From Olleya sp. Hel_I_94 (GTDB lineage Bacteria; Bacteroidota; Bacteroidia; Flavobacteriales; Flavobacteriaceae), in NCBI RefSeq assembly GCF_007827365.1, contig NZ_VISI01000002.1, forward strand, positions 2,299,001 through 2,363,000: a stretch of DNA of 64,000 nt, written 5' to 3'. The translations under genes and the position numbers were made by a program. Shown in pieces: positions 1 through 64,000 of this stretch. Within the stretch, counting starts at the first letter, position 1; every line of letters starts with the position of its first letter. A model generated the notes under the pieces. That model ran no database searches. It had not been told where the DNA came from and saw only the letters and a program-made list of their open reading frames with translations.

Positions 1-318
1 GTCAAAATGTAAGTGTGTTAAAAACACATCTGTAACATCGTCTGTAGAGAAACCTGCTGCTTTTAAAGATTTTTCAATAGTATCATCTCCATATAAGTTG
101 TAATGACCATAAAACTTTTCGCTTTGTTTGGTTCCCATTCCTGTGTCAATTAGTGTCAAACGGTTTCCGTCTTCAATTAATAAACAACGTGCAGCGATAT
201 CTATTAAATTATTAGCATCTGCTGGATTGGTTCTGGTCCATAAAGTTTTTGGGACAACACCAAACATGGCACCTCCATCTAGTTTAAAATGACCAGCTTG
301 TATTGGGTGTAATTTCAT
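1..318 (-). CDS. MBL-fold metallo-hydrolase, C-terminus cut by window edge
   Basis: Reading leftward from the ATG at 318 gives 106 residues beginning MKLHPIQAGHFKLDGGAMFG and ending THLHFD at the window edge. The HxHxD zinc motif of the metallo-beta-lactamase fold is just beginning there, so most of the protein lies outside the window. The strand LIEDGNRLTLIDTGMG ahead of it is the usual second strand and Asp turn of this fold. The family hydrolyses diverse esters, thioesters and lactones through a dinuclear metal site, and the substrate here cannot be told. It lies 73 bp downstream of the SulP gene on the same strand and could be co-transcribed. Partial because of the window, not because it is broken. 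Confidence 0.85.
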   Translation of the reverse strand, partial: MKLHPIQAGHFKLDGGAMFGVVPKTLWTRTNPADANNLIDIAARCLLIEDGNRLTLIDTGMGTKQSEKFYGHYNLYGDDTIEKSLKAAGFSTDDVTDVFLTHLHFD

Positions 319-391
319 TATAAAGTATTAGTATTAAAACTACCTGCAAATTACTAAATAAGTGTTAAACACTTAAAATATTAAGGTTTTA

Positions 392-2578
392 TTAAGAAAT
401 AACCGCTTTTAGACGTTTACCAAAATCGTAAATTGCTTTAATTTCTTTTATACTAGCTAATCGCTCGCGTCCAAAGACCAACAAATCTTGACCATTAGAC
501 TCGATATGGTAGTAGGGATTACTTTCAAAAAAGTGCGTGATTTCATCTGTAAAAAACTGTTGTATAGCTTGCGTATCTTCACCTAGTAAATAAAAGCGAT
601 TGGAAAAATCGGTGTGGTTTTTAATAGGAATATCTTTAAAACCTGCAAAAGCATAGACTTTTTCTAAAAACCCTTCTCTGTCTAGAGTAAACTCTGGAAT
701 TTGTTTGTTTAGTTTAATATGAAGCATTGTACTACGCACGACTTCTTTAGCAATAAATTCTCCTTCAGAAAACTCGATATCAAATAATTTTAAACCATTG
801 CTTTTATTAATGGTTTGGTTATAGATGTAGTTGATTTGTTTTACCCTGAAAAATAAAAAATTGTTTAAAAAGCCCGTTTGTTTTTCTTTTTTAGCATTGT
901 AGTCTAAGTTGTAATCGTTTGCTAACTCCTCCATGGTGGTTTGACGACGCGTCAAGCTATTTTTAATAACATTTGGTACAGGAAGTAAGCGACGCAATGC
1001 AAATGGATGTTCTGAGTCTGTATCGTGTAAATCTAAGCCTAAAACTTCAAAGTGTCCACCACGTTTTGCAAATAGCTCTTGATAGTTATTAAGGTTTTCC
1101 ATAACGGTATGGTCCACAAATTGGCATAGCGAAAAATCAATAATAACGTCTTCGTTTTCTGGTACTGCATCTAATTTAGCTTTTAATTTATAGAAATTTA
1201 AAAAGCTACAAAAATGCTTAACACTTATGTAATAATGACCATCTTCTTGAAACATTAAAACGTTTGGTTTAAGCCAATTTCTGGCAAAAAGTGATATACT
1301 TTTATTTAAGACAATATGTATAATAAATGTGATTAATACTCCTGATAAAATACCTGAAATTAAACCAATTTTTAATGTAACAATTAGGGTAACAAAAAAG
1401 ATGATTAACTGTTCTTTTCCAATTCTAAAAATCTTTTTAATATTTTCTGGAGACGCTAGTTTATATCCTGTGTAAACTAATATTGCCATTAATGCTGGTA
1501 ATGGTATACGTGCTAATTGCGTACTAAATAAGACAATAAAAATAACTAAAAAGAAAGCATGAAAAAAGTTGGAAGACCTATTACTACCGCCATTATTAAC
1601 GTTAACTGAGCTTCTTGCAATTACAGTTACGACATTAAGACCACCTAAAAATCCACTTCCTATGGTTGCTAATCCTAAGGCTTTAAGATCTCTGTTTACA
1701 TTACTTCTTCTTTTTTCTGGATCTAATTTATCTACAGCTTTGATGCTTAACAAGGACTCTATACTAGCAATTAATGTTAAAGCTAATACACTAGTCCAAA
1801 ACGGAAATGTCCCGATTTTACTAAAATCCACAGTTGGTATTTGCGATATAATTTCTGAAAATTCTGGTATACCAGAAATCATGTAATTTATTGCAATTGG
1901 GTTGGCTTGATGCGCAACCAACTCAAAGTAATAACTAAATCCAATAGAAAGTATAACAATCCACATTGGAGCAGGTATAAGTTGTAAGTATTTGTTTCTT
2001 AGTTTAGAATAAAATATCATAATTAAAAAACTAATAACTCCAGCTAATGCAGCATAAATTAATCCTGTATTATCGTAATGTATAGCATCGTTTATAGTAA
2101 ATGGGATTTCGAATAAATAATCAACCGTATCTTCCCTTTTAATCCTATGCGCTAACATAATATGAAACTGTTTTCCTAGTATAATAAGACCAATAGCAGC
2201 TAGCATACCTTGAATGGCAGAGGATGGAAAAAAATCTGCTAATTTGCCTAATCTTAAAAAGCCTAAAAGTAATAATAAGGCTCCAGAGCAAATAATGGCA
2301 GCATAAGCACTTTCTATACCCAAGGTTAAAATAGTACCTAAAAGTACACCAACTAATCCGTTACCTGGACCAGAGATAGTAACGTGACTACCACCTAAAA
2401 TAGAGACTAAAATTCCACCAATTACAGCAGCAATTACTCCAGAAATTGGAGGTGCATCACTAGCCATAGCCAAGCCTAAACCTAAAGGTAAGGCAATAAG
2501 ACTTACCACAAAACCAGAAAATATATTTTTAGGTAATGCTTTAAAAAAGACTGTTGTATTATTTTGTTTTGGACTCAT
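392..2578 (-). CDS. SulP-family inorganic anion transporter with STAS domain and extra C-terminal domain
   Basis: The protein has 728 residues. Residues about 15-430 form the multi-helix SulP membrane core, with the typical opening (LPLGLGLAMAS) and the Asn/Ser-rich segment SSVNVNNGGSNRSS. A STAS domain follows at about 440-560 (VIIDFSLCQFVDHTVMENL). Roughly 160 further residues (about 570-728) are not part of the usual SulP plan and I do not recognise them. SulP proteins move sulfate, bicarbonate or related anions across the inner membrane, and the ion is not determined here. Its start overlaps the stop of the upstream universal stress gene by 4 bp (ATGA), so the two are translationally coupled. 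Some SulP proteins are fused to stress or carbonic anhydrase domains, so a bicarbonate or stress-linked role is plausible but inferred. Confidence 0.9.
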   Translation of the reverse strand: MSPKQNNTTVFFKALPKNIFSGFVVSLIALPLGLGLAMASDAPPISGVIAAVIGGILVSILGGSHVTISGPGNGLVGVLLGTILTLGIESAYAAIICSGALLLLLGFLRLGKLADFFPSSAIQGMLAAIGLIILGKQFHIMLAHRIKREDTVDYLFEIPFTINDAIHYDNTGLIYAALAGVISFLIMIFYSKLRNKYLQLIPAPMWIVILSIGFSYYFELVAHQANPIAINYMISGIPEFSEIISQIPTVDFSKIGTFPFWTSVLALTLIASIESLLSIKAVDKLDPEKRRSNVNRDLKALGLATIGSGFLGGLNVVTVIARSSVNVNNGGSNRSSNFFHAFFLVIFIVLFSTQLARIPLPALMAILVYTGYKLASPENIKKIFRIGKEQLIIFFVTLIVTLKIGLISGILSGVLITFIIHIVLNKSISLFARNWLKPNVLMFQEDGHYYISVKHFCSFLNFYKLKAKLDAVPENEDVIIDFSLCQFVDHTVMENLNNYQELFAKRGGHFEVLGLDLHDTDSEHPFALRRLLPVPNVIKNSLTRRQTTMEELANDYNLDYNAKKEKQTGFLNNFLFFRVKQINYIYNQTINKSNGLKLFDIEFSEGEFIAKEVVRSTMLHIKLNKQIPEFTLDREGFLEKVYAFAGFKDIPIKNHTDFSNRFYLLGEDTQAIQQFFTDEITHFFESNPYYHIESNGQDLLVFGRERLASIKEIKAIYDFGKRLKAVIS

Positions 2579-3423
2579 TGAATAATTAAAACATCGGTTG
2601 GTAGCTCAGTTAAAATATGTTCAATATCATGCGGAAATAAACGATCCCAAAACGTCATTTTTGTTGGCGCGTTCATGACTAACAAATCTGCTCGAGATAT
2701 TTGGGCATAATGACCAATGGAATACCCTTGGGTTCCAAAAATAGGTTGCGATTTTATTGCAATAGTATTAGTATATTCTTGTGGTAAATCTTCAATTATA
2801 TGATTAATTCTTGAGGTTTCACGATTACTAATACGTTCTCTGACAATATTAGCATGTCTTAAAGATTTGTCATCATCCACATTAACTGCAATTTCATTGG
2901 GCTTAATTTCTTCTACTATTGTTATTTTTTCGGCTTTAAGTTTTGATGCAACATAAAAGGCAGTCGCTATGGTTTGTTCGGTTTTTGGATCTTCTAATCC
3001 ATTAACAACTATGTGTCTACATACAATTCTGTCAATAGATGGATTAATTAATAATAGTAGACTACACTTGGCTTGTCTAGTTATTTTCCTAGCAATAGAA
3101 CCAACATAGTATTTTAATAAATTTTCACGTTTAGCAGCTCCAATAATTAAAAGGTCTATATCTTTTTTATTTGTAGTGTCTAATATAGCAGCAACTGGGT
3201 TTCCTGATTTAAAGACGACTTCATACTTTAGATTATCTTTCTTAAAGCTACTTAATATACTATTTATGGTTTTTGACTTATCATCAGATTGTGCTCCAAT
3301 ATGAATCATAATTAGTTTAGCATCAAAAAATAAAGCTAGTCTAGCAGCTTCAAAAATATTAGCTTTAAGATTGGGCGAAAACGCGATACCAATTCCAATG
3401 GTTTTAAAGGGCTTTATTGTCAA
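2575..3423 (-). CDS. Universal stress protein, tandem UspA domains
   Basis: The 282 residues form two UspA-like alpha/beta domains, about 1-145 and 147-282. The first opens with FKTIGIGIAFSPN and carries LLIIGAAKRENLLKYYVGSI, which resembles the Usp nucleotide-binding G-x2-G-x9-G(S/T) segment. The second is more divergent (LLVMNAPTKMTFWDRLFPHD). Tandem Usp proteins are cytoplasmic nucleotide-binding stress regulators. The gene is the first of a leftward pair with the SulP transporter, sharing a 4-bp overlap, so it may tune that transporter. It is divergent from the antiporter gene across a 170-bp gap in which I see no clear operator. Confidence 0.88.
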   Translation of the reverse strand: MTIKPFKTIGIGIAFSPNLKANIFEAARLALFFDAKLIMIHIGAQSDDKSKTINSILSSFKKDNLKYEVVFKSGNPVAAILDTTNKKDIDLLIIGAAKRENLLKYYVGSIARKITRQAKCSLLLLINPSIDRIVCRHIVVNGLEDPKTEQTIATAFYVASKLKAEKITIVEEIKPNEIAVNVDDDKSLRHANIVRERISNRETSRINHIIEDLPQEYTNTIAIKSQPIFGTQGYSIGHYAQISRADLLVMNAPTKMTFWDRLFPHDIEHILTELPTDVLIIQ

Positions 3424-3593
3424 TTAGGTTAGTAGTTTTTTGATGAAAAATTGTAAGATACCATTTTTTTAAGTTTAAAAAAATTGAGTTAGATAGTGGT
3501 CTAGGCTTAAAAATTTAACTTTTTACTCTAAATTTGGGTTAAATTATAGAAGTAGAATTTTAGAATTAGTATTTTCACCAAAACGATAATTGA

Positions 3594-5438
3594 ATGATAG
3601 AATTAGGAGGAATCATTATTTTAGGAATACTTGCACAATGGGTTGCTTGGAAATTAAAAATACCAGCAATTTTACCTTTAATATTAATTGGCTTGTTGGT
3701 TGGTCCAATTGCAGCCGAGTTTTTAAGTGAAGATGGAACCAAATGGATAGAACCAATATGGAATGGTGACGAAGGTTTATTTCCTGGCGAAAGCTTGTTT
3801 TATTTTGTATCCTTAGCCATTAGTATTATTCTTTTTGAAGGAGGTTTAACCTTAAAAATGAGCGAAATTAAAAATGTTGGACCTGTAATTACCAAGTTAA
3901 TATCTGTAGGGTCTTTGGTTACCTTTTTTGGAGCTGGTATTGCAGCACATTACGTATTTGGGTTAACATGGGAGATTTCATATTTATTTTCAGGATTAAT
4001 TATTGTTACAGGACCAACAGTAATTACACCTATTTTAAGAAACATTCCGCTTAAAAAAGACATCTCTGCAGTTTTAAAATGGGAAGGGATTTTAATTGAT
4101 CCAATCGGAGCATTAGTAGCAGTATTAGTATTTGAATTTATTAGTGTTGACGCAGGTGGAGAGTTTACTAAAACCGCATTAATAGAGTTTGGTAAAATTG
4201 TGTTATTTGGAGCTACCTTTGGATTTACTTTTGCACATGCTTTAAATTTTATTATTAATAAAAAGTGGGTACCTCATTATTTATTAAATGTCTTTGCATT
4301 AGCAGCTGTTTTAGGTGTTTTTGTATTGTCGGATGTCTTTGCGCACGAGTCTGGATTACTTGCAGTAGTGGTCATGGGAATGGTGTTAGGTAACTCAAAC
4401 TCTCCATACCTAAAAGACTTATTATATTTTAAAGAATCTTTAAGCGTACTATTAATTTCAATATTATTTATTTTACTAGCAGCTAATATTAATTACAGCG
4501 AGCTATTATTAATTTATAACTGGAATACAGTAGCGCTTTTTGCTATAATAATATTAGTTATTAGACCTATTGGTGTCTTTTTAAGCACGTATGGATCTAA
4601 GCTCAAATTAAACGAAAAACTGTTTATTAGTTGGGTTGGACCACGTGGTATTGTAGCTGCAGGAATCGCTTCGCTTTTTGGTTTAAAATTAGCTAGTAAA
4701 GGTGTTGAAGGAGCCGAGTATATTACACCTTTAGTATTTGTAATTGTTTTAGGTACTGTACTTTTAAATGCGACAACAGCTAGACTTTTTGCTAAGTTAG
4801 TTGGTGTGTTTTTAACCCAATCTAATGGAATACTAATAGTAGGAGCATCAAAAGTATCTAGGTTAATTGGGCACTACTTAGAGTCACATGGTAGACATGT
4901 GGTCCTAATTGATAGTAATCAAAATAACATTAACAAAGCTAAAGAGCTTGGTTTGGAAGCTATAAACACCAATATCTATTCTGAAACATTAACTGATAAT
5001 ATCGAGCTTAATGATGTTGGATATTTAATGGCTTTAACAGGAAACAACGAAATTAATAAATATGCTATCAATAAATTTTCAAAGCAATTTGGAGAAAATG
5101 GTGCGTTTAGATTAGTGTCTACAGAAGAGATGTTAGATGAAAATAATAATCCACATGAAGGTTTATTTTCTCATACAGATGACTTTAACACACTTTCAGA
5201 TGTAACTAGAAAATTTCCTAGTATTCAAGAAATTGAAATTATAGATAAAGCACATCTAATGGATTTAATTAAAACCACAAATGAAGACCGTGAAATAGTT
5301 CCATTATTTATAAAGGATGACGAAGGAGAGTTACACATAATATCGTCTTACAACACTAATTTTGAAGACGTAAGTGAAGGTTATTATTTAGTCTATTTAG
5401 GAAAACCTTTAGACGTAGAAAAAGTAGACACAGTCTAA
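3594..5438 (+). CDS. CPA1-type Na+(K+)/H+ antiporter with C-terminal TrkA-like domain
   Basis: The protein has 614 residues. A membrane core of about 12 helices spans residues 1-400, including the antiporter segment TGPTVITPILRNIPLKKDIS and the late segment SWVGPRGIVAAGIASLFGLK, both typical of the NhaP/CPA1 group. From about 405 comes a cytoplasmic Rossmann domain (ILIVGASKVSRLIGHYLESH) like the TrkA-N/RCK domains that gate potassium transporters. Its glycine motif is irregular, so nucleotide binding is uncertain. The likely role is exchange of monovalent cations for protons at the inner membrane, in pH or salt homeostasis. It is transcribed alone, away from the Usp-SulP pair, and ends at a bidirectional terminator shared with lepA. 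Confidence 0.9.
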   Translation: MIELGGIIILGILAQWVAWKLKIPAILPLILIGLLVGPIAAEFLSEDGTKWIEPIWNGDEGLFPGESLFYFVSLAISIILFEGGLTLKMSEIKNVGPVITKLISVGSLVTFFGAGIAAHYVFGLTWEISYLFSGLIIVTGPTVITPILRNIPLKKDISAVLKWEGILIDPIGALVAVLVFEFISVDAGGEFTKTALIEFGKIVLFGATFGFTFAHALNFIINKKWVPHYLLNVFALAAVLGVFVLSDVFAHESGLLAVVVMGMVLGNSNSPYLKDLLYFKESLSVLLISILFILLAANINYSELLLIYNWNTVALFAIIILVIRPIGVFLSTYGSKLKLNEKLFISWVGPRGIVAAGIASLFGLKLASKGVEGAEYITPLVFVIVLGTVLLNATTARLFAKLVGVFLTQSNGILIVGASKVSRLIGHYLESHGRHVVLIDSNQNNINKAKELGLEAINTNIYSETLTDNIELNDVGYLMALTGNNEINKYAINKFSKQFGENGAFRLVSTEEMLDENNNPHEGLFSHTDDFNTLSDVTRKFPSIQEIEIIDKAHLMDLIKTTNEDREIVPLFIKDDEGELHIISSYNTNFEDVSEGYYLVYLGKPLDVEKVDTV

Positions 5439-5455
5439 CTAAAAGTATAAGGCAT

Positions 5456-5490
5456 AAAAAAACCTTCATTTTAACAATGAAGGTTTTTTT
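5456..5490. terminator. Bidirectional intrinsic terminator
   Basis: The palindrome AAAAAACCTTCATT / AATGAAGGTTTTTT has a short loop, with an A-run on the left and a T-run on the right, so it can end transcription in both directions. It sits between the convergent antiporter and lepA genes. Confidence 0.9.
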
Positions 5491-5506
5491 ATATCTAATA
5501 GTTAAC

Positions 5507-7303
5507 TTAATCGTTAAGTTTTAAAACAGCCATAAATGCTTGTTGAGGTATTTCTACATTACCTACTTGACGCATACGTTTTTTACCTTTTTTCTGTTTC
5601 TCTAAAAGTTTACGCTTACGCGAAATATCACCACCATAACATTTTGCGGTAACATCCTTACGTAAAGCCTTAACGGTTTCTCTAGCTATAATTTTTGCTC
5701 CAATTGCAGCTTGAATAGGAATATCAAATTGTTGACGCGGAATTAATTCTTTTAACTTCTCACACATCTTTTTACCTATGTTATGTGCGTTATCTGCGTG
5801 TATTAAAGCAGACAAAGCATCTACAGGCTGTGCATTTAATAATACGTCTAATCGTACTAATTTAGACACCTTCATACCTATTGGGTGGTAGTCAAAAGAT
5901 GCGTAACCTTTAGACACTGTTTTTAATCGGTCATAAAAGTCAAATACAATTTCGGCAAGAGGCATTTCAAAAGTTAATTCTACACGTTCTGGTGTTAAAT
6001 ACGTTTGATTAATAATCATCCCTCGTTTTTCTATACATAAGCTCATTACATTACCAACAAAGTCTGATTTTGTAATTATCGTTGCTTTAATATAAGGTTC
6101 CTCAACACGATTTACGGTTGAAGGATCTGGTAAATCCGAAGGGTTATTCACTATAAAAGCATCTTCAGGATTTTTATTTGTGTAAGCATGGTACGATACG
6201 TTAGGTACAGTAGTAATAACCGTCATGTCAAACTCACGCTCTAAACGCTCTTGGATAATTTCCATGTGTAACATTCCTAAAAATCCACAACGGAAACCAA
6301 AACCTAAAGCTGCAGAGCTTTCTGCCTGAAACACTAAGGATGCATCATTAAGTTGTAGCTTTTCCATACTGTTTCTCAGCTCTTCATAATCCTCTGTATC
6401 TACTGGATAAATACCAGCAAAAACCATTGGTTTTACGTCCTCAAAACCTTCGACAATATTAGTCGTTGGATTAGCAAAGTCCGTAATAGTATCTCCTACT
6501 TTTACCTCTTTAGCAGTTTTAATACCTGTAATTAGGTAACCTACATCTCCTGTTTTAACACTTTGTTTTGCAACCTGAGTTAGTTTTAAAGTACCAACTT
6601 CGTCTGCATTATACTCTTTATCTGTAGCAACAAATTTAATTTTTTGTCCTTTTTTAATTTCACCATTAAATACTCTAAAATAAGTTTCAATACCTCTAAA
6701 AGTATTATAAACTGAGTCAAATATTAAGGCTTGTAAAGGCGCATCAGGATCACCTTTTGGTGCAGGAATACGCTCAATAATTGCTTTTAAAATGTTTTCT
6801 ACTCCAAAACCTGTTTTACCACTTGCATGGATAACATCTTCTGGTTTGCAACCTAATAAATCTACAATATCATCTGTAACTTCTTCTGGATTTGCACTTG
6901 GTAAATCTACTTTATTTAAAACAGGAATAATCTCTAAATCATTCTCTAAGGCTAAATAAAGGTTAGATATAGTTTGCGCTTGTATACTTTGGGCAGCATC
7001 TACAATTAGTAAAGCACCTTCACAAGCTGCAATAGATCTTGACACTTCATAAGAAAAATCTACGTGACCAGGTGTGTCAATTAAGTTTAAAACAAATTTT
7101 TCGCCTTCATAAATGTAGTCCATTTGGATAGCATGCGACTTAATGGTAATACCACGTTCGCGTTCTAAATCCATACTATCTAATAATTGGGCTTGTTGTT
7201 CTCTTGCTGTTACAGAGCCAGTAGCGTCTAGTAACCTATCGGCAAGTGTACTTTTTCCGTGATCAATATGTGCAATTATGCAAAAATTTCTGATGTTCTT
7301 CAT
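5507..7303 (-). CDS. lepA: Elongation factor 4 (back-translocating GTPase LepA)
   Basis: The 598 residues match the usual LepA length. The G1 motif AHIDHGKST is at residues 11-19, followed by the switch-II DTPGH and NKVD motifs, the EF-G-like domains II, III and V, and the LepA-specific C-terminus ([20 protein letters not shown]). LepA is a ribosomal GTPase that remodels stalled or mis-translocated ribosomes and helps 30S biogenesis. I place the start at the ATG at 7303 (MKNIRN). The open frame extends two codons to a TTG at 7309, but family members begin at this Met. It is a single-gene unit, divergent from the outer-membrane protein gene. Confidence 0.97.
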
Positions 7304-7390
7304 AGTCAAATCTCTTTATAAATAAAGATATTGCAAATATATAGTAATTATTGGGCTTTTTTTCTTTTTTCTTAGGAATACAAATTCATA

Positions 7391-7398
7391 TAAATTTG
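7391..7398 (+). promoter_or_regulatory. Possible Bacteroidota -7 promoter element
   Basis: TAAATTTG matches the TAnnTTTG -7 consensus 62 bp ahead of the outer-membrane protein start. No convincing TTTG is seen at the expected -33 distance, so this is tentative. Confidence 0.35.
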
Positions 7399-7460
7399 CG
7401 GTTTTTCCCACACTTTAATGTTAATTACAATTATTATATTGCAGGCTTAACCTATTATAA

Positions 7461-9863
7461 ATGAATCGCTTTAATTTTATTATCGTTTTTTGTTTATCTA
7501 TGACTACTTATGCTCAGGATTTAACCATTTCTGGGAACGTTGTAGATGACTCAAATCAACCCATTTTATTTGCTAACGCAATCATGTATACTTCTGATCA
7601 ATCACAAGTTATATCAGGATCAAGTACTAATGAAGATGGTCAATTTAGTATTGACAATTTAACCTCTGGAGAGTATGTTTTAAAAATCTCGTTTTTAGGT
7701 TTTGAAACCGAAACTAAAAATATAACATTGACTAATGATGTTAATTTAGATACCATAATATTAAAAACACTACCAGAAACTTTAGGCGAAGTAACCGTTA
7801 ATGCAAAAAAACCAACGTTTACTAAACAAGCAGATCGCATGATATTTAACGTTGCAAATACTGCTTTAGTGGAAGGTACAATGCTTGATGTTTTAAAAAG
7901 TACACCAGGTGTTTTGGTTTTGGACGATAATATTTTGGTTAAAAATAGTAGCCCAACAATTTATATAAACGATAAAAAAGTAAACTTATCAGCATCAGAG
8001 TTAGCTATGTTGTTAAATGCGTCTTCAGCAAATGCGGTCCAAAAAATAGAAGTTATTACCAGTCCATCTGCTAAATATGATGCTTCTAGTGGTGTTGTCT
8101 TAAAAATTGTGATGAGTAAAAACCTAATTATGGGTTACAGAGGTAGCGTTACAACGCATTACACACAAGGTGTATATCCTAGATATGATGGTGGATTAAA
8201 TCAGTTTTATAAAACGGATAAAATAAACGTTAATCTTAATTACAGCTACAATCATACTAAGATAAATAGACACAATTTAGACGAAATTAATTACCAAGAA
8301 AACAATACTGCAACAGAATTTTGGAGAACAGATTTGGACCGAAATACAACGTCTAATACACACAATGCAAATCTAAATTTTGATTATTATATTAACGATA
8401 ATAATACCCTTAGCTTGTCTTCAAACGTATTGTATTTACCATATTTTGATTATCAAACAAACGGAAGCACTTTTGTAAACGACTTACAAGGGTTAAATGA
8501 CTACAATTTTAATTCTTATAACTCATCTAAAGATGACAAGTATAATATTGGTACAGATTTAGACTATAAGCTTAATTTAAAAAATGGTGCTAAATTTTTA
8601 GCAAATGCACATTATACGACCTATGATTTTAATAGAAGTCAACATGTCAATTCTGACTATTTTTTCCAGAATAACGCTTCAAACTTTAGTACTGCTTTTA
8701 ATACCAGAAATAATCAATCTACAGATATTTTTTCTTTAAAATTAGATTACGAACTACCAATCAATGATAGTTCTAACCTATCCTTTGGTGTTAAATCCTC
8801 TAGCATAAATACAGACAGCGACATTGTGCAATTTGATGTGGACCAAACTACAGGTAACCAAGTATTAAATACAGCTAATACAAATGCTTTTAATTATGAC
8901 GAGTCTGTTTATGCAGGATATTTAAGTTATGATAAAAGTTGGGATAAATGGAGTATGTCTGCAGGTTTAAGATTAGAGCATACTGATCTAGAAGGGTTTT
9001 CTCCTGCGACTAATGTAAGTCAAACACAAGACTACTTGGAGTTGTTTCCAACACTAAATGTAACTTGGCAAGCGTTTGAAAAAGCTAACCTTTATGTATC
9101 CTATAAAAGATATATACAACGTCCTAATTACACAAATTTAAATCCGTTTAACTTCTTTTTAAACGATAACATTATAGTTTCAGGTAATCCTAACTTACAA
9201 CCATCGTTTACAACATACTCTACCATTGGGACTTCTATTAACAACACCTTTACTATAGAGGCATATTACAAAACAGTATCCAACCAAATTAACGAATTAC
9301 CTATACAAGATAACGCCAATAATTTTTTGATTTATTCGCCTACCAATATTCAAAATGTTAGAGAATATGGACTTGATTTTATGGCAGATTTATATATCTC
9401 AAACAAGTATTCAGTCTTCTTTTTGACTAGTCTTTTTAATCACGATTTTGATATCGATTTTAATAATCAAACGTCTAATTTTAATCAGTGGTCAAACTAC
9501 TCCGAAATTAATGCTGGGTTTAATATGCTAAAAGATAACAGTCTATCTGTTAACCTTTCCGTAGCTTATTATAGTCAATTTTTACAAGGTACTTTATTAG
9601 GAGAGTCAATAACATATTCTAATTTAAGTTTAAGTAAAAAGGCCTTAAAAAACAAAGCAGTAATTAGTTTAATGTTTGCCGATTTATTTAACCAACAAGA
9701 CCTTGGGGCAAGATCTAAATTTGCTAACCAAAACAATTACAGTTATCATAATATAGATAACCGTTACGTTAAATTAGGTTTTAGTTACAAGTTTGGAAAC
9801 ACTACGTTACAAACAAACGAGCGTACTAAATCGCTAAAAGAACGTGAACGCCTAGAGAAGTAG
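7461..9863 (+). CDS. TonB-dependent receptor-like outer-membrane beta-barrel protein
   Basis: The protein has 800 residues. A signal peptide covers residues 1-18 (cleavage near TYAQ-D). A carboxypeptidase-regulatory-like beta-sandwich follows at about 20-110 (ISGNVVDDSNQPILFANAIM), then a plug domain at about 115-220 (VLKSTPGVLVLDDNILVKN) and a long barrel rich in aromatic and Asn residues. This is the outer-membrane beta-barrel family related to TonB receptors, common in Flavobacteriaceae. No substrate can be named, since there is no SusD partner or transport gene beside it. The C-terminus carries a charged tail (TKSLKERERLEK) after the last barrel strand, which is slightly unusual. It is transcribed alone. 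Confidence 0.88.
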   Translation: MNRFNFIIVFCLSMTTYAQDLTISGNVVDDSNQPILFANAIMYTSDQSQVISGSSTNEDGQFSIDNLTSGEYVLKISFLGFETETKNITLTNDVNLDTIILKTLPETLGEVTVNAKKPTFTKQADRMIFNVANTALVEGTMLDVLKSTPGVLVLDDNILVKNSSPTIYINDKKVNLSASELAMLLNASSANAVQKIEVITSPSAKYDASSGVVLKIVMSKNLIMGYRGSVTTHYTQGVYPRYDGGLNQFYKTDKINVNLNYSYNHTKINRHNLDEINYQENNTATEFWRTDLDRNTTSNTHNANLNFDYYINDNNTLSLSSNVLYLPYFDYQTNGSTFVNDLQGLNDYNFNSYNSSKDDKYNIGTDLDYKLNLKNGAKFLANAHYTTYDFNRSQHVNSDYFFQNNASNFSTAFNTRNNQSTDIFSLKLDYELPINDSSNLSFGVKSSSINTDSDIVQFDVDQTTGNQVLNTANTNAFNYDESVYAGYLSYDKSWDKWSMSAGLRLEHTDLEGFSPATNVSQTQDYLELFPTLNVTWQAFEKANLYVSYKRYIQRPNYTNLNPFNFFLNDNIIVSGNPNLQPSFTTYSTIGTSINNTFTIEAYYKTVSNQINELPIQDNANNFLIYSPTNIQNVREYGLDFMADLYISNKYSVFFLTSLFNHDFDIDFNNQTSNFNQWSNYSEINAGFNMLKDNSLSVNLSVAYYSQFLQGTLLGESITYSNLSLSKKALKNKAVISLMFADLFNQQDLGARSKFANQNNYSYHNIDNRYVKLGFSYKFGNTTLQTNERTKSLKERERLEK

Positions 9864-9915
9864 TATAATAGCTATTTTTTATTGTGTTTATGGTTTATAG
9901 GCATTTTATTTAATT

Positions 9916-9929
9916 GTTAGCAGTTATTT
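9916..9929. repeat. Left inverted repeat flanking the DUF4238 gene
   Basis: GTTAGCAGTTATTT, five bases before the DUF4238 ATG, is the inverted counterpart of 10955-10968 with one mismatch in 14. Together they bracket a single gene. Confidence 0.6.
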
Positions 9930-9934
9930 GAGAA

Positions 9935-10954
9935 ATGACATCCAGAAAAACAAACATCAAGCAACATTATGTGCCTCAATTCTATTTGCGAAACTTCGCT
10001 GATGAAAATGAAAAGTTTTTTGTATTTGATGTAAATAGAGAAAATAAATATCAAACTTCCCCAAAAAAAGAATGTTACGAAAAACTTCTTTATGATATAA
10101 ATCCTGATATTCTGAATAAATTTAGTGACCATTCAGAAAATTACGAAGAAATTGTTGATGACAATATTAGAATCTTAAACGAAGAAGTTTCTGCTATTTT
10201 ATTGAACTTCCTAGATAGAACTATAAAATCTGAAAAAGACTTTAAATTTGAAAGACCTGAAAGAGAAAAATTATATGACTTCATATTGTTACAAACTTTT
10301 AGGACACCATTTTACAGGGAAAGACTAGGATATTTAGGTGTTTCATTTGCTTTAAAAACTGGTGTTAACGATTTAGAAGACAAAGAGTTTTTAGATGTAA
10401 TCCATAATCTACTAATTTTCGGAATTATTGAGCAACTTTATGGTTTAGACTTCAAACTAAACAAAACTTACCACCTGTTTTTTGACCATTTAATTGACGA
10501 AATTTTAAATATTAAAACTCAATTAAGAAATGCGGGAAAGTTATTTTTATTAAATAAATCAAAAGAACACTTTATCACAACCAACACACCAATAAACATT
10601 CGGTGGAAACCAGATTTTCTTGCTCACCATAGAGCTTTAATGACATTTCCTGGAGAAGACAAACCTGTAGTTGATATTGGAAATTATATTGAGTTTTTAA
10701 CAATACATCTGCCTATATCAAGTGACTTTTCTATTTTTATTTTCGAGAAAGAACTTGATAAAAACCTCACGGAATTGAATCGAGGAATTGGAATAATTAA
10801 AGATTGGAATTCTGATTTGATTACAAATTTAAACTATAGTGCATTTCTGAAAAGTTCTGACAAAGTCATCTCTAAAACAAATGATTTTGAGAAATATGTA
10901 GAAATGAAAAAACAAAGACAAAACCCAGCTATGAATTTCAGATTTAGTGAATAA
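9935..10954 (+). CDS. DUF4238 domain-containing protein
   Basis: The 339 residues open with the DUF4238 signature QHYVPQFYLRNF at residues 10-21. The family also keeps the later pattern FITTNTPINIRW and HLPISSDF seen here. There is no signal peptide or membrane segment, so it is probably cytoplasmic. The function of DUF4238 is unknown. These genes are scattered and often strain-specific, and some have been discussed beside defence genes, but no such neighbour is present here. It stands alone between the outer-membrane receptor and the GRAM protein and is bracketed by a near-perfect 14-bp inverted repeat. That arrangement suggests it arrived as a single-gene cassette. Confidence 0.88.
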   Translation: MTSRKTNIKQHYVPQFYLRNFADENEKFFVFDVNRENKYQTSPKKECYEKLLYDINPDILNKFSDHSENYEEIVDDNIRILNEEVSAILLNFLDRTIKSEKDFKFERPEREKLYDFILLQTFRTPFYRERLGYLGVSFALKTGVNDLEDKEFLDVIHNLLIFGIIEQLYGLDFKLNKTYHLFFDHLIDEILNIKTQLRNAGKLFLLNKSKEHFITTNTPINIRWKPDFLAHHRALMTFPGEDKPVVDIGNYIEFLTIHLPISSDFSIFIFEKELDKNLTELNRGIGIIKDWNSDLITNLNYSAFLKSSDKVISKTNDFEKYVEMKKQRQNPAMNFRFSE

Positions 10955-10968
10955 AAACAACTGCTAAC
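10955..10968. repeat. Right inverted repeat flanking the DUF4238 gene, leading into a hairpin
   Basis: AAACAACTGCTAAC begins directly after the DUF4238 stop and is the reverse complement of 9916-9929 except for one base. The sequence continues with ACCGTGTATAAC, and TAACA (10965-10969) can pair with TGTTA (10985-10989), giving a small hairpin. Confidence 0.6.
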
Positions 10969-11076
10969 ACCGTGTATAACTTATTGTTAGTGCTTGCCTA
11001 TTTACTACAATCCTCAGAGATTTTCTATTCAGTTTGTATTTATTAAATTAGATGCATAAACACAAAACAGTCCATC

Positions 11077-11628
11077 ATGGAAATAGGAACAAAATTTATT
11101 AAAATCAATTGGAAATATCGAGTACTATTTGCAATAGGTACAGGTCTGTTGTACGGTTTTACACTATGGCTTTTTGATTATTTTTCTGATGAAAATATTT
11201 ACTCAACAAACAATATTATTTTTCAAGCCCTTTTCTTTGGTTTATTTTTTGGTATTGGATTTCCGTATATAAATCAAAAGCTTGCTGACAAGTTTTCTAA
11301 TAAAATAGGACATACAATCAAACCAGATTTATCACCAGACGAAACTGTTGAAGTAGAAGGTCCTGCTAATCTATTTCGTGGTATGGAAGGTGTAGGTGGA
11401 AAAATATTTTTGACCAATAAAAAGCTAATCTTTAAATCGCACAAAATTAATATTCAAACAGGACAAACAGATATTGCTTATTCAGATATTGATCAAATTA
11501 TAAACCGTAAAACTGCAAAACTAATTAATAACGGAATTAGGATTGTGACTAAAGACGGTAAACAATTTGATTTTGTAGTTAATGAAAGAGGAGTATGGTT
11601 GGACCACATTAATAATCACCTAAAATAA
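11077..11628 (+). CDS. GRAM/PH-like domain protein with two N-terminal membrane helices
   Basis: The protein has 183 residues. Two hydrophobic helices lie at about 15-33 and 47-67, followed by a soluble GRAM/PH-like beta domain from about 85 to the end. The segment GVGGKIFLTNKKLIFKSHKI is the characteristic GRAM strand pair, and IAYSDIDQIINRKT follows it. GRAM domains bind membrane lipids or act as scaffolds, and the role of small bacterial membrane-anchored versions is not known. It is a single gene convergent with the TolB-like lipoprotein gene. I see no clear terminator in the 107-bp gap after it. Confidence 0.75.
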   Translation: MEIGTKFIKINWKYRVLFAIGTGLLYGFTLWLFDYFSDENIYSTNNIIFQALFFGLFFGIGFPYINQKLADKFSNKIGHTIKPDLSPDETVEVEGPANLFRGMEGVGGKIFLTNKKLIFKSHKINIQTGQTDIAYSDIDQIINRKTAKLINNGIRIVTKDGKQFDFVVNERGVWLDHINNHLK

Positions 11629-11735
11629 GATTTTAAGACATTTTAAACTGCCAATAATGTAAATGTGTGCAACCTATATTATTAGCACCTAAAACTACCT
11701 TAAAATTAGCTTAATACCGTTTTAATTAAAGTAGA

Positions 11736-12848
11736 TTAATCTACCCATTCTGCGATAAACAAATTAGTATCGCGTCCACCACCATTATTACGGTTAGACG
11801 AAAACGCTAACTTTTTACCATCGTTAGAAAACACCGGAAACGCATCAAACGTTTCGCCATGTGTAACACGCTCTAGGTTTTTACCATCAATATCAATTAA
11901 GTATAAATTAAACGGAAAACCACGTTCTGCTTCAAAATTAGAAGAGAATAATACCTTGTTACCACTTGGGTGAAAAAACGGACTCCAATTGGCATTTCCT
12001 AAATCCGTTAATTGGCGTAAATCACTACCATCTGCATTACAAATGTATAGTTCCATATCTGTTGGCTCAACTAAACCTTCGGCTAACAAATCTTTATAGT
12101 CTTTAATTTCTTGTTCAGTTTTTGGTCTAGACGATCGGAAAATTATTTTTGTTCCGTCAGGCGAGAAAAATGCACCTCCATCATAACCTAATTCATCTGT
12201 AATTTGTTTTACATCACTACCATCCAAATTCATAGTATATAACTCTAAATCGCCACTTCTGGTAGACGTAAATACAATTTTATCTCCTTTTGGAGATACT
12301 GTTGGCTCAGCATCATAACCAACCTCATTAGTCAATTGCTTAACAATATTACCCTCTAAATCTGCAACAAAAATGTCAAACGTATCATAAACAGGCCAAA
12401 TATATTTACCGTTTTTACGTAAAGGGGTTTCAGGACAGTCTTTATCTGCTAAATGTGTTGATGCATAAATAATATGCTTATTATCTGGCATAAAATAAGA
12501 GCATGTTGTACGTCCCATTCCTGTACTAACCATTGGTGGTGCAATACTATCAAAGGTTTGATTGGCATCCATTAAAAACATTTGGTCACAACCAACACTC
12601 CATTTTTTGTAATTAGATTGAAACACTAATTTACTATCATCAAAACTCCAATAGGCTTCAGCATTATCACCTCCAAAAGTCACTTGACGTAAATTTTTAA
12701 AATGAATTTCTTCAGGATAAATCAAAGGGTTTTTTACTTCAGTAACTTCAGGTTTTACGGTTGTATTAGTAACATCAGTTTTAGTTTCATTTTTACATGA
12801 AAAAATAAAAGCTGTAACTAGTAAAATTCCGAATAAGCGTGTTTTCAT
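11736..12848 (-). CDS. TolB-like PD40 beta-propeller lipoprotein
   Basis: The protein has 370 residues. A lipoprotein signal ends at Cys18 (FIFSCKNE). Repeated PD40/WD40-like blades follow, seen as VSPKGDKIVFTSTRSGDLEL, FSPDGTKIIFRSSRP, FHPSGNKVLFSSN and FSNDGKKLAFSSNR. These beta-propellers resemble the TolB C-terminal domain but there is no TolB N-terminal domain and no tol cluster, so this is not TolB itself. It is probably a periplasm-facing or surface lipoprotein that binds a partner protein or ligand. It is divergent from the M28 peptidase across 60 bp, so the two may share regulation. Confidence 0.85.
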   Translation of the reverse strand: MKTRLFGILLVTAFIFSCKNETKTDVTNTTVKPEVTEVKNPLIYPEEIHFKNLRQVTFGGDNAEAYWSFDDSKLVFQSNYKKWSVGCDQMFLMDANQTFDSIAPPMVSTGMGRTTCSYFMPDNKHIIYASTHLADKDCPETPLRKNGKYIWPVYDTFDIFVADLEGNIVKQLTNEVGYDAEPTVSPKGDKIVFTSTRSGDLELYTMNLDGSDVKQITDELGYDGGAFFSPDGTKIIFRSSRPKTEQEIKDYKDLLAEGLVEPTDMELYICNADGSDLRQLTDLGNANWSPFFHPSGNKVLFSSNFEAERGFPFNLYLIDIDGKNLERVTHGETFDAFPVFSNDGKKLAFSSNRNNGGGRDTNLFIAEWVD

Positions 12849-12908
12849 AATAGGTTTTATTAAATGGCTTTAATTGCCTAATTTTGAGTAAAATTAATAC
12901 TTCTTATC

Positions 12909-14135
12909 ATGAAATTAATAAAACTACTTGTTTTTTTACTTGTTTTCACCTCATGTAAACACGAAATTTTAAAAGAAATTACCATTCAAGAGGATGTTCA
13001 GTTTTTAGCTGACGATGCTTTGGAAGGTCGTCAAACAGGTACAAATGGCGAGCAAAAAGCTGCAAAATATATTGCAGAACGTTTTAAAAATTTAGGCTTA
13101 ACACCAAAAGGTACCGATGGTTATTTTCAGGCGTTTTCGTTTAAACCAAAAACAGATCCACATCAAGAAGTAAAGTATAATGTAAAGGATGGTGATAGTA
13201 CAATTACAGGCACAAACGTCCTTGGTTTTATTGATAACAAAGCCGATAACACTGTAATTATTGGCGCACACTATGACCATTTAGGTTATGGAGCAGAAGG
13301 GAGTTTATTTAGAGGCGAAAAAAAAGAAATACATAATGGAGCAGATGATAACGCAAGTGGAGTAGCAGTGCTACTAAATTTAGCACAAAAGCTAAAGGCT
13401 AAAAACACAAATAATAACTATTTATTTATCACATTTTCTGGCGAAGAAATGGGCTTATTAGGCTCTAATTATTACACAAAAAATCCAACAATCGACAACA
13501 AAAAAGCCAATTATATGATTAACATGGATATGGTTGGTCGTTTAAAAGCAGATAGTACATTGGCTGTTTACGGTGTTGGTACGTCACCCATTTTTAAACA
13601 GACGTTACAAGCACACAATAACCGTTTTAAATTAGTACAAAAAGAGTCTGGAGTTGGACCAAGTGATCATACTAGTTTTTATAATTCTGACATACCTGTA
13701 TTGCACTTTTTTACAGGTCAGCATGAAGATTACCACAAACCATCTGATGACACAGAGCGTTTACATTTTAATGGTATGCAAATCATTTCAAATTATATTT
13801 TTGAAATCATAACAGATTTAGATAACAACGGGAAACTACCCTTTAGAAAAACTAAAAACGAAAGCGATGAAGTGCCACGTTTTAAAGTAGGACTTGGTGT
13901 AATACCAGATTATTTATTTGACGGAAAAGGCATGCGAATTGATGGTATAAGCGAAGATAAACCAGCACAAAAAGCGAACCTTAAAAAAGGTGATATTGTT
14001 GTCAAACTTGGCGATAGTACAGTTTTTGATATGATGAGTTACATGAAGGTATTAGCAACTTTTAAAGAAGGTGATAAAACAAATATAACAGTAGACAGAC
14101 AAGGCACAATGGTTGATGCTGAAATACAATTTTAA
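12909..14135 (+). CDS. M28-family zinc aminopeptidase with PDZ domain, lipoprotein
   Basis: The protein has 408 residues. A lipoprotein signal ends at Cys16 (FTSCKHE). The M28 catalytic core has its metal-binding stations in order: GAHYDHLG, GADDNASG, FSGEEMGLLGS (catalytic Glu), INMDMVGR and SDHTSF. A PDZ domain occupies about 325-405 (GMRIDGISEDKPAQKANLKK). M28 enzymes of this type remove N-terminal residues from peptides. The lipobox places it in the envelope, where the PDZ domain may steer substrate. It is followed after 17 bp by the DUF4345 gene on the same strand, so they probably share a transcript. Confidence 0.92.
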   Translation: MKLIKLLVFLLVFTSCKHEILKEITIQEDVQFLADDALEGRQTGTNGEQKAAKYIAERFKNLGLTPKGTDGYFQAFSFKPKTDPHQEVKYNVKDGDSTITGTNVLGFIDNKADNTVIIGAHYDHLGYGAEGSLFRGEKKEIHNGADDNASGVAVLLNLAQKLKAKNTNNNYLFITFSGEEMGLLGSNYYTKNPTIDNKKANYMINMDMVGRLKADSTLAVYGVGTSPIFKQTLQAHNNRFKLVQKESGVGPSDHTSFYNSDIPVLHFFTGQHEDYHKPSDDTERLHFNGMQIISNYIFEIITDLDNNGKLPFRKTKNESDEVPRFKVGLGVIPDYLFDGKGMRIDGISEDKPAQKANLKKGDIVVKLGDSTVFDMMSYMKVLATFKEGDKTNITVDRQGTMVDAEIQF

Positions 14136-14152
14136 AGCTTCCTAATTAAACC

Positions 14153-14551
14153 ATGAAAATCACCAACCAGGACATAATAACAAAAATACACTTAATCATA
14201 TCTGTATGTATTGTTGTTCCTGTGTCTTTTTTTTATGGTTTTAATCCAAGCTCTCAGTTCGATATTCATTTAAACACCATTGACGAGCATAATTTTTTTA
14301 AAGCCATTATGGGCCTATATATAGGGTTTTCTATACTTTGGATTTTGGGTGTATTTAAAGCCAATTATTTAAAAATGGCATTGGTAACCAATATGATATT
14401 TATGCTGGGTTTAGGTTTTGGAAGGTTGCTAAGTTTAACATTAGACGGTGTTCCAACCTTTGGCTTTAAATTTGGGACTATTGCAGAGTTATTTTTAGGG
14501 TTTTATGGATTGTGGGTATTACTAAGCCATCATACTACCACAAATACCTAA
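14153..14551 (+). CDS. DUF4345 family small membrane protein
   Basis: The 132 residues are mostly hydrophobic, with four predicted membrane helices (about 10-28, 48-65, 72-92 and 105-125). The pattern FFKAIMGLYIGFSILWILG, with an Arg-Leu-Leu in helix 3 and GTIAELFLGFYGLW in helix 4, matches DUF4345 proteins. The function is unknown. It probably sits in the M28 peptidase transcript (17-bp gap). Its last 30 bp overlap the end of a convergent small gene, which leaves no room for a terminator between them. Confidence 0.75.
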   Translation: MKITNQDIITKIHLIISVCIVVPVSFFYGFNPSSQFDIHLNTIDEHNFFKAIMGLYIGFSILWILGVFKANYLKMALVTNMIFMLGLGFGRLLSLTLDGVPTFGFKFGTIAELFLGFYGLWVLLSHHTTTNT

Positions 14552-14737
14552 ACTAACAATTACATAAACAGCAGCTAGTATAAATAATACTTTAGCTGCT
14601 TTTTTGTTTTTTTTAAGCAACGCCAAACCAATAATAGCTAATAAAATGGCTGGTCCAAACATGATAGCAGCAAAAAATAAGACTATTCCGTCATAATTTC
14701 CTCCTCCAGTAGCTTCTATTAAAAAAAATGTATTCAT
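14522..14737 (-). CDS. Small membrane protein, paralogue of upstream neighbour
   Basis: It has 71 residues if started at the ATG at 14737, which forms a 4-bp ATGA overlap with the stop of the preceding gene. The open frame reaches 14749, but coupling argues for the inner start. Two hydrophobic helices are separated by a basic loop (LKKNKKAAK). The second helix, FILAAVYVIVSLGICG, closely mirrors GILTAVYVLISLGYCG in the neighbour, so the two arose by duplication. No family or function is recognised. The 3' end overlaps the DUF4345 gene on the opposite strand by 30 bp. Confidence 0.6.
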   Translation of the reverse strand: MNTFFLIEATGGGNYDGIVLFFAAIMFGPAILLAIIGLALLKKNKKAAKVLFILAAVYVIVSLGICGSMMA

Positions 14738-14928
14738 AAAATTCCGCAATAGCCTAAGCTAATTAATACATAAACAGCAGTTAAAATACCAATAACTTTA
14801 GCTGTTTTTCGCTTTTTGTTTCTTAAAGATAACGCAATAATTGTTGCAATTATTGGTACACCATAAAAGATAAAAAGCAGTAGTAATATAGTATTTCCGC
14901 TAATATTCAAAATCATTGCTTGAAGCAT
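14734..14928 (-). CDS. Small membrane protein, first of a paralogous pair
   Basis: The 64 residues contain two hydrophobic helices (about 10-32 and 44-62) around the basic loop LRNKKRKTAK. The layout is the same as in the next gene, to which it is coupled by an ATGA overlap. An internal Met at residue 5 could also be the start. No family is recognised. Conservation of the same helix-loop-helix pattern in the pair is the main evidence that both are real genes. Confidence 0.6.
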   Translation of the reverse strand: MLQAMILNISGNTILLLLFIFYGVPIIATIIALSLRNKKRKTAKVIGILTAVYVLISLGYCGIL

Positions 14929-14990
14929 ATTTTATTTTTTATGATTAAAAACAGTAGTGACATAACTCTATATTTATTTTTACTTAGTAA

Positions 14991-16382
14991 TTAAATCTCG
15001 TTTCTAAGTTCTTCTAATCGGGCTTTTTTATCATCACGATAAAACAAATTCATGGTTTCAAAAGGGATGATTTTATTGTCTTTATCCACAATATGCACAC
15101 ATGATTTTTTAATGGCTCTAACATCAAAGTTATAAGCATCTATAAACTGCATAATAATCACTCTAAATAAATTATCATACCCTAATTCTGGAGCATCAAT
15201 ATTTGGTAAGCAACACATTATGGATTTTAGGTTTTCTTCTGCCACTTCAACCGAGTTTCCTGTACTAAACAACTCCACCATTTTACCTTGCAGTGCTTCA
15301 TCTTGCTCGTAAATAATAGTGTTTTTACTATTATCTAATAAATCGTTTGGATTAATATAACGCGTTAACGGAAACACTTCGTCTCCTAATTTAAGTGCGT
15401 AACCCATAACTAATGCGTCGGGATTACAGGGTACAGGAAGTAAATCGTCAGCATTAAAAATAGTGGTTTGTTCCATTATTTTTCGACGTACTTCAGTAAT
15501 AGTCATTCGATCCGTTTCTGGATTAAAATTATCCAAACGTCCTGCAATTTGTGTTGGTTGTAAGGTTACACCTCTAACACATTTTTGTTTTAAAGCGTAG
15601 TCAATAATTTTACCGATTTCGCCATCATTTAAGCCTTTTTGTAGGGTTACCACTAAAGTCGTTGACAGGTTTAGTTTGTTAAGGTTTTCAATAGCTTGTT
15701 TACGGATATCATTTAAATCGGCACCACGAAGCTCGCGCAACACACTGTTTTCAAACGAATCAAATTGTAAATAAATTTCAAAATCCGGAGCGTAGGTTTT
15801 TAGTCTTTCCGCGAAAGCAAAATCTTTAGCAATTTTAATCCCATTGGTGTTAAGCATTAAATGTCTAATCGGCAACGTTTTGGCGTAATCCATAATGTCC
15901 CAAAACTGAGGATGTATGGTTGGCTCTCCACCAGATATTTGTACTACATCAGGCTCCTTTTCGTTTCTAACAATAGTGTCCAACATAGCTTTAACTTCGT
16001 CCAAAGTACGATGTCTACCGTATGTTGGTGATGAGCCTGCATAACATGTCGGACAAGTCAAATTACAGCGATCCGTCACCTCAACAACCGTCAAACAACT
16101 GTGCTGCTCGTGGTCAGGACACAAACCACAATCATAAGGACAACCATAATCCGTTTTAGTGTTAAAAGTATAGGGTGTTTCGCTAGGCTTATTGTAGTTG
16201 CGTATGTTTTTATAATACTTAATATCGTCAGCAATTAACACCTTACTATTACCATGTTCCTTGCAACGTTTTAACATGTAAACATTATCATCTTCAAAAA
16301 CAATTTTGGCATCCACACGTTTTAAACACTCAGGACACAGGCTTAAAGTAAAGTCGTAATAGGTGTAATTTCTAACTGGCAT
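14991..16382 (-). CDS. Cys-rich radical SAM enzyme (Tes/MJ0619-like group)
   Basis: The protein has 463 residues. It has an N-terminal rubredoxin-like cysteine set (CPEC at 16-19, Cys40), a second cluster (CPYDCGLC at 81-88, Cys96), then the radical SAM motif CNLTCPTC (Cys106, 110, 113). SAM-binding follows as QISGGEPTIHPQ. This layout is that of the group containing archaeal tetraether synthase Tes and MJ0619, whose known members form or modify C-C bonds on lipids or cofactors. The bacterial substrate is unknown, and the group assignment is by eye. The next gene on the same strand is upstream and encodes an Lgt-like membrane protein, 97 bp away, with a repeat element between them. Confidence 0.8.
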   Translation of the reverse strand: MPVRNYTYYDFTLSLCPECLKRVDAKIVFEDDNVYMLKRCKEHGNSKVLIADDIKYYKNIRNYNKPSETPYTFNTKTDYGCPYDCGLCPDHEQHSCLTVVEVTDRCNLTCPTCYAGSSPTYGRHRTLDEVKAMLDTIVRNEKEPDVVQISGGEPTIHPQFWDIMDYAKTLPIRHLMLNTNGIKIAKDFAFAERLKTYAPDFEIYLQFDSFENSVLRELRGADLNDIRKQAIENLNKLNLSTTLVVTLQKGLNDGEIGKIIDYALKQKCVRGVTLQPTQIAGRLDNFNPETDRMTITEVRRKIMEQTTIFNADDLLPVPCNPDALVMGYALKLGDEVFPLTRYINPNDLLDNSKNTIIYEQDEALQGKMVELFSTGNSVEVAEENLKSIMCCLPNIDAPELGYDNLFRVIIMQFIDAYNFDVRAIKKSCVHIVDKDNKIIPFETMNLFYRDDKKARLEELRNEI

Positions 16383-16401
16383 TTTCTGTTTTTTTAAGTT
16401 G

Positions 16402-16488
16402 TTTGGGCGTTACCACAAGGGTCGCGCTATCCACTAAATCTTTTTTATCGTACCTCAAAAAAGGATACCGTTTCTATCGCTAACGCAG
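16402..16488 (-). repeat. Dispersed extragenic repeat, copy 1
   Basis: Read on the minus strand it begins CTGCGTTAGCG, passes ATCCTTTTTT...AAAAAAGAT, and ends CGCGACCCTTGTGGTAACG then CCCAAA. The same beginning and end recur at 32403-32514. It fills the gap between the Lgt-like and radical SAM genes. Its first bases supply the last codons and the TAG stop of the Lgt-like gene. Confidence 0.8.
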
Positions 16489-17229
16489 GTGTTTTCCAAG
16501 TAAAAGACTAGCAATAAATTTGCTGTAATACAACCAACAAATTACACATAATATTTGGATACTGCTTAAGCCAAAAGTATAAAATACATTAGGTTTTAAA
16601 AACTCGATACAAAATCTAAAACAAAAATAACTTAGCATAAAAAACTTGAATAAATCACCATTTTTTAATCGGAAGGTTTTGTGTATAGTTTTTAAAGCAA
16701 TAAATAATATAGTTAAAAAGACAAGTTCATATAAAGACGTGGGATGACGTAGTAATCCATCACCTAAATCCATTCCAAAAACTGACGTAGTTACTTTACC
16801 ATAAGTAAACTCGTTAATACCAGATAAAAAACAACCAATACGACCAATAAAGATTCCTAAAATTATAGGAAACACAAATAAATCTCCAGACGATTGCTTT
16901 TCGCTAATTATTTTTTTTGCCAATTCTACACCAAGTAAACCGCCAAATAAACCACCCATTATGGTTTTTGTGTTTAGTAATGTAATGGCGTTTTTTAATG
17001 TAAATTCAATTAAAGGATTTTCTAAAAACCCAACCAATCTTGAGCCAATTAAAGCAGCCAAAGCTGCGCCTAAAATAATAGAGAGTCTATTATTGCTACT
17101 AATAACATCAGTACTGCGTTTTCTTAAAAACACATAATATCTATACGCTATAAAAAAGGCGAGATATTCTAATATAAGATGAATATTTATGTTAACGCCA
17201 AAAAGCTCAGGGTTGAAGGGTAGGTCCAA
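16480..17229 (-). CDS. Lgt-like (prolipoprotein diacylglyceryl transferase family) membrane protein
   Basis: The protein has 249 residues and about six or seven membrane helices. It carries the Lgt-type signature GRIGCFLSG at residues 129-137 and RHPTSLYE at 161-168. In true Lgt a His precedes a GG pair, but here the matching place reads MGG (91-93), and the usual N-x-E of the Lgt signature is altered. This therefore looks like an Lgt paralogue rather than the housekeeping enzyme. It may transfer a phospholipid-derived group, substrate unknown. The frame starts at a TTG at 17229, with no in-frame ATG upstream. The gene precedes the Cys-rich radical SAM gene on the same strand. The C-terminus and stop lie inside a dispersed repeat. 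Confidence 0.75.
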   Translation of the reverse strand: MDLPFNPELFGVNINIHLILEYLAFFIAYRYYVFLRKRSTDVISSNNRLSIILGAALAALIGSRLVGFLENPLIEFTLKNAITLLNTKTIMGGLFGGLLGVELAKKIISEKQSSGDLFVFPIILGIFIGRIGCFLSGINEFTYGKVTTSVFGMDLGDGLLRHPTSLYELVFLTILFIALKTIHKTFRLKNGDLFKFFMLSYFCFRFCIEFLKPNVFYTFGLSSIQILCVICWLYYSKFIASLLLGKHLR

Positions 17230-17299
17230 ATAATGATAGATTATTAGTTAAATATACACAATTACCTAAAAAACACTAATTTTGCACCAAAATTGTATC

Positions 17300-18295
17300 G
17301 TGGTAAAAATAGGTAATATAGAACTTCCAGACTTCCCATTGTTGTTAGCACCAATGGAAGATGTGTCAGATCCACCATTTAGAGCGTTGTGTAAAGAGCA
17401 AGGTGCAGATGTTGTGTATACAGAGTTTGTAAGTAGTGAAGGTTTAATACGTAACGCAGCAAAAAGCGTTATGAAATTAGATATTTACGAAAAAGAACGT
17501 CCCGTTGGTATTCAAATCTTTGGAGCTAATTTGGATAGTATGTTACAAACCATTGATATTGTTGCCGAGTCTAAACCTGATATTATTGATATTAATTTTG
17601 GATGTCCTGTTAAAAAAGTAGTTAGTAAAGGTGCAGGAGCAGGAATCTTAAAAGATGTTTGCCTAATGGAACAACTAACAGCCGAAATGGTTAAACGCAC
17701 TAACATCCCAATAACCGTAAAAACACGTTTAGGTTGGGACCACGATTCTATTAGAATTGTTGAGGTAGCAGAACGACTTCAAGATGTAGGTTGTAAGGCT
17801 ATAGCAATACATGGTCGTACCAGAGCACAAATGTATAAAGGTGATGCCGATTGGAAACCGATTGCACAGGTAAAAAACAACCCACGTATGCATATTCCTG
17901 TTTTTGGAAATGGAGATGTGACTACACCAGAACGTGCAATGGAAATGCGTGATCAATATGGTTTAGATGGCTGTATGATTGGTCGTGCAACTATTGGTAA
18001 TCCATGGTTTTTTAAGCAGGTCAAACACTTTTTTGAAACAGGAGAACATTACAGGCCAATTACTATGCAAGAGCGTGTGGATGCTGCACGCAGACACTTG
18101 CAAATGTCTATTGACTGGAAAGGAGAAACACTTGGTGTTTTTGAAACCAGACGTCATTATACAAATTACTTTAAAGGGATTCCGCATTTTAAAGAACACC
18201 GAATGAAAATGGTTACTAGTGATGCATCTGTAGATGTATTTGCTGCTTTTGATGAGGTTTTAGAATTGTTTGCAGATTTTCAATTTACAGAATAA
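17300..18295 (+). CDS. dusB: tRNA-dihydrouridine synthase
   Basis: The protein has 331 residues starting at the GTG at 17300 (MVKIGNIELPDFPLLLAPM). The open frame extends to a TTG at 17282, but family members begin at VKIGN. The Dus TIM barrel shows APMEDVSDPPFR for FMN binding, the catalytic Cys in INFGCPVKKV, TVKTRLGWD, the His of AIHGRTRAQMYKG, and GNGDVTTPERA. It reduces specific uridines of tRNA to dihydrouridine with FMN and NADPH. The length and motifs fit the DusB group best. It is transcribed alone, divergent from the Lgt-like gene. Confidence 0.92.
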   Translation: MVKIGNIELPDFPLLLAPMEDVSDPPFRALCKEQGADVVYTEFVSSEGLIRNAAKSVMKLDIYEKERPVGIQIFGANLDSMLQTIDIVAESKPDIIDINFGCPVKKVVSKGAGAGILKDVCLMEQLTAEMVKRTNIPITVKTRLGWDHDSIRIVEVAERLQDVGCKAIAIHGRTRAQMYKGDADWKPIAQVKNNPRMHIPVFGNGDVTTPERAMEMRDQYGLDGCMIGRATIGNPWFFKQVKHFFETGEHYRPITMQERVDAARRHLQMSIDWKGETLGVFETRRHYTNYFKGIPHFKEHRMKMVTSDASVDVFAAFDEVLELFADFQFTE

Positions 18296-18433
18296 TCAAG
18301 CTAATACTTTGTTAAGCAAAGCGCCAACTATATATAACAGTAAGCGCAAGAAGGATGAAGCAATTTGTCTGAGCTCCTCGAAGAGAGCGAGTTGCGCGAG
18401 CCTGTTTGCCTGTTAAGGCAACTTGCCCCAATT
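18296..18433. other. GC-richer noncoding gap, probable degenerate extragenic repeat
   Basis: This gap lies between two convergent genes and is clearly less AT-rich than its surroundings. It contains short palindromes (TTGCCTGTTAAGGCAA near 18408-18423, and CTCCTCGAAGAGAG-like pairs). Phrases such as GATGAAGCAATTTGTC resemble repeat arms seen elsewhere in the window (32620-32650). I find no gene in it. Confidence 0.45.
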
Positions 18434-19639
18434 TTAATTAGTTTTTACTAAATCACGTGTAATACGTGAGGCTGCTATTTTTGAAGCTATTATCCCTAAA
18501 ATTGAAATAGTTAGCATGACTATCACAAAGTTTTTTAAGTGTATTGCAACTGGATAAGGTAAGCTTGGTGTAATCATTATTAAGTCAAAACTAGCTTGTA
18601 ATTGAACAACTATGTAACCTATTACTAATCCTAAAAACCCACCAATAATAGTCATTAAAACACCTTGATAAAAAAAGATGTTTCTTATGTCTTTTGCTGT
18701 TGCTCCTATATTATATAGGGTACTTAAGGTTTTCTTTTTGTCTAAAATCATCATTATAATAGAACCTATGACGTTAAATAAGGCAATAATAAGTACTAAT
18801 GTGAAAATTAAATAGACTGCTAAATTCTCTGTATTTAGCATTTTGTATATCGCATCGTTTAGTTGGTCCTTATTTTTTATCATAATGTTTTTACCTAAAA
18901 TACTTTTAATGTTGGTTATAACTGTTTCTTGATTAGCATTGTCAGTCAATTTAAACTCTAAGCTGGTAATTTGATTGGGTTGGTAATTTAATAATTGACG
19001 TGCAGTATCAATAGATGCAAAAATGTACTTATTGTTAAGTTCTTCGTTAATATCATAAATACCTACATTTATGGTGTTTACTTGGTTTAGTGCTTGGTTT
19101 TGAGAGGTGATTTGACCTTTTCCTGGTTTTGGAACAGATAAGGTGACGGTTTTACTGTAATCGTTTACAAATACAGATAATCTATTAGATATTGCCCAAC
19201 CAACAACTATTTGTGGTGTGTCTTGGTACAGCCAATTACCATAAGGTATAACAGAGTCTATAGCTGTTATTTTGTTATAATTGTTGTCTACACCTTTAAT
19301 GTAAGCTGGATGGTTATTACCATCTGATGAAGCAATAATACGTTCTTCTATTATTTTAGAAAAGTTGGCAACACCATCTATAGCAAGCAATTGTTGGTTC
19401 TGGCTTTCATCTAGAGTAAATGATTTACCAATATTGGTTTCTGCTTTTAAATCAGGATCTATAATACTTGAAAATTCTAGCGTAAAATCTCTTAAGCCAG
19501 CAAAACCAGATAGTACTATAAACAGTGAAGCTGCACCTAAAACGATACCTACAATAGCTATTATTGTAATAAAGTTAATGGCATTATTACTGCTTTTACT
19601 GCGTATGTAGCGTTTTGCTATGTATAAAGAAAAATTCAA
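18434..19639 (-). CDS. LolC/LolE-like ABC transporter permease (FtsX family)
   Basis: The protein has 401 residues. One N-terminal helix (about 20-45) is followed by a large periplasmic domain to about 265, then three C-terminal helices. This is the MacB/FtsX permease layout. The opening LYIAKRYIRSKSSNNAINFI is typical of lipoprotein-releasing LolC/E-type permeases. Its likely role is inner-membrane extraction of lipoproteins with a LolD ATPase encoded elsewhere. The start is a TTG directly after the stop of rbfA, with no ATG that would preserve the N-terminus, so the two are probably translationally coupled. Confidence 0.85.
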   Translation of the reverse strand: MNFSLYIAKRYIRSKSSNNAINFITIIAIVGIVLGAASLFIVLSGFAGLRDFTLEFSSIIDPDLKAETNIGKSFTLDESQNQQLLAIDGVANFSKIIEERIIASSDGNNHPAYIKGVDNNYNKITAIDSVIPYGNWLYQDTPQIVVGWAISNRLSVFVNDYSKTVTLSVPKPGKGQITSQNQALNQVNTINVGIYDINEELNNKYIFASIDTARQLLNYQPNQITSLEFKLTDNANQETVITNIKSILGKNIMIKNKDQLNDAIYKMLNTENLAVYLIFTLVLIIALFNVIGSIIMMILDKKKTLSTLYNIGATAKDIRNIFFYQGVLMTIIGGFLGLVIGYIVVQLQASFDLIMITPSLPYPVAIHLKNFVIVMLTISILGIIASKIAASRITRDLVKTN

Positions 19640-20035
19640 TTAACCTTTGCTACGTTTATCTAATAAATCTGGATTTTGTATTGGATTTTCATCCCCTTTT
19701 AAAGATTTTTCAATTTTATCGATATGCTCTAAACTGTCGTCAACGTAAAACTCTAATACAGGCATTCTGCGTAATTGGTTTTTGGTACGTTGTGCCAATT
19801 CATGTCTAATCATAGGTTTGTTAGCTCTAATTCCCTCTAAAAGCTCTTTAGCTTTATCATTAGGGAATATGCTTAAATAAACCTTAGCGTCTGTTAAATC
19901 TGCAGTTACTCTAACCTTAGATACAGATATAATTATACCACGCATTCCACCTTGTGTAGCAGCGCCTTGAAGGATATCTACTAAATCACGTTGTAAAACC
20001 GAGGCTATTTTTTTTTGTCTTTGACTTTCTTCCAT
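19640..20035 (-). CDS. rbfA: Ribosome-binding factor A
   Basis: The protein has 131 residues starting at the ATG at 20035 (MEESQRQKKIASVLQRDLVD). The open frame runs 19 codons further upstream, but those codons are not family-like. The KH-type fold is recognisable (VSKVRVTADLTDAKVYLSIF and LAQRTKNQLRRMPVLEFYVD). RbfA binds the 30S subunit and helps 16S rRNA 5'-end maturation, including in the cold. It is the first gene of a leftward pair with the LolC/E-like permease and is divergent from mce. Confidence 0.93.
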   Translation of the reverse strand: MEESQRQKKIASVLQRDLVDILQGAATQGGMRGIIISVSKVRVTADLTDAKVYLSIFPNDKAKELLEGIRANKPMIRHELAQRTKNQLRRMPVLEFYVDDSLEHIDKIEKSLKGDENPIQNPDLLDKRSKG

Positions 20036-20118
20036 GTTGCAAAAATAGTTGTTATTACAATAATATATTACTTTTAAGCCATAATTAAGCAATTATTATA
20101 CCCTAAATTATATATTTA

Positions 20119-20520
20119 ATGGAAAAAATAGAACATATTGGAATAGCAGTCAAAAATTTAGAGGAATCTAATGTACTTTTTGCGAAACTTTTTGGCAAGC
20201 CACACTATAAAATTGAAACGGTAGAAAGTGAAGGGGTTAATACTTCTTTTTTTGAAGTTGGACCCAATAAGATAGAGTTATTGGAAGCAACAAAGTCAGA
20301 TAGCCCAATTGCAAAGTTTTTAGAGAAAAAAGGTGAAGGTATACATCATATTGCTTTTGCTGTAGATGATATAAAAGCAGAAATTTTGAGATTAAAATCT
20401 GAAGGTTTTATTATCTTAAATGAAACACCTAAAAAGGGAGCAGACAATAAGTTAGTTGCTTTTTTACATCCAAAATCCTCCAACGGTGTATTAATAGAGT
20501 TATGTCAAGAGATTAAGTAA
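20119..20520 (+). CDS. mce: Methylmalonyl-CoA epimerase
   Basis: The 133 residues form two VOC-superfamily half-modules. The metal ligands are recognisable in IEHIGIAVKNL, in GIHHIAFAVDDI and in the C-terminal VLIELCQE. Length and these motifs match methylmalonyl-CoA epimerase, which interconverts the R and S forms in propionyl-CoA metabolism. Other VOC proteins are possible, but the ELLEATKSDSPIAKFLEKKG stretch is typical of the epimerase. It is a single gene just ahead of a tRNA gene and divergent from rbfA. Confidence 0.88.
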   Translation: MEKIEHIGIAVKNLEESNVLFAKLFGKPHYKIETVESEGVNTSFFEVGPNKIELLEATKSDSPIAKFLEKKGEGIHHIAFAVDDIKAEILRLKSEGFIILNETPKKGADNKLVAFLHPKSSNGVLIELCQEIK

Positions 20521-20576
20521 TTAAAAAAAGTCTTGCAAGACTTTAAAATAAGTAGTAATATTGCAATCCGATTTCG

Positions 20577-20650
20577 GGTCCTATAACTCAGCTGGTTAGA
20601 GTATCTGACTCATAATCAGAAAGTCCCTGGTTCGAGCCCAGGTGGGACCA
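20577..20650 (+). tRNA. tRNA with CAT anticodon (Ile2 or elongator Met)
   Basis: The cloverleaf is complete. The acceptor GGTCCTA pairs with TGGGACC, the D-arm is ACTC/GAGT, the anticodon stem TCTGA/TCAGA holds loop CTCATAA, and the T-arm CCTGG/CCAGG holds loop TTCGAGC. The discriminator is A, and CCA is encoded at 20651-20653. Anticodon CAT fits either tRNA-Ile2 (lysidine-modified) or elongator tRNA-Met. It is not an initiator, because its first pair is G-C. The C4-G69 and C5-G68 pairs are those favoured by the lysidine enzyme, which leans towards Ile2. Confidence 0.93.
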
Positions 20651-20655
20651 CCATC

Positions 20656-20688
20656 AAAACCGATTCATTAATTTGAATCGGTTTTTTT
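20656..20688 (+). terminator. Intrinsic terminator of the tRNA gene
   Basis: The stem AAACCGATTCA / TGAATCGGTTT is followed by a run of T, three bases after the encoded CCA of the tRNA. Confidence 0.9.
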
Positions 20689-20820
20689 GTTTTATATATG
20701 TTAAATGGTTTCTTCCATTCATATTTAATGTTTTGTTTTACGTATCAAATAATTATTCTAATTAATTAAGCATCAGGTAGTATTATTAATATTCAATTAG
20801 AATTAAACACTATTTAGCAT

Positions 20821-22041
20821 ATGTCTTTTACAAGAATCAAGTCTGTTTTTGTTTTATTATTAGTACTTCTATCTTCTTTTTTATGTACTTCTCAGAATAT
20901 TAATAAACTACTAAAAAAAGGTAGCATTGAAGATAAAGTGTTTAAATCAACATTTAAATATGAGCCTTACGGTAATTCTATATTTGTTAAGGTGTTAATT
21001 AAAGATAAAGAGTATCGTTTATTATTTGATACTGGAGCAGTTACTGCAATTTCACCTAGAATGGTAGAGGAATTAAACTTAGAGATTGTAGGTAAAGAAG
21101 ACGTTTATGATTTAGGAAATACCTCTAAAAATTTAAATTTTGTTAAAATAGATACTATAAACTTTAATGGAATTAATTTTTTTGATACTGGTGCAGCTGT
21201 GCTTGATATTGAAGCGGTAAAAGATTTTAAGTGTACAAGAATAGATGGGTTTTTAGGTGCAAATTTTATGCGAAATGCTGTTTGGGAAATAGATATGGTA
21301 AAGCACGAGATTACATTTGCAAATACTATTGACTCGATTAGTATTCCGGAGGGGACACCTTACACTAAAATTTTTATTGGATATGACGGGACACCTGCAA
21401 TCACAGCTTTTTTAGGTAACGAAAAATTATATAGTACTATGATAGATTACGGTTATGGTGGTGGCATTTCTCTTTTTTTCTACGATTTTAAAAAATTAAG
21501 AGATGAAAATCCTAATATTAAATATGTAAAATCTAATGGAGGAAGTACTGTGGCGGGAGTGTATGGCGATCTAAAAATGTCTACGTCTTATAAAGCAATA
21601 GTTGATAATTTTAAAACAGGAGAGTTTAAAGTACCAAGTAACTTAATGGCTTTTGGTCAATTAGGTGCAAGGACGATTGGTGCTGGATTTTTAAAAAATT
21701 ATAGAACGGTTTTAAGCTGGAAAGATCGTAAAATATGGTTTATTGAAAATAAGGCAGCAGATGATCAAGTTATATTTAGTGGTCATGGTTACGGAATTAG
21801 ACTTGAAAATGAATCCATTTTTATCAGTTCAATTTCGGAAAATTCAGAAGCGGAAGAAAAAGGTCTTAAAATTAATGATAAAATTTTAAGTGTAAACGAT
21901 TTGGATTTTACAAAAGTGACGGATCAAAAATGGTGTGAGATTCTAAGTACTAATCGTCCTGACAAGGTTAAACTTGTCATCCAAAGGGATACAAAGCAAT
22001 TAACTGTAGCGCTCGAAAAAAAGGTTTTATTAAGTAATTAA
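20821..22041 (+). CDS. Secreted retropepsin-like aspartyl protease with PDZ domain
   Basis: The protein has 406 residues. A signal peptide covers about 1-24. Two pepsin/retropepsin-like half domains follow, the first with LLFDTGAVTAISPR (Asp70-Thr-Gly-Ala). The second has STMIDYGYGGGISL, where the catalytic DTG/DSG triplet reads Asp209-Tyr-Gly. A PDZ domain ends the protein (about 318-395, SISENSEAEEKGLKINDKIL). This protease-plus-PDZ plan is common in Bacteroidota, with unknown substrates in the envelope. The altered second triplet may mean reduced or lost proteolysis. It is a single gene between the tRNA and the ilv operon. Confidence 0.85.
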   Translation: MSFTRIKSVFVLLLVLLSSFLCTSQNINKLLKKGSIEDKVFKSTFKYEPYGNSIFVKVLIKDKEYRLLFDTGAVTAISPRMVEELNLEIVGKEDVYDLGNTSKNLNFVKIDTINFNGINFFDTGAAVLDIEAVKDFKCTRIDGFLGANFMRNAVWEIDMVKHEITFANTIDSISIPEGTPYTKIFIGYDGTPAITAFLGNEKLYSTMIDYGYGGGISLFFYDFKKLRDENPNIKYVKSNGGSTVAGVYGDLKMSTSYKAIVDNFKTGEFKVPSNLMAFGQLGARTIGAGFLKNYRTVLSWKDRKIWFIENKAADDQVIFSGHGYGIRLENESIFISSISENSEAEEKGLKINDKILSVNDLDFTKVTDQKWCEILSTNRPDKVKLVIQRDTKQLTVALEKKVLLSN

Positions 22042-22210
22042 TTCACTTTTTTTATTGTCCTCAAGATCTACAAATACTTTTTTATAGAAATTGAATAAAA
22101 TTAAACATCTTGGGTGTCATAATAACACCTGTTTAAAATACTGATTATCAATTATTTAAACTGTTATTTTGTAGCCTGAATTTAGTCTGTGTTTTAAAAA
22201 TAGACTAGGT

Positions 22211-22264
22211 ATGAAATGTCAAACCTCTACTTTAGATTATTATTTAAATAGAAGTAGACCATAA
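22211..22264 (+). promoter_or_regulatory. 17-codon reading frame and hairpin abutting ilvD
   Basis: An ATG at 22211 opens a 17-codon frame whose TAA directly precedes the ilvD ATG in the same frame. Its codons are not enriched in Ile, Leu or Val (two Leu only). Within it TCTACTT and AAGTAGA form a perfect 7-bp inverted pair covering the ilvD ribosome entry region. It may modulate ilvD translation, or it may be chance. Confidence 0.3.
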
Positions 22265-23941
22265 ATGGAATTAAACAAATACAGTAAAACAGTCACTCAA
22301 GATCCAACGCAGCCAGCTGCTCAAGCTATGTTGCACGCTATTGGATTAACTAAAGAAGATTTTTTTAAGCCAATCATTGGTATTGCGAGTACAGGTTACG
22401 AAGGTAATCCTTGTAATATGCATTTAAATGATTTAGCAAAATTGACAAAAGAAGGGACTAAAAACGAGGACATCATTGGTCTTATTTTTAATACTATCGG
22501 TGTTAGTGACGGTATTTCTATGGGGACACCAGGTATGCGCTACTCATTACCATCTCGTGATATTATTGCAGATTCTATGGAAACTGTAGTACAAGCCATG
22601 AGTTATGATGGTTTAATTACGGTAGTAGGTTGTGATAAGAATATGCCAGGTGCATTAATTGCAATGATTAGATTAAATCGTCCTAGTATTTTAGTGTATG
22701 GTGGTACAATAGATTCTGGTTGTCATAACGGACAAAAACTAGATGTCGTCTCTGCTTTTGAAGCTTGGGGAAGCAAAGTTGCTGGAACCATGGAAGAAAC
22801 AGAATACCAAAACATCGTTGAAAAAGCATGTCCAGGAGCAGGAGCATGTGGTGGGATGTACACTGCAAACACAATGGCTTCGGCTATTGAAGCTTTAGGG
22901 ATGACCTTGCCTTTTAACTCGTCTAACCCAGCATTAAGTGATGCTAAAAAAGCCGAATCTATTAAAGCAGGAGAAGCGATGCGTGTGTTGTTAGAAAAAG
23001 ACATCAAGCCATCAGATATTATTACTCGTAAATCTCTTGAAAACGCGGTTAGATTAGTTACTATTTTAGGAGGTTCTACAAATGCAGTGCTTCACTTTTT
23101 AGCAATTGCAAGAGCAGCAGATATTGATTTCACTTTAAAAGATTTTCAAAAAATAAGCGATACTACACCCTTTTTAGCAGATTTAAAACCTAGCGGAAAA
23201 TATTTAATGGAAGATGTACACGCTGTTGGCGGAATTCCTGCAGTATTAAAATATTTATTGAAGAAAGGTTTAATTCATGGGGATTGTTTAACCGTTACAG
23301 GAAAAACAATTGCAGAGAATTTATTGGATGTTGAAGATTTAACTGAAGGTCAAGATGTAATAAAGCCAATTGAAGAGCCAATAAAAATTTCAGGTCATTT
23401 AAGAATGCTTTATGGTAATCTTGCTACCGAAGGTTCTGTTGCTAAAATTACAGGAAAAGAAGGTTTGAGTTTTATCGGAAAAGCAAAAGTATTTGAAGGC
23501 GAATATGCTGTAAATGATGGAATAAGAGACGGATTAGTAGAAAAAGGAGATGTGGTCGTAATAAGATACGAAGGTCCAAAAGGAGGTCCAGGAATGCCAG
23601 AAATGTTAAAACCAACTGCTGCAATCATGGGAGCAGGTTTAGGTAAAGATGTCGCACTAATTACAGATGGACGTTTTTCTGGTGGGACACATGGTTTTGT
23701 TGTTGGACATATTACTCCTGAAGCACAAGAAGGAGGAACTATCGCTTTAGTAAAAGATGGCGATATGATTTCTATTGATGCAGAAACAAACAGTATTGTT
23801 TTGGAAGTGTCTGAAGAAGAACTACAAAAAAGAAGACAATCATGGAAAGCACCAGATTTAAAGTTTAAAAGAGGGGTGTTGTATAAATATGCTAAAACGG
23901 TATCATCAGCATCAAAAGGATGTGTAACGGACGAGTTTTAA
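22265..23941 (+). CDS. ilvD: Dihydroxy-acid dehydratase
   Basis: The 558 residues are the usual IlvD length. Fe-S ligand cysteines are seen in GCDKNMPG and in [16 protein letters not shown], with the signature [12 protein letters not shown] near the C-terminus. It dehydrates 2,3-dihydroxy-isovalerate and -methylvalerate to the 2-keto acids, the third common step of valine and isoleucine synthesis, in the cytoplasm. It heads the ilvDBNCA operon and is followed by ilvB after 29 bp. The 223-bp leader upstream carries two small hairpins (22112-22130 and the TCTACTT/AAGTAGA pair) but no Ile/Leu/Val-rich leader peptide. Confidence 0.97.
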
Positions 23942-23970
23942 AAAAAACGAATTATCCAAAATAGAATAAT

Positions 23971-25704
23971 ATGGATACAAAAACAATAAATAGAGAAACA
24001 AACACAACGCAAACTACAGAGCGTATTTCTGGTAGCGAAGCAGTTATCAGATGTTTGTTAGCTGAAGGTGTAGATATCCTTTATGGATATCCTGGAGGAG
24101 CAATCATGCCAGTTTATGATGAGCTTTACAAATACCAAGATAAAATTCACCATGTGTTAACCCGTCATGAGCAAGGTGCAACACATTCTGCTCAAGGTTA
24201 TGCACGTATTTCGGGTAAAGTTGGTGTAGCAATTGCAACGTCAGGTCCAGGAGCAACTAACTTAATTACAGGTATTGCAGATGCGCAAATAGATAGCACA
24301 CCAATGGTTTGTATTACAGGTCAAGTAGCGTCACATTTATTGGGTAGTGATGCATTTCAAGAAACAGATATTGTTGGTATTTCTACGCCAGTTACAAAAT
24401 GGAATTGTCAAGTTACAAAAGCGTCAGAGATTCCTGAAGTTATGGCTAAAGCCTTTTATATTGCAAGAAGTGGACGTCCAGGACCTGTTTTAATAGACAT
24501 TACAAAGGATGCTCAGTTTGAAGAGTTTGATTTTAAATACGAAAAATGTAAAGGGGTCAGAAGTTATATTCCCATTCCAAAATTAGATCAGACTTCGGTT
24601 GAAGCTGCTGCAAAATTAATTAATGCGGCTAAAAAACCTATGATTGTATGGGGTCAAGGCGTGTCTTTAGGTCAGGCTGAAGCCGAATTTAAAGCGGTTG
24701 TTGAAAAATCAGGAATCCCTTCCGCTTGGACCATTTTAGGTGCAGGAGCAATTCCAACATCTCATCCTTTAAATATTGGTATGGTTGGTATGCATGGTAA
24801 TTATGCACCAAATGTGTTGACTAACGACTGTGATGTATTAATTGCAATCGGAATGCGATTTGACGATCGTGTTACCGGAAGTTTATCTACATACGCTAAA
24901 CAGGCTAAAGTGATTCATTTTGAAATTGATCCAGCCGAAATTGATAAAAATGTAAAAACAGATGTGGCTGTTTTAGGTGATGCAAAAGAAAGTTTAGCAG
25001 CTCTACTTCCGCTTTTAGAAGAAAAAACACATCCAGAATGGCATCAAAAATTTAAAGATTTATATGCTATTGAATATGAAAAAGTTATAAAACACGATTT
25101 GCATCCTACAAAGGAAGGCTTAACTATGGCTGAGGTGTTAAAAGAAATTAATATTCAAACCAAAGGTGATGCAGCAATTGTAACAGACGTTGGTCAGCAT
25201 CAAATGGTTGCTTGTCGTTATGCCAATTTCAACAAAACAAGAAGTAATATCACTTCTGGTGGATTAGGTACAATGGGCTTTGGTTTACCTGCAGCAATTG
25301 GAGCAAAAATGGCTGCTCCAGATCGAGAAGTTATATCAATTTCTGGTGATGGTGGTTACCAAATGACGATTCAAGAATTGGGTACTATTTTTCAGCAAAA
25401 AGTACCAGTGAAAATTGTGGTTTTAAATAACGAGTTTTTAGGTATGGTTCGCCAATGGCAACAGTTGTTTTTTGATAAACGTTATGCGTCTACAGAAATG
25501 ACAAATCCAGATTTTGTAGCCATTGCAAAAGGCTATTTTATTGAAGCCGAAAAAGTAACTAAGCGAGAAGATTTAAAAGAAGCAGTTGCTAAAATGATAA
25601 ACACAGATGGACCATACTTTTTAGAGGTTTGTGTAGAAAAGGAAGGCAATGTGTTCCCAATGATACCAACAGGAGCATCAGTTTCAGACGTAAGATTAGA
25701 ATAA
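23971..25704 (+). CDS. ilvB: Acetolactate synthase, large catalytic subunit
   Basis: The protein has 577 residues. It shows the three-domain ThDP enzyme plan: the catalytic Glu in LTRHEQGATHSAQGYAR, the FAD-region motif IGMRFDDRVTGSL, and the ThDP/Mg motif SGDGGYQMTIQELGT with LNNEFLGMVRQWQQLF. It condenses pyruvate with pyruvate or 2-ketobutyrate, the first common step of branched-chain amino acid synthesis. The regulatory subunit gene follows after 1 bp, the normal arrangement for subunits made together. Confidence 0.97.
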   Translation: MDTKTINRETNTTQTTERISGSEAVIRCLLAEGVDILYGYPGGAIMPVYDELYKYQDKIHHVLTRHEQGATHSAQGYARISGKVGVAIATSGPGATNLITGIADAQIDSTPMVCITGQVASHLLGSDAFQETDIVGISTPVTKWNCQVTKASEIPEVMAKAFYIARSGRPGPVLIDITKDAQFEEFDFKYEKCKGVRSYIPIPKLDQTSVEAAAKLINAAKKPMIVWGQGVSLGQAEAEFKAVVEKSGIPSAWTILGAGAIPTSHPLNIGMVGMHGNYAPNVLTNDCDVLIAIGMRFDDRVTGSLSTYAKQAKVIHFEIDPAEIDKNVKTDVAVLGDAKESLAALLPLLEEKTHPEWHQKFKDLYAIEYEKVIKHDLHPTKEGLTMAEVLKEINIQTKGDAAIVTDVGQHQMVACRYANFNKTRSNITSGGLGTMGFGLPAAIGAKMAAPDREVISISGDGGYQMTIQELGTIFQQKVPVKIVVLNNEFLGMVRQWQQLFFDKRYASTEMTNPDFVAIAKGYFIEAEKVTKREDLKEAVAKMINTDGPYFLEVCVEKEGNVFPMIPTGASVSDVRLE

Positions 25705-25705
25705 T

Positions 25706-26236
25706 ATGGAAGCAGAAAACAACATATACACTGTTTCGGTTTACACCGAAAATAATATAGGATTATTAAATCGTATTTCGGCAATATTTCAACGTAGACA
25801 TATAAATATTGAAAGTATAAATTCTTCGGTTTCAGAAATTGAAGGTGTTTCAAAATTTACAATCGTTGTTAATATTACCGAAGACCAAATGAAAAAAATA
25901 ATTGGTCAAATTGAAAAACAAGTAGAAGTTATTAAGGCTTACTTTCATACAGATGAAGACACCATTTATCAAGAGTCTTGCATCTTTAAAATGAAGTCTG
26001 ATTTATTGTTTGAAGAACGACAAATTCAGAATATTATTAAAGAAAGTAATGCTAGGATTGTAACTGTAAATCGTGATTTTTTTGTGATTGAAAAATCTGG
26101 ACGTAAAGAAGAAATAGAATTATTATATAGAGAATTAAGTGCTTTTGGAATTATGCAATTTACACGCTCAGGACGTATTGCTGTTACAAAAGACGAAATG
26201 AAAATATCAACAATGCTAGAAGCTTTTCAAGCATAA
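25706..26236 (+). CDS. ilvN: Acetolactate synthase, small regulatory subunit
   Basis: The protein has 176 residues. An N-terminal ACT domain is at about 6-80 ([20 protein letters not shown] and [18 protein letters not shown]). A second ACT-like C-terminal domain follows, ending with the tail [10 protein letters not shown]. It binds branched-chain amino acids and imposes feedback control on IlvB. Length and domains match IlvN/IlvH. It is tightly packed between ilvB (1 bp) and ilvC (22 bp). Confidence 0.96.
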
Positions 26237-26258
26237 CCAAAAATTAAAATACAAGACA

Positions 26259-27761
26259 ATGTCAAATTATTTCAACACATTATCATTAAGAAACCAATTA
26301 GATCAATTAGGTAAATGTAGATTCATGGATGCTTCAGAGTTTGAAGATGGTGTAAATGCATTAAAAGGGAAAAAAATTGTAATTGTTGGTTGCGGTGCAC
26401 AAGGTTTAAACCAAGGTTTAAACATGAGGGATTCTGGTTTAGATATTTCATACACATTAAGACAGGTTGCAATTGACGAGCAACGCGAGTCTTTTAAAAA
26501 CGCAAACTCTAACGGGTTTACGGTCGGGACTTATGACGAGTTAATTCCTACTGCAGATTTAGTGTTGAATTTAACACCAGATAAGCAACATACAAACGTA
26601 GTTAAAGCGATAATGCCTTTAATGAAAAAAGGCGCGACATTAAGTTATTCTCACGGATTTAATATTGTTGAAGAAGGGACTCAGGTAAGAGAGGATATTA
26701 CTGTTATTATGGTCGCTCCAAAGTGTCCAGGAACAGAAGTGCGTGAAGAATATAAACGTGGTTTTGGTGTGCCAACATTAATTGCCGTACATCCAGAAAA
26801 CGACCCAGAAAATAAAGGTTGGGCACAAGCAAAGGCTTATGCTGCAGCAACTGGAGGGCATCGTGCAGGTGTGTTAGAATCGTCTTTTGTTGCTGAGGTA
26901 AAAAGTGATTTAATGGGTGAGCAAACTATTTTATGTGGTTTGTTACAAACTGGAGCAATTTTGTCTTTCGATAAAATGGTAGCCGAAGGTATTGAACCTG
27001 GTTATGCTGCAAAATTAATTCAGTTTGGTTGGGAAACAATTACTGAAGCTTTAAAACATGGTGGAATTACAAACATGATGGACCGTTTATCTAATCCAGC
27101 AAAAATAAAAGCATACCAATTGTCAGAAGAATTAAAAGATATCATGCGTCCTTTGTTTGAAAAGCATATGGATGATATTATCTCTGGTCATTTCTCAGAA
27201 ACAATGATGGAAGATTGGGCAAATGATGATGTAAATCTTTTAAAATGGAGAGCTGCAACTGGTGAAACCGCTTTTGAGAAAACAGCATTAACACCAGATC
27301 ATATTTCTGAGCAAGAGTATTTTGATCACGGAACATTATTAGTAGCATTTGTAAAATCTGGTGTTGAGTTAGCTTACGAAACTATGGTAAGTGCAGGGAT
27401 TATTGAAGATTCAGCGTATTACGAGTCGCTTCACGAGTTACCATTAATTGCAAATACCATTGCTAGAAAAAAATTATTTGAAATGAATCGTGTCATTTCA
27501 GACACTGCAGAATACGGATGTTATTTATTTGACCATGCTTGTAAACCGTTATTAACTGATTTCATGAAAACGGTTAAAACAGATATAATTGGTAAATCAT
27601 TTTCTCCAACAACAGGCGTTGATAATATCGAATTAATAGCAGTAAACGATGCGATTAGAAATCATCCAATCGAAGCAGTCGGAAAACGATTAAGAGCTGC
27701 AATGACAGCAATGAAGATTATAAAATCAGATGTTAAGACAGAAGCATCAGTTTTAGCTTAA
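26259..27761 (+). CDS. ilvC: Ketol-acid reductoisomerase, class II (long form)
   Basis: The 500 residues match the long enterobacterial-type enzyme rather than the 330-residue class I form. The NAD(P)-binding motif is [17 protein letters not shown]. The sequence [20 protein letters not shown] and the duplicated C-terminal knotted domains, with Mg-binding acidic residues ([12 protein letters not shown]), are present. It isomerises and reduces acetolactate or acetohydroxybutyrate. It lies 22 bp after ilvN and 84 bp before ilvA, where repeat elements are interposed. Confidence 0.97.
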
Positions 27762-27778
27762 TAGCTAATTAGCTTCTC

Positions 27779-27800
27779 ACACTGAGCGCAGTCGAAGTGT
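27779..27800. repeat. REP-like palindrome, GAGCGCAGTCGA family
   Basis: The 12-bp core GAGCGCAGTCGA (27784-27795) is flanked by arms ACACT and AGTGT. It lies between ilvC and ilvA. It is the first of seven copies in the window, which share the core but have different self-complementary arms. Confidence 0.8.
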
Positions 27801-27821
27801 CTCATTTATAAAACAAAAACA

Positions 27822-27840
27822 TTTCCACTGTCGTGGGAAA
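27822..27840 (+). promoter_or_regulatory. Hairpin just upstream of the ilvA start
   Basis: TTTCCAC and GTGGGAAA form a stem that ends five bases before the ilvA ATG. The right arm and spacer (GGGAAATAAAC) resemble those ahead of argC (GGGAAATAGAT), so this is a shared start-proximal element. Confidence 0.5.
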
Positions 27841-27845
27841 TAAAC

Positions 27846-29114
27846 ATGGAAGAAACCAAAACAACATACAGGCCTACTATAGAAGCTGTTGAGGCTGCTG
27901 CCGAAAAATTAAGAGGAGTTGCTGCTGTAACTCCTTTAATTTCAAACATGAGATATTCAAAGCAATTTGAAGCAAATATCATGTTTAAACGCGAAGACTT
28001 ACAGCAAGTACGTTCCTATAAAATTAGAGGTGCTTACAATAAAATGTCATCTTTAACTCAAGCTGAAGCTAAAAAAGGAATTGTATGTGCAAGCGCTGGA
28101 AACCATGCACAAGGTGTGGCCTTATCTTGTAAATTGTTAAAAATAAAAGGGACTATTTTTATGCCTTCTCCAACACCAAATCAAAAGGTGGAACAGGTTA
28201 AAATGTTTGGAGAAGATTATATAGAGGTGGTTTTAGTGGGCGATACGTTTGATGATGCTTATCATGCAGCAATGGAAGATTGCGAGCGTTTAAACAAAGC
28301 GTTTATTCATCCATTTAATGATAAAAAAGTTATAGAAGGTCAAGCAACGGTTGGTTTAGAGATTATAGATCAAACGGAGTTTCATCCAATAGATTACGTT
28401 TTTGTACCTATTGGAGGTGGTGGTTTGTCTTCAGGTTTATCCTCTGTTTTTAAGTTGTTATCGCCACATACAAAAATTATAGGTGTGGAGCCAAAAGGGG
28501 CACCTTCGATGTTAACATCAATAAGAAATAATAAAAACACCGAGTTAGAAGAGATCGATAGTTTTGTAGATGGTGCTGCGGTTAAACGTGTTGGTGATTT
28601 AAATTTCGCCATTTGTAAAGAGACCTTACATCGTGTGGTTACTGTGGATGAGGGTAAGATTTGCCAAACCATTTTAGATTTATACAATAAAGAAGCGATT
28701 GTAGCAGAACCTGCAGGGGTTTTAAGTTTATCTGCTTTAGAGTATTTTAAAGAAGAAATTAAAGGTAAAAATGTAGTTTGTGTTATAAGCGGAAGTAATA
28801 ATGATATTACGCGTACTGCAGAAATTAAAGAACGCGCGCTATTACATGCCGATTTAAAGCACTATTTTATTGTTAAGTTTCCACAGCGATCTGGAGCATT
28901 AAGAGATTTTGTTGTTGATATTTTAGGTGATACAGATGATATTACTCATTTTGAATACACCAAAAAAGCAAACCGTGAAAATGATGTTGCTGTGGTTGGA
29001 ATTGAGTTAAAATCTCCAAATGACTTAGAGCCTTTAATTACAAAAATGAAGCGTCACAATTTTTATGGAGATTATCTAAATGATAAGCCTGATTTATTTC
29101 AGTTTTTAGTGTGA
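27846..29114 (+). CDS. ilvA: Threonine ammonia-lyase (threonine deaminase)
   Basis: The protein has 422 residues. A PLP fold-type II catalytic domain occupies about 1-330, with the PLP lysine in VRSYKIRGAYNK, the loop SAGNHAQGVAL and the glycine loop PIGGGGLSSGL. A shorter ACT-like regulatory domain follows (HYFIVKFPQRSGALRDFVVD). It converts threonine to 2-ketobutyrate for isoleucine synthesis. The single regulatory module matches the IlvA1 form of about 420 residues, not the 510-residue E. coli type. It is the last gene of the ilv operon. I see no strong terminator before the arginine leader region. Confidence 0.95.
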   Translation: MEETKTTYRPTIEAVEAAAEKLRGVAAVTPLISNMRYSKQFEANIMFKREDLQQVRSYKIRGAYNKMSSLTQAEAKKGIVCASAGNHAQGVALSCKLLKIKGTIFMPSPTPNQKVEQVKMFGEDYIEVVLVGDTFDDAYHAAMEDCERLNKAFIHPFNDKKVIEGQATVGLEIIDQTEFHPIDYVFVPIGGGGLSSGLSSVFKLLSPHTKIIGVEPKGAPSMLTSIRNNKNTELEEIDSFVDGAAVKRVGDLNFAICKETLHRVVTVDEGKICQTILDLYNKEAIVAEPAGVLSLSALEYFKEEIKGKNVVCVISGSNNDITRTAEIKERALLHADLKHYFIVKFPQRSGALRDFVVDILGDTDDITHFEYTKKANRENDVAVVGIELKSPNDLEPLITKMKRHNFYGDYLNDKPDLFQFLV

Positions 29115-29182
29115 TTTTGATAATTATGACCTTAAATACTTTCAAATTCGTAAAAATTCATTAAAAATGACACAAAATAAAC

Positions 29183-29210
29183 TTTTGTATCAAATTAAAT
29201 TATACGTTTG
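29183..29210 (+). promoter_or_regulatory. Candidate promoter of the arginine operon
   Basis: TACGTTTG at 29203-29210 fits the TAnnTTTG -7 element. A TTTTG at 29183-29187 may be the -33 element, although the 15-bp spacing is shorter than usual. Transcription from it would start close to the ATG of the first leader frame (29215), so that frame might be read from a nearly leaderless transcript. Confidence 0.5.
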
Positions 29211-29214
29211 TACC

Positions 29215-29280
29215 ATGTTTACAACACTAAATAAAAACGAAAGACCCACAAGTTTGCTATTACGCAGACGACGTCGCTAA
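29215..29280 (+). CDS. Putative arginine leader peptide 1
   Basis: This 21-codon frame starts with ATG and ends LLLRRRRR then TAA. The last five sense codons are all arginine (CGC AGA CGA CGT CGC), with another Arg at codon 10. It lies 235 bp upstream of the arginine biosynthesis genes and has no database-type family. A run of codons for the end product at the end of a tiny frame ahead of its biosynthetic operon is the hallmark of ribosome-mediated attenuation. A T-rich stretch follows at 29308-29323. CTATTA (29257-29262, the Leu codons) can pair with TAATAG (29304-29309) just before it, a weak terminator-like stem that a ribosome stalled on the Arg run would mask. Confidence 0.72.
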   Translation: MFTTLNKNERPTSLLLRRRRR

Positions 29281-29329
29281 TACGCATACTTCAAGCTTTT
29301 AGTTAATAGTTTTTATTTTTTTTCAGACA

Positions 29330-29425
29330 GTGAACAATTCAACACAAATAGTTTCTTTTTTAAATACAGTTATTAGAAATAATAACAGGATAACCCTACG
29401 TCCAATTTTCCGTCGTCGCCCTTAG
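29330..29425 (+). CDS. Putative arginine leader peptide 2
   Basis: This 31-codon frame opens with GTG at 29330 and ends RPIFRRRP then TAG. Six of its codons are arginine, including CGT CGT CGC at 29411-29419. No ATG precedes it in frame, since a TAG lies at 29300, so a GTG or an internal start must be used. It follows leader 1 by 49 bp and lies 90 bp upstream of the first arg gene. Its 3' end is part of two competing RNA stems (see the next entry). Two Arg-rich frames in one 401-bp gap are unlikely to be chance, but expression is inferred. Confidence 0.6.
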   Translation: MNNSTQIVSFLNTVIRNNNRITLRPIFRRRP

Positions 29426-29452
29426 GGTGTACTTCTATTTATAGAACTAAGG
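29393..29452 (+). promoter_or_regulatory. Mutually exclusive RNA stems over leader 2 (attenuator-like)
   Basis: ACCCTA (29393-29398) can pair with TAGGGT (29423-29428). Alternatively CCTTAG (29420-29425) can pair with CTAAGG (29447-29452), closing an inner perfect hairpin TTCTA-TTTA-TAGAA. The two share bases 29423-29425 and cannot coexist, and the Arg triplet of leader 2 lies between the first pair of arms. No classic T-run follows the second hairpin, so the output could be translation, stability or Rho-dependent rather than an intrinsic terminator. Confidence 0.5.
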
Positions 29453-29515
29453 TGAGTCCGGTTCTGCTTTCAAAAACAAAAATTATCACATTTTTTAATT
29501 TAAAATTCAATTACA

Positions 29516-30145
29516 ATGGAAATTGTTATTGCTGATAAATCGCATAGTATTTACGCAGATATTATTTGTAACACTATTGCTGATGCTGCTCAAGTTAGAG
29601 GAACAGGGATTGCAAAACGCAAGCCTGAATACATTATTACCAAAATGGAAAATGGTAATGCTGTTATTGCTTTAGAGGGCGATAAATTTGCAGGCTTTTG
29701 CTATATCGAACAATGGGGTCATGGTAAATTTGTGGCTAACTCTGGATTAATTGTACATCCAGATTTTAGAAACATGGGCTTAGCTAAACAGATCAAACAG
29801 AAAATATTCGAGCATTCTAGAATCAAGTTTCCGGAGGCTAAAGTATTTAGTATTACTACAGGTTTAGCAGTTATGAAAATGAATAGTGATTTAGGTTATA
29901 AACCTGTTACGTTTTCAGAATTAACAGACGATCAATCCTTTTGGAATGGCTGTCAGACCTGCAAAAATTTTGATGTTTTAACTAGAACAGAGCAAAAAAT
30001 GTGCTTATGTACAGGTATGTTGTATGATCCTTCTAAAAAGGAAGCAGCAAGACCAGCAGCAAATAATCATGATAAAAAAGTATGGACCAGATTGAAAAAT
30101 ATTAAGCAATCCATGTTTCTAAAAAAAGATAAAAATGAAAAATAA
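29516..30145 (+). CDS. GNAT-family N-acyltransferase heading the arginine operon
   Basis: The protein has 209 residues. A GNAT fold at about 1-140 has acyl-CoA-binding motif A in LIVHPDFRNMGLAKQIKQKI. A Cys-rich tail follows (NGCQTCKNFDVL and KMCLCTG) and may bind a metal. It is the first structural gene of the arginine operon and overlaps argG by 11 bp. No ArgA or ArgJ is encoded in this window, so it is the obvious candidate for the first step, N-acylation of glutamate. Bacteroides uses succinylated intermediates in this pathway, so the donor could be succinyl-CoA or acetyl-CoA. This assignment comes from context, not from the motif itself. Confidence 0.8.
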   Translation: MEIVIADKSHSIYADIICNTIADAAQVRGTGIAKRKPEYIITKMENGNAVIALEGDKFAGFCYIEQWGHGKFVANSGLIVHPDFRNMGLAKQIKQKIFEHSRIKFPEAKVFSITTGLAVMKMNSDLGYKPVTFSELTDDQSFWNGCQTCKNFDVLTRTEQKMCLCTGMLYDPSKKEAARPAANNHDKKVWTRLKNIKQSMFLKKDKNEK

Positions 30146-31322
30146 AGGTAAATTAGTCATAGCATATAGTGGTGGATTAGATACATCCTATTGCGCAGTA
30201 AGCTTAAGTAAAGCTGGATACGATGTGCACGCGGTAAGCGTAAATACGGGTGGTTTTTCTGATGAAGAAATTACTGCAATAGAAAAAAACGCTTACAAAA
30301 TGGGTGTGTCAACCTATAAGAACATCGACGCTATTGCATCGTATTATGATAAAGTGATTAAGTATTTAATCTTCGGGAATGTTTTGAAGAACAACACCTA
30401 TCCTTTATCTGTAAGTGCAGAACGTATTATTCAAGCTATCGAAATTATCGAATATGCAAAAAGTATTGATGCCGAATATATCGCACACGGAAGCACAGGA
30501 GCAGGTAACGATCAAGTGCGTTTTGATATGATTTTTCAAACTTTGGCGCCACATATTAAGATTATCACGCCCATTAGAGATGGAAGTTTAAGCAGACAAC
30601 AAGAAATTGATTACTTAAAAGAAAACGGTATCGAAGCGTCTTGGGAAAAGGCAAAGTATTCTGTTAATAAAGGACTTTGGGGAACTAGTGTTGGTGGAGA
30701 AGAAACATTAACATCAGAAAAACCATTACCCGAAAGTGCTTATCCTTCGCAATTAAAACATGCAGACAATGAAAAAGTGACATTAACCTTTTTAACAGGA
30801 GAATTGGTTGCTGTAAACGGAGTTGAAAATGCATCTGACGTAAATATTGAAGTCTTAAACAATCTAGCATCTGCGTATGCAATTGGAAGAGATATACATG
30901 TTGGAGATACTATTGTTGGTATAAAAGGACGTGTTGGTTTTGAAGCTGCAGGTGCTTTGGTTATTATAAAAGCACATCATTTATTAGAAAAGCATACGTT
31001 GACTAAATGGCAATTACAACACAAGGATTATATGTCAAATTTCTACGGAATGCACCTGCATGAAGGGCAATATTTAGATCCTGTAATGCGAGACATGGAA
31101 GCCTTTTTACAAAGCAGCCAAGACAAAGTGTCGGGAGATGTTTTTGTGACCTTAAAACCATACCATTTTACCGTAGACGGAATTAGCTCTAAGCATGATT
31201 TAATGAATGCAAAGTTTGGAAGTTATGGCGAAGAAAATAAAGGTTGGACTGCTGAGGAAGCTAAAGGCTTTATCAAAATAGTTGGTAACCAAAATAAGAT
31301 TTATCAACAAGTAAATAATTAA
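30135..31322 (+). CDS. argG: Argininosuccinate synthase
   Basis: The 395 residues are the normal length. The ATP-pyrophosphatase P-loop reads AYSGGLDTSY near the N-terminus, followed by the family motif HGSTGAGNDQVRFD and the C-terminal LHLHEGQYLDPVMRD-like segment. It joins citrulline and aspartate using ATP. Its start lies inside the end of the GNAT gene (11-bp overlap), so it is coupled to it. A 33-bp palindrome and a start-proximal hairpin separate it from argC. Confidence 0.97.
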   Translation: MKNKGKLVIAYSGGLDTSYCAVSLSKAGYDVHAVSVNTGGFSDEEITAIEKNAYKMGVSTYKNIDAIASYYDKVIKYLIFGNVLKNNTYPLSVSAERIIQAIEIIEYAKSIDAEYIAHGSTGAGNDQVRFDMIFQTLAPHIKIITPIRDGSLSRQQEIDYLKENGIEASWEKAKYSVNKGLWGTSVGGEETLTSEKPLPESAYPSQLKHADNEKVTLTFLTGELVAVNGVENASDVNIEVLNNLASAYAIGRDIHVGDTIVGIKGRVGFEAAGALVIIKAHHLLEKHTLTKWQLQHKDYMSNFYGMHLHEGQYLDPVMRDMEAFLQSSQDKVSGDVFVTLKPYHFTVDGISSKHDLMNAKFGSYGEENKGWTAEEAKGFIKIVGNQNKIYQQVNN

Positions 31323-31329
31323 TTGAATG

Positions 31330-31362
31330 AGACCTGTTAGGTTTTTAAAACCTGACAGGTCT
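31330..31362. repeat. 33-bp palindrome between argG and argC
   Basis: AGACCTGTTAGGTTTT and its inverted partner AAAACCTGACAGGTCT form a near-perfect stem with one mismatched pair. It could act as a transcript stabiliser or partial terminator, or be a REP-type element. Confidence 0.75.
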
Positions 31363-31383
31363 GAAGTTAGTTGAACTAAAATA

Positions 31384-31401
31384 TTCCCATTTTCGAGGGA
31401 A
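31384..31401 (+). promoter_or_regulatory. Hairpin just upstream of the argC start
   Basis: TTCCC and GGGAA pair around an 8-base loop and end six bases before the argC ATG. It is similar in place and sequence to the hairpin ahead of ilvA. Confidence 0.5.
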
Positions 31402-31407
31402 ATAGAT

Positions 31408-32391
31408 ATGAAAAAAATAGAAATAGGAATCATTGGAGGAGCAGGTTATACAGCTGGAGAACTTATTAGATTGTTGTTAAATCACCCAAAAGTAAATATC
31501 AATTTTATTTACAGTACGTCAAATGCTGGTAATAAAATATCTAAAGTACATCAGGATTTAATTGGCAGTACAGATTTGGAGTTTTCAAATCAAATTAACC
31601 CAGAAGTGGATGTGTTGTTTTTGTGTTTAGGTCACGGGAATTCTAAAGCATTTTTAGAGAACAATTCATTTTCTAGTAAAACTAAAATTATTGATTTAAG
31701 TAATGATTTTAGATTAACTAAAGACGCCATTTTTGATGGCAAAACGTTTGTTTATGGTTTGCCGGAATTAAATAAAGAAGCGATTAAAAAAGCGAATTAT
31801 ATTGCAAATCCAGGGTGTTTTGCTTCAGCTATTCAGTTAGCATTATTGCCTTTAGCTAAAGCTGAAGTTTTGCAAAACGATGTACATGTTAATGCGGTTA
31901 CAGGAGCAACAGGAGCAGGAACATCATTATCCGCAACTACGCATTTTACGTGGCGAGATAATAACTTTTCGCATTATAAAGCTTTTACACATCAGCATTT
32001 GGGTGAGATTAATCAATCGGTTAAATTGTTGCAATCTAGCTTTAAGTCAGACATCAACTTTATGCCAAATCGTGGTGATTTTTCAAGAGGGATTTTTGCA
32101 ACTATGTATACTAAGTTTAAAGGAAACTTGGAAGACGCAAAAGCATTGTATAACACGTTTTATAAAGATGCTGCTTTTACTGTGGTTTCGGATGATGAGA
32201 TTCATTTAAAACAAGTGGTAAATACTAATAAGTGTATGCTTCATTTACATAAACATGAAGACAAATTATTGGTGACAAGCATTATTGATAATTTATTAAA
32301 AGGCGCTTCGGGTCAAGCTGTTCAAAACATGAACTTAATGTTTGGTTTTGATGAAACAGAAGGTTTAAAACTGAAAGCAACTTATTTTTAA
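31408..32391 (+). CDS. argC: N-acyl-gamma-glutamyl-phosphate reductase
   Basis: The protein has 327 residues. The NADP-binding motif GGAGYTAGELIRLLLNHP is at the start, the catalytic Cys is in ANPGCFASAIQLAL, and His residues typical of ArgC follow (FTHQHLGEI). It reduces N-acyl-glutamyl phosphate to the semialdehyde, the third step of the acylated ornithine pathway. Neighbouring argD, argB and argE complete the linear route to acyl-citrulline and its deacylation. It is followed by a 298-bp repeat-rich gap before proC. Confidence 0.95.
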   Translation: MKKIEIGIIGGAGYTAGELIRLLLNHPKVNINFIYSTSNAGNKISKVHQDLIGSTDLEFSNQINPEVDVLFLCLGHGNSKAFLENNSFSSKTKIIDLSNDFRLTKDAIFDGKTFVYGLPELNKEAIKKANYIANPGCFASAIQLALLPLAKAEVLQNDVHVNAVTGATGAGTSLSATTHFTWRDNNFSHYKAFTHQHLGEINQSVKLLQSSFKSDINFMPNRGDFSRGIFATMYTKFKGNLEDAKALYNTFYKDAAFTVVSDDEIHLKQVVNTNKCMLHLHKHEDKLLVTSIIDNLLKGASGQAVQNMNLMFGFDETEGLKLKATYF

Positions 32392-32402
32392 AAGTACTGC
32401 AG

Positions 32403-32514
32403 CTGCGTTAGCGGTTGAAGTGGCATCCTTTTTATTTGTCTCCTCGAGCGCAGTCGAGAGGTTGACAAATAAAAAGATATAACGGAAAACGCGACCCTTG
32501 TGGTAACGCCCAAA
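32403..32514 (+). repeat. Dispersed extragenic repeat, copy 2, with nested palindrome
   Basis: It begins CTGCGTTAGCG and ends CGCGACCCTTGTGGTAACG then CCCAAA, the same ends as the copy at 16402-16488. Its middle is replaced by a long inverted repeat (32428-32476): CTTTTTATTTGTC and CCTC on the left, GAGG and GACAAATAAAAAG on the right, around the core GAGCGCAGTCGA. A REP-like core thus sits inside a larger repeat. Confidence 0.75.
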
Positions 32515-32529
32515 TAATAAAAGGATGTC

Positions 32530-32551
32530 ACCTTGAGCGCAGTCGAAAGGT
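32530..32551. repeat. REP-like palindrome, GAGCGCAGTCGA family
   Basis: The core at 32535-32546 is flanked by arms ACCTT and AAGGT. It lies in the argC-proC gap. Confidence 0.75.
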
Positions 32552-32586
32552 CTTAGTAAAAAGAAAGTTTAATTAAAAAGATAATA

Positions 32587-32673
32587 GTCATTGCGAGCTT
32601 TACGAGTGAACGAAGTAAACCTGAAGCAATCTGTTTAAAGAGATTACTTCAGTCATTCTTCTTTCGTAATGAC
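32587..32673. repeat. GTCATTGCGAG-type extragenic repeat
   Basis: It starts GTCATTGCGAG and ends TTCGTAATGAC, an inverted pair, with an inner stem GAAGCAATCT / AGATTACTTC. It runs to 17 bp before the proC start. Its last bases create a spurious in-frame ATG at 32669. Confidence 0.7.
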
Positions 32674-32689
32674 AAAAAAAAACAAACAA

Positions 32690-33490
32690 ATGAAAATAGC
32701 AATTATAGGAACAGGAAACTTAGGAAAGTCCATCGCAAAAGGATTGATAACCAACAATGCCATTACTAGTTTGTATTTAACCAAACGGAATTTGGAAGAC
32801 ATTCAAGAATTTGATGGTTATAAAAATGTGCATTTAACGACGGATAATATTGAAGCTGTAAGGCAATCTGATATCATGATTTTTGCAGTGCAACCAGCGC
32901 ATTTTGAGCAAATATTGAATGACATTAAGCCGGAATTAACAGAGAAACACGTGTTGATTTCGACTATTACAGGTTTTCTAATTCCTAAGATTGAAGCGCA
33001 AGTTGGTGCGGATAAATTTATCATTCGTGCGATGCCAAACACCGCAATTGCAGTTGGTAAATCGATGACCTGTTTGTGTAGTAATGTGCAAGGTGCAAAA
33101 CGCATTAAAATTGCTGAAGCTATTTTTAACAGATTAGGACATTCATTAAGTATTCCAGAAAGTCAAATGCAAGCTGCTACTGTGGTTTGTGCAAGTGGTG
33201 TTGCGTTTTGGATGCGTTTAATTAGAGCAACAACACAGGCTGCTATTCAGTTAGGGTTTGATGCTAAAGAAGCGCAAGAACTAGCGATGTATACCAGCGA
33301 AGGTGCGGCGAGTTTATTGATTACCAACGGGAATCATCCGGAAGAGGAAATAGATCGTGTAACGACGCCAAAAGGGTGTACGATTGAAGGTTTGAATGAG
33401 ATGGAACACAAAGGATTGAGTTCGTCTTTAATACAAGGTATGATTGCCTCGTTTAACAAGATTAGTAACATTAAAGAAGAGCAGATATGA
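32690..33490 (+). CDS. proC: Pyrroline-5-carboxylate reductase
   Basis: The protein has 266 residues starting at the ATG at 32690 (MKIAIIGTGNLGKSIAKGL). The open frame reaches back to an ATG at 32669, but that codon lies in the tail of a repeat element. It has the Rossmann motif GTGNLG, RAMPNTAIAVGKSM, and the ProC C-terminal signature VTTPKGCTIEGLNEME. It reduces pyrroline-5-carboxylate to proline. Its presence inside the arginine operon, sharing a 4-bp overlap with argD, ties proline and arginine supply together. Activity on another imine cannot be excluded. Confidence 0.93.
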   Translation: MKIAIIGTGNLGKSIAKGLITNNAITSLYLTKRNLEDIQEFDGYKNVHLTTDNIEAVRQSDIMIFAVQPAHFEQILNDIKPELTEKHVLISTITGFLIPKIEAQVGADKFIIRAMPNTAIAVGKSMTCLCSNVQGAKRIKIAEAIFNRLGHSLSIPESQMQAATVVCASGVAFWMRLIRATTQAAIQLGFDAKEAQELAMYTSEGAASLLITNGNHPEEEIDRVTTPKGCTIEGLNEMEHKGLSSSLIQGMIASFNKISNIKEEQI

Positions 33491-34617
33491 GTTTATTTAA
33501 CGTGTATCCTTTGTTTGATATCACACCTGTAAAGGGTGTAGATGTTTTTGTTTACGATGAAAACAACACCAAATATTTAGATTTATATGGTGGACATGCC
33601 GTGATTTCTATTGGGCATTCGCACCCAAAATATGTGGCTGCAATTTCTGATCAAGTAGCCAAATTAGGATTTTATAGTAACTCGATTCAGAATCCTTTAC
33701 AAGTCGCTTTGGCTAAAAAATTAATCGCTTTTTCAGGCTGCAAAGATTATGCATTGTTTTTATGTAATTCTGGAGCAGAAGCCAATGAAAATGCTTTAAA
33801 ACTGGCGTCATTTCATAACGAAAAGAAAAAAGTTGTTGCTTTTAAAAATGGGTTTCATGGTCGTACATCAGCAGCTGTTGCAGCAACCGATAATGCGAAG
33901 ATTATAGCACCAATTAACGCACAGCAAGAGGTTGAGATTCTGGCATTAGGTGACATAGAAGGAGTCGAGAAAGCATTGGCTAAAAACGATGTCTGTGCTG
34001 TAATTATTGAATGTATTCAAGGTGTTGGAGGATTAGATGAAAGTACTGCTGCGTTCTACGAAGGTGTAGATGTTTTATGCAAAAAATATAATACGTGTTT
34101 TATTGCAGATGAGGTGCAATCAGGTTTTGGAAGAACTGGAGATTTCTTCGCATTTCAGAAATATAATGTGATACCAGATATTGTTTCGATTGCCAAAGGC
34201 ATGGGGAATGGTTTTCCGATTGGTGGGATTTTAATTCACCCAAATATTAAAGCCTCTTTTGGTTTATTAGGAACCACTTTTGGTGGGAATCACTTGGCAT
34301 GTGTTGCATCTTCGACTGTATTAGAAGTTATTGAAGAAGAGGATTTGATGCAAAATGCTAAAGACGTCTCAGCTTATTTTCTAGAGAAAGCAAAAGAAAT
34401 TTCGGCAATTAAAAACATAAAAGGACGTGGTTTAATGTTAGGATTGGAATTTGATTTTCCGATTGCTGAACTACGTAAAAAGCTAATTTTTGAACATAAG
34501 ATATTTACTGGAAGTGCGAAGAATCCTAATTTATTACGAATTCTTCCGCCTTTAACCATCAAAAAAGAACATGTCGATTTGTTTTTTAAGGCTTTAAAAA
34601 GTGAGTTACAAGGCTAG
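33487..34617 (+). CDS. argD: N-acyl-ornithine aminotransferase
   Basis: The 376 residues belong to PLP-dependent aminotransferase class III. Markers are NSGAEANENALKLA, HGRTSAAVAATD, the Asp of IADEVQSGFGRTG, and the PLP lysine in SIAKGMGNGFPIGG. It transaminates N-acyl-glutamate semialdehyde to N-acyl-ornithine in the acylated pathway. It overlaps proC by 4 bp (ATGA). Related enzymes such as ornithine aminotransferase share the motifs. The operon context decides the call. Confidence 0.93.
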   Translation: MSLFNVYPLFDITPVKGVDVFVYDENNTKYLDLYGGHAVISIGHSHPKYVAAISDQVAKLGFYSNSIQNPLQVALAKKLIAFSGCKDYALFLCNSGAEANENALKLASFHNEKKKVVAFKNGFHGRTSAAVAATDNAKIIAPINAQQEVEILALGDIEGVEKALAKNDVCAVIIECIQGVGGLDESTAAFYEGVDVLCKKYNTCFIADEVQSGFGRTGDFFAFQKYNVIPDIVSIAKGMGNGFPIGGILIHPNIKASFGLLGTTFGGNHLACVASSTVLEVIEEEDLMQNAKDVSAYFLEKAKEISAIKNIKGRGLMLGLEFDFPIAELRKKLIFEHKIFTGSAKNPNLLRILPPLTIKKEHVDLFFKALKSELQG

Positions 34618-34627
34618 CTTGAGTAAC

Positions 34628-34689
34628 GTCATTCTGAACTAGTTTCAGAATCACATAACAGTGAGAAGTTGAAATAAATTCAGTAAGAT
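34628..34689. repeat. GTCATTCTGAA-type extragenic repeat
   Basis: The palindrome ATTCTGAA / TTTCAGAAT is followed by a second half GAAGTTGAAATAAATTCAG. It lies between argD and argF' and is similar to 35644-35717 and 35757-35790. Confidence 0.65.
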
Positions 34690-34704
34690 TAAAGTAATAA
34701 ATAG

Positions 34705-35640
34705 ATGAAAAAGTACACAGGAATAAAAGACATATCAAATCTTCAAGAAACCATAAAGGACGCGATTTTATTAAAAAATAATCCTTTTAAATTCCAAGAT
34801 TTAGGAAAACATAAAACATTAGTGATGCTGTTTTTTAATTCCAGTTTACGAACGCGATTAAGCACGGAGAAAGCTGCAAAAAACCTAGGAATGGATGTGA
34901 TGATTTTAAACGTAAATGACGCCTGGAACTTAGAATTTGAAGATGGTACAATCATGAATGCTAATACGTCAGAACATATTAAAGAAGCAGCACAAGTGAT
35001 TTCGCAATATGGAGATGTAATTGCGGTGAGAGCTTTCCCAAGTTTAACGGATAAGAAAAAAGATGAAAGTGAGTTTGTGATTAACAGCTTTATAAAATAT
35101 GCAACAGTGCCAATTGTAAATATGGAAAGTGCAACAGCGCATCCTTTACAGGCGTTGGCAGATGCAATTACTATTACTGAATTATCAAAAAAAGCGAAAC
35201 CAAAAGTCGTCTTGTCTTGGGCGCCACATCCAAAAGCGTTACCACAAGCAGTTGCTAATTCGTTTGTAGAAATGATGCAAAACTTGGATGTCGATTTAAC
35301 TATTACACATCCTGAAGGTTATGAGTTAAGCGAAGCAATCACAAAAAAAACACCAGTAAATCACAATCAAGAAGAGGCTTTAAAAGATGCCGATTTTGTG
35401 TATGTTAAAAACTGGAGTAATTATAAAGATTACGGAAAAGTACTTAGTCAAGACGAAAATTGGATGATGACAAAAGCGAAGTTGGGTAATGCAAAATTTA
35501 TGCATTGCTTGCCTGTAAGACGTAATGAGGTTGTTGAAGATGCGGTTTTAGATAGTGAACAGTCTGTTGTGATTAAACAAGCTAATAATAGGACTTTTGC
35601 TGCGCAAATTGTCTTGAAACAAATTTTGGGGAAATTTTAA
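34705..35640 (+). CDS. N-acyl-ornithine transcarbamylase (ArgF')
   Basis: The protein has 311 residues. The carbamoyl-phosphate motif is SSLRTRLSTEKAA near residue 50, and the C-terminal Cys loop reads MHCLPVRRNEV. This is the acetyl/succinyl-ornithine branch rather than ordinary OTCase, which has SxRTR followed by a different context and a shorter amino-acid-binding loop. The founding Bacteroides fragilis enzyme acts on N-succinyl-ornithine. Which acyl group is used here is not visible. It makes N-acyl-citrulline, later freed by the M20 enzyme downstream. Palindromic repeats flank it on both sides. Confidence 0.92.
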   Translation: MKKYTGIKDISNLQETIKDAILLKNNPFKFQDLGKHKTLVMLFFNSSLRTRLSTEKAAKNLGMDVMILNVNDAWNLEFEDGTIMNANTSEHIKEAAQVISQYGDVIAVRAFPSLTDKKKDESEFVINSFIKYATVPIVNMESATAHPLQALADAITITELSKKAKPKVVLSWAPHPKALPQAVANSFVEMMQNLDVDLTITHPEGYELSEAITKKTPVNHNQEEALKDADFVYVKNWSNYKDYGKVLSQDENWMMTKAKLGNAKFMHCLPVRRNEVVEDAVLDSEQSVVIKQANNRTFAAQIVLKQILGKF

Positions 35641-35643
35641 TGT

Positions 35644-35717
35644 TACGTCATGCTGAGTTTATTTCAGTATCACACAATTAGTAAATAATGAGAAACTGAA
35701 ACAAGTTCAGCTTGACG
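35644..35717. repeat. GTCATGCTGA-type extragenic repeat
   Basis: GTCATGCTGAGTTTATTTCAG at the left is answered by CTGAAACAAGTTCAGCTTGAC at the right, a long inverted pair with mismatches. It begins three bases after the argF' stop. Confidence 0.7.
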
Positions 35718-35756
35718 ATTGAGGTTTTAAAGTAAGCAATAAGTTAATGTTAATCC

Positions 35757-35790
35757 GTCACGTCATACTGAATTCATTTTAGTATCACAT
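35757..35790. repeat. Truncated copy of the GTCATGCTGA-type repeat
   Basis: GTCATACTGAATTCATTTTAG with a following AGTATCACATC matches the left half of the previous element only. It lies 17 bp before argB. Confidence 0.6.
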
Positions 35791-35806
35791 CAAAAGAAGA
35801 ATAAGC

Positions 35807-36583
35807 ATGAAAACACTAAAAATCATAAAAATTGGAGGAAACATCATCGATGATGATAACGCTTTGCAGCAATTCCTAAAAGCATTTGCGACTATAGATG
35901 CTCCTAAAATCCTAGTGCATGGTGGTGGTAAATTAGCAACTAAATTAGCGCGACAAATGCAAGTTGAGGTTAAAATGATTGACGGAAGACGCGTAACCGA
36001 TCAAGTCACTTTAGATATTATTACAATGGTGTATGCTGGAAAAATCAATAAAACTATAGTCGCACAATTACAAGCTAACAGTTGTAATGCTATTGGTTTT
36101 TCAGGAGCAGATGGCAACACGATAGTTTCGGATTTAAGACCATCTAAACCTATCGATTATGGATTTGCTGGAGACGTCAAAAAGGTAAATACAGAAACCT
36201 TAGAAATTCTATTAAACAGTTCAATTACACCTGTATTTTGCGCGATTACTCATGATAAAAACGGACAATTATTAAATACCAATGCAGATACGATTGCTTC
36301 TGAATTAGCAATAGGTTTTGCAACAAAATATAAAACTGAATTATATTATTGCTTCGAAAAAAAGGGCGTTTTAGAAGATGTAAATAATGACGATTCTGTT
36401 ATTCAAAATATAAACACCAAAAGCTATCAACCGTTGATTGAAAATGGTATTATATATGAAGGCATGCTGCCAAAATTAAACAACTGTTTTCATGCTGTAA
36501 ATAATCAAGTTCAAAAAGTTTGTATTGGTAAATCAGAAATGCTTTTCGATAAAAATAATAAACACACAACCATTTCAAAATGA
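35807..36583 (+). CDS. argB: N-acyl-glutamate kinase
   Basis: The 258 residues belong to the amino-acid kinase fold. KIGGNIIDDDNALQ at the start and LVHGGGKLATKLARQ hold the ATP and substrate glycine loops, with GFSGADGNTI and NTNADTIASELA further on. It phosphorylates N-acetyl- or N-succinyl-glutamate, the second step of the pathway. It lacks a long N-terminal helix of the kind used by arginine-inhibited hexameric forms, which hints that flux control is not at this enzyme (inference). It overlaps argE by 4 bp. Confidence 0.95.
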   Translation: MKTLKIIKIGGNIIDDDNALQQFLKAFATIDAPKILVHGGGKLATKLARQMQVEVKMIDGRRVTDQVTLDIITMVYAGKINKTIVAQLQANSCNAIGFSGADGNTIVSDLRPSKPIDYGFAGDVKKVNTETLEILLNSSITPVFCAITHDKNGQLLNTNADTIASELAIGFATKYKTELYYCFEKKGVLEDVNNDDSVIQNINTKSYQPLIENGIIYEGMLPKLNNCFHAVNNQVQKVCIGKSEMLFDKNNKHTTISK

Positions 36584-37641
36584 TAGAAAAACTAACAACA
36601 AGAGCAATTGCTTTATTAAAACAATTGATAGAAACGCAGTCGTTTTCTTCAGAAGAAGGACCAACAGCAGCACATATTGAGCAATGGTTTAACAATCAAA
36701 ATATTCCTTTTAAAAGAACCAATCATAATGTTTGGGCAACCAATAAATATTTTGACGAGAGCAAACCAACACTGTTGTTAAACTCACATCACGATACGGT
36801 AAAACCAAATAATGGGTACACCAAAGATCCGTTTATAGCCATTGTTGAAGACGGAAAATTATATGGTTTAGGTAGTAATGATGCTGGAGGTTGTTTGGTG
36901 AGTTTGTTAGCAACGTTTGCTTATTTCTATAGCAGAGAAAATCTAAATTTTAATCTGGTTATTGTCGCTTCCGCTGAAGAAGAAAGCAGTGGAGAAAATG
37001 GGTTAAATAGTATGTTGTCAATAATTCCAAAAGTGGATGTCGCTATTGTTGGAGAACCAACATTGATGAATATGGCTGTTGCTGAAAAAGGCTTAGTCGT
37101 GTTTGATGCAGTTGTAAAAGGTACGCCAAGTCATGCTGCGCATCCAAATCACGATAACGCCATTTATAAAACAATTCCAGTTTTAGAATGGTTTAAAAAT
37201 TACACGTTCGACAAGACGTCAGAAGCTTTGGGAGATGTAAAGATGACTGTTACGCAAATAAATGCAGGAAAGCAGCATAATGCGGTTCCCGCAGATGTGA
37301 AACTAGTGGTTGATGTCCGTGTAAACGATAAATATTCTAACCAAGACATTGTCGATATTTTGCAGAAAGAAGCGCCATGTGATAGTATTATTCCGCGTAG
37401 TATAAAATTAAATTCATCGTCCATTCCAATCGATCATCCATTGGTAATTGCGGGAATAGAAATTGGTAGAAGCACCTATGGCTCGCCAACCTTATCGGAT
37501 CAAGCGGTGTTGAGTTGTCCTTCTTTAAAATTAGGGCCAGGAGATAGCACGCGGTCACATTCTGCTGACGAGTTTATTTACGTGAATGAGATTGAAGAAG
37601 GGATTAAGATATATATTGGATTATTAGAAAAAGTATTGTAA
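36580..37641 (+). CDS. argE: M20-family deacylase (N-acyl-citrulline/ornithine deacylase)
   Basis: The protein has 353 residues. The M20 metal stations are visible: NSHHDTVKPNNGY, GLGSNDAGGCLVS, ASAEEESSGENG (catalytic Glu and metal Glu), and VAIVGEPT. A dimerisation domain lies between (GTPSHAAHPNHDNAIYKT). In this operon, which uses an ArgF'-type transcarbamylase, its natural substrate should be N-acetyl- or N-succinyl-citrulline, releasing citrulline for argG. It starts within the argB stop (ATGA). Two opposed REP-like palindromes follow before argH. Confidence 0.92.
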   Translation: MIEKLTTRAIALLKQLIETQSFSSEEGPTAAHIEQWFNNQNIPFKRTNHNVWATNKYFDESKPTLLLNSHHDTVKPNNGYTKDPFIAIVEDGKLYGLGSNDAGGCLVSLLATFAYFYSRENLNFNLVIVASAEEESSGENGLNSMLSIIPKVDVAIVGEPTLMNMAVAEKGLVVFDAVVKGTPSHAAHPNHDNAIYKTIPVLEWFKNYTFDKTSEALGDVKMTVTQINAGKQHNAVPADVKLVVDVRVNDKYSNQDIVDILQKEAPCDSIIPRSIKLNSSSIPIDHPLVIAGIEIGRSTYGSPTLSDQAVLSCPSLKLGPGDSTRSHSADEFIYVNEIEEGIKIYIGLLEKVL

Positions 37642-37645
37642 TGTC

Positions 37646-37701
37646 AGGTCGAGCGCAGTCGAGACCTATTAGTATTAAAGACCTCTCGACTGCGCTCGAG
37701 G
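37646..37701. repeat. Opposed pair of GAGCGCAGTCGA palindromes
   Basis: One copy (core 37651-37662, arms AGGTC/GACCT) and an inverted copy (core 37686-37697, arms CCTC/GAGG) stand head to head between argE and argH. Together they could fold as one long stem. Confidence 0.8.
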
Positions 37702-37719
37702 AGACAAAAAAATCAAATT

Positions 37720-38994
37720 ATGAAACTCTGGGACAAAGGAATAAGTATCGATAAAAAAATAGAACAATTTACCGTTGGAAACGATAGAGAGATTGATTTA
37801 CATATTGCAAAGTACGATGTGCAAGCGTCTTTAGCGCATGCAATAATGTTGGAGTCTATAGGCATTATTTCTTCGGAAGAATTACAACAGCTTAAAATTG
37901 GTTTACACGCTATTGCGGAAACTATAGAAAACGGAACCTTTGTTATTGAAGCGTCCTTTGAAGATGTGCATTCTAAAATTGAATATGAATTGACTAAAAG
38001 CTTAGGCGATGTCGGCAAGAAAATCCATACCGCACGTTCTAGAAACGATCAAGTTTTAGTAGCGCTTCAATTGTATTACAAGGAGAATTTAAAAGAAATT
38101 AATACGAAGACAAAAACGTTTTTTGATACCCTTTTAGGTTTGGCGGAAACGCATAAAGATGCATTACTTCCTGGTTATACACATTTACAAGTAGCAATGC
38201 CATCTTCTTTCGGATTATGGTTTTCTGCTTATGCTGAGGTTTTAATTGATGATGTATACTTGCTAAATGCAGCCTTGAAAACCGTAGATCAAAATCCGTT
38301 AGGTTCTGCAGCGGGTTACGGAAGTTCGTTTCCTATTGATCGAGAATTAACGACTAAAGAATTAAACTTTTCAACCTTGAAATATAATGTCGTTGCTGCA
38401 CAAATGAGTAGAGGAAAAAGCGAACGAACTATCGCTTTAGCTTTAGGAAGTGTGTGTAATACATTAGCGCGTTTTGCAATGGATATTTGCGTGTATAATA
38501 GTCAGAATTTTGGCTTTATAGCCTTTCCGGATGAGCTAACGACAGGAAGTAGCATTATGCCACATAAAAAGAATCCAGATGTGTTTGAATTGATTAGAGG
38601 TAAAGCCAATAAAATTCAAGCTTTGCATGCCGAAATGGTGTTAATTACGAATAATTTACCAAGTGGTTACCATAGAGATTTTCAGTTATTAAAAGAAAAT
38701 ATTATTGCAGCAATTGAAGATGTAAAAGACTTATTAGATATTTTTAATTACGCTATTCAGCAAGTTATTGTAAAAGACATCGATTTAAATGATGCTAAGT
38801 ATCAATACTTATTTACAGTAGATAATATTAATACATTGGTTGTGGGAGGTATGCCTTTTAGAGAAGCGTATCAAAAAATTGGAGGCGAAGTGGAAAGTGG
38901 AACTTATGTGCCAGATACCTCTAAAAAACACACGCATGTTGGTAGTATTGGTAATTTGTGTTTGGATGGGGTTAGAGGCAAGTATCCTGAGTAA
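37720..38994 (+). CDS. argH: Argininosuccinate lyase
   Basis: The protein has 424 residues. The fumarase/aspartase superfamily signature GSSIMPHKKNPDVFELIRGK is complete, with the earlier conserved DVHSKIEYELTKSLGDVG and HTARSRNDQV. It splits argininosuccinate to arginine and fumarate, the final step. It is slightly shorter than the usual 450-460 residues at the C-terminus but no motif is missing. It is the last gene of the operon, with another pair of REP-like palindromes after it instead of a clear intrinsic terminator. Confidence 0.95.
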   Translation: MKLWDKGISIDKKIEQFTVGNDREIDLHIAKYDVQASLAHAIMLESIGIISSEELQQLKIGLHAIAETIENGTFVIEASFEDVHSKIEYELTKSLGDVGKKIHTARSRNDQVLVALQLYYKENLKEINTKTKTFFDTLLGLAETHKDALLPGYTHLQVAMPSSFGLWFSAYAEVLIDDVYLLNAALKTVDQNPLGSAAGYGSSFPIDRELTTKELNFSTLKYNVVAAQMSRGKSERTIALALGSVCNTLARFAMDICVYNSQNFGFIAFPDELTTGSSIMPHKKNPDVFELIRGKANKIQALHAEMVLITNNLPSGYHRDFQLLKENIIAAIEDVKDLLDIFNYAIQQVIVKDIDLNDAKYQYLFTVDNINTLVVGGMPFREAYQKIGGEVESGTYVPDTSKKHTHVGSIGNLCLDGVRGKYPE

Positions 38995-39016
38995 AATTTC
39001 AGGCATATAACCGTCA

Positions 39017-39074
39017 GTTTGAGCGCAGTCGAAAACCTTAAGATTTAAGTTTTAATAGCATTTCGACTGCGCTC
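39017..39074. repeat. Opposed pair of GAGCGCAGTCGA palindromes
   Basis: One copy (core 39021-39032) and an inverted copy (core 39063-39074) sit between the convergent argH and gltD genes, where they may serve as a bidirectional transcript end. Confidence 0.75.
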
Positions 39075-39098
39075 AATGTGACAAAGCGTTACGTTTAT

Positions 39099-40565
39099 TT
39101 AAACTCGAGGCAAATCGCTATCATCCTTTAAAGGTAAACAAGACTCTCCCATCAAATACGTGTCTATATGATACGCTGCCTGTCTTCCTTCAGAAATTGC
39201 CCAAACAATTAAAGATTGTCCACGACGCATATCTCCAGCAGCAAAAACACCAGGAATGTTCGTTTTGTAATCTTTGGTAGAGGCTTCAATATTGGTTCTA
39301 AAATCCATTTTTAATCCAAACTGGTCTGCTAACGTTTTTTCGGCACCTGTAAAACCAAGTGCTAATAATGCTAAATTACATTTCCATTCTTTTTCAGTGC
39401 CTTCCACTTCTTTAAGTTGCGGTCTTTCACCTGGAGTAAAAATCCATTCTACTTCAACCGTTTTTAAGCCTGTTAAGTTTCCTTTTTTATCGCCAATAAA
39501 TGCTTTAGTAGAAATGCTAAAAAAACGTTCGACACCTTCTTGGTGCGATGAGGTTGTTTTTAGCTTCATAGGCCAATATGGCCAAGGTTGATGTGCTGGA
39601 CGACCTTCGGTTGGTTTACTTAAAATTTCGAAATTGGTAACCGAAGTTGCTCCATGACGATTAGAGGTTCCAATACAATCGCTTCCGGTATCTCCACCAC
39701 CAATAACGATAACGTCTTTTCCTTCTGCAGAAATAATATCTTTAAAATCCACTAAACCATCCACGTATTGATTATTTAGTTTTAAGAAATCCATCGCTTG
39801 CGTTACCCCTTTTAAGTCTGCTCCAGGAATTGGGATATTTCTTCTTACCGTTGCTCCACCGCATAAAACTACTGCGTCAAAATCGTCTTTAAGTTGGTTT
39901 GCGTCTATGTTTACACCAACATGAGCATTGGTTTTAAAAGTGATTCCTTCCTCTTCTAAAACAGCAACACGTCTGTCAATCACGGTTTTTTCCATTTTAA
40001 AATCTGGAATTCCGTAGCGTAATAAACCACCAACTTTTTCGTCACGTTCAAAAACGGTAACGGTATGTCCTGCACGATTTAATTGTTGTGCAGCAGCTAA
40101 TCCTGCTGGTCCAGAGCCAATAACAGCGACTGTTTTTTCGGTTCTAATTTTTGGAGGATTTGCTACAATCCACCCTTCATTAAAGGCGGTTTCTACTATG
40201 TTTTTTTCAATATTCTCTATGGTTACTGGGTCTTCGTTAATACCTAAAACACAGGCTTCTTCGCAAGGTGCTGGACATAAACGTCCTGTAAACTCTGGGA
40301 AGTTGTTGGTTTTGTGTAAAATTTCAGCAGCTTCTTTCCATTTTCCTTTGTAGACTTTATCGTTAAAATCTGGAATTAAATTCCCAAGCGGACAACCACT
40401 ATGACAAAACGGAATTCCGCAATCCATGCAACGTGCGCCTTGATCTTTCAGGTGGTCTTCTGGTAACGGAACCGTAAATTCTTTGTAATTCTCTATGCGT
40501 TTTTCTGGCGCTATATAGCTTTCGTTCTCACGCTTAAACTCTAAAAATCCTGTTATCTTTCCCAT
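39099..40565 (-). CDS. gltD: Glutamate synthase, small subunit
   Basis: The protein has 488 residues. N-terminal Fe-S cysteines read CMDCGIPFCHSGCPLG and CPAPCEEACVLG. The FAD motif is VIGSGPAGLAAAQQL and the NADPH motif VIGGGDTGSDCIG, with the terminal FAD segment PGVFAAGDMRRGQSLIVWAI. It passes electrons from NADPH to GltB, which makes two glutamates from glutamine and 2-oxoglutarate. It lies 3 bp after gltB, so the subunits are co-translated. Confidence 0.97.
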   Translation of the reverse strand: MGKITGFLEFKRENESYIAPEKRIENYKEFTVPLPEDHLKDQGARCMDCGIPFCHSGCPLGNLIPDFNDKVYKGKWKEAAEILHKTNNFPEFTGRLCPAPCEEACVLGINEDPVTIENIEKNIVETAFNEGWIVANPPKIRTEKTVAVIGSGPAGLAAAQQLNRAGHTVTVFERDEKVGGLLRYGIPDFKMEKTVIDRRVAVLEEEGITFKTNAHVGVNIDANQLKDDFDAVVLCGGATVRRNIPIPGADLKGVTQAMDFLKLNNQYVDGLVDFKDIISAEGKDVIVIGGGDTGSDCIGTSNRHGATSVTNFEILSKPTEGRPAHQPWPYWPMKLKTTSSHQEGVERFFSISTKAFIGDKKGNLTGLKTVEVEWIFTPGERPQLKEVEGTEKEWKCNLALLALGFTGAEKTLADQFGLKMDFRTNIEASTKDYKTNIPGVFAAGDMRRGQSLIVWAISEGRQAAYHIDTYLMGESCLPLKDDSDLPRV

Positions 40566-40568
40566 AAT

Positions 40569-43500
40569 TTACGCTAATTCTAGTTGTTCTTGTTCTAATC
40601 TCACTAAGGCTTGTCTATACTCTTCTGGTAGCACTTTTTTAAACTTAGGAAGGTAATTGCTCCAGTCTTTTAAAATGCGTGCTGCTAATGGGCTTCCTGT
40701 TGCTTCAAAATGATTTTCGATTAATTGTTTTAGCTGAAGACTATCCGCTTCATTTTCAATTGGATCAATATTTAAATCTTCCGAATTGCAATTCTGTTTG
40801 AAGGTTCCTTTTTCATCTAAAACATAAGCAACTCCTCCGCTCATTCCTGCTCCAAAGTTTCGACCTACAGTACCAAGGATAACAGCAACACCACCAGTCA
40901 TATACTCGCAACCATGATCTCCAATACCTTCTACTACTGCTTGTGCTCCAGAGTTTCTAACACAAAAACGTTCTCCAGCCTTACCATTTATATAAACTTC
41001 TCCAGAGGTTGCGCCATACAACGTTACGTTTCCTGTAATGATATTGTCTTCCGGAACAATGGTACATTTTTCTGGCACTTTAATAATTAATTTAGCTCCG
41101 GATAACCCTTTACCTAGGTAATCATTTGTGTTTCCGTGCACGGTGAATTTTAAACCTTTTGTTGCAAAAGCTCCAAAACTTTGTCCTGCAGAACCTGTAA
41201 AATCAATATCTATAGTGTCTTCTGGTAATCCATCTGCACCATAAATTTTAGAAATTTCGTTACTTATAACTGCTCCAACTGCTCTATCTATATTTGTGAT
41301 AGGCATAGCTAAGTTTGTTTTTTGTCTTCTAAATAACGCTTGATGTGCTTGTTTTATAATTTTAAAATCTAAGTGTACATTCAGGTTGTGGTCTTGACAA
41401 TAGGTGTTGTATAATTGCACATCTTCTGCCACTTCTACTTTGTGTAAGATTGGTGTTAAGTCAATTCCTGAAGATTTGTAATGGTCTATGGCTTTGTTTC
41501 TGTTTAGTTTTTGAGATTGTCCAACCATTTCATTAATAGTTCTAAATCCTAATTTAGCCATAATCTCACGTAATTCTTGTGCTACAAAATACATGTAGTT
41601 AACGACGTGTTCTGGTTTTCCTTTAAACTTTTTACGTAAGTCAGGATTTTGAGTAGCAATTCCGACTGGGCATGTGTTTAAATGACACACACGCATCATA
41701 ATACATCCCGAAGCTACTAAAGGTGCTGTGGCAAAACCGAATTCCTCCGCGCCAAGTAAACATGCAATTGCTACATCACGACCTGTTTTTAATTGTCCGT
41801 CACATTCTAAAACCACACGATTTCTTAGGTCATTCATCACTAAGGTTTGTTGTGCTTCTGCAACACCAAGTTCCCAAGGTAAACCAGTATGTTTTTGTGA
41901 AGTTAAAGGTGTTGCTCCTGTCCCTCCATCAAAACCAGCAATTAAGATAACGTCTGCTTTTGCTTTAGCAACTCCTGCTGCTACTGTACCAACACCAATT
42001 TCCGATACTAGTTTTACATTAATTCTAGCTTCTCTATTTGCTGATTTTACGTCGTAAATTAATTGCGATAAATCTTCAATGGAATAAATATCGTGATGTG
42101 GTGGTGGTGAGATTAAACCAACATATGGTGTCGAGTTTCTTGTTTTTGCAATTTCTGGATTCACTTTTGGTCCAGGTAATTGTCCACCTTCACCAGGTTT
42201 TGCACCTTGTGCTATTTTTATTTGAATTTCGCTTGCGCTTGTTAGGTAGTTGGAAGTGACTCCAAAACGCCCTGAAGCGACTTGTTTGATTGCTGAGTTT
42301 CTCCAGTCTCCTTGTGAGCTTTTGTAGAAACGTTCTTGGTCTTCTCCTCCTTCACCAGAATTAGATTTCCCTCCAATTCTGTTCATCGCAACCGCTAAAT
42401 TTTCATGTGCTTCTTTACTAATAGAACCATAAGACATGGCTCCGGTTTTGAAACGTTTTACAATTTCTGTCCAAGGTTCTACTTCCTCTAAAGGAATGGG
42501 GTCAAATTGATCAAACTCAAACAAACCTCTAATAGTCATTAGGTTTTTAGATTGATCGTTTACTAAGTCTGAAAACTCCTTAAATGTAGATGCTTTATTG
42601 GTTCTTACCGATTCTTGAAGCTTGGCAACTGTTAATGGGTTAAACATGTGTTTTTCTTGTCCACGTCTCCATCTGTAATCTCCTCCAACTTCAATTTGCG
42701 GTTCTGTATTTTTATGAAAAGCTCTTTTGTGACGTTTAACAATTTCTTGTTCAATTTCTCTTAAGCCAATACCTTGAATACGTGTTGGTGTATTTGGGAA
42801 ATATTTTTCGACTGTGGAGGTTTTAATTCCGATACATTCAAATAATTGAGAGCCACGGTACGAGTTTAAAGTTGAAATCCCAATTTTGTTCATTACCTTT
42901 AAAATTCCTTTACCAACTGCTTTATTGTAGTTTTTAATGGCGGTTAAATAGTCTAATTCACTAAGGTCTGCATTGTTTATTTGTTCTTGAACAATTTCGT
43001 TTACAATGTACGGATTTACAGCACTTGCACCATAACCAAATAATAAAGCAAAGTGGTGGACTTCACGAGGTTCTGCAGACTCAATAATTAAACTAATTCT
43101 TGAGCGCTTTTCTAATTTATGTAAAGCGTGATTTAGATACGAACAGGCTAAAAGCGCAGGAATTGGTGCGTGATTTTTGTCTACAAATCGATCTGATAAA
43201 ATAATAATATTTGCTCCGTTATCTATAGCTTTAGAAGCTTTATTCACTAGGTTTTCTAATGCAACTTCAAGCTCGTTTAATCCTCTGTTTACTTCATATA
43301 ACATCGAAATAGATTCGACTTTAAAATCAGGATTAGTATCATAATCTCTAATCTTATCTAAATCGTGTTTAGAAATAACCGGATTCTGAATTTTTAATTT
43401 TTTACAATGTTCGGCATTGATATCAAATATATTGACGTCACTACCAAGCGTTAAACTTATATCTGTAATTAACTCTTCTCTAATTCCGTCTAAAGGCGGA

Positions 43501-45065
43501 TTGGTAACCTGAGCAAATAACTGTTTGAAGTAGTTATAAATTAATTGTGGTCTTTCTGATAAAATAGCAATTGGTGTATCACTTCCCATGGATCCAATAG
43601 GTTCTTTTCCTAATTGTGCCATCGGACGAATAATGGTGTTTAAATCTTCTTCTGTATATCCAAAAACAACTTCACGTTTTTTAAGATCAATTTCATCATA
43701 TTTAATATGACCTTCTTTAGCTTCAATATCTCTAAGATGGACTAAATTTTCGTTTAACCATTGTCTGTAAGGGTGTTTTGCTGCTATTTCTTCTTTAATT
43801 TCTTCATCATTAACAATACGACCTTCGCTCATGTTTACTAAAAACATTTTTCCTGGTTCTAAACGACCATGGAATTCTATATTTTCTGGAGCAATGTCTA
43901 CAACACCGGTTTCAGAAGACATGATAACGTTTCCTTGTTTTGTTACAGTGTATCTTGAAGGACGTAATCCATTTCGGTCTAATACAGCACCTATAAAATT
44001 TCCATCTGTAAATGGGATTGAAGCTGGTCCATCCCACGGTTCCATTAGGCATGAATTGTATTCGTAAAATGCTTTTTTAGAATCCGACATGTGTGGGTTT
44101 TTCTCCCAAGCTTCGGGTACTAACATCATCATTGCTTCTGGGAGCGAACGTCCCGTCATTAACAGTAATTCGACAACCATATCTAATGTCGCAGAATCTG
44201 ATTTTCCTCTTAAAATAGTAGGGATTATCTTTTTAATGTCATCTCCAAATAATGGGCTTTCCATGATTTCTTCACGAGAAAACATACGCGATACATTACC
44301 TCTAACGGTATTTATTTCTCCATTATGACAGATGTATCTAAAAGGTTGCGCTAAATCCCAAGTTGGAAATGTATTGGTAGAAAAACGTTGGTGTACTAAT
44401 GCTAATCTAGTGTCTAAAGCCGAGTTAAATAGGTCTAAATAATATTCGTTAATATGTTCCGGCATTAATAAGCCTTTAAATATTATGATTTTAGTAGATA
44501 GACTTGGTAGGTAGAAGAATTGTGATTCTGATAATTTAGAATCATATATAGTGTGTTCTGCAATTTTTCGTGCAGCATATAATTTTATGTTGAATTCTCT
44601 TTCGGTTTGTGATTCGCTAGCCTTTCCTATAAATATTTGTTTTACAAAAGGTTCTGTTACTTTTGCTATTTCACCTAAAACAGTACTGTTAACTGGTACA
44701 TCTCTCCAGCCGATTAATTTAAGACCTTGATTTTGGATTTCTTTTTCAAAAACATCAATACAATATTGACGTTGATTTTCTTTTTTAGGAAGAAATACAT
44801 TGCTCACTGCATATTCTCCAGATTCAGGTAAATCAAACTCACAGAAAATCTTAAAAAATTTATGCGGAATATCAATTAATATACCAGCACCATCACCGGT
44901 TACTCCGTCCGAACTGACAGCACCACGATGCTCTAATTTTACTAAAATCTCAAGAGCTTTATGGATGATGTCGTTAGATCGTTTTCCCGTTAAGCTACAT
45001 ATAAATCCTGCACCACAATTATCGTGTTCAAATTCTGGCAAATAAAGTCCTTGTTTTTTTAGCAT
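40569..45065 (-). CDS. gltB: Glutamate synthase, large subunit
   Basis: The 1498 residues are the full GltB length. After a short propeptide the nucleophile is the Cys of [11 protein letters not shown] (class II glutamine amidotransferase). A central domain follows, then the FMN synthase domain with [11 protein letters not shown] and [19 protein letters not shown], the 3Fe-4S cysteines in [15 protein letters not shown], and the C-terminal beta-helix ([17 protein letters not shown]). It assimilates ammonia with glutamine synthetase. It is divergent from the porin-PII-amt operon across a 456-bp region, which suggests shared nitrogen control. Confidence 0.98.
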
Positions 45066-45237
45066 AATAAGTCAGTTTTAAAGGCTTTTTAGGCCTTATT
45101 ACATACCCAAGATACACGCTATCAACTGAATTTAAAAAAAGTAGAAACACTTTTCCGAAATTCTGAGTTAGACTATTATTTAATACACTTTAATCAATTT
45201 TATGTCGCTAATACTGATAAATCATCAATACAATAAA

Positions 45238-45263
45238 CGCAATAAAAACTAATGTTTATTGCG
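45238..45263. promoter_or_regulatory. Inverted repeat, candidate operator
   Basis: CGCAATAAA and TTTATTGCG form a perfect 9-bp inverted pair with an 8-bp spacer, preceded by a direct half-repeat CAATAAA. It lies midway between the divergent nitrogen genes and suits a dimeric repressor or activator site. Confidence 0.5.
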
Positions 45264-45381
45264 AAAACGATTTCGTAAAATATAAAAAACTGAATAATTT
45301 ACAAATAAACAGTTGTTTTTGTGAGAATTAGTTATTTAGTGTGATGCGATATTGTTAGTAAACAGACATTTATTTTATGAT

Positions 45382-45465
45382 ACCCTATAAAAAATAGGGG
45401 GTAAAATAAAATTATAATAAAAATCAGCACACAACCCTATGTTTTTTAGGGGTTAATTTTTTTTT
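45382..45465 (+). promoter_or_regulatory. Twin CCCTA hairpins, the second terminator-like
   Basis: ACCCTAT / ATAGGG (45382-45402) and AACCCTA / TAGGGGTT (45433-45454) are closely similar stems. The second is followed by a T9 run and resembles an intrinsic terminator placed 57 bp ahead of the porin start. It may act as an attenuator for porin-PII-amt. Confidence 0.5.
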
Positions 45466-45521
45466 AACATAGATTTGGGATAATAACTAACTGATTTAAC
45501 ACCAATTTAATACCGATTTTT

Positions 45522-46508
45522 ATGAAACAATTATTGACCCTATCGCTTCTTTTGGTTGCAACAACGCTGTTTGCTCAAGAGGATGCTAATACCCCAGAAA
45601 AAAAGTTTGCTTTTGAAGGTAGTGTGGATGCATACTACAGAACCAATTTAACAGCGCCAAATGATGAAAATCAAATTGCGCCCGCAACATCTTTTGCAGA
45701 TACGGGTGGATTCTCTTTAGGAATGGGAAATATTATTGCATCCTACGAAAAAGGACGTGTTGGAGCTGTTGCGGATTTAGTCTTTGGACCAAGAGGTGAG
45801 GCTGCAAGTGCAACAGTATTAAATCAGTTGTTTGCTTTTTATAATATTAGCGAAAACACCAAACTAACCTTAGGAAAGTTTAATACGTTTTTAGGTTACG
45901 AAGTTATTGCACCAGCAGGAAATTTTAACTATAGTACCTCTTATTTGTTTTCTAATGGACCATTCTCTCATACAGGTTTGAAAGCAGATTTTACTTTGTC
46001 AGAAGATTTTAGCTTAATGTTAGGGGTGTTTAATCAAACGGATGTTACGGAGTTTAATCCTGATGGAAGTTATGCAGTAGGTGCGCAATTAGGATATGAC
46101 GGACAGTATTTAAATTTATTATATGATGCTGCTGGATTAGGTTTTGAAGTAGATTATACTGGAGGTTTTGATGCATCAGAAGACTTTTTTGTTGGTATCA
46201 ATGCAGCGTATGCAGATAATGACGGTGAAGGATTTTATGGTGTGGATTTGTATCCTCAATATGGTCTTAGTGACACCTTTACTATAGGATTAAGAGGAGA
46301 GTATTTTCAAACGCAAAGCGAATCTGTAGATGATGATCCAAGTGTTATTGGATTAACGCTTACAGGTAGTTTAGTTATTGACGAAGACTTAATTATTAAA
46401 CCAGAATTTAGACTTGATAGTAGTTCTGAAGACGATTTTATTGATACAGATTTAATGGCTACAAAAAGCTTAGGTTCTTTTGTTTTGGCAGCGATATATA
46501 AATTCTAA
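45522..46508 (+). CDS. Outer-membrane beta-barrel porin (OmpL/BBP2-like)
   Basis: The protein has 328 residues. A signal peptide ends near LFAQ-E (residue 19). Alternating amphipathic strands follow, rich in Gly, Asp and aromatic residues (FAFEGSVDAYYRTN at the start and FVLAAIYKF at the very end, the usual C-terminal aromatic). This fits the putative beta-barrel porin-2 family. It precedes PII and amt by 12 bp, so it is probably the outer-membrane entry route for a nitrogen compound whose uptake is controlled with ammonium transport. The substrate is inferred from context only. Confidence 0.82.
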   Translation: MKQLLTLSLLLVATTLFAQEDANTPEKKFAFEGSVDAYYRTNLTAPNDENQIAPATSFADTGGFSLGMGNIIASYEKGRVGAVADLVFGPRGEAASATVLNQLFAFYNISENTKLTLGKFNTFLGYEVIAPAGNFNYSTSYLFSNGPFSHTGLKADFTLSEDFSLMLGVFNQTDVTEFNPDGSYAVGAQLGYDGQYLNLLYDAAGLGFEVDYTGGFDASEDFFVGINAAYADNDGEGFYGVDLYPQYGLSDTFTIGLRGEYFQTQSESVDDDPSVIGLTLTGSLVIDEDLIIKPEFRLDSSSEDDFIDTDLMATKSLGSFVLAAIYKF

Positions 46509-46520
46509 TAAAAACTAATT

Positions 46521-46859
46521 ATGAAAAAAGTAGAAGCAATAATCAGAAAATCTAAATTTTCTGCAGTTAAAAATGCATTGCATGAAGTTGGTGTAAATTT
46601 TTTCTCCTATTGGGATGTTACAGGATTAGGTAACGAAAAAGAGGGACATGTTTACAGAGGGGTTTCTTATAGCACAAGTGATATACAAAGACGCTATTTA
46701 TCAATCGTTGTTAATGATGATTTTGAGGAAGTAACAATAAAGGCCATTTTAGAATCAGGATCGACTGGAGAGGTTGGTGATGGTAAAATATTTGTCTCAC
46801 AAGTTGATGAGGTCTATAGAATAAGAACAGGAGCAAAAGGCGGAAACACTTTAAAATAA
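46521..46859 (+). CDS. PII-family nitrogen regulator with divergent T-loop
   Basis: The 112 residues are the same length as GlnB. The B-loop TGEVGDGKIFV and the C-loop YRIRTGAKG are conserved, and the uridylylation-site Tyr seems kept (YRGVSY). The rest of the T-loop differs. Where E. coli has Q39 and K58 as 2-oxoglutarate ligands, alignment by eye puts Glu and Arg here, so effector sensing may differ. It sits 6 bp ahead of amt, as GlnK commonly does, and should gate that transporter according to nitrogen and ATP/ADP status. The symbol glnK would be reasonable on context. Confidence 0.9.
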   Translation: MKKVEAIIRKSKFSAVKNALHEVGVNFFSYWDVTGLGNEKEGHVYRGVSYSTSDIQRRYLSIVVNDDFEEVTIKAILESGSTGEVGDGKIFVSQVDEVYRIRTGAKGGNTLK

Positions 46860-46865
46860 AAAAAC

Positions 46866-48098
46866 ATGGAATTACTTACAATAAATAATGTATGGATGAT
46901 GATCTGTACAGCCTTAGTTTTCTTTATGCATTTAGGATTTGCATTTTTAGAAATAGGGTTAACACGACAAAAAAACACATTAAACATTTTATTTAAAAAC
47001 ATATTTATTATTACGGTAGGTCTATTACTTTACTGTTTAGTAGGTTTTAATTTAATGTACCCAGGTGAATTTAATGGGTTTATCGGATTTGCTGGTTTTG
47101 GATTGGATGCGCCAGTAACAGCAGAAGGTGCTTTAGATTTAGCATATAATGAAGGGTATACGTATTGGACAGACTTCTTATTTCAAGGGATGTTTGCAGC
47201 AACAGCAGCAACTATTGTGTCTGGTGCAGTAGCAGAACGTATGAAGATTGGACCTTTTATGATTTTTACAATAATATATGTTGGATTAGTATATCCAATT
47301 GCTGGCTCATGGAAATGGGGAGGTGGATTTTTGGACAGTTTAGAAACGCCTTTTTATGACTTTGCAGGATCAACCTTAGTGCACTCTGTTGGTGGATGGG
47401 CAGCGTTAGTTGCTGTTTGCTTATTAGGTCCAAGAATTGGGAAATTTAAAAACGGAAAGCTTCAAGCAATTCCTGGACACAATATACCATTAGCAACTGC
47501 AGGAGTTTTAATACTTTGGCTTGGGTGGTTTGGGTTTAATGGTGGGTCTGTGTTATCTGCCGATCCAAGTTTAACATCGCTAACACTTGTAACTACTTGT
47601 CTTGCAGCAGCAGCAGGAGGTGTTGTAGCAGCTTTAGTATCTACGGTACTTTATAAAAACCTTGATTTAACTATGTTTTTAAATGGTATTTTAGGAGGAT
47701 TAGTTGGTATAACTGCAGGAGCAGACCAAATGAGTCCAACAGATGCTATATTAATAGGAGTCATAGCAGGAGCAATAATTGTTTTTGCAGTATCATTAAT
47801 AGATAAATTAAAACTAGATGATCCAGTTGGTGCAATTGCTGTGCATTTGGCTTGTGGAATTTGGGGTACTTTAGCAGTTGGTATTTTTGGAGAATTAGCT
47901 AGTGGATCGCAATTTTTTAGCCAGTTAATCGGTGTTGGATCTTATGCGGCAATATGTATTGTGTCTTCATTTTTAATTATTTTTATAATGAAGAAAACAG
48001 TTGGAATTAGAGTTTCTGAAAAAGAAGAATTAGAAGGACTTGATGCTCATGAGCATGGTATGGATGCGTATCCAGACTTTAGATTAAATGAACATTAA
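46866..48098 (+). CDS. amt: Ammonium transporter
   Basis: The 410 residues span eleven predicted helices. The family segments are present: DFAGSTLVHSVGGWAALV (conserved Asp and first pore His), GWFGFNGGS, and VHLACGIWGTLAVGIFG with the second pore His. The C-terminal tail (ELEGLDAHEHGMDAYPD) matches the conserved Amt regulatory tail that contacts PII. It admits ammonium across the inner membrane. Its gene closes the porin-PII-amt operon, which ends at a strong terminator. Confidence 0.96.
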   Translation: MELLTINNVWMMICTALVFFMHLGFAFLEIGLTRQKNTLNILFKNIFIITVGLLLYCLVGFNLMYPGEFNGFIGFAGFGLDAPVTAEGALDLAYNEGYTYWTDFLFQGMFAATAATIVSGAVAERMKIGPFMIFTIIYVGLVYPIAGSWKWGGGFLDSLETPFYDFAGSTLVHSVGGWAALVAVCLLGPRIGKFKNGKLQAIPGHNIPLATAGVLILWLGWFGFNGGSVLSADPSLTSLTLVTTCLAAAAGGVVAALVSTVLYKNLDLTMFLNGILGGLVGITAGADQMSPTDAILIGVIAGAIIVFAVSLIDKLKLDDPVGAIAVHLACGIWGTLAVGIFGELASGSQFFSQLIGVGSYAAICIVSSFLIIFIMKKTVGIRVSEKEELEGLDAHEHGMDAYPDFRLNEH

Positions 48099-48116
48099 GA
48101 TTTAGTTAATTTGTTG

Positions 48117-48153
48117 AAAAAACCTGAAGACATTTTGTTTTCAGGTTTTTTTT
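48117..48153 (+). terminator. Intrinsic terminator after amt
   Basis: The stem AAACCTGAA / TTCAGGTTT is followed by a T-run, 18 bp past the amt stop. Confidence 0.92.
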
Positions 48154-48178
48154 GTGATTAATTTGAAATAATATAAAG

Positions 48179-48208
48179 CAAAAAAAACTCAGCAATTAAA
48201 TTGCTGAG
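48179..48208 (-). terminator. Intrinsic terminator of the leucine operon
   Basis: Read leftward, CTCAGCAA and TTGCTGAG form an 8-bp stem followed by a T-run. It lies 26 bp past the leuB stop. Confidence 0.9.
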
Positions 48209-48234
48209 CATGTTTTAGACTAACAAAAATAGTG

Positions 48235-49353
48235 TTAAATAATCGTAGATTGTCCTAAGTGAATATTATTGAAATTAATATTCGTATCATTTGGGTTGCT
48301 TATAAAATCTGCAATAAAATCGCCGACCTTAGCAGTAGAAATATTGTCGTAGGACGTATTTAAGTCTGGTGTTGTAATTTCTAATTTTAAAGATTTTTCA
48401 ACTCCTTCTTTAATTAAATTAGCTTCTTCATGTAAGTCAAAATGCTCTAAAAGCATCGCTGCACTTAATATAGATGCAATTGGGTTTGCTATCCCTTTTC
48501 CTATTGCTTGTGGGTATGATCCATGTATGGGTTCAAACATGGCATATTTGTCACCAATGGAGGCTGATGCCAGTAATCCAATAGAGCCGCCAATTACACT
48601 GGCTTCGTCACTTATAACGTCTCCAAATAAGTTTTCGGTTAAAATAACATCAAACTGTTTTGGGTTTAAAATCATTTGCATGGCAGCATTATCCACAAAT
48701 AAAAAGTCTAAGGTTACATCTGGGTAATCCTTTGCTAAATCAGTAACAACTTTACGCCATAATCTAGACGTTTCTAAAACATTAGCTTTATCTACTAGTG
48801 TTACCTTTTTCTTTCTGTTTTGTGCGTTTTTAAAGGCTAAATGTGCAATACGCTCAATTTCGTGTTTAGAATATTCGCATAAATCAGACGCAGTATTTCC
48901 GTCTTCACTTAAATATTTTTCACCAAAGTAAATTCCGCCTGTTAGCTCTCTGTATATGCTTATATCTGTTCCTTCTATTATATGTTGTTTTAAAGGAGAT
49001 TTATCTAACAGTACGTCATATGCTTTTACGGGTCTAATGTTTGCGTATAAACCAAGTTCTTTTCTTAGTTTTAATAGGCCTTGTTCAGGTCTAACTTTGG
49101 CTGTAGGATCGTTATCATATTTAGGGGCTCCAATAGCTCCAAATAAAATGGCGTCACTAGACTGGCATAAGTCTAGAGTGTTGTCAGGTAATGGGTTGTT
49201 GTGTTTGTCAATTGCTATTGCGCCAACAGAAGCTTCTTTAAATAAAAAGGTGTGATCAAATTCTAAAGCAATAGCTTTTAAAACTTTGATTGCTTGATTA
49301 GTTACTTCTGGACCTATACCGTCACCAGGTAAAACTGCTATGTTTAATTTCAT
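48235..49353 (-). CDS. leuB: 3-isopropylmalate dehydrogenase
   Basis: The protein has 372 residues starting at the ATG at 49353 (MKLNIAVLPGDGIGPEVT). The open frame extends 11 codons into leuD, but the inner Met is the family start. It has the GDGIGPEV motif, RELTGGIYFGEK, the catalytic VTLVDKANVLETSRLWR, and EPIHGSYPQAIGKGIANP. It oxidatively decarboxylates 3-isopropylmalate with NAD. It is last of the leuACDB operon, 10 bp after leuD, and is followed by an intrinsic terminator. Confidence 0.96.
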   Translation of the reverse strand: MKLNIAVLPGDGIGPEVTNQAIKVLKAIALEFDHTFLFKEASVGAIAIDKHNNPLPDNTLDLCQSSDAILFGAIGAPKYDNDPTAKVRPEQGLLKLRKELGLYANIRPVKAYDVLLDKSPLKQHIIEGTDISIYRELTGGIYFGEKYLSEDGNTASDLCEYSKHEIERIAHLAFKNAQNRKKKVTLVDKANVLETSRLWRKVVTDLAKDYPDVTLDFLFVDNAAMQMILNPKQFDVILTENLFGDVISDEASVIGGSIGLLASASIGDKYAMFEPIHGSYPQAIGKGIANPIASILSAAMLLEHFDLHEEANLIKEGVEKSLKLEITTPDLNTSYDNISTAKVGDFIADFISNPNDTNINFNNIHLGQSTII

Positions 49354-49363
49354 AGTATAATTA

Positions 49364-49954
49364 TTAGTATGTTTTTTTGGCTTCAAAAGCCGAAATAGTT
49401 TCTTTTTTACTTAATAGGTAGTCAATATCATCATAACCATTAATCATACAGGTTTTTTTGTAAGCATCAATGTCAAAAGCTTCCTTGAAAGAAGTGTCTT
49501 TTACGGAGATAATTTGCGCTTCAAGATTAACTTCTAAAATAGTCTCCGGATTTTCAGTGGTAACGTCTATTAGTACTTTTAAAAATTCTGCTGAAACTTG
49601 AACAGGTAACAGTCCATTATTTAAAGCATTTCCTTTAAAAATATCCGCAAAAAAACTTGAAACAATAACTTTAAAGCCATAATCGCTTAAAGCCCAAGCT
49701 GCGTGTTCGCGACTAGAGCCGCAACCAAAATTATCTCCCGCAACTAAAATGCTTCCTGAATATTTAGGATTGTTTAAAGAGAAAGACTCATTTACCGAAT
49801 CATCTTTGTTAAACCTCCAATCTTTAAAAAGGTTGTCTCCAAAGCCTTTTCGGTCTGTTGCTTTTAAAAATCGAGCAGGAATAATCTGATCTGTATCTAT
49901 GTTTTCTATTGCTAACGGAATAGCTTGAGATTGTAATGTTGTAAACTTTTCCAT
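49364..49954 (-). CDS. leuD: 3-isopropylmalate dehydratase, small subunit
   Basis: The 196 residues form the aconitase swivel domain. Markers are [15 protein letters not shown] at about 18-32 and [20 protein letters not shown] in the middle. With LeuC it isomerises 2-isopropylmalate to 3-isopropylmalate. It lies 1 bp after leuC and overlaps the longest open frame of leuB. Confidence 0.96.
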
Positions 49955-49955
49955 C

Positions 49956-51338
49956 TTAATTTAGTTGTTTTGTTATGTCCACAATTTTGCCTTCAATAGC
50001 TGTTGCAGCTGCAACTAAAGGACTAGCTAAAATAGTTCTAGAGCCTTGTCCTTGTCTTCCTTCAAAGTTTCGGTTTGATGTTGAAACACAATATTCGCCT
50101 TGCGGAATCTTATCGTCGTTCATGGCTAAACAAGCGGAACAACCCGGTTGTCTTAGCTCAAAGCCAGCTGCATCAAATACATCTTTAAGACCTTCTTTTA
50201 TAATTTGAGCCTCTACTTGTTTGCTACCAGGTACTAACCAAGCAGTAACATTATCTGCTTTTTGTTTTCCTTTTATGTAGCTTGCAGCTACTCTGAAATC
50301 TTCAATTCTAGAGTTGGTACAGCTTCCAATAAAGACATAGTTAATGGGTTTATTGATTAAAGATTCTCCTTTTTTGAAATCCATATATTGTAAAGATTTT
50401 TCAAAAGAAGCATCGTCTATACTTGGAATGTTTTCAGTCACTTTAATTCCCATTCCTGGGTTGGTACCATAAGTTACCATAGGTTCTATATCTTCCGCGT
50501 CAAAAGCATATTCTTTATCAAAAACAGCATCTGTATCCGTTGGTAATGTTTTCCAATAGGCTACTTTTTTGTCAAAAGCATCTCCTTTTGGCGCAAATTC
50601 TTTATCCTTTACATAGTCAAAAGTGGTTTGGTCTGGGGCAATCATTCCGCCTCGAGCGCCCATTTCAATACTCATATTACAAACAGTCATTCTGCCTTCC
50701 ATGGACATGTTTTCAAAAACATCTCCCGCATATTCGCAGAAGTAACCTGTGCCTGAGTTTGTGCCTAATTTGGCAATGATGTATAAAATAACATCTTTGG
50801 GTAATACGCCATTTTTAAGTTTACCGCTAACGGTCACTCTTAAGCTTTTTGGCTTAGTTAAAAGTAAGCATTGACTAGCAAAAACCTGTGCCACTTGACT
50901 GGTTCCAATACCAAAAGCGATGGTTCCAAAAGCACCATGTGTTGAGGTGTGACTGTCACCACAAACCATTGTCATTCCTGGTTGGGTAATCCCTAATTCT
51001 GGAGCCATAACATGGACAATCCCATTGTATTGGTGTCCTAGTTGGTAAAGTGTAATATTATTTTTTTTACAGTTTTTAGATAGTTGTTCTAATTGATTTC
51101 TAGACAATAAATCTTTAACTGGTAAGTGTTGGTTTTGTGTTGGCGTATTATGGTCCGCAGTGGCAACAATTTGTTTTGGTCTAAAAACAGGGATGTTGCG
51201 TGCTTCTAGCTCATTAAAAGCTTGCGGACTGGTCACCTCGTGTATTAGGTGTTTGTCAATATATAATACTTGTGGTCCGTCTTTAACGGTTTCTACAACG
51301 TGGGCATCCCAAACTTTGTCAAATAATGTTTGTCCCAT
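49956..51338 (-). CDS. leuC: 3-isopropylmalate dehydratase, large subunit
   Basis: The protein has 460 residues. The 4Fe-4S cysteines are seen in [13 protein letters not shown] and [11 protein letters not shown]. The opening [12 protein letters not shown] and [20 protein letters not shown] are typical of bacterial LeuC. It is the catalytic partner of LeuD. It lies 2 bp after leuA in the leftward operon. Confidence 0.97.
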
Positions 51339-51340
51339 AA

Positions 51341-52516
51341 TTAAGCCGAAATTATTTGTTGATACATTTTGCTAGTTTCAATAATCTGATGGATATCACC
51401 ATCATTTATTTCTTTTTTTCTATCTGCAAAATTTAAAAAGTTAGCATAAACATCATCTAATTGAAGCTTTGTTAGTTCGTAACCCACATTTTTTGCTCTG
51501 TATGCTAAAGCGGCACGACCACTTCTGGCGGTTAAAACAATTGCAGATTCTGTAACACCAACATCTTTAGGATTGATTATCTCGTAAGTTTCACGGTTTT
51601 TAATCACACCATCTTGATGTATACCTGAGCTGTGTGCAAAAGCATTAGCACCAACAATAGCTTTATTAGGTTGCGTGTAAATCCCCATGCTTTCTGACAC
51701 TAATTGACTAAGTCCGTAAAGCATTTCTGTTTTTATACTAGTATCTAGGTTTAGGTAAGGGTGCTGTTTTAAAACCATGACTACTTCTTCAAGCGCAGTA
51801 TTACCGGCACGCTCTCCAATTCCGTTTATGGTACATTCTACTTGTCTTGCTCCGTTAATAACGCCTTCTATAGAGTTTGCAGTTGCAAGACCTAAATCGT
51901 TATGGCAATGACAGGATAAAATGGCTTTTTCAATTCCTTTTACGTTCTCTTTTAAATATTTAATTTTTGCGCCATATTCACTAGGCAAACAATATCCTGT
52001 TGTATCTGGGATATTTAGTACTGTTGCTCCTGCCTTTATTGCAGCTTCGCACACTCGTGCTAAATACTCGTTATCTGTACGTCCAGCATCTTCAGCATAA
52101 AATTCTACGTCTTCAACAAAGGATTTAGCATATTTTACAGCATCGTAAGCACGTTGTATAATATCCGCTTTGTTAGTTTTAAATTTATGAAGTATGTGGG
52201 AGTCTGATGTGCCTATTCCTGTGTGGATTCTTGGGTGTTTAGCATGTTTTAATGCTTCGGCAGCTACTTTTATGTCGTTTTCTACAGCTCTAGTTAAGCC
52301 GCAAACGGTAGAATTTTTTACGATTTTTGATATTTCTTCTACCGATTTGAAGTCACCTGGACTAGAGACGGGAAAACCTGCTTCGATTACATTAACACCT
52401 AGTTGGTCCAATTGCTTAGCAATAATTACTTTTTGCTCTGTATTTAGCTTACAACCTGGTACTTGTTCGCCATCACGTAGCGTTGTATCAAATATTTGAA
52501 TTGCGTTTTTTGACAT
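51341..52516 (-). CDS. leuA: 2-isopropylmalate synthase, short form
   Basis: The 391 residues form an HMGL-like TIM barrel. Markers are the metal Asp and catalytic Arg in [28 protein letters not shown] (HxH metal ligands) and [16 protein letters not shown]. The roughly 120-residue C-terminal leucine-binding domain of classical LeuA (about 520 residues) is absent, so allosteric leucine inhibition through that domain is not expected. Homocitrate or citramalate synthases share this length, but the tight link to leuCDB supports LeuA. It is the first gene of the operon. Confidence 0.93.
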
Positions 52517-52664
52517 TTTTAGAGAGAATTATTTTTCTTTTGAATTACTAATGTATACTTTGGTTAACTATTTGATTTAGCATTGGAGGAGAAGCTACGA
52601 TGTTCAAGACACGAAATACAATGTAAACTACTAAAAATCAGATACATAAAAAAACAATTAGTTG
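52517..52664. promoter_or_regulatory. Divergent promoter region leuA / 52665 gene, with possible leader frame
   Basis: Read towards leuA, an ATG at 52647 opens a 27-codon frame ending at 52564. An overlapping frame (52637 to 52548) is strongly rich in Val, Ile and Leu (for example VVYIVFRVLNIVA) but has no ATG or GTG start. Either may belong to a leucine leader. The evidence is weak. Confidence 0.3.
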
Positions 52665-54215
52665 ATGACTAAAGAGCAAAAAGATAATTTATTTTTATTA
52701 GTTAAGTCTTTAACTAAGTCTGAAAAGCGACAATTTAAATTGTACGTGGGTAGACTTGGAGTGAATTCTGATTCTAAATTTTTAAACCTTTTTAATCTTT
52801 TAGACAAAGCTTCAGTGTATAATGAAAACGTTATTTTAAAAAGTGGAGTGGTAAAAAAACAGCAGTTAGCTAATGTTAAAGCACACTTGTATAAGCAAAT
52901 ATTAATTAGTCTTAAATTAAACCCTTCCCATCAAAATATTCGCTCTCAAATAAGAGAACAATTGGATTTTGCATCTATATTATATCATAAAGGATTGTAT
53001 AGACAGAGTCTTAAAATCTTAGACAAGGCCAAAGAGTTAGCAATAATTAATGAAGAAAAAAACCTTGCTTTTGAGATTGTCGAACTTGAGAAAATTATCG
53101 AAACACAGTACATAACTAGAAGTATTAGTAATAGGGCAGATCAATTAACTATTCAGGCAAAAGAATTAAGTGAGTTAAATGTTGTTGCTAGTAAGCTATC
53201 TAATTTATCATTACAGCTTTATAGTATAATATTAAAAACGGGTTATGTAAAAAATGAGGAAGAAAGCAAAGCTGTCACGACTTATTTTAATGACAGATTG
53301 CCTAAAGTAGATTTATCCGCTTTGGGGTTTAGAGAAAAATTATGGTATTATAAAGCGTATTTGTGGTATAGTTTTTTAACACAGGACTTTTTAAACTGTT
53401 ATAAATATGCTTTAAAATGGGTGAATTTATTTTATGAAAACCCTAATATGATTAGCTTAAATCCAGTGTTTTTTTTAAAAGGAAATAACTATTTGTTAGA
53501 GGCTTTATATTTTATAAAAAATAAAGAAAAATTTGAAACTAAGTTGGCTAGTTTTCATTCTGTTGTTAACCAATCTAATTTTCCCAAGGACGAAAATGTA
53601 GCTTCTTTAGTTTTTTTGTATGGTAATTTTCATAAAATAAATTTACACTTTATAGATGGTAGTTTTGATGATGGCTTAATATTGATTCCGGAAATTGAGG
53701 CTGAATTAGTTCAATTTGATAATAAAATAGATGCACATCATAAAATGATATTTTATTACAAGTTTGCAAGTTTACATTTTGGAGCTAGTAATAATAAGGA
53801 ATGTATTAAATACTTAGATAAAATTATTTCAAATAAATCATTGTCAATGCGTGAGGATTTATTGTGTTTTTCTAGAGTTTTAAATTTAGTAGCACATTAT
53901 GAGGCAGGATTGGATTATCATTTAGAAACCTTATTAAAAAGCACTTACAAGTTTTTAATTAAAATGAACGACTTACATGAAGTGCAAAAAGAGATGATAA
54001 AATTTATTAGAGGATTACAAGATATTTATCCTCAGGATATTAAAAAGGAGTTTAAAAAATTATTAGAAACTTTAAAACAATATGAAGACCATCCTTTTGA
54101 ACGTCGTGCTTTTTTATATTTAGATATTATCTCGTGGTTAGAAAGTAAAATTGAAAATAAGCCAGTGGGTAAAATTGTACGAGACAAATATTTAGAACTA
54201 TATGCTAAGTCATAA
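52665..54215 (+). CDS. Uncharacterised alpha-helical protein, TPR-like
   Basis: The protein has 516 residues starting at the ATG at 52665. The open frame has one extra TTG codon. It has no signal peptide or membrane segment. It is almost wholly helical, with repeated segments such as LDFASILYHKGLYRQSLKIL that look like divergent TPR hairpins, and it is rich in Lys, Leu and Tyr. The N-terminal phrase LTKSEKRQFKLYV is one I associate with a Bacteroidota-only family without known function. It is probably a cytoplasmic scaffold (inference). It is transcribed alone and divergent from leuA. Confidence 0.8.
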   Translation: MTKEQKDNLFLLVKSLTKSEKRQFKLYVGRLGVNSDSKFLNLFNLLDKASVYNENVILKSGVVKKQQLANVKAHLYKQILISLKLNPSHQNIRSQIREQLDFASILYHKGLYRQSLKILDKAKELAIINEEKNLAFEIVELEKIIETQYITRSISNRADQLTIQAKELSELNVVASKLSNLSLQLYSIILKTGYVKNEEESKAVTTYFNDRLPKVDLSALGFREKLWYYKAYLWYSFLTQDFLNCYKYALKWVNLFYENPNMISLNPVFFLKGNNYLLEALYFIKNKEKFETKLASFHSVVNQSNFPKDENVASLVFLYGNFHKINLHFIDGSFDDGLILIPEIEAELVQFDNKIDAHHKMIFYYKFASLHFGASNNKECIKYLDKIISNKSLSMREDLLCFSRVLNLVAHYEAGLDYHLETLLKSTYKFLIKMNDLHEVQKEMIKFIRGLQDIYPQDIKKEFKKLLETLKQYEDHPFERRAFLYLDIISWLESKIENKPVGKIVRDKYLELYAKS

Positions 54216-54433
54216 TTTATAATATTGTTAAAAATAAATAGTTTGTAGGTAAAAAATAAAGTGATTTTTAAATAAAAACTGATGTTATCAAATAGTCAAA
54301 TAATTCAAAATTTACAGCTAAAAGCGCAGTTTACCGAAGAAAACAGTATTTAAAAGGTGTTTTTGTTTAAAAAAGAGAATCAAATGTTTTGATAGCATGC
54401 TTTTTTTATTACATTTACAATCTCAAATCGGCA

Positions 54434-54643
54434 ATGAAGAAAAATAAAACATTAATAGCAACAGTCTTATTTTTAATAATAAGCATAGTTGGTGTAGCTC
54501 AGATAGTAACTCCACCACCTCCAGCACAACAAGTACCTCCAGTAGGGTTGCCAATAGATGGTAATATTATTGTGCTTGTAGTTATAGGTTTGTTATATGG
54601 TGTTTATAAGTTGATATCTAAGCGTAAGTCATCAAACATTTAA
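54434..54643 (+). CDS. Small PID-CTERM-like membrane protein
   Basis: The 69 residues start at the ATG at 54434 (MKKNKTLIATVLFL). The open frame begins 15 codons earlier but those codons do not look like a signal. It has a signal peptide (about 1-22), a proline-rich stretch PPPPAQQVPPVG, then LPIDGNIIVLVVIGLLYGVY and a basic tail KRKSS. The Pro-Ile-Asp-Gly motif, one helix and basic end match the PID-CTERM sorting-type signal of Bacteroidota, so it is probably a small anchored envelope protein. Its last 12 bp overlap the convergent ribE gene. Confidence 0.65.
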   Translation: MKKNKTLIATVLFLIISIVGVAQIVTPPPPAQQVPPVGLPIDGNIIVLVVIGLLYGVYKLISKRKSSNI

Positions 54644-55222
54644 TTCGTTTAGACGCTTTACATACTTTCCAATAACGTCAAATTCTAAGTTTATTTTAGT
54701 GCCAATTTTAAATTGTTTAAAATTTGTATGCTCATACGTGTAAGGTATTATGGCTACGCTAAAACTATTTTTTTGAGAGTTTACAACAGTTAGACTTACG
54801 CCATTTACTGTAATAGATCCTTTTTCTATTGTAATATTGTTTAGCTCTGGATCGTATTTAAAAGTATACAGCCAGCTTCCGTTAGTTTCTTTGGCTTCTA
54901 TACATAGTGCTGTTTGGTCTACATGACCTTGTACAATGTGACCATCCAATCTGTCTCCAAGTTTCATAGCACGTTCAATATTTACAATATCATTTATTTG
55001 TAAATCTCCAATATTGGTTTTGTCTAAAGTTTCTTTAATTGCAGTAACTTTATATTGGTCATCATTTATTTCAACTACAGTTAAACAGACACCATTGTGT
55101 GCAACACTTTGATCTATTTTTAACTGATTGGTAATGGTGCTTTCAATAGTAATATCTAAATTGTCCTTAACTGTTGTTAATTGCTTAACAGTACCTAGTG
55201 TTTCAATTATTCCGGTAAACAT
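54632..55222 (-). CDS. ribE: Riboflavin synthase, alpha subunit
   Basis: The 196 residues form two lumazine-binding barrels. The start MFTGIIETLGTV is diagnostic, the first repeat carries VAHNGVCLTVVEI, and the second carries DGHIVQGHVDQT and GSITVNGVSLTVV. It dismutates two 6,7-dimethyl-8-ribityllumazines into riboflavin. Other rib genes are not in this window. It is divergent from pdxA across 66 bp. Confidence 0.95.
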   Translation of the reverse strand: MFTGIIETLGTVKQLTTVKDNLDITIESTITNQLKIDQSVAHNGVCLTVVEINDDQYKVTAIKETLDKTNIGDLQINDIVNIERAMKLGDRLDGHIVQGHVDQTALCIEAKETNGSWLYTFKYDPELNNITIEKGSITVNGVSLTVVNSQKNSFSVAIIPYTYEHTNFKQFKIGTKINLEFDVIGKYVKRLNELNV

Positions 55223-55244
55223 AAACTTAATCGTATTATTTGGT

Positions 55245-55252
55245 TAAATTTG
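55245..55252 (+). promoter_or_regulatory. Candidate -7 element of pdxA
   Basis: TAAATTTG fits the TAnnTTTG consensus 36 bp upstream of the pdxA ATG. The -33 partner is not clear. Confidence 0.4.
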
Positions 55253-55288
55253 CTTTGGTAAATTTACAAACAATAGTTATTAGTATTA

Positions 55289-56335
55289 ATGAAGAAAGAA
55301 GAAAATATTAGACTAGGAATATCAATAGGAGACCTAAATGGTATTGGAGCCGAAGTGGTTTTAAGAATATTTGAAGATAATAGGATGTTAGATTTTTGTA
55401 CGCCAATTATTTTTGCTTCGATCAAAACCATGAGTTTTGTAAAAAATCACCTAAAATTGGATATTAATTTAAATGGTATCCATAATATAAATCAAGCATT
55501 ACCTGGACGTGTCAATGTTTTAAACTGCTGGAAAGAAAACGTAAACATAAATTTTGGTCAAGAGGATCTTAAAATAGGTGAATACGCAATTAAATCTCTA
55601 GTTCAAGCAACAAAAGCGCTAAAGGATGATTTAATAGATGTATTAGTTACAGCTCCAATTAACAAGCATAATATACAATCGGACACTTTTAAGTTTCCTG
55701 GTCATACAGACTATCTTAACCAAGAGCTAGAAGGTAATAGTTTAATGTTTATGGTAACTCAAGGATTAAGGGTTGGGTTATTAACAGATCACGTACCAGT
55801 AAAAGATATTGCTAATCACATTACCCCTAAACTTATCGAAGAAAAGATTGCGACAGTATATAAATCATTAGTTCAGGACTTTAAAATTAGTAAACCAAAA
55901 ATTGCTGTTTTAGGCATTAATCCACATACAGGTGATAATGGCGTAATTGGAAGTGAAGACGATACCGTTTTAAGACCAACATTACAAAAAATTAAAGCGA
56001 CAGGTAAGCTAGTTTTTGGTCCATATGCAGCTGATAGTTTTTTTGGATCAGACAATTACAAAAATTTTGACGCTATAATTGCATCATATCATGATCAAGG
56101 ATTAATACCATTTAAAACGTTATCTTTTGGTCAAGGTGTAAATTATACCGCAGGATTAAATCGTGTAAGAACATCTCCAGATCATGGAACAGCCTATGAA
56201 ATAGCAGGAAAAGGAACCGCAGATATCAGTTCTTTTAAAGAAGCTATTTTTACAGGAATACAGATTTTTAACAACAGAAAAGAATACGAAGAGCTTACCA
56301 AAAACCCATTAGGATTTTCAAAAAGAAAGATATAA
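55289..56335 (+). CDS. pdxA: 4-hydroxythreonine-4-phosphate dehydrogenase
   Basis: The protein has 348 residues. Markers are the opening ISIGDLNGIGAEVVL, the metal-binding His in KFPGHTDYLNQEL, ASYHDQGLIPFKTL, and the C-terminal signature SPDHGTAYEIAGKG. It oxidises 4-phosphohydroxy-threonine in the DXP-dependent pyridoxal phosphate pathway. It is followed after 72 bp by the yceD-rpmF genes, which have their own -7 element. Confidence 0.96.
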   Translation: MKKEENIRLGISIGDLNGIGAEVVLRIFEDNRMLDFCTPIIFASIKTMSFVKNHLKLDINLNGIHNINQALPGRVNVLNCWKENVNINFGQEDLKIGEYAIKSLVQATKALKDDLIDVLVTAPINKHNIQSDTFKFPGHTDYLNQELEGNSLMFMVTQGLRVGLLTDHVPVKDIANHITPKLIEEKIATVYKSLVQDFKISKPKIAVLGINPHTGDNGVIGSEDDTVLRPTLQKIKATGKLVFGPYAADSFFGSDNYKNFDAIIASYHDQGLIPFKTLSFGQGVNYTAGLNRVRTSPDHGTAYEIAGKGTADISSFKEAIFTGIQIFNNRKEYEELTKNPLGFSKRKI

Positions 56336-56377
56336 ACAAAAAAATGTTTATAAGTCTTTTTAATAAAGAAAATTTTA

Positions 56378-56385
56378 TATATTTG
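56378..56385 (+). promoter_or_regulatory. Candidate -7 element of yceD-rpmF
   Basis: TATATTTG fits the TAnnTTTG consensus 22 bp before the yceD ATG at 56408. No clear -33 element is seen. Confidence 0.45.
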
Positions 56386-56407
56386 CAGGCTCAAAATAGA
56401 TGTGGTA

Positions 56408-56947
56408 ATGAAGCAATTAAAAGAATTTACAATACCATTTGTAGGTTTAAAAATAGGAAAACATCATTTTGATTATAGTATAGATCAAACGTTCTTTAAT
56501 CATTTTGAATATGAAGACTTTAACTCTTGTAATATTAAAGTAGATTTAATTTTAGAAAAAAAATCAACATTATTAGAGTTACATTTTGATATTTCAGGAA
56601 CAGTAAACGTCAATTGTGATGTTACAAACGAACCATTTGACCTGCCAATAACAACAGAATTTGATTTGGTAGTAAAATTTGGAGACGAGTATAATGATGA
56701 GCATATAGACATATTAATCATTCCACATGGAGAATATGAATTAAATGTACAACAATATATATATGAGTCAGTTGTTTTAGCATTACCAAGTAAACGTATA
56801 CATCCAGGTGTGGAAGACGGAACATTAGATTCTGAAATACTTGACAAATTAGATGAACTTAGCCCAAAGCTAAAAGATAAAAAAGAAGACAAAGAGGAAA
56901 CAGACCCTCGTTGGAATACATTAAAAAAACTATTAACGGATAAATAA
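56408..56947 (+). CDS. DUF177 (YceD-like) protein, 23S rRNA accumulation factor family
   Basis: The protein has 179 residues starting at the ATG at 56408 (MKQLKEFTIPFVGLKIGKHH). The open frame begins at a GTG two codons earlier. The YceD fold is recognisable from the cysteine-containing central segment NVNCDVTNEPFDLPI, VQQYIYESVVLALPSKRIHP and a charged C-terminus. YceD/DUF177 proteins are linked to ribosome assembly and almost always sit just before rpmF, as here (9 bp). Confidence 0.9.
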   Translation: MKQLKEFTIPFVGLKIGKHHFDYSIDQTFFNHFEYEDFNSCNIKVDLILEKKSTLLELHFDISGTVNVNCDVTNEPFDLPITTEFDLVVKFGDEYNDEHIDILIIPHGEYELNVQQYIYESVVLALPSKRIHPGVEDGTLDSEILDKLDELSPKLKDKKEDKEETDPRWNTLKKLLTDK

Positions 56948-56956
56948 TAATATAAA

Positions 56957-57157
56957 ATGGCACATCCTAAGAGAAAAATCTCGAAAACAAGAAGAGATAA
57001 GAGAAGAACACATTATAAAGCAGTTGCGCCACAAATTGCAACTTGCCCAACAACAGGTGAAGCTCATTTATACCACAGAGCGCACTGGAGTGAAGGTAAA
57101 CTTTACTACAGAGGTCAAGTTTTAATTGACAACTCAGTTGAAGAAAACGTAGCATAA
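56957..57157 (+). CDS. rpmF: 50S ribosomal protein L32
   Basis: The 66 residues start [20 protein letters not shown], the normal L32 opening. The central region [16 protein letters not shown] keeps only one of the four zinc cysteines, so this is the zinc-independent (C-minus) form. It is followed by an intrinsic terminator, which separates it from fabH. Confidence 0.97.
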
Positions 57158-57176
57158 TTACTATGCATGCATATAG

Positions 57177-57205
57177 AAAAACGCTCACTTGTGGGCGTTT
57201 TTTTT
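57177..57205 (+). terminator. Intrinsic terminator after rpmF
   Basis: ACGCTCAC and GTGGGCGT pair, with one G-U, and are followed by a T-run 20 bp past the rpmF stop. Confidence 0.85.
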
Positions 57206-57284
57206 ATGATTTGTTTTTCTTTACGTTAAAAAGCATTTACTTTGCATAGAATTAGTCTAAAAAAGAGTAATTTTATTATAATTA

Positions 57285-57319
57285 AGTCAATATGGGTCAT
57301 TTTAGACCTTTTTTTGACT
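57285..57319 (+). promoter_or_regulatory. Nested terminator-like hairpin ahead of fabH
   Basis: GGTC and GACC (57295-57298, 57305-57308) are followed by T7, and AGTC (57285-57288) can pair with GACT (57316-57319) outside them. A more distant TTAGTC (57252-57257) can compete for GACTAA (57316-57321). This could be an attenuator or operator 15 bp before the fabH start. Confidence 0.45.
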
Positions 57320-57333
57320 AAAATAGCTAAAAA

Positions 57334-58329
57334 ATGAGCAAAATCTCTGCTGCAATTACTGCTGTTGGTGCCTATGTACCAGACTATGTTTTGTCTAACA
57401 AGGTACTAGAAACTCTTGTAGACACAAATGATGAATGGATAACATCAAGAACAGGAATAAAAGAGCGTAGAATACTTAAACTAGAAGGCGAAGGGACATC
57501 TTACCTAGCCATTAATGCAGCTAAAGACCTGCTTAAAAAACGCAATCTAGACCCTAAAGAAATAGACTTAGTTATTGTCGCAACTGCAACACCAGATTTA
57601 CCTGTGGCTGCAACAGCGGTTTATACAGCAACCCAAATTGGTGCAACCAATGCATTTGCTTATGATCTGCAAGCAGCGTGTTCTAGCTTTCTTTACGGTT
57701 TGTCCACAGCAACTAGCTATATAGAGTCTGGACGTTATAAAAAAATATTACTTATTGGAGCAGATAAAATGTCGTCTATAATAGATTACACAGATCGCGC
57801 TACATGCATTATTTTTGGAGATGGTGCAGGAGCTGTTTTATTAGAGCCAAATACAGAAGGTCTAGGTTTTCAGGATGAATACCTTAGAAGTGATGGTTCT
57901 GGTAGAGAATTTTTAAAAATTGAAGCAGGTGGATCAATATTACCACCTTCACAGGAAACCATAGACAATAAACAACACTTTGTACACCAAGATGGACGTA
58001 CAGTATTTAAGTTTGCTGTTTCTAATATGGCTGATGTTTGCGAAAAAATAATGGAACGCAACAACCTTAGTCATGATGATGTATCATGGTTGGTGCCACA
58101 CCAAGCTAATATGCGTATTATTGACGCAACAGCTAACAGAATGAGCTTACAAGACGATAAAGTCTTAAAAAACATACACAGATATGGTAATACAACCTCT
58201 GCAACATTACCATTATTATTAAACGATTTTGAATCCAAGCTTAAAAAAGGAGATAACTTAATATTTGCTGCTTTTGGAGGTGGATTTACTTGGGGTTCTA
58301 TTTATTTAAAATGGGCTTACAACTCTTAA
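57334..58329 (+). CDS. fabH: Beta-ketoacyl-ACP synthase III
   Basis: The protein has 331 residues. The catalytic Cys is in LQAACSSFLYGL, the His in VPHQANMRIID and the Asn in YGNTTSATLPLLL. The opening ITAVGAYVPDYVLSN and TNDEWITSRTGIKER are typical. It condenses acyl-CoA with malonyl-ACP to start fatty acid synthesis. The usual rpmF-plsX-fabH order lacks plsX here. accB and accC follow on the same strand (33 and 85 bp), giving a compact initiation module for lipid synthesis. Confidence 0.96.
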   Translation: MSKISAAITAVGAYVPDYVLSNKVLETLVDTNDEWITSRTGIKERRILKLEGEGTSYLAINAAKDLLKKRNLDPKEIDLVIVATATPDLPVAATAVYTATQIGATNAFAYDLQAACSSFLYGLSTATSYIESGRYKKILLIGADKMSSIIDYTDRATCIIFGDGAGAVLLEPNTEGLGFQDEYLRSDGSGREFLKIEAGGSILPPSQETIDNKQHFVHQDGRTVFKFAVSNMADVCEKIMERNNLSHDDVSWLVPHQANMRIIDATANRMSLQDDKVLKNIHRYGNTTSATLPLLLNDFESKLKKGDNLIFAAFGGGFTWGSIYLKWAYNS

Positions 58330-58362
58330 ACTAACTAAAATAAAGATTAATAACTTATAATT

Positions 58363-58842
58363 ATGGATTTAAAAGACATTCAAAACTTAATTAAATTTGT
58401 TGCTAAATCAGGAGCAAGTGAAGTTAAATTAGAAACTGACGATGTAAAAATCACGATAAAAACGGGATCAGAAACAGAGACAACTTACGTTCAACAAATT
58501 CCTATGCAGGCTCAAATGCCAATGCAGCAAGCAATGCAACAAGCACCAGCAGCACCAGCCTCTACAGAGGCAGCAGCACCTGCAGCTGATGAAAATTCAA
58601 AATATATCACTGTTAAATCTCCTATTATAGGGACTTTTTACAGAAAACCATCTCCTGACAAACCATTATTTGTAGAGGTAGGACAAACAATTGCAGAAGG
58701 TGATGTACTTTGTATTATCGAAGCAATGAAATTATTTAACGAAATAGAATCTGAAGTATCAGGTAAAATCGTTAAAATATTAGTGGACGATTCTTCTCCT
58801 GTAGAGTTTGATCAACCATTATTTTTAGTAGACCCATCTTAA
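58363..58842 (+). CDS. accB: Acetyl-CoA carboxylase biotin carboxyl carrier protein
   Basis: The protein has 159 residues. A short N-terminal domain is joined by a flexible Met/Gln/Ala/Pro linker (about 45-80) to the C-terminal biotinyl domain with the biotin lysine in CIIEAMKLFNEIESE. The phrase VKSPIIGTFYRKPSPDKPLF marks the bacterial thumb-type BCCP. It carries carboxyl-biotin between AccC and the carboxyltransferase. It is followed by accC. Confidence 0.96.
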   Translation: MDLKDIQNLIKFVAKSGASEVKLETDDVKITIKTGSETETTYVQQIPMQAQMPMQQAMQQAPAAPASTEAAAPAADENSKYITVKSPIIGTFYRKPSPDKPLFVEVGQTIAEGDVLCIIEAMKLFNEIESEVSGKIVKILVDDSSPVEFDQPLFLVDPS

Positions 58843-58927
58843 TTTTAGATTATTAGTATTTTTTAGCTACTTATAAAGTAGTATAAAATCGAATAATCAA
58901 ATCGTCTAATTATCTAATTTATACAAG

Positions 58928-60280
58928 ATGTTTAAAAAAGTATTAATTGCCAATAGAGGAGAGATAGCATTACGTGTTATCAGAACCTGTAAAGAAATGG
59001 GCATAAAGACCGTTGCAGTATACTCTACTGCAGATGCTGAGAGTTTACACGTCAAATTTGCTGATGAAGCAGTTTGTATTGGACCTCCATCAAGTAGTGA
59101 GTCTTATTTAAAAATGTCAAATATTATTGCTGCAGCAGAAATTACAAATGCAGATGCCATCCATCCTGGTTATGGATTTTTATCTGAAAATGCTAAGTTT
59201 TCTAAAATCTGTGAAGAACACCAAATTAAATTTATTGGTGCATCTGAAGAGATGATTAACAGAATGGGAGACAAAGCAAACGCTAAAGCAACTATGATTG
59301 CTGCAGGTGTACCTGTAGTACCAGGAAGCGAAGGTGTAATAGCAGACTTTAAAGACTGCCTAAAAGTAGCTAAAGAAACAGGATATCCTGTAATGCTTAA
59401 AGCTTCTGCAGGTGGTGGTGGTAAAGGTATGCGTGCTGTTTGGAAAGAAGAAGATTTGCAAAATGCTTGGGAGTCTGCTCGTGCAGAATCTAAAGCAGCT
59501 TTTGGAAATGATGATATGTACATGGAAAAACTTATTGAAGAGCCACGTCACATCGAAATCCAAATTGTAGGAGATAGCACAGGAAAAGCATGTCACTTAT
59601 CAGAAAGAGATTGCTCTATCCAACGTCGTCACCAAAAGTTAACAGAAGAAGTACCTTCTCCTTTTATGACAACAGCTTTACGTAAAAAAATGGGTGAAGC
59701 AGCTGTAAAAGCAGCAGAATATATTAAATACGAAGGCGCAGGAACAGTAGAGTTTTTAGTAGATAAGCATAGAAATTTCTACTTCATGGAAATGAATACG
59801 CGTATCCAAGTAGAGCATCCAATTACAGAGCAAGTTATTGATTTTGACTTAATCCGTGAGCAAATTTTAGTTGCAGCAGGCGTGCCAATTTCTGGAAAAA
59901 ACTATACTCCAAATTTACATTCTATTGAGTGTCGTATAAATGCAGAAGATCCTTTTAACGACTTCCGTCCATCACCAGGAAAAATCACAACATTACATGC
60001 ACCAGGTGGTCATGGTGTTAGACTAGACACGCATGTATATGCAGGTTATAGTATTCCTCCAAATTATGACTCAATGATTGCTAAGTTAATCACAACAGCT
60101 CAAACTAGAGAAGAAGCTATCAATAAAATGAAGCGTGCTTTAGACGAGTTTGTTATAGAGGGAATTAAAACAACCATTCCTTTTCATAGACAATTAATGG
60201 ATCATCCAGATTATTTAGCTGGTAATTATACCACTAAATTTATGGAAGATTTTGTTATAGAAAAGCAAATAGAAGAATAA
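58928..60280 (+). CDS. accC: Biotin carboxylase
   Basis: The 450 residues have the ATP-grasp plan: [20 protein letters not shown], the glycine loop [25 protein letters not shown], and the catalytic [14 protein letters not shown]. It carboxylates the biotin of AccB with bicarbonate and ATP. It ends at a strong intrinsic terminator, closing the fabH-accB-accC unit. Confidence 0.97.
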
Positions 60281-60288
60281 AACTAAGG

Positions 60289-60320
60289 CTCCGAAATTAA
60301 TTTCGGAGTTTTTTTTTTAT
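60289..60320 (+). terminator. Intrinsic terminator after accC
   Basis: CTCCGAAA and TTTCGGAG form a perfect 8-bp stem with loop TTAA, followed by a long T-run. Confidence 0.94.
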
Positions 60321-60367
60321 GCATATAACAAATAGCTTCAGTATATTTGAATACTAAAGCAATTTAC

Positions 60368-61045
60368 ATGAAAAGTCCTAGTTACCTAAAATACAGTCTT
60401 TTGTTATTGGTGTTTTTTTCAATAACATCTTGTTTTGAAATTATTGAAGAGATTGATCTAAATAATGATGGTACAGGTACAATGACCTTTACACTAAACA
60501 TGAGTAAAAGCAAATCAAAATTAGCTTCAATCATGTTGTTAGACTCTGTTAATGGTTATAAAGTGCCTTCAAAAGCAGATATACAAAAAGGATTAAACGA
60601 TATGGTTTCGGAGCTTAAAAAAGCAGAAGGTATTACTAATATTGTTAAAACAGCAGATTACGAAAATTTTGTGTTTTCAGTAAAATGTGATTTCAATAAA
60701 ATCGATAATATCAATAAGATTACTAACAAAATAACTAGTCAACAAAAAAGTAACGCTGCATCTACTTCTTATCTTTTTGATGATAAAAACGGTGTTTTTA
60801 AAAGAAAATACACCTATTCTTCAGAAGTAAAAAAACAGTATAATAAATTAAAAACCGAGAATAAAAAGGTGTTTAATGATGCGTCTTATACAGTGATTTA
60901 TAGATTTGATAACGAGGTAATCAGTCAAAATAATAAACAAGCTAAAATTTCTAATTCTAAAAAAGCAGTCATGCAACGCGTAAGTGCAATGGATGTGATT
61001 AATGGTACAGGAGATTTTACCACTCATATCCAATTAAAAAAATAA
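60368..61045 (+). CDS. Uncharacterised lipoprotein
   Basis: The protein has 225 residues starting at the ATG at 60368 (MKSPSYLKYSLLLLVFFSIT). The open frame begins seven codons earlier. A lipobox ITSC gives a lipid-modified Cys near residue 23. The mature part is a lysine-, asparagine- and serine-rich beta/alpha domain with LNNDGTGTMTFTLNM, a strand pattern shared by several Bacteroidota lipoproteins, but I know no function. It stands 22 bp ahead of a secreted protein and probably forms an operon with it and the gene that follows. Confidence 0.75.
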   Translation: MKSPSYLKYSLLLLVFFSITSCFEIIEEIDLNNDGTGTMTFTLNMSKSKSKLASIMLLDSVNGYKVPSKADIQKGLNDMVSELKKAEGITNIVKTADYENFVFSVKCDFNKIDNINKITNKITSQQKSNAASTSYLFDDKNGVFKRKYTYSSEVKKQYNKLKTENKKVFNDASYTVIYRFDNEVISQNNKQAKISNSKKAVMQRVSAMDVINGTGDFTTHIQLKK

Positions 61046-61067
61046 TCCTTAAACTAACACCCAACCA

Positions 61068-62957
61068 ATGAAAAAATTATCATGTATAATCATGCTATGT
61101 GCATCTGTATTTTCTTTTGCACAAAATTCAACATCAAAAATCCCAAGTGATGCAGCTGTTGTTGCCACAATAAAAGGAAATAATTTGTTACAATTAATGT
61201 CAATAGATGAGTTAAATAACTCGTTTATGGGAACTGAGATTTTAAAAGAATTATCTAGAAAGCAGACTAAATACAACTCGTTGGAAGATTTTGGTTTTGA
61301 CTTAAATGGCTCTGCTCATTATTTTTTCCAAGCTAATGATAGTATTAATTACAATGCATTTATCGTTCCTTTAAAAAATGTAACTGCTTTTGAAAGTTTT
61401 TTAACAACTCAAAGCAAAAAAGAAATCGCAAACGTTAACGGAATAAGATCGTTTAAAGATCATAATCAAGGCGGTATTGTTTGGGATAGCTCAACATTAA
61501 TTATGGTTGTAGGAAGCACTAACGAGGCGTATTTTCAAAACCCAGAAGTCATGGAGCGTTACGGACTAACAGAAGATGATTACTATGGATACGTAATAGA
61601 TGATGCTGTTGTAACAACTGCAGAGGATTACGATGATGAAGTTATTGAGGCTGAAGAAGCATATGAGGAAGAAATAGAAGAAACGGTTATCGAGTCTACA
61701 GAAAGTGAAGAGGTTTATGAGGACGAGTATATTGAAGAGGAAGCTACTGAGGTTGTGGAATATGATTACAATAATGATACGTCTAACTACCAAATTAAAA
61801 GTGCTATAAATAAAAATTGGGCTTTATTAAAGGCAGAGCAGCTTTTAACGCAACAACCAAATCGTTCTATCTTAAAAAATAAATCATATTTAAGTAGTCT
61901 AGACAGTAAAGCAGAAGCTACATTATGGGTCAATGACTTTGGTCAATTATACTCTAATATGTTAGGGTCTATGTACTACAATCAATTAGTTGGTTTTGAT
62001 TTATCAAGCATGTATGCTAATAATGGATTAACAGCTAAATTGTTTTTAGAAAACGACAAAATGGTACTAAATACAAAGTACACTATGTCTGATCAAATGG
62101 CAGATAGTTATAAAAAAATGACCTCTAGAAAACTTAATAAAAAGTTTTTAGATTATGTAAATGAAGACAGAATGATTGGCTTTATGAGCTACTCTATAGA
62201 CACAGAAGCCATGTTAGAAGAGTATCCTAAATTAATGAAGTCTATGTATAGCAACATGCCATACTACGGAGAAGAAGCTAGTTTGGGTATAGATTTATTT
62301 TCTTTATTATTAGATGAGGAAGCTGTAGGAGAAGTAATTAATGGAGATTTACTATTTTTATTATCAGGTATATCTCAGCAAGAAGTTACCTATACTACTT
62401 ACCAATATAATGACGATTATGAGTATGTTGAAGTTGAAAAAACAAAAACAGAAACAATTCCAGATTTTTTATTAATGGCATCTACGGATGAGCCTAGTAT
62501 GCTTAATAAATTAATCCAATATACTGTAAACAAAGAAATGGCAATTTTTGATAATGGTTATTACACATTTGAAGTCCCAAGAAGCCCACTGGCTATTCAC
62601 TTTGTAATTAAAGACGGAATTGCTTTTTTAGGTACATCTCAAGTAGAAATGAATAAAATCGTCTCAGGTACATTTGATGCTAAAGTAACATCTAAAACTA
62701 AAAAAATGATGTTAGACAATTCTTATTCTGTATTTGTTAGCGCTAAACAATTAGCACAACAACTACCAATAGAAGAGATGGGAATTGACAGAAGTGGTAA
62801 GCTAGAATGGTTTTTAAATACTACAGAGGATGCTTATATCACTGCATCAAAAATTAAAGGAAATACAGTTAATAGCGAAATGGTTGTTGGTGTGCCTCCA
62901 ACCGAAGAAAATGCTTTAAAATATATCTTTAATATCATCGAAAAATTTGCAAAATAA
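61068..62957 (+). CDS. Secreted protein of unknown function (possibly DUF4836-like)
   Basis: The protein has 629 residues. A signal peptide ends near FSFAQ-N (residue 19). The mature start KIPSDAAVVATIKGNNLLQL and the repeated alpha/beta pattern with lines like GSAHYFFQANDSINYNAFIV recall Bacteroidota DUF4836 proteins, but I cannot confirm that. Residues about 180-245 form a very acidic insert (EEIEETVIESTESEEVYEDE). YQYNDDYEYVEVEKTKTE in the second half resembles a segment of the next gene, so the two are probably related. The location is envelope or secreted. Confidence 0.72.
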   Translation: MKKLSCIIMLCASVFSFAQNSTSKIPSDAAVVATIKGNNLLQLMSIDELNNSFMGTEILKELSRKQTKYNSLEDFGFDLNGSAHYFFQANDSINYNAFIVPLKNVTAFESFLTTQSKKEIANVNGIRSFKDHNQGGIVWDSSTLIMVVGSTNEAYFQNPEVMERYGLTEDDYYGYVIDDAVVTTAEDYDDEVIEAEEAYEEEIEETVIESTESEEVYEDEYIEEEATEVVEYDYNNDTSNYQIKSAINKNWALLKAEQLLTQQPNRSILKNKSYLSSLDSKAEATLWVNDFGQLYSNMLGSMYYNQLVGFDLSSMYANNGLTAKLFLENDKMVLNTKYTMSDQMADSYKKMTSRKLNKKFLDYVNEDRMIGFMSYSIDTEAMLEEYPKLMKSMYSNMPYYGEEASLGIDLFSLLLDEEAVGEVINGDLLFLLSGISQQEVTYTTYQYNDDYEYVEVEKTKTETIPDFLLMASTDEPSMLNKLIQYTVNKEMAIFDNGYYTFEVPRSPLAIHFVIKDGIAFLGTSQVEMNKIVSGTFDAKVTSKTKKMMLDNSYSVFVSAKQLAQQLPIEEMGIDRSGKLEWFLNTTEDAYITASKIKGNTVNSEMVVGVPPTEENALKYIFNIIEKFAK

Positions 62958-62963
62958 TTATTA

Positions 62964-64000
62964 ATGAAAATTAAGAAAATATTAAAAAAAGCAGCCATTA
63001 TTATTAGTGTGCTGCTTTTGGCTTTTAAAGGCTTTTTAATGTACCGTAATTACACGTCTTACCAAGATGTGATTCATTATAAGGCCAATCAAATAGTTAA
63101 GGTGAATATAGACGGTATCGCTCAATCACTAGTGTTAAATGCAATAGCAAATCCTTCATTTTATTTAAAATCAAAAAGAGAGAAAGACACTATTTATGAT
63201 GACGATGACAAACAAAAAAAAGGATTCAATATTCCAGCAAACATCTTTTTATACACTGTTAAGGGACAACCTATAACTACAGTTTTTACATCCTTTAAAA
63301 TTTCAGAACAAAACACCTTTAAGGGCTACCTTAAAGCTAATTATAGAGCGGAAGATTTTAAAGATAGCCAAGACTATACTGTTGCAACATTATTTAATAA
63401 TAGTATGATTATAGCATTTAACAAAACACAAGCAGTTTTAGCTTACAACCCAAGTAAAGAAGATGTAAATCAAGTATTTGAAGATATATTGGTAGACCAT
63501 AAAACATTAACAAAGTTAGATGTAAAATGGGAGAAATTACAGGATGCAGATGGACATTTTAACTACCTCACAAAAACAGATCATTTGGCTATTAATTTTC
63601 AATCTGGAAAAGCTGTAATACAAGGTGATTTTGTGTTGCCTGTATTTTTGGATACACCAAAAGTTTATAAAAGCACAAATTTTTCTAAAGATGCTAGTGT
63701 AACATTTAATCTTAATCTACTTTCAACACTAAAGTATGTCAGCTTTAAACACAAAAATCAAGCTGTAGATACAGACAGTTTAGATACATATTATAAAGGT
63801 CATATGGCTCTAGAAATTGCTAAATCGACAACACAATTAGATTCAGTAATAACTTATGAGTATAATGACGATTTTGAAAAAGTAGAAACCTTAACAACGG
63901 TAACAAAACAAGTACCAGAAATTAATTTGCAATTAACATCTGACGCTTCAAAACTTTATAAATATTTAGAAAAAATAGCCATAGTAAAAGATGGTAAATT
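62964..64000 (+). CDS. Membrane-anchored protein related to its neighbour, cut by window edge
   Basis: An ATG at 62964 opens a frame with no stop up to the window end (345 codons seen). The N-terminus MKIKKILKKAAIIISVLLLA is a signal anchor or uncleaved signal. The rest is exported, with TYEYNDDFEKVETLTTVTKQ near the end matching YQYNDDYEYVEVEKTKTE of the previous protein in the same relative setting, including the following strand (PEINLQLTSD versus PDFLLMASTD). It begins 6 bp after its neighbour. The function is unknown. Confidence 0.78.
   Translation, partial: MKIKKILKKAAIIISVLLLAFKGFLMYRNYTSYQDVIHYKANQIVKVNIDGIAQSLVLNAIANPSFYLKSKREKDTIYDDDDKQKKGFNIPANIFLYTVKGQPITTVFTSFKISEQNTFKGYLKANYRAEDFKDSQDYTVATLFNNSMIIAFNKTQAVLAYNPSKEDVNQVFEDILVDHKTLTKLDVKWEKLQDADGHFNYLTKTDHLAINFQSGKAVIQGDFVLPVFLDTPKVYKSTNFSKDASVTFNLNLLSTLKYVSFKHKNQAVDTDSLDTYYKGHMALEIAKSTTQLDSVITYEYNDDFEKVETLTTVTKQVPEINLQLTSDASKLYKYLEKIAIVKDGK

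Follow-up and report, generated by a model that had tools for sequence, protein, structure and literature searches.

A candidate two-frame arginine leader before the arginine operon of Olleya and other Flavobacteriaceae

The attenuators of the trp, his, leu and ilv operons have in common a short frame with repeated cognate codons, placed before the matching biosynthetic operon, and an RNA that folds over this frame. The Bacteroid-trp motif is linked to the trp operon and to Trp codons. It has been described as a cis-regulatory RNA of Bacteroidetes (RF01692; PMC2864571). 'Strong clues' for leader-peptide attenuation before amino-acid biosynthesis operons have been reported from Flavobacterium psychrophilum (PMC9723704), and leader-peptide-like frames have been noted in Bacteroides (PMC7366714). 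Leaders that sense arginine are known as well: the frame rbfL of Staphylococcus aureus responds to arginine shortage via its Arg codons (PMC13009471), and in the orf34/speF leader of Salmonella consecutive Arg codons tune mRNA folding according to arginine, with Rho involved (PMC6386406). Among the matches listed in a search of open-licence PubMed Central titles and opening abstracts, no attenuator of an arginine operon was found for Bacteroidota.

The region studied here, upstream of the arginine operon of Olleya sp. Hel_I_94, resembles the trp, his, leu and ilv systems in having short frames with cognate codons before the matching operon and an RNA that is predicted to fold over them. Unlike these, it has tandem frames, a first frame that is probably nearly leaderless, no mutually exclusive terminator and antiterminator that we could find, and arginine as its amino acid. 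The account from F. psychrophilum concerns the same family; its passages on the subject name no arginine leader, tandem frames or element like the P1-P2 element below. The Bacteroid-trp motif, likewise a Bacteroidetes cis-regulatory RNA, belongs to another amino acid, and our region has no Rfam match. As summarized in its report, rbfL differs in having 8 codons and in acting on a biofilm regulator, whose ribosome-binding site it blocks and whose expression it lowers when arginine is scarce, while orf34/speF, as outlined by its authors, differs in its target, an ornithine decarboxylase gene, in its single frame, and in its conserved peptide domain and RNase G.

We analysed a window of 64,000 nucleotides, to which all coordinates refer. 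The whole region before the operon is read here, with a rough probability of 0.72, as a two-frame, ribosome-mediated leader of the attenuator type that would control the arginine operon, because it combines Arg-rich frames, a promoter-like box and covarying helices that enclose or overlap the frames. Its parts are:

29203..29210, + strand: Bacteroidota-type -7 promoter box TACGTTTG (TAnnTTTR survey and consensus of PMC9723704)
29215..29280, + strand: uORF1, an Arg-tailed leader frame, MFTTLNKNERPTSLLLRRRRR and stop (reading of the open frame, family comparison)
29229..29238, + strand: 5' arm of helix P0, AAATAAAAAC, within uORF1 (matched versus mismatched duplex test)
29309..29318, + strand: 3' arm of helix P0, GTTTTTATTT, part of a T-rich tract just 5' of uORF2 (duplex test and scan)
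29330..29425, + strand: uORF2, a second Arg-rich leader frame with a GTG start, VNNSTQIVSFLNTVIRNNNRITLRPIFRRRP and stop (openness, NTG start, Arg excess)
29369..29386, + strand: hairpin Pm within uORF2, GTTATTA-GAAA-TAATAAC (covariation scan, z -10.6)
29417..29429, + strand: hairpin P1, CGCCC-TTA-GGGTG, its loop overlapped by the uORF2 stop and followed by a T-rich spacer (loose terminator pattern, alignment)
29442..29466, + strand: hairpin P2, TAGAACTAAGGTGAGTCCGGTTCTG, with the conserved top GGTGNGTCC (covariation, covariance model R1)
29516..38994, + strand: arginine operon of GNAT, argG, argC, proC, argD, argF', argB, argE-like and argH (NCBIfam, Pfam)

uORF1 runs for 21 codons from the ATG at 29215 to the TAA at 29278-29280 and ends CGC AGA CGA CGT CGC TAA, 235 bp before the start of the GNAT gene. 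A preliminary description of this DNA had reported the frame with its five terminal Arg codons, directly before a nine-gene arginine operon, and both points are borne out, the first by the sequence reading and the second by gene identification. As a leader, the frame is real but only one part of a larger conserved one, of which uORF2 and the P1-P2 element had been missed. The comparison proposed at that time, of GNAT-upstream regions across Flavobacteriaceae, has now been made: a short frame, either uORF1 or uORF2, whose last 9 residues include 3 or more Arg is present in 114 of 115 regions, against 11/115 on the reverse strand and 41/1150 mononucleotide shuffles. These regions, among which near relatives are over-represented, comprise 35 first loci and 80 from the top of the list of GNAT matches, some second members of genera having been skipped; of 397 genomes of the family 266 have a GNAT match, as do 7 of 10 of the genus, and the 131 family genomes without one were left out.

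A search anchored on the promoter, which ignores the peptide, found an ATG 3-8 nt past a TAnnTTTR box in 81 of the 115 regions, and 80 of these 81 frames carry at least 2 Arg in their last 9 residues. Across 77 uORF1s the tails contain 319 Arg among 770 codons in frame, compared with 19 and 32 of 693 in the other frames; since these uORF1s were picked for Arg the in-frame count is biased, a choice of which the promoter-anchored 80/81 is free. By strict patterns, uORF1 occurs in 62 of 80 named loci (one of which, L225, is probably a uORF2 instead), P1-P2 in 65 and both in 50, and the genera with uORF1 include Olleya, Lacinutrix, Gelidibacter, Nonlabens, Polaribacter, Kordia and Tenacibaculum. 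In 68 of 77 genomes the 20 nt ahead of the uORF1 start contain a TAnnTTTR box, compared with 47 of 1540 random 20-nt windows further upstream, and the flavobacterial -7 box is given as TAnnTTTG (F. psychrophilum; PMC9723704). Because the -7 box TACGTTTG stands just before the ATG, transcription probably begins at or beside this codon, leaving the message leaderless or nearly so. Such a start would be unusual by the measure of F. psychrophilum, where leaderless messages make up 5.5% of those examined (PMC9723704).

The second frame, uORF2, ends in RPIFRRRP. In all 77 two-frame regions the 28 codons before P1 are open in the uORF2 frame (12 and 1 regions for the other frames), and all 77 have an NTG start in this frame 33-57 nt past the uORF1 stop (3 and 1 for the others). 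P1-P2 and uORF2 statistics were taken from the 103 of 115 regions that match a P2 pattern, the other 12 being dropped; an in-frame NTG start lies ahead of P1 in 103/103, and the frame stops at P1 in 93 and continues beyond the P1 loop in 10. As the frame was defined by a CGC anchor codon in P1, 103 of 425 counted Arg are there by construction; without the anchor, the 11 codons before it hold 322 Arg among 1133, whereas the other frames reach 32 and 22 of 1133. The contrast is weaker in the 26 regions without a uORF1 that passes the filter, where the uORF2 frame is open in 21, as opposed to 2 and 7 for the other frames; at least 2 of these 26 (G353, G033) do hold a frame ending in KRRS. Seven of the 26 have a promoter-like box no more than 45 nt from an in-frame uORF2 start (7 nt only in G180, G386 and G395), whereas TAnnTTTG precedes uORF2 in 0 of 77 tandem regions. 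For this reason uORF2 with P1-P2 looks like the core of the leader, to which uORF1 with P0 would have been added as a further stage.

In the tails, codon choice is not neutral. Of the 319 tail Arg codons in the 77 uORF1s, 224 are CGC, as are 92 of 322 in the uORF2 tails (anchor excluded); in 41 long frames of the window CGC stands at 7% of Arg codons and AGA at 47%. The tail of the Olleya uORF1 is more mixed than those of the family. The earlier view that selection acts on the amino acid and not on the codon thus holds for its first half, Arg being kept; the over-use of CGC, by contrast, indicates that codon choice or base pairing is also under selection. The synonymous share is 0.301 against 0.239 expected in uORF1 and 0.253 against 0.215 in uORF2, so that the peptides appear weakly constrained, and the Arg positions in uORF1 tails vary (RRRRR, RSRRRF, LRRRCA), which together suggest that the Arg codons matter more than the peptide. 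Such weak constraint is as expected if the function lies mainly in the Arg codons; as evidence that the frames are translated at all, on the other hand, it is weak.

Helices were tested by comparing the pairing energy of segments from the same genome with that of segments from different genomes, with permutation, on sets of regions from which similar ones had been removed (36 regions for P0, 42 in the scan, 25 for P2 and 8 for P1); the resulting z values serve as guides rather than as probabilities, since related sequences are not independent. For P0 the matched energy is -11.86 kcal/mol against -8.12 kcal/mol for mismatched segments, a value reached by 0 of 2000 permutations (n=36), while two control pairings gave z +0.6 and +0.8. 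Compensation is visible, for example, where ATATAGAGT is paired with ACTCTATAT (G054) and AAATAATATTA with TAATATTATTT (G274). In the covariation scan of 1523 window pairs over 42 genomes, 22 pairs fell below z -4, of which 16 belong to P0, 2 to Pm, 3 to P2 and 1 is unexplained; Pm gave the strongest signal. The unexplained one, a faint helix between the uORF2 start and about -36 of GNAT (z -4.1), may be noise, as 5 window pairs exceed z +4. The stretch from uORF1 to the uORF2 start of the Olleya sequence itself, with P0, folds better than its shuffles (z -2.33, reached by 4/200); for the whole leader the effect is modest (z -1.87).

The T-rich stretch and the CTATTA/TAATAG pair to which the preliminary description had pointed are both present, at 29310-29323 and at 29257-29262 with 29304-29309, respectively. 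The T-rich tract lies in the conserved P0, where its partner is the A-rich codons 5-8 of uORF1, but the CTATTA/TAATAG pair is not kept; as a hairpin it is found in the five nearest genomes and lost in G001, G004, G177 and G302. The ribosome-mediated attenuation proposed there has gained a conserved Arg leader with the T-rich tract in a helix, but not a competing antiterminator: mutually exclusive helices of the trp type appeared in none of the 1523 window pairs, in a scan that detects helices varying between genomes and for which P1 is too short-range.

Chance frames over DNA that is conserved for another reason, as a transcription-factor or antisense feature, would be a scarcely credible alternative. 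Relatives without the leader that carry a AGATAAAATATCT-like palindrome before GNAT (by eye) do indicate that other kinds of control exist, and yet the frame-specific Arg excess and openness, the promoter box at the ATG and the covarying helices would then all have to be accidental.

In the P1-P2 alignment of 99 sequences (97 distinct), 7 of 12 pairs changed on both sides, and 0 of 500 shuffles reached the observed values; this alignment is fitted to the model and leans towards structure. P2 contributes 5 of its 7 pairs and has a matched versus mismatched z of -7.3 (n=25), although part of its conservation comes from selection, the regions having been chosen with a P2 pattern (103/115). P1 contributes 2 of its 5 pairs, with 91.9% of cells paired in the same model-fitted alignment; in the permutation test on P1 alone, 260 of 2000 permutations reach the observed value (n=8). 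Folding of the Olleya sequence compared with shuffles is unusual neither for P1-P2 (z -0.68) nor for uORF2 to P2 (z -0.87). In some of the dropped regions, G126, G264 and G285 among them, the top begins with TGGTG.

Covariance model R1, which covers P1-P2, matches 99 of 100 GNAT-upstream loci drawn from the 115, 63 pieces of the loci searched having also built the model. In the Olleya genome, whose copy is in the model, there is one convincing match (E 1.9e-18; the next, 0.14). Matches with E < 1e-9 number 16 in 246 genomes of the order and 15 in 345 of the phylum, all within the family, in a search whose filters lose weak matches and whose family genomes were drawn largely from genus g128; the best match outside the family has E 4e-4. 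Weak matches in g128 and outside the family (E 4e-4 to 1e-2) were taken as chance, one of them (L138 of g128) lying in a coding region by eye. No covariance model of Rfam, such as Bacteroid-trp or Flavo-1, has a gathering match in the leader, the sole sub-threshold hit being an sRNA match on the other strand at 29162-29211 (E 0.36). Two further pairings were rejected: a Shine-Dalgarno-like role of AGGUG in the P2 top, since AGATG..TTC variants retain the hairpin and break complementarity to the 16S end, and a helix between the 5' arm of P1 and the P2 top, which CGCAC variants of P1 and GATG variants of P2 break without compensation.

P1-P2 could itself be the sensor or recognition RNA, as an arginine aptamer or as an antitermination element to which RNA polymerase or a protein binds, with uORF2 mainly gating its folding. 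Terminators seldom conserve loop sequence. P2 nonetheless retains its top GGTGNGTCC beyond pairing, P1 and P2 are 12-15 nt apart in 99 of 102 regions, and the element also occurs in the 26 of 103 regions without a uORF1 that passes the filter. We consider this explanation unlikely all the same, because the element, with 12 modelled pairs, would be a small aptamer and has no Rfam counterpart, the Arg excess of uORF2 would need another cause, and the conservation of P2 partly reflects how the regions were selected.

Arrest of the ribosome by the nascent peptide at the uORF2 end, RRP-stop, after the manner of TnaC or SpeFL, must likewise be weighed, since RRP or RP stands at the P1 hairpin in most of the 103 uORF2s, and E. 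coli TnaC, too, has RP at its end. The final Pro, however, tracks P1 pairing: it is replaced by Thr where P1 has the compensated CGCAC/GTGCG (G274, G309, G317), and with the frames that run on past the P1 loop (10/103) this explains the RRP ending by P1. No conserved peptide was found and peptide constraint is weak, so that we rejected an arrest-peptide leader as very unlikely.

Under the favoured two-frame arginine leader, ribosomes short of charged arginyl-tRNA would stall at the Arg codons of both frames, and these stalled, perhaps queued, ribosomes would decide the folding of P0, which contains the sequence just before the uORF2 start, and of Pm and P1, which flank the uORF2 Arg codons. 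The folding state would set the level at which the nine genes are transcribed or translated; with ample arginine, ribosomes would finish and leave, the folds would form and the operon would be turned down. The last step could lie in termination at P1 with the T-rich spacer, in Rho, in an antitermination element or in how accessible a start codon is.

Modelled ribosome footprints fit this scheme in part. A stall on the CGY-CGC pair is predicted to remove P1 (from 3.29 to 0 expected pairs), and one where the Arg codons of the uORF2 tail begin to remove most of Pm (8.42 to 1.73) with P1 intact. P1 surviving there does not fit a simple rule by which the stall prevents a terminator. A ribosome on the uORF1 Arg tail would change P0 from 17.9 pairs to 14.2 at the first tail Arg and 18.6 at the last; together with one queued behind it, it may cover the P0 arm. 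As P0 is barely affected, P1 survives the first-Arg stall, and the P2 top and spacing are fixed, no simple terminator model is claimed.

Plain intrinsic attenuation, in which stalled ribosomes simply cover two weak terminators, one formed by P0 and its T-rich arm and the other by P1 and the T-rich spacer behind it, is nevertheless a possibility to be taken seriously, if not one that we favour. On the two strands of 29000-29700 a loose pattern picks out P1 as the sole terminator-like site (1 found, 0.3 expected), and the P1-P2 spacer has 56% T against a background of 35%. Such terminators would be poor ones, given interrupted T tracts, a P1 of 5 pairs and an A/U-rich P0 with a long loop; P2, beyond the T tract, would be left unexplained, and most of P0 and P1 survives modelled stalls on the uORF1 tail or at the first Arg codons of uORF2. 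More speculative, and in our estimate improbable, is that P1-P2 forms a new RNA antitermination or other trans-factor-binding element gated by Arg stalling in uORF2, with uORF1 and P0 as a second gate upstream. Were this true, Flavobacteriaceae would sense arginine by two serial ribosome checkpoints and not by ArgR. The leader also provides a defined RNA for experiments in a phylum where messages are described as without Shine-Dalgarno sequences (PMC6847099).

ArgR (PF01316) was found neither in the Olleya genome nor in any of the 149 family genomes searched, whereas the same search found it in 9 of 14 control genomes, one of them a Bacteroides; control of the operon by ArgR was rejected on these grounds, and a leader-based arginine sensor would fill a real gap. 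The proposed leader, whose Arg codons would take the place of ArgR in Flavobacteriaceae, is thus a concrete candidate for the control of arginine synthesis in a large family of marine bacteria. The first gene of the operon is a GNAT acetyltransferase by Pfam only, with no NCBIfam match. For the others the best NCBIfam models are argG, argC, proC, argD, N-acetylornithine carbamoyltransferase, argB, an ArgE/DapE-type deacylase and argH, the curated cut-off being reached by argC, proC, the carbamoyltransferase, argB and argH and missed by argG, argD and the deacylase.

Two Rfam Flavo-1 RNAs lie in the window, at 32397-32500 (+) and 16416-16489 (-); the former is inside the arginine operon, in the gap between argC and proC, and is followed by more repeat-like sequence. 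By eye, no Ile/Val/Leu-rich leader was seen before the ilv operon of the window (22210-22265). A frame MKCQTSTLDYYLNRSRP, translated by eye, stands just 5' of the dehydratase gene.

Relatives show other arrangements before GNAT. Among 12 genomes of genus g128 (Flavobacteriaceae), 9 carry another leader; neither kind is present in G463 and G447, and in G608 there is only a diverged Arg-tailed frame. The leader in the nine (L249-L257) is a conserved MNKISLHITSLSRTNSPITSPEVRTLSL-type that begins about 332 bp before the GNAT match and has two CGG Arg codons and a TACTTTTG box immediately 5' of its ATG; CGG being the rarest Arg codon in the window frames (0.7% of Arg codons), it is perhaps a rare-codon form of the same idea. 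At L262-L265, some GNAT genes that have no Arg leader are seen by eye to have AGATAAAATATCT-like palindromes before them, within about 200 bp; these are perhaps the operator of some regulator. Several genomes (G517, G598, G603) have a second GNAT copy.

Outside the family, an Arg-tailed frame is present in 26 of 40 regions, a hand-picked spread of matches, compared with 6/40 on the reverse strand and 125/800 shuffles, a rate by which some of the 26 are chance. Within family f37, from another class of the phylum, all 9 genomes examined have an Arg-tailed leader, for example MQKSLAHRIDRRSVRRIPRRR. As such leaders precede the same GNAT gene in other families, f37 among them, arginine leaders may be common in Bacteroidota. 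The Arg-tailed leaders of f37 (L291, L294, L297, L298, L299, L302 and L258-L260), which are like MQKSLAHRIERPTTRRIPRRR, end about 108-138 bp 5' of the GNAT match.
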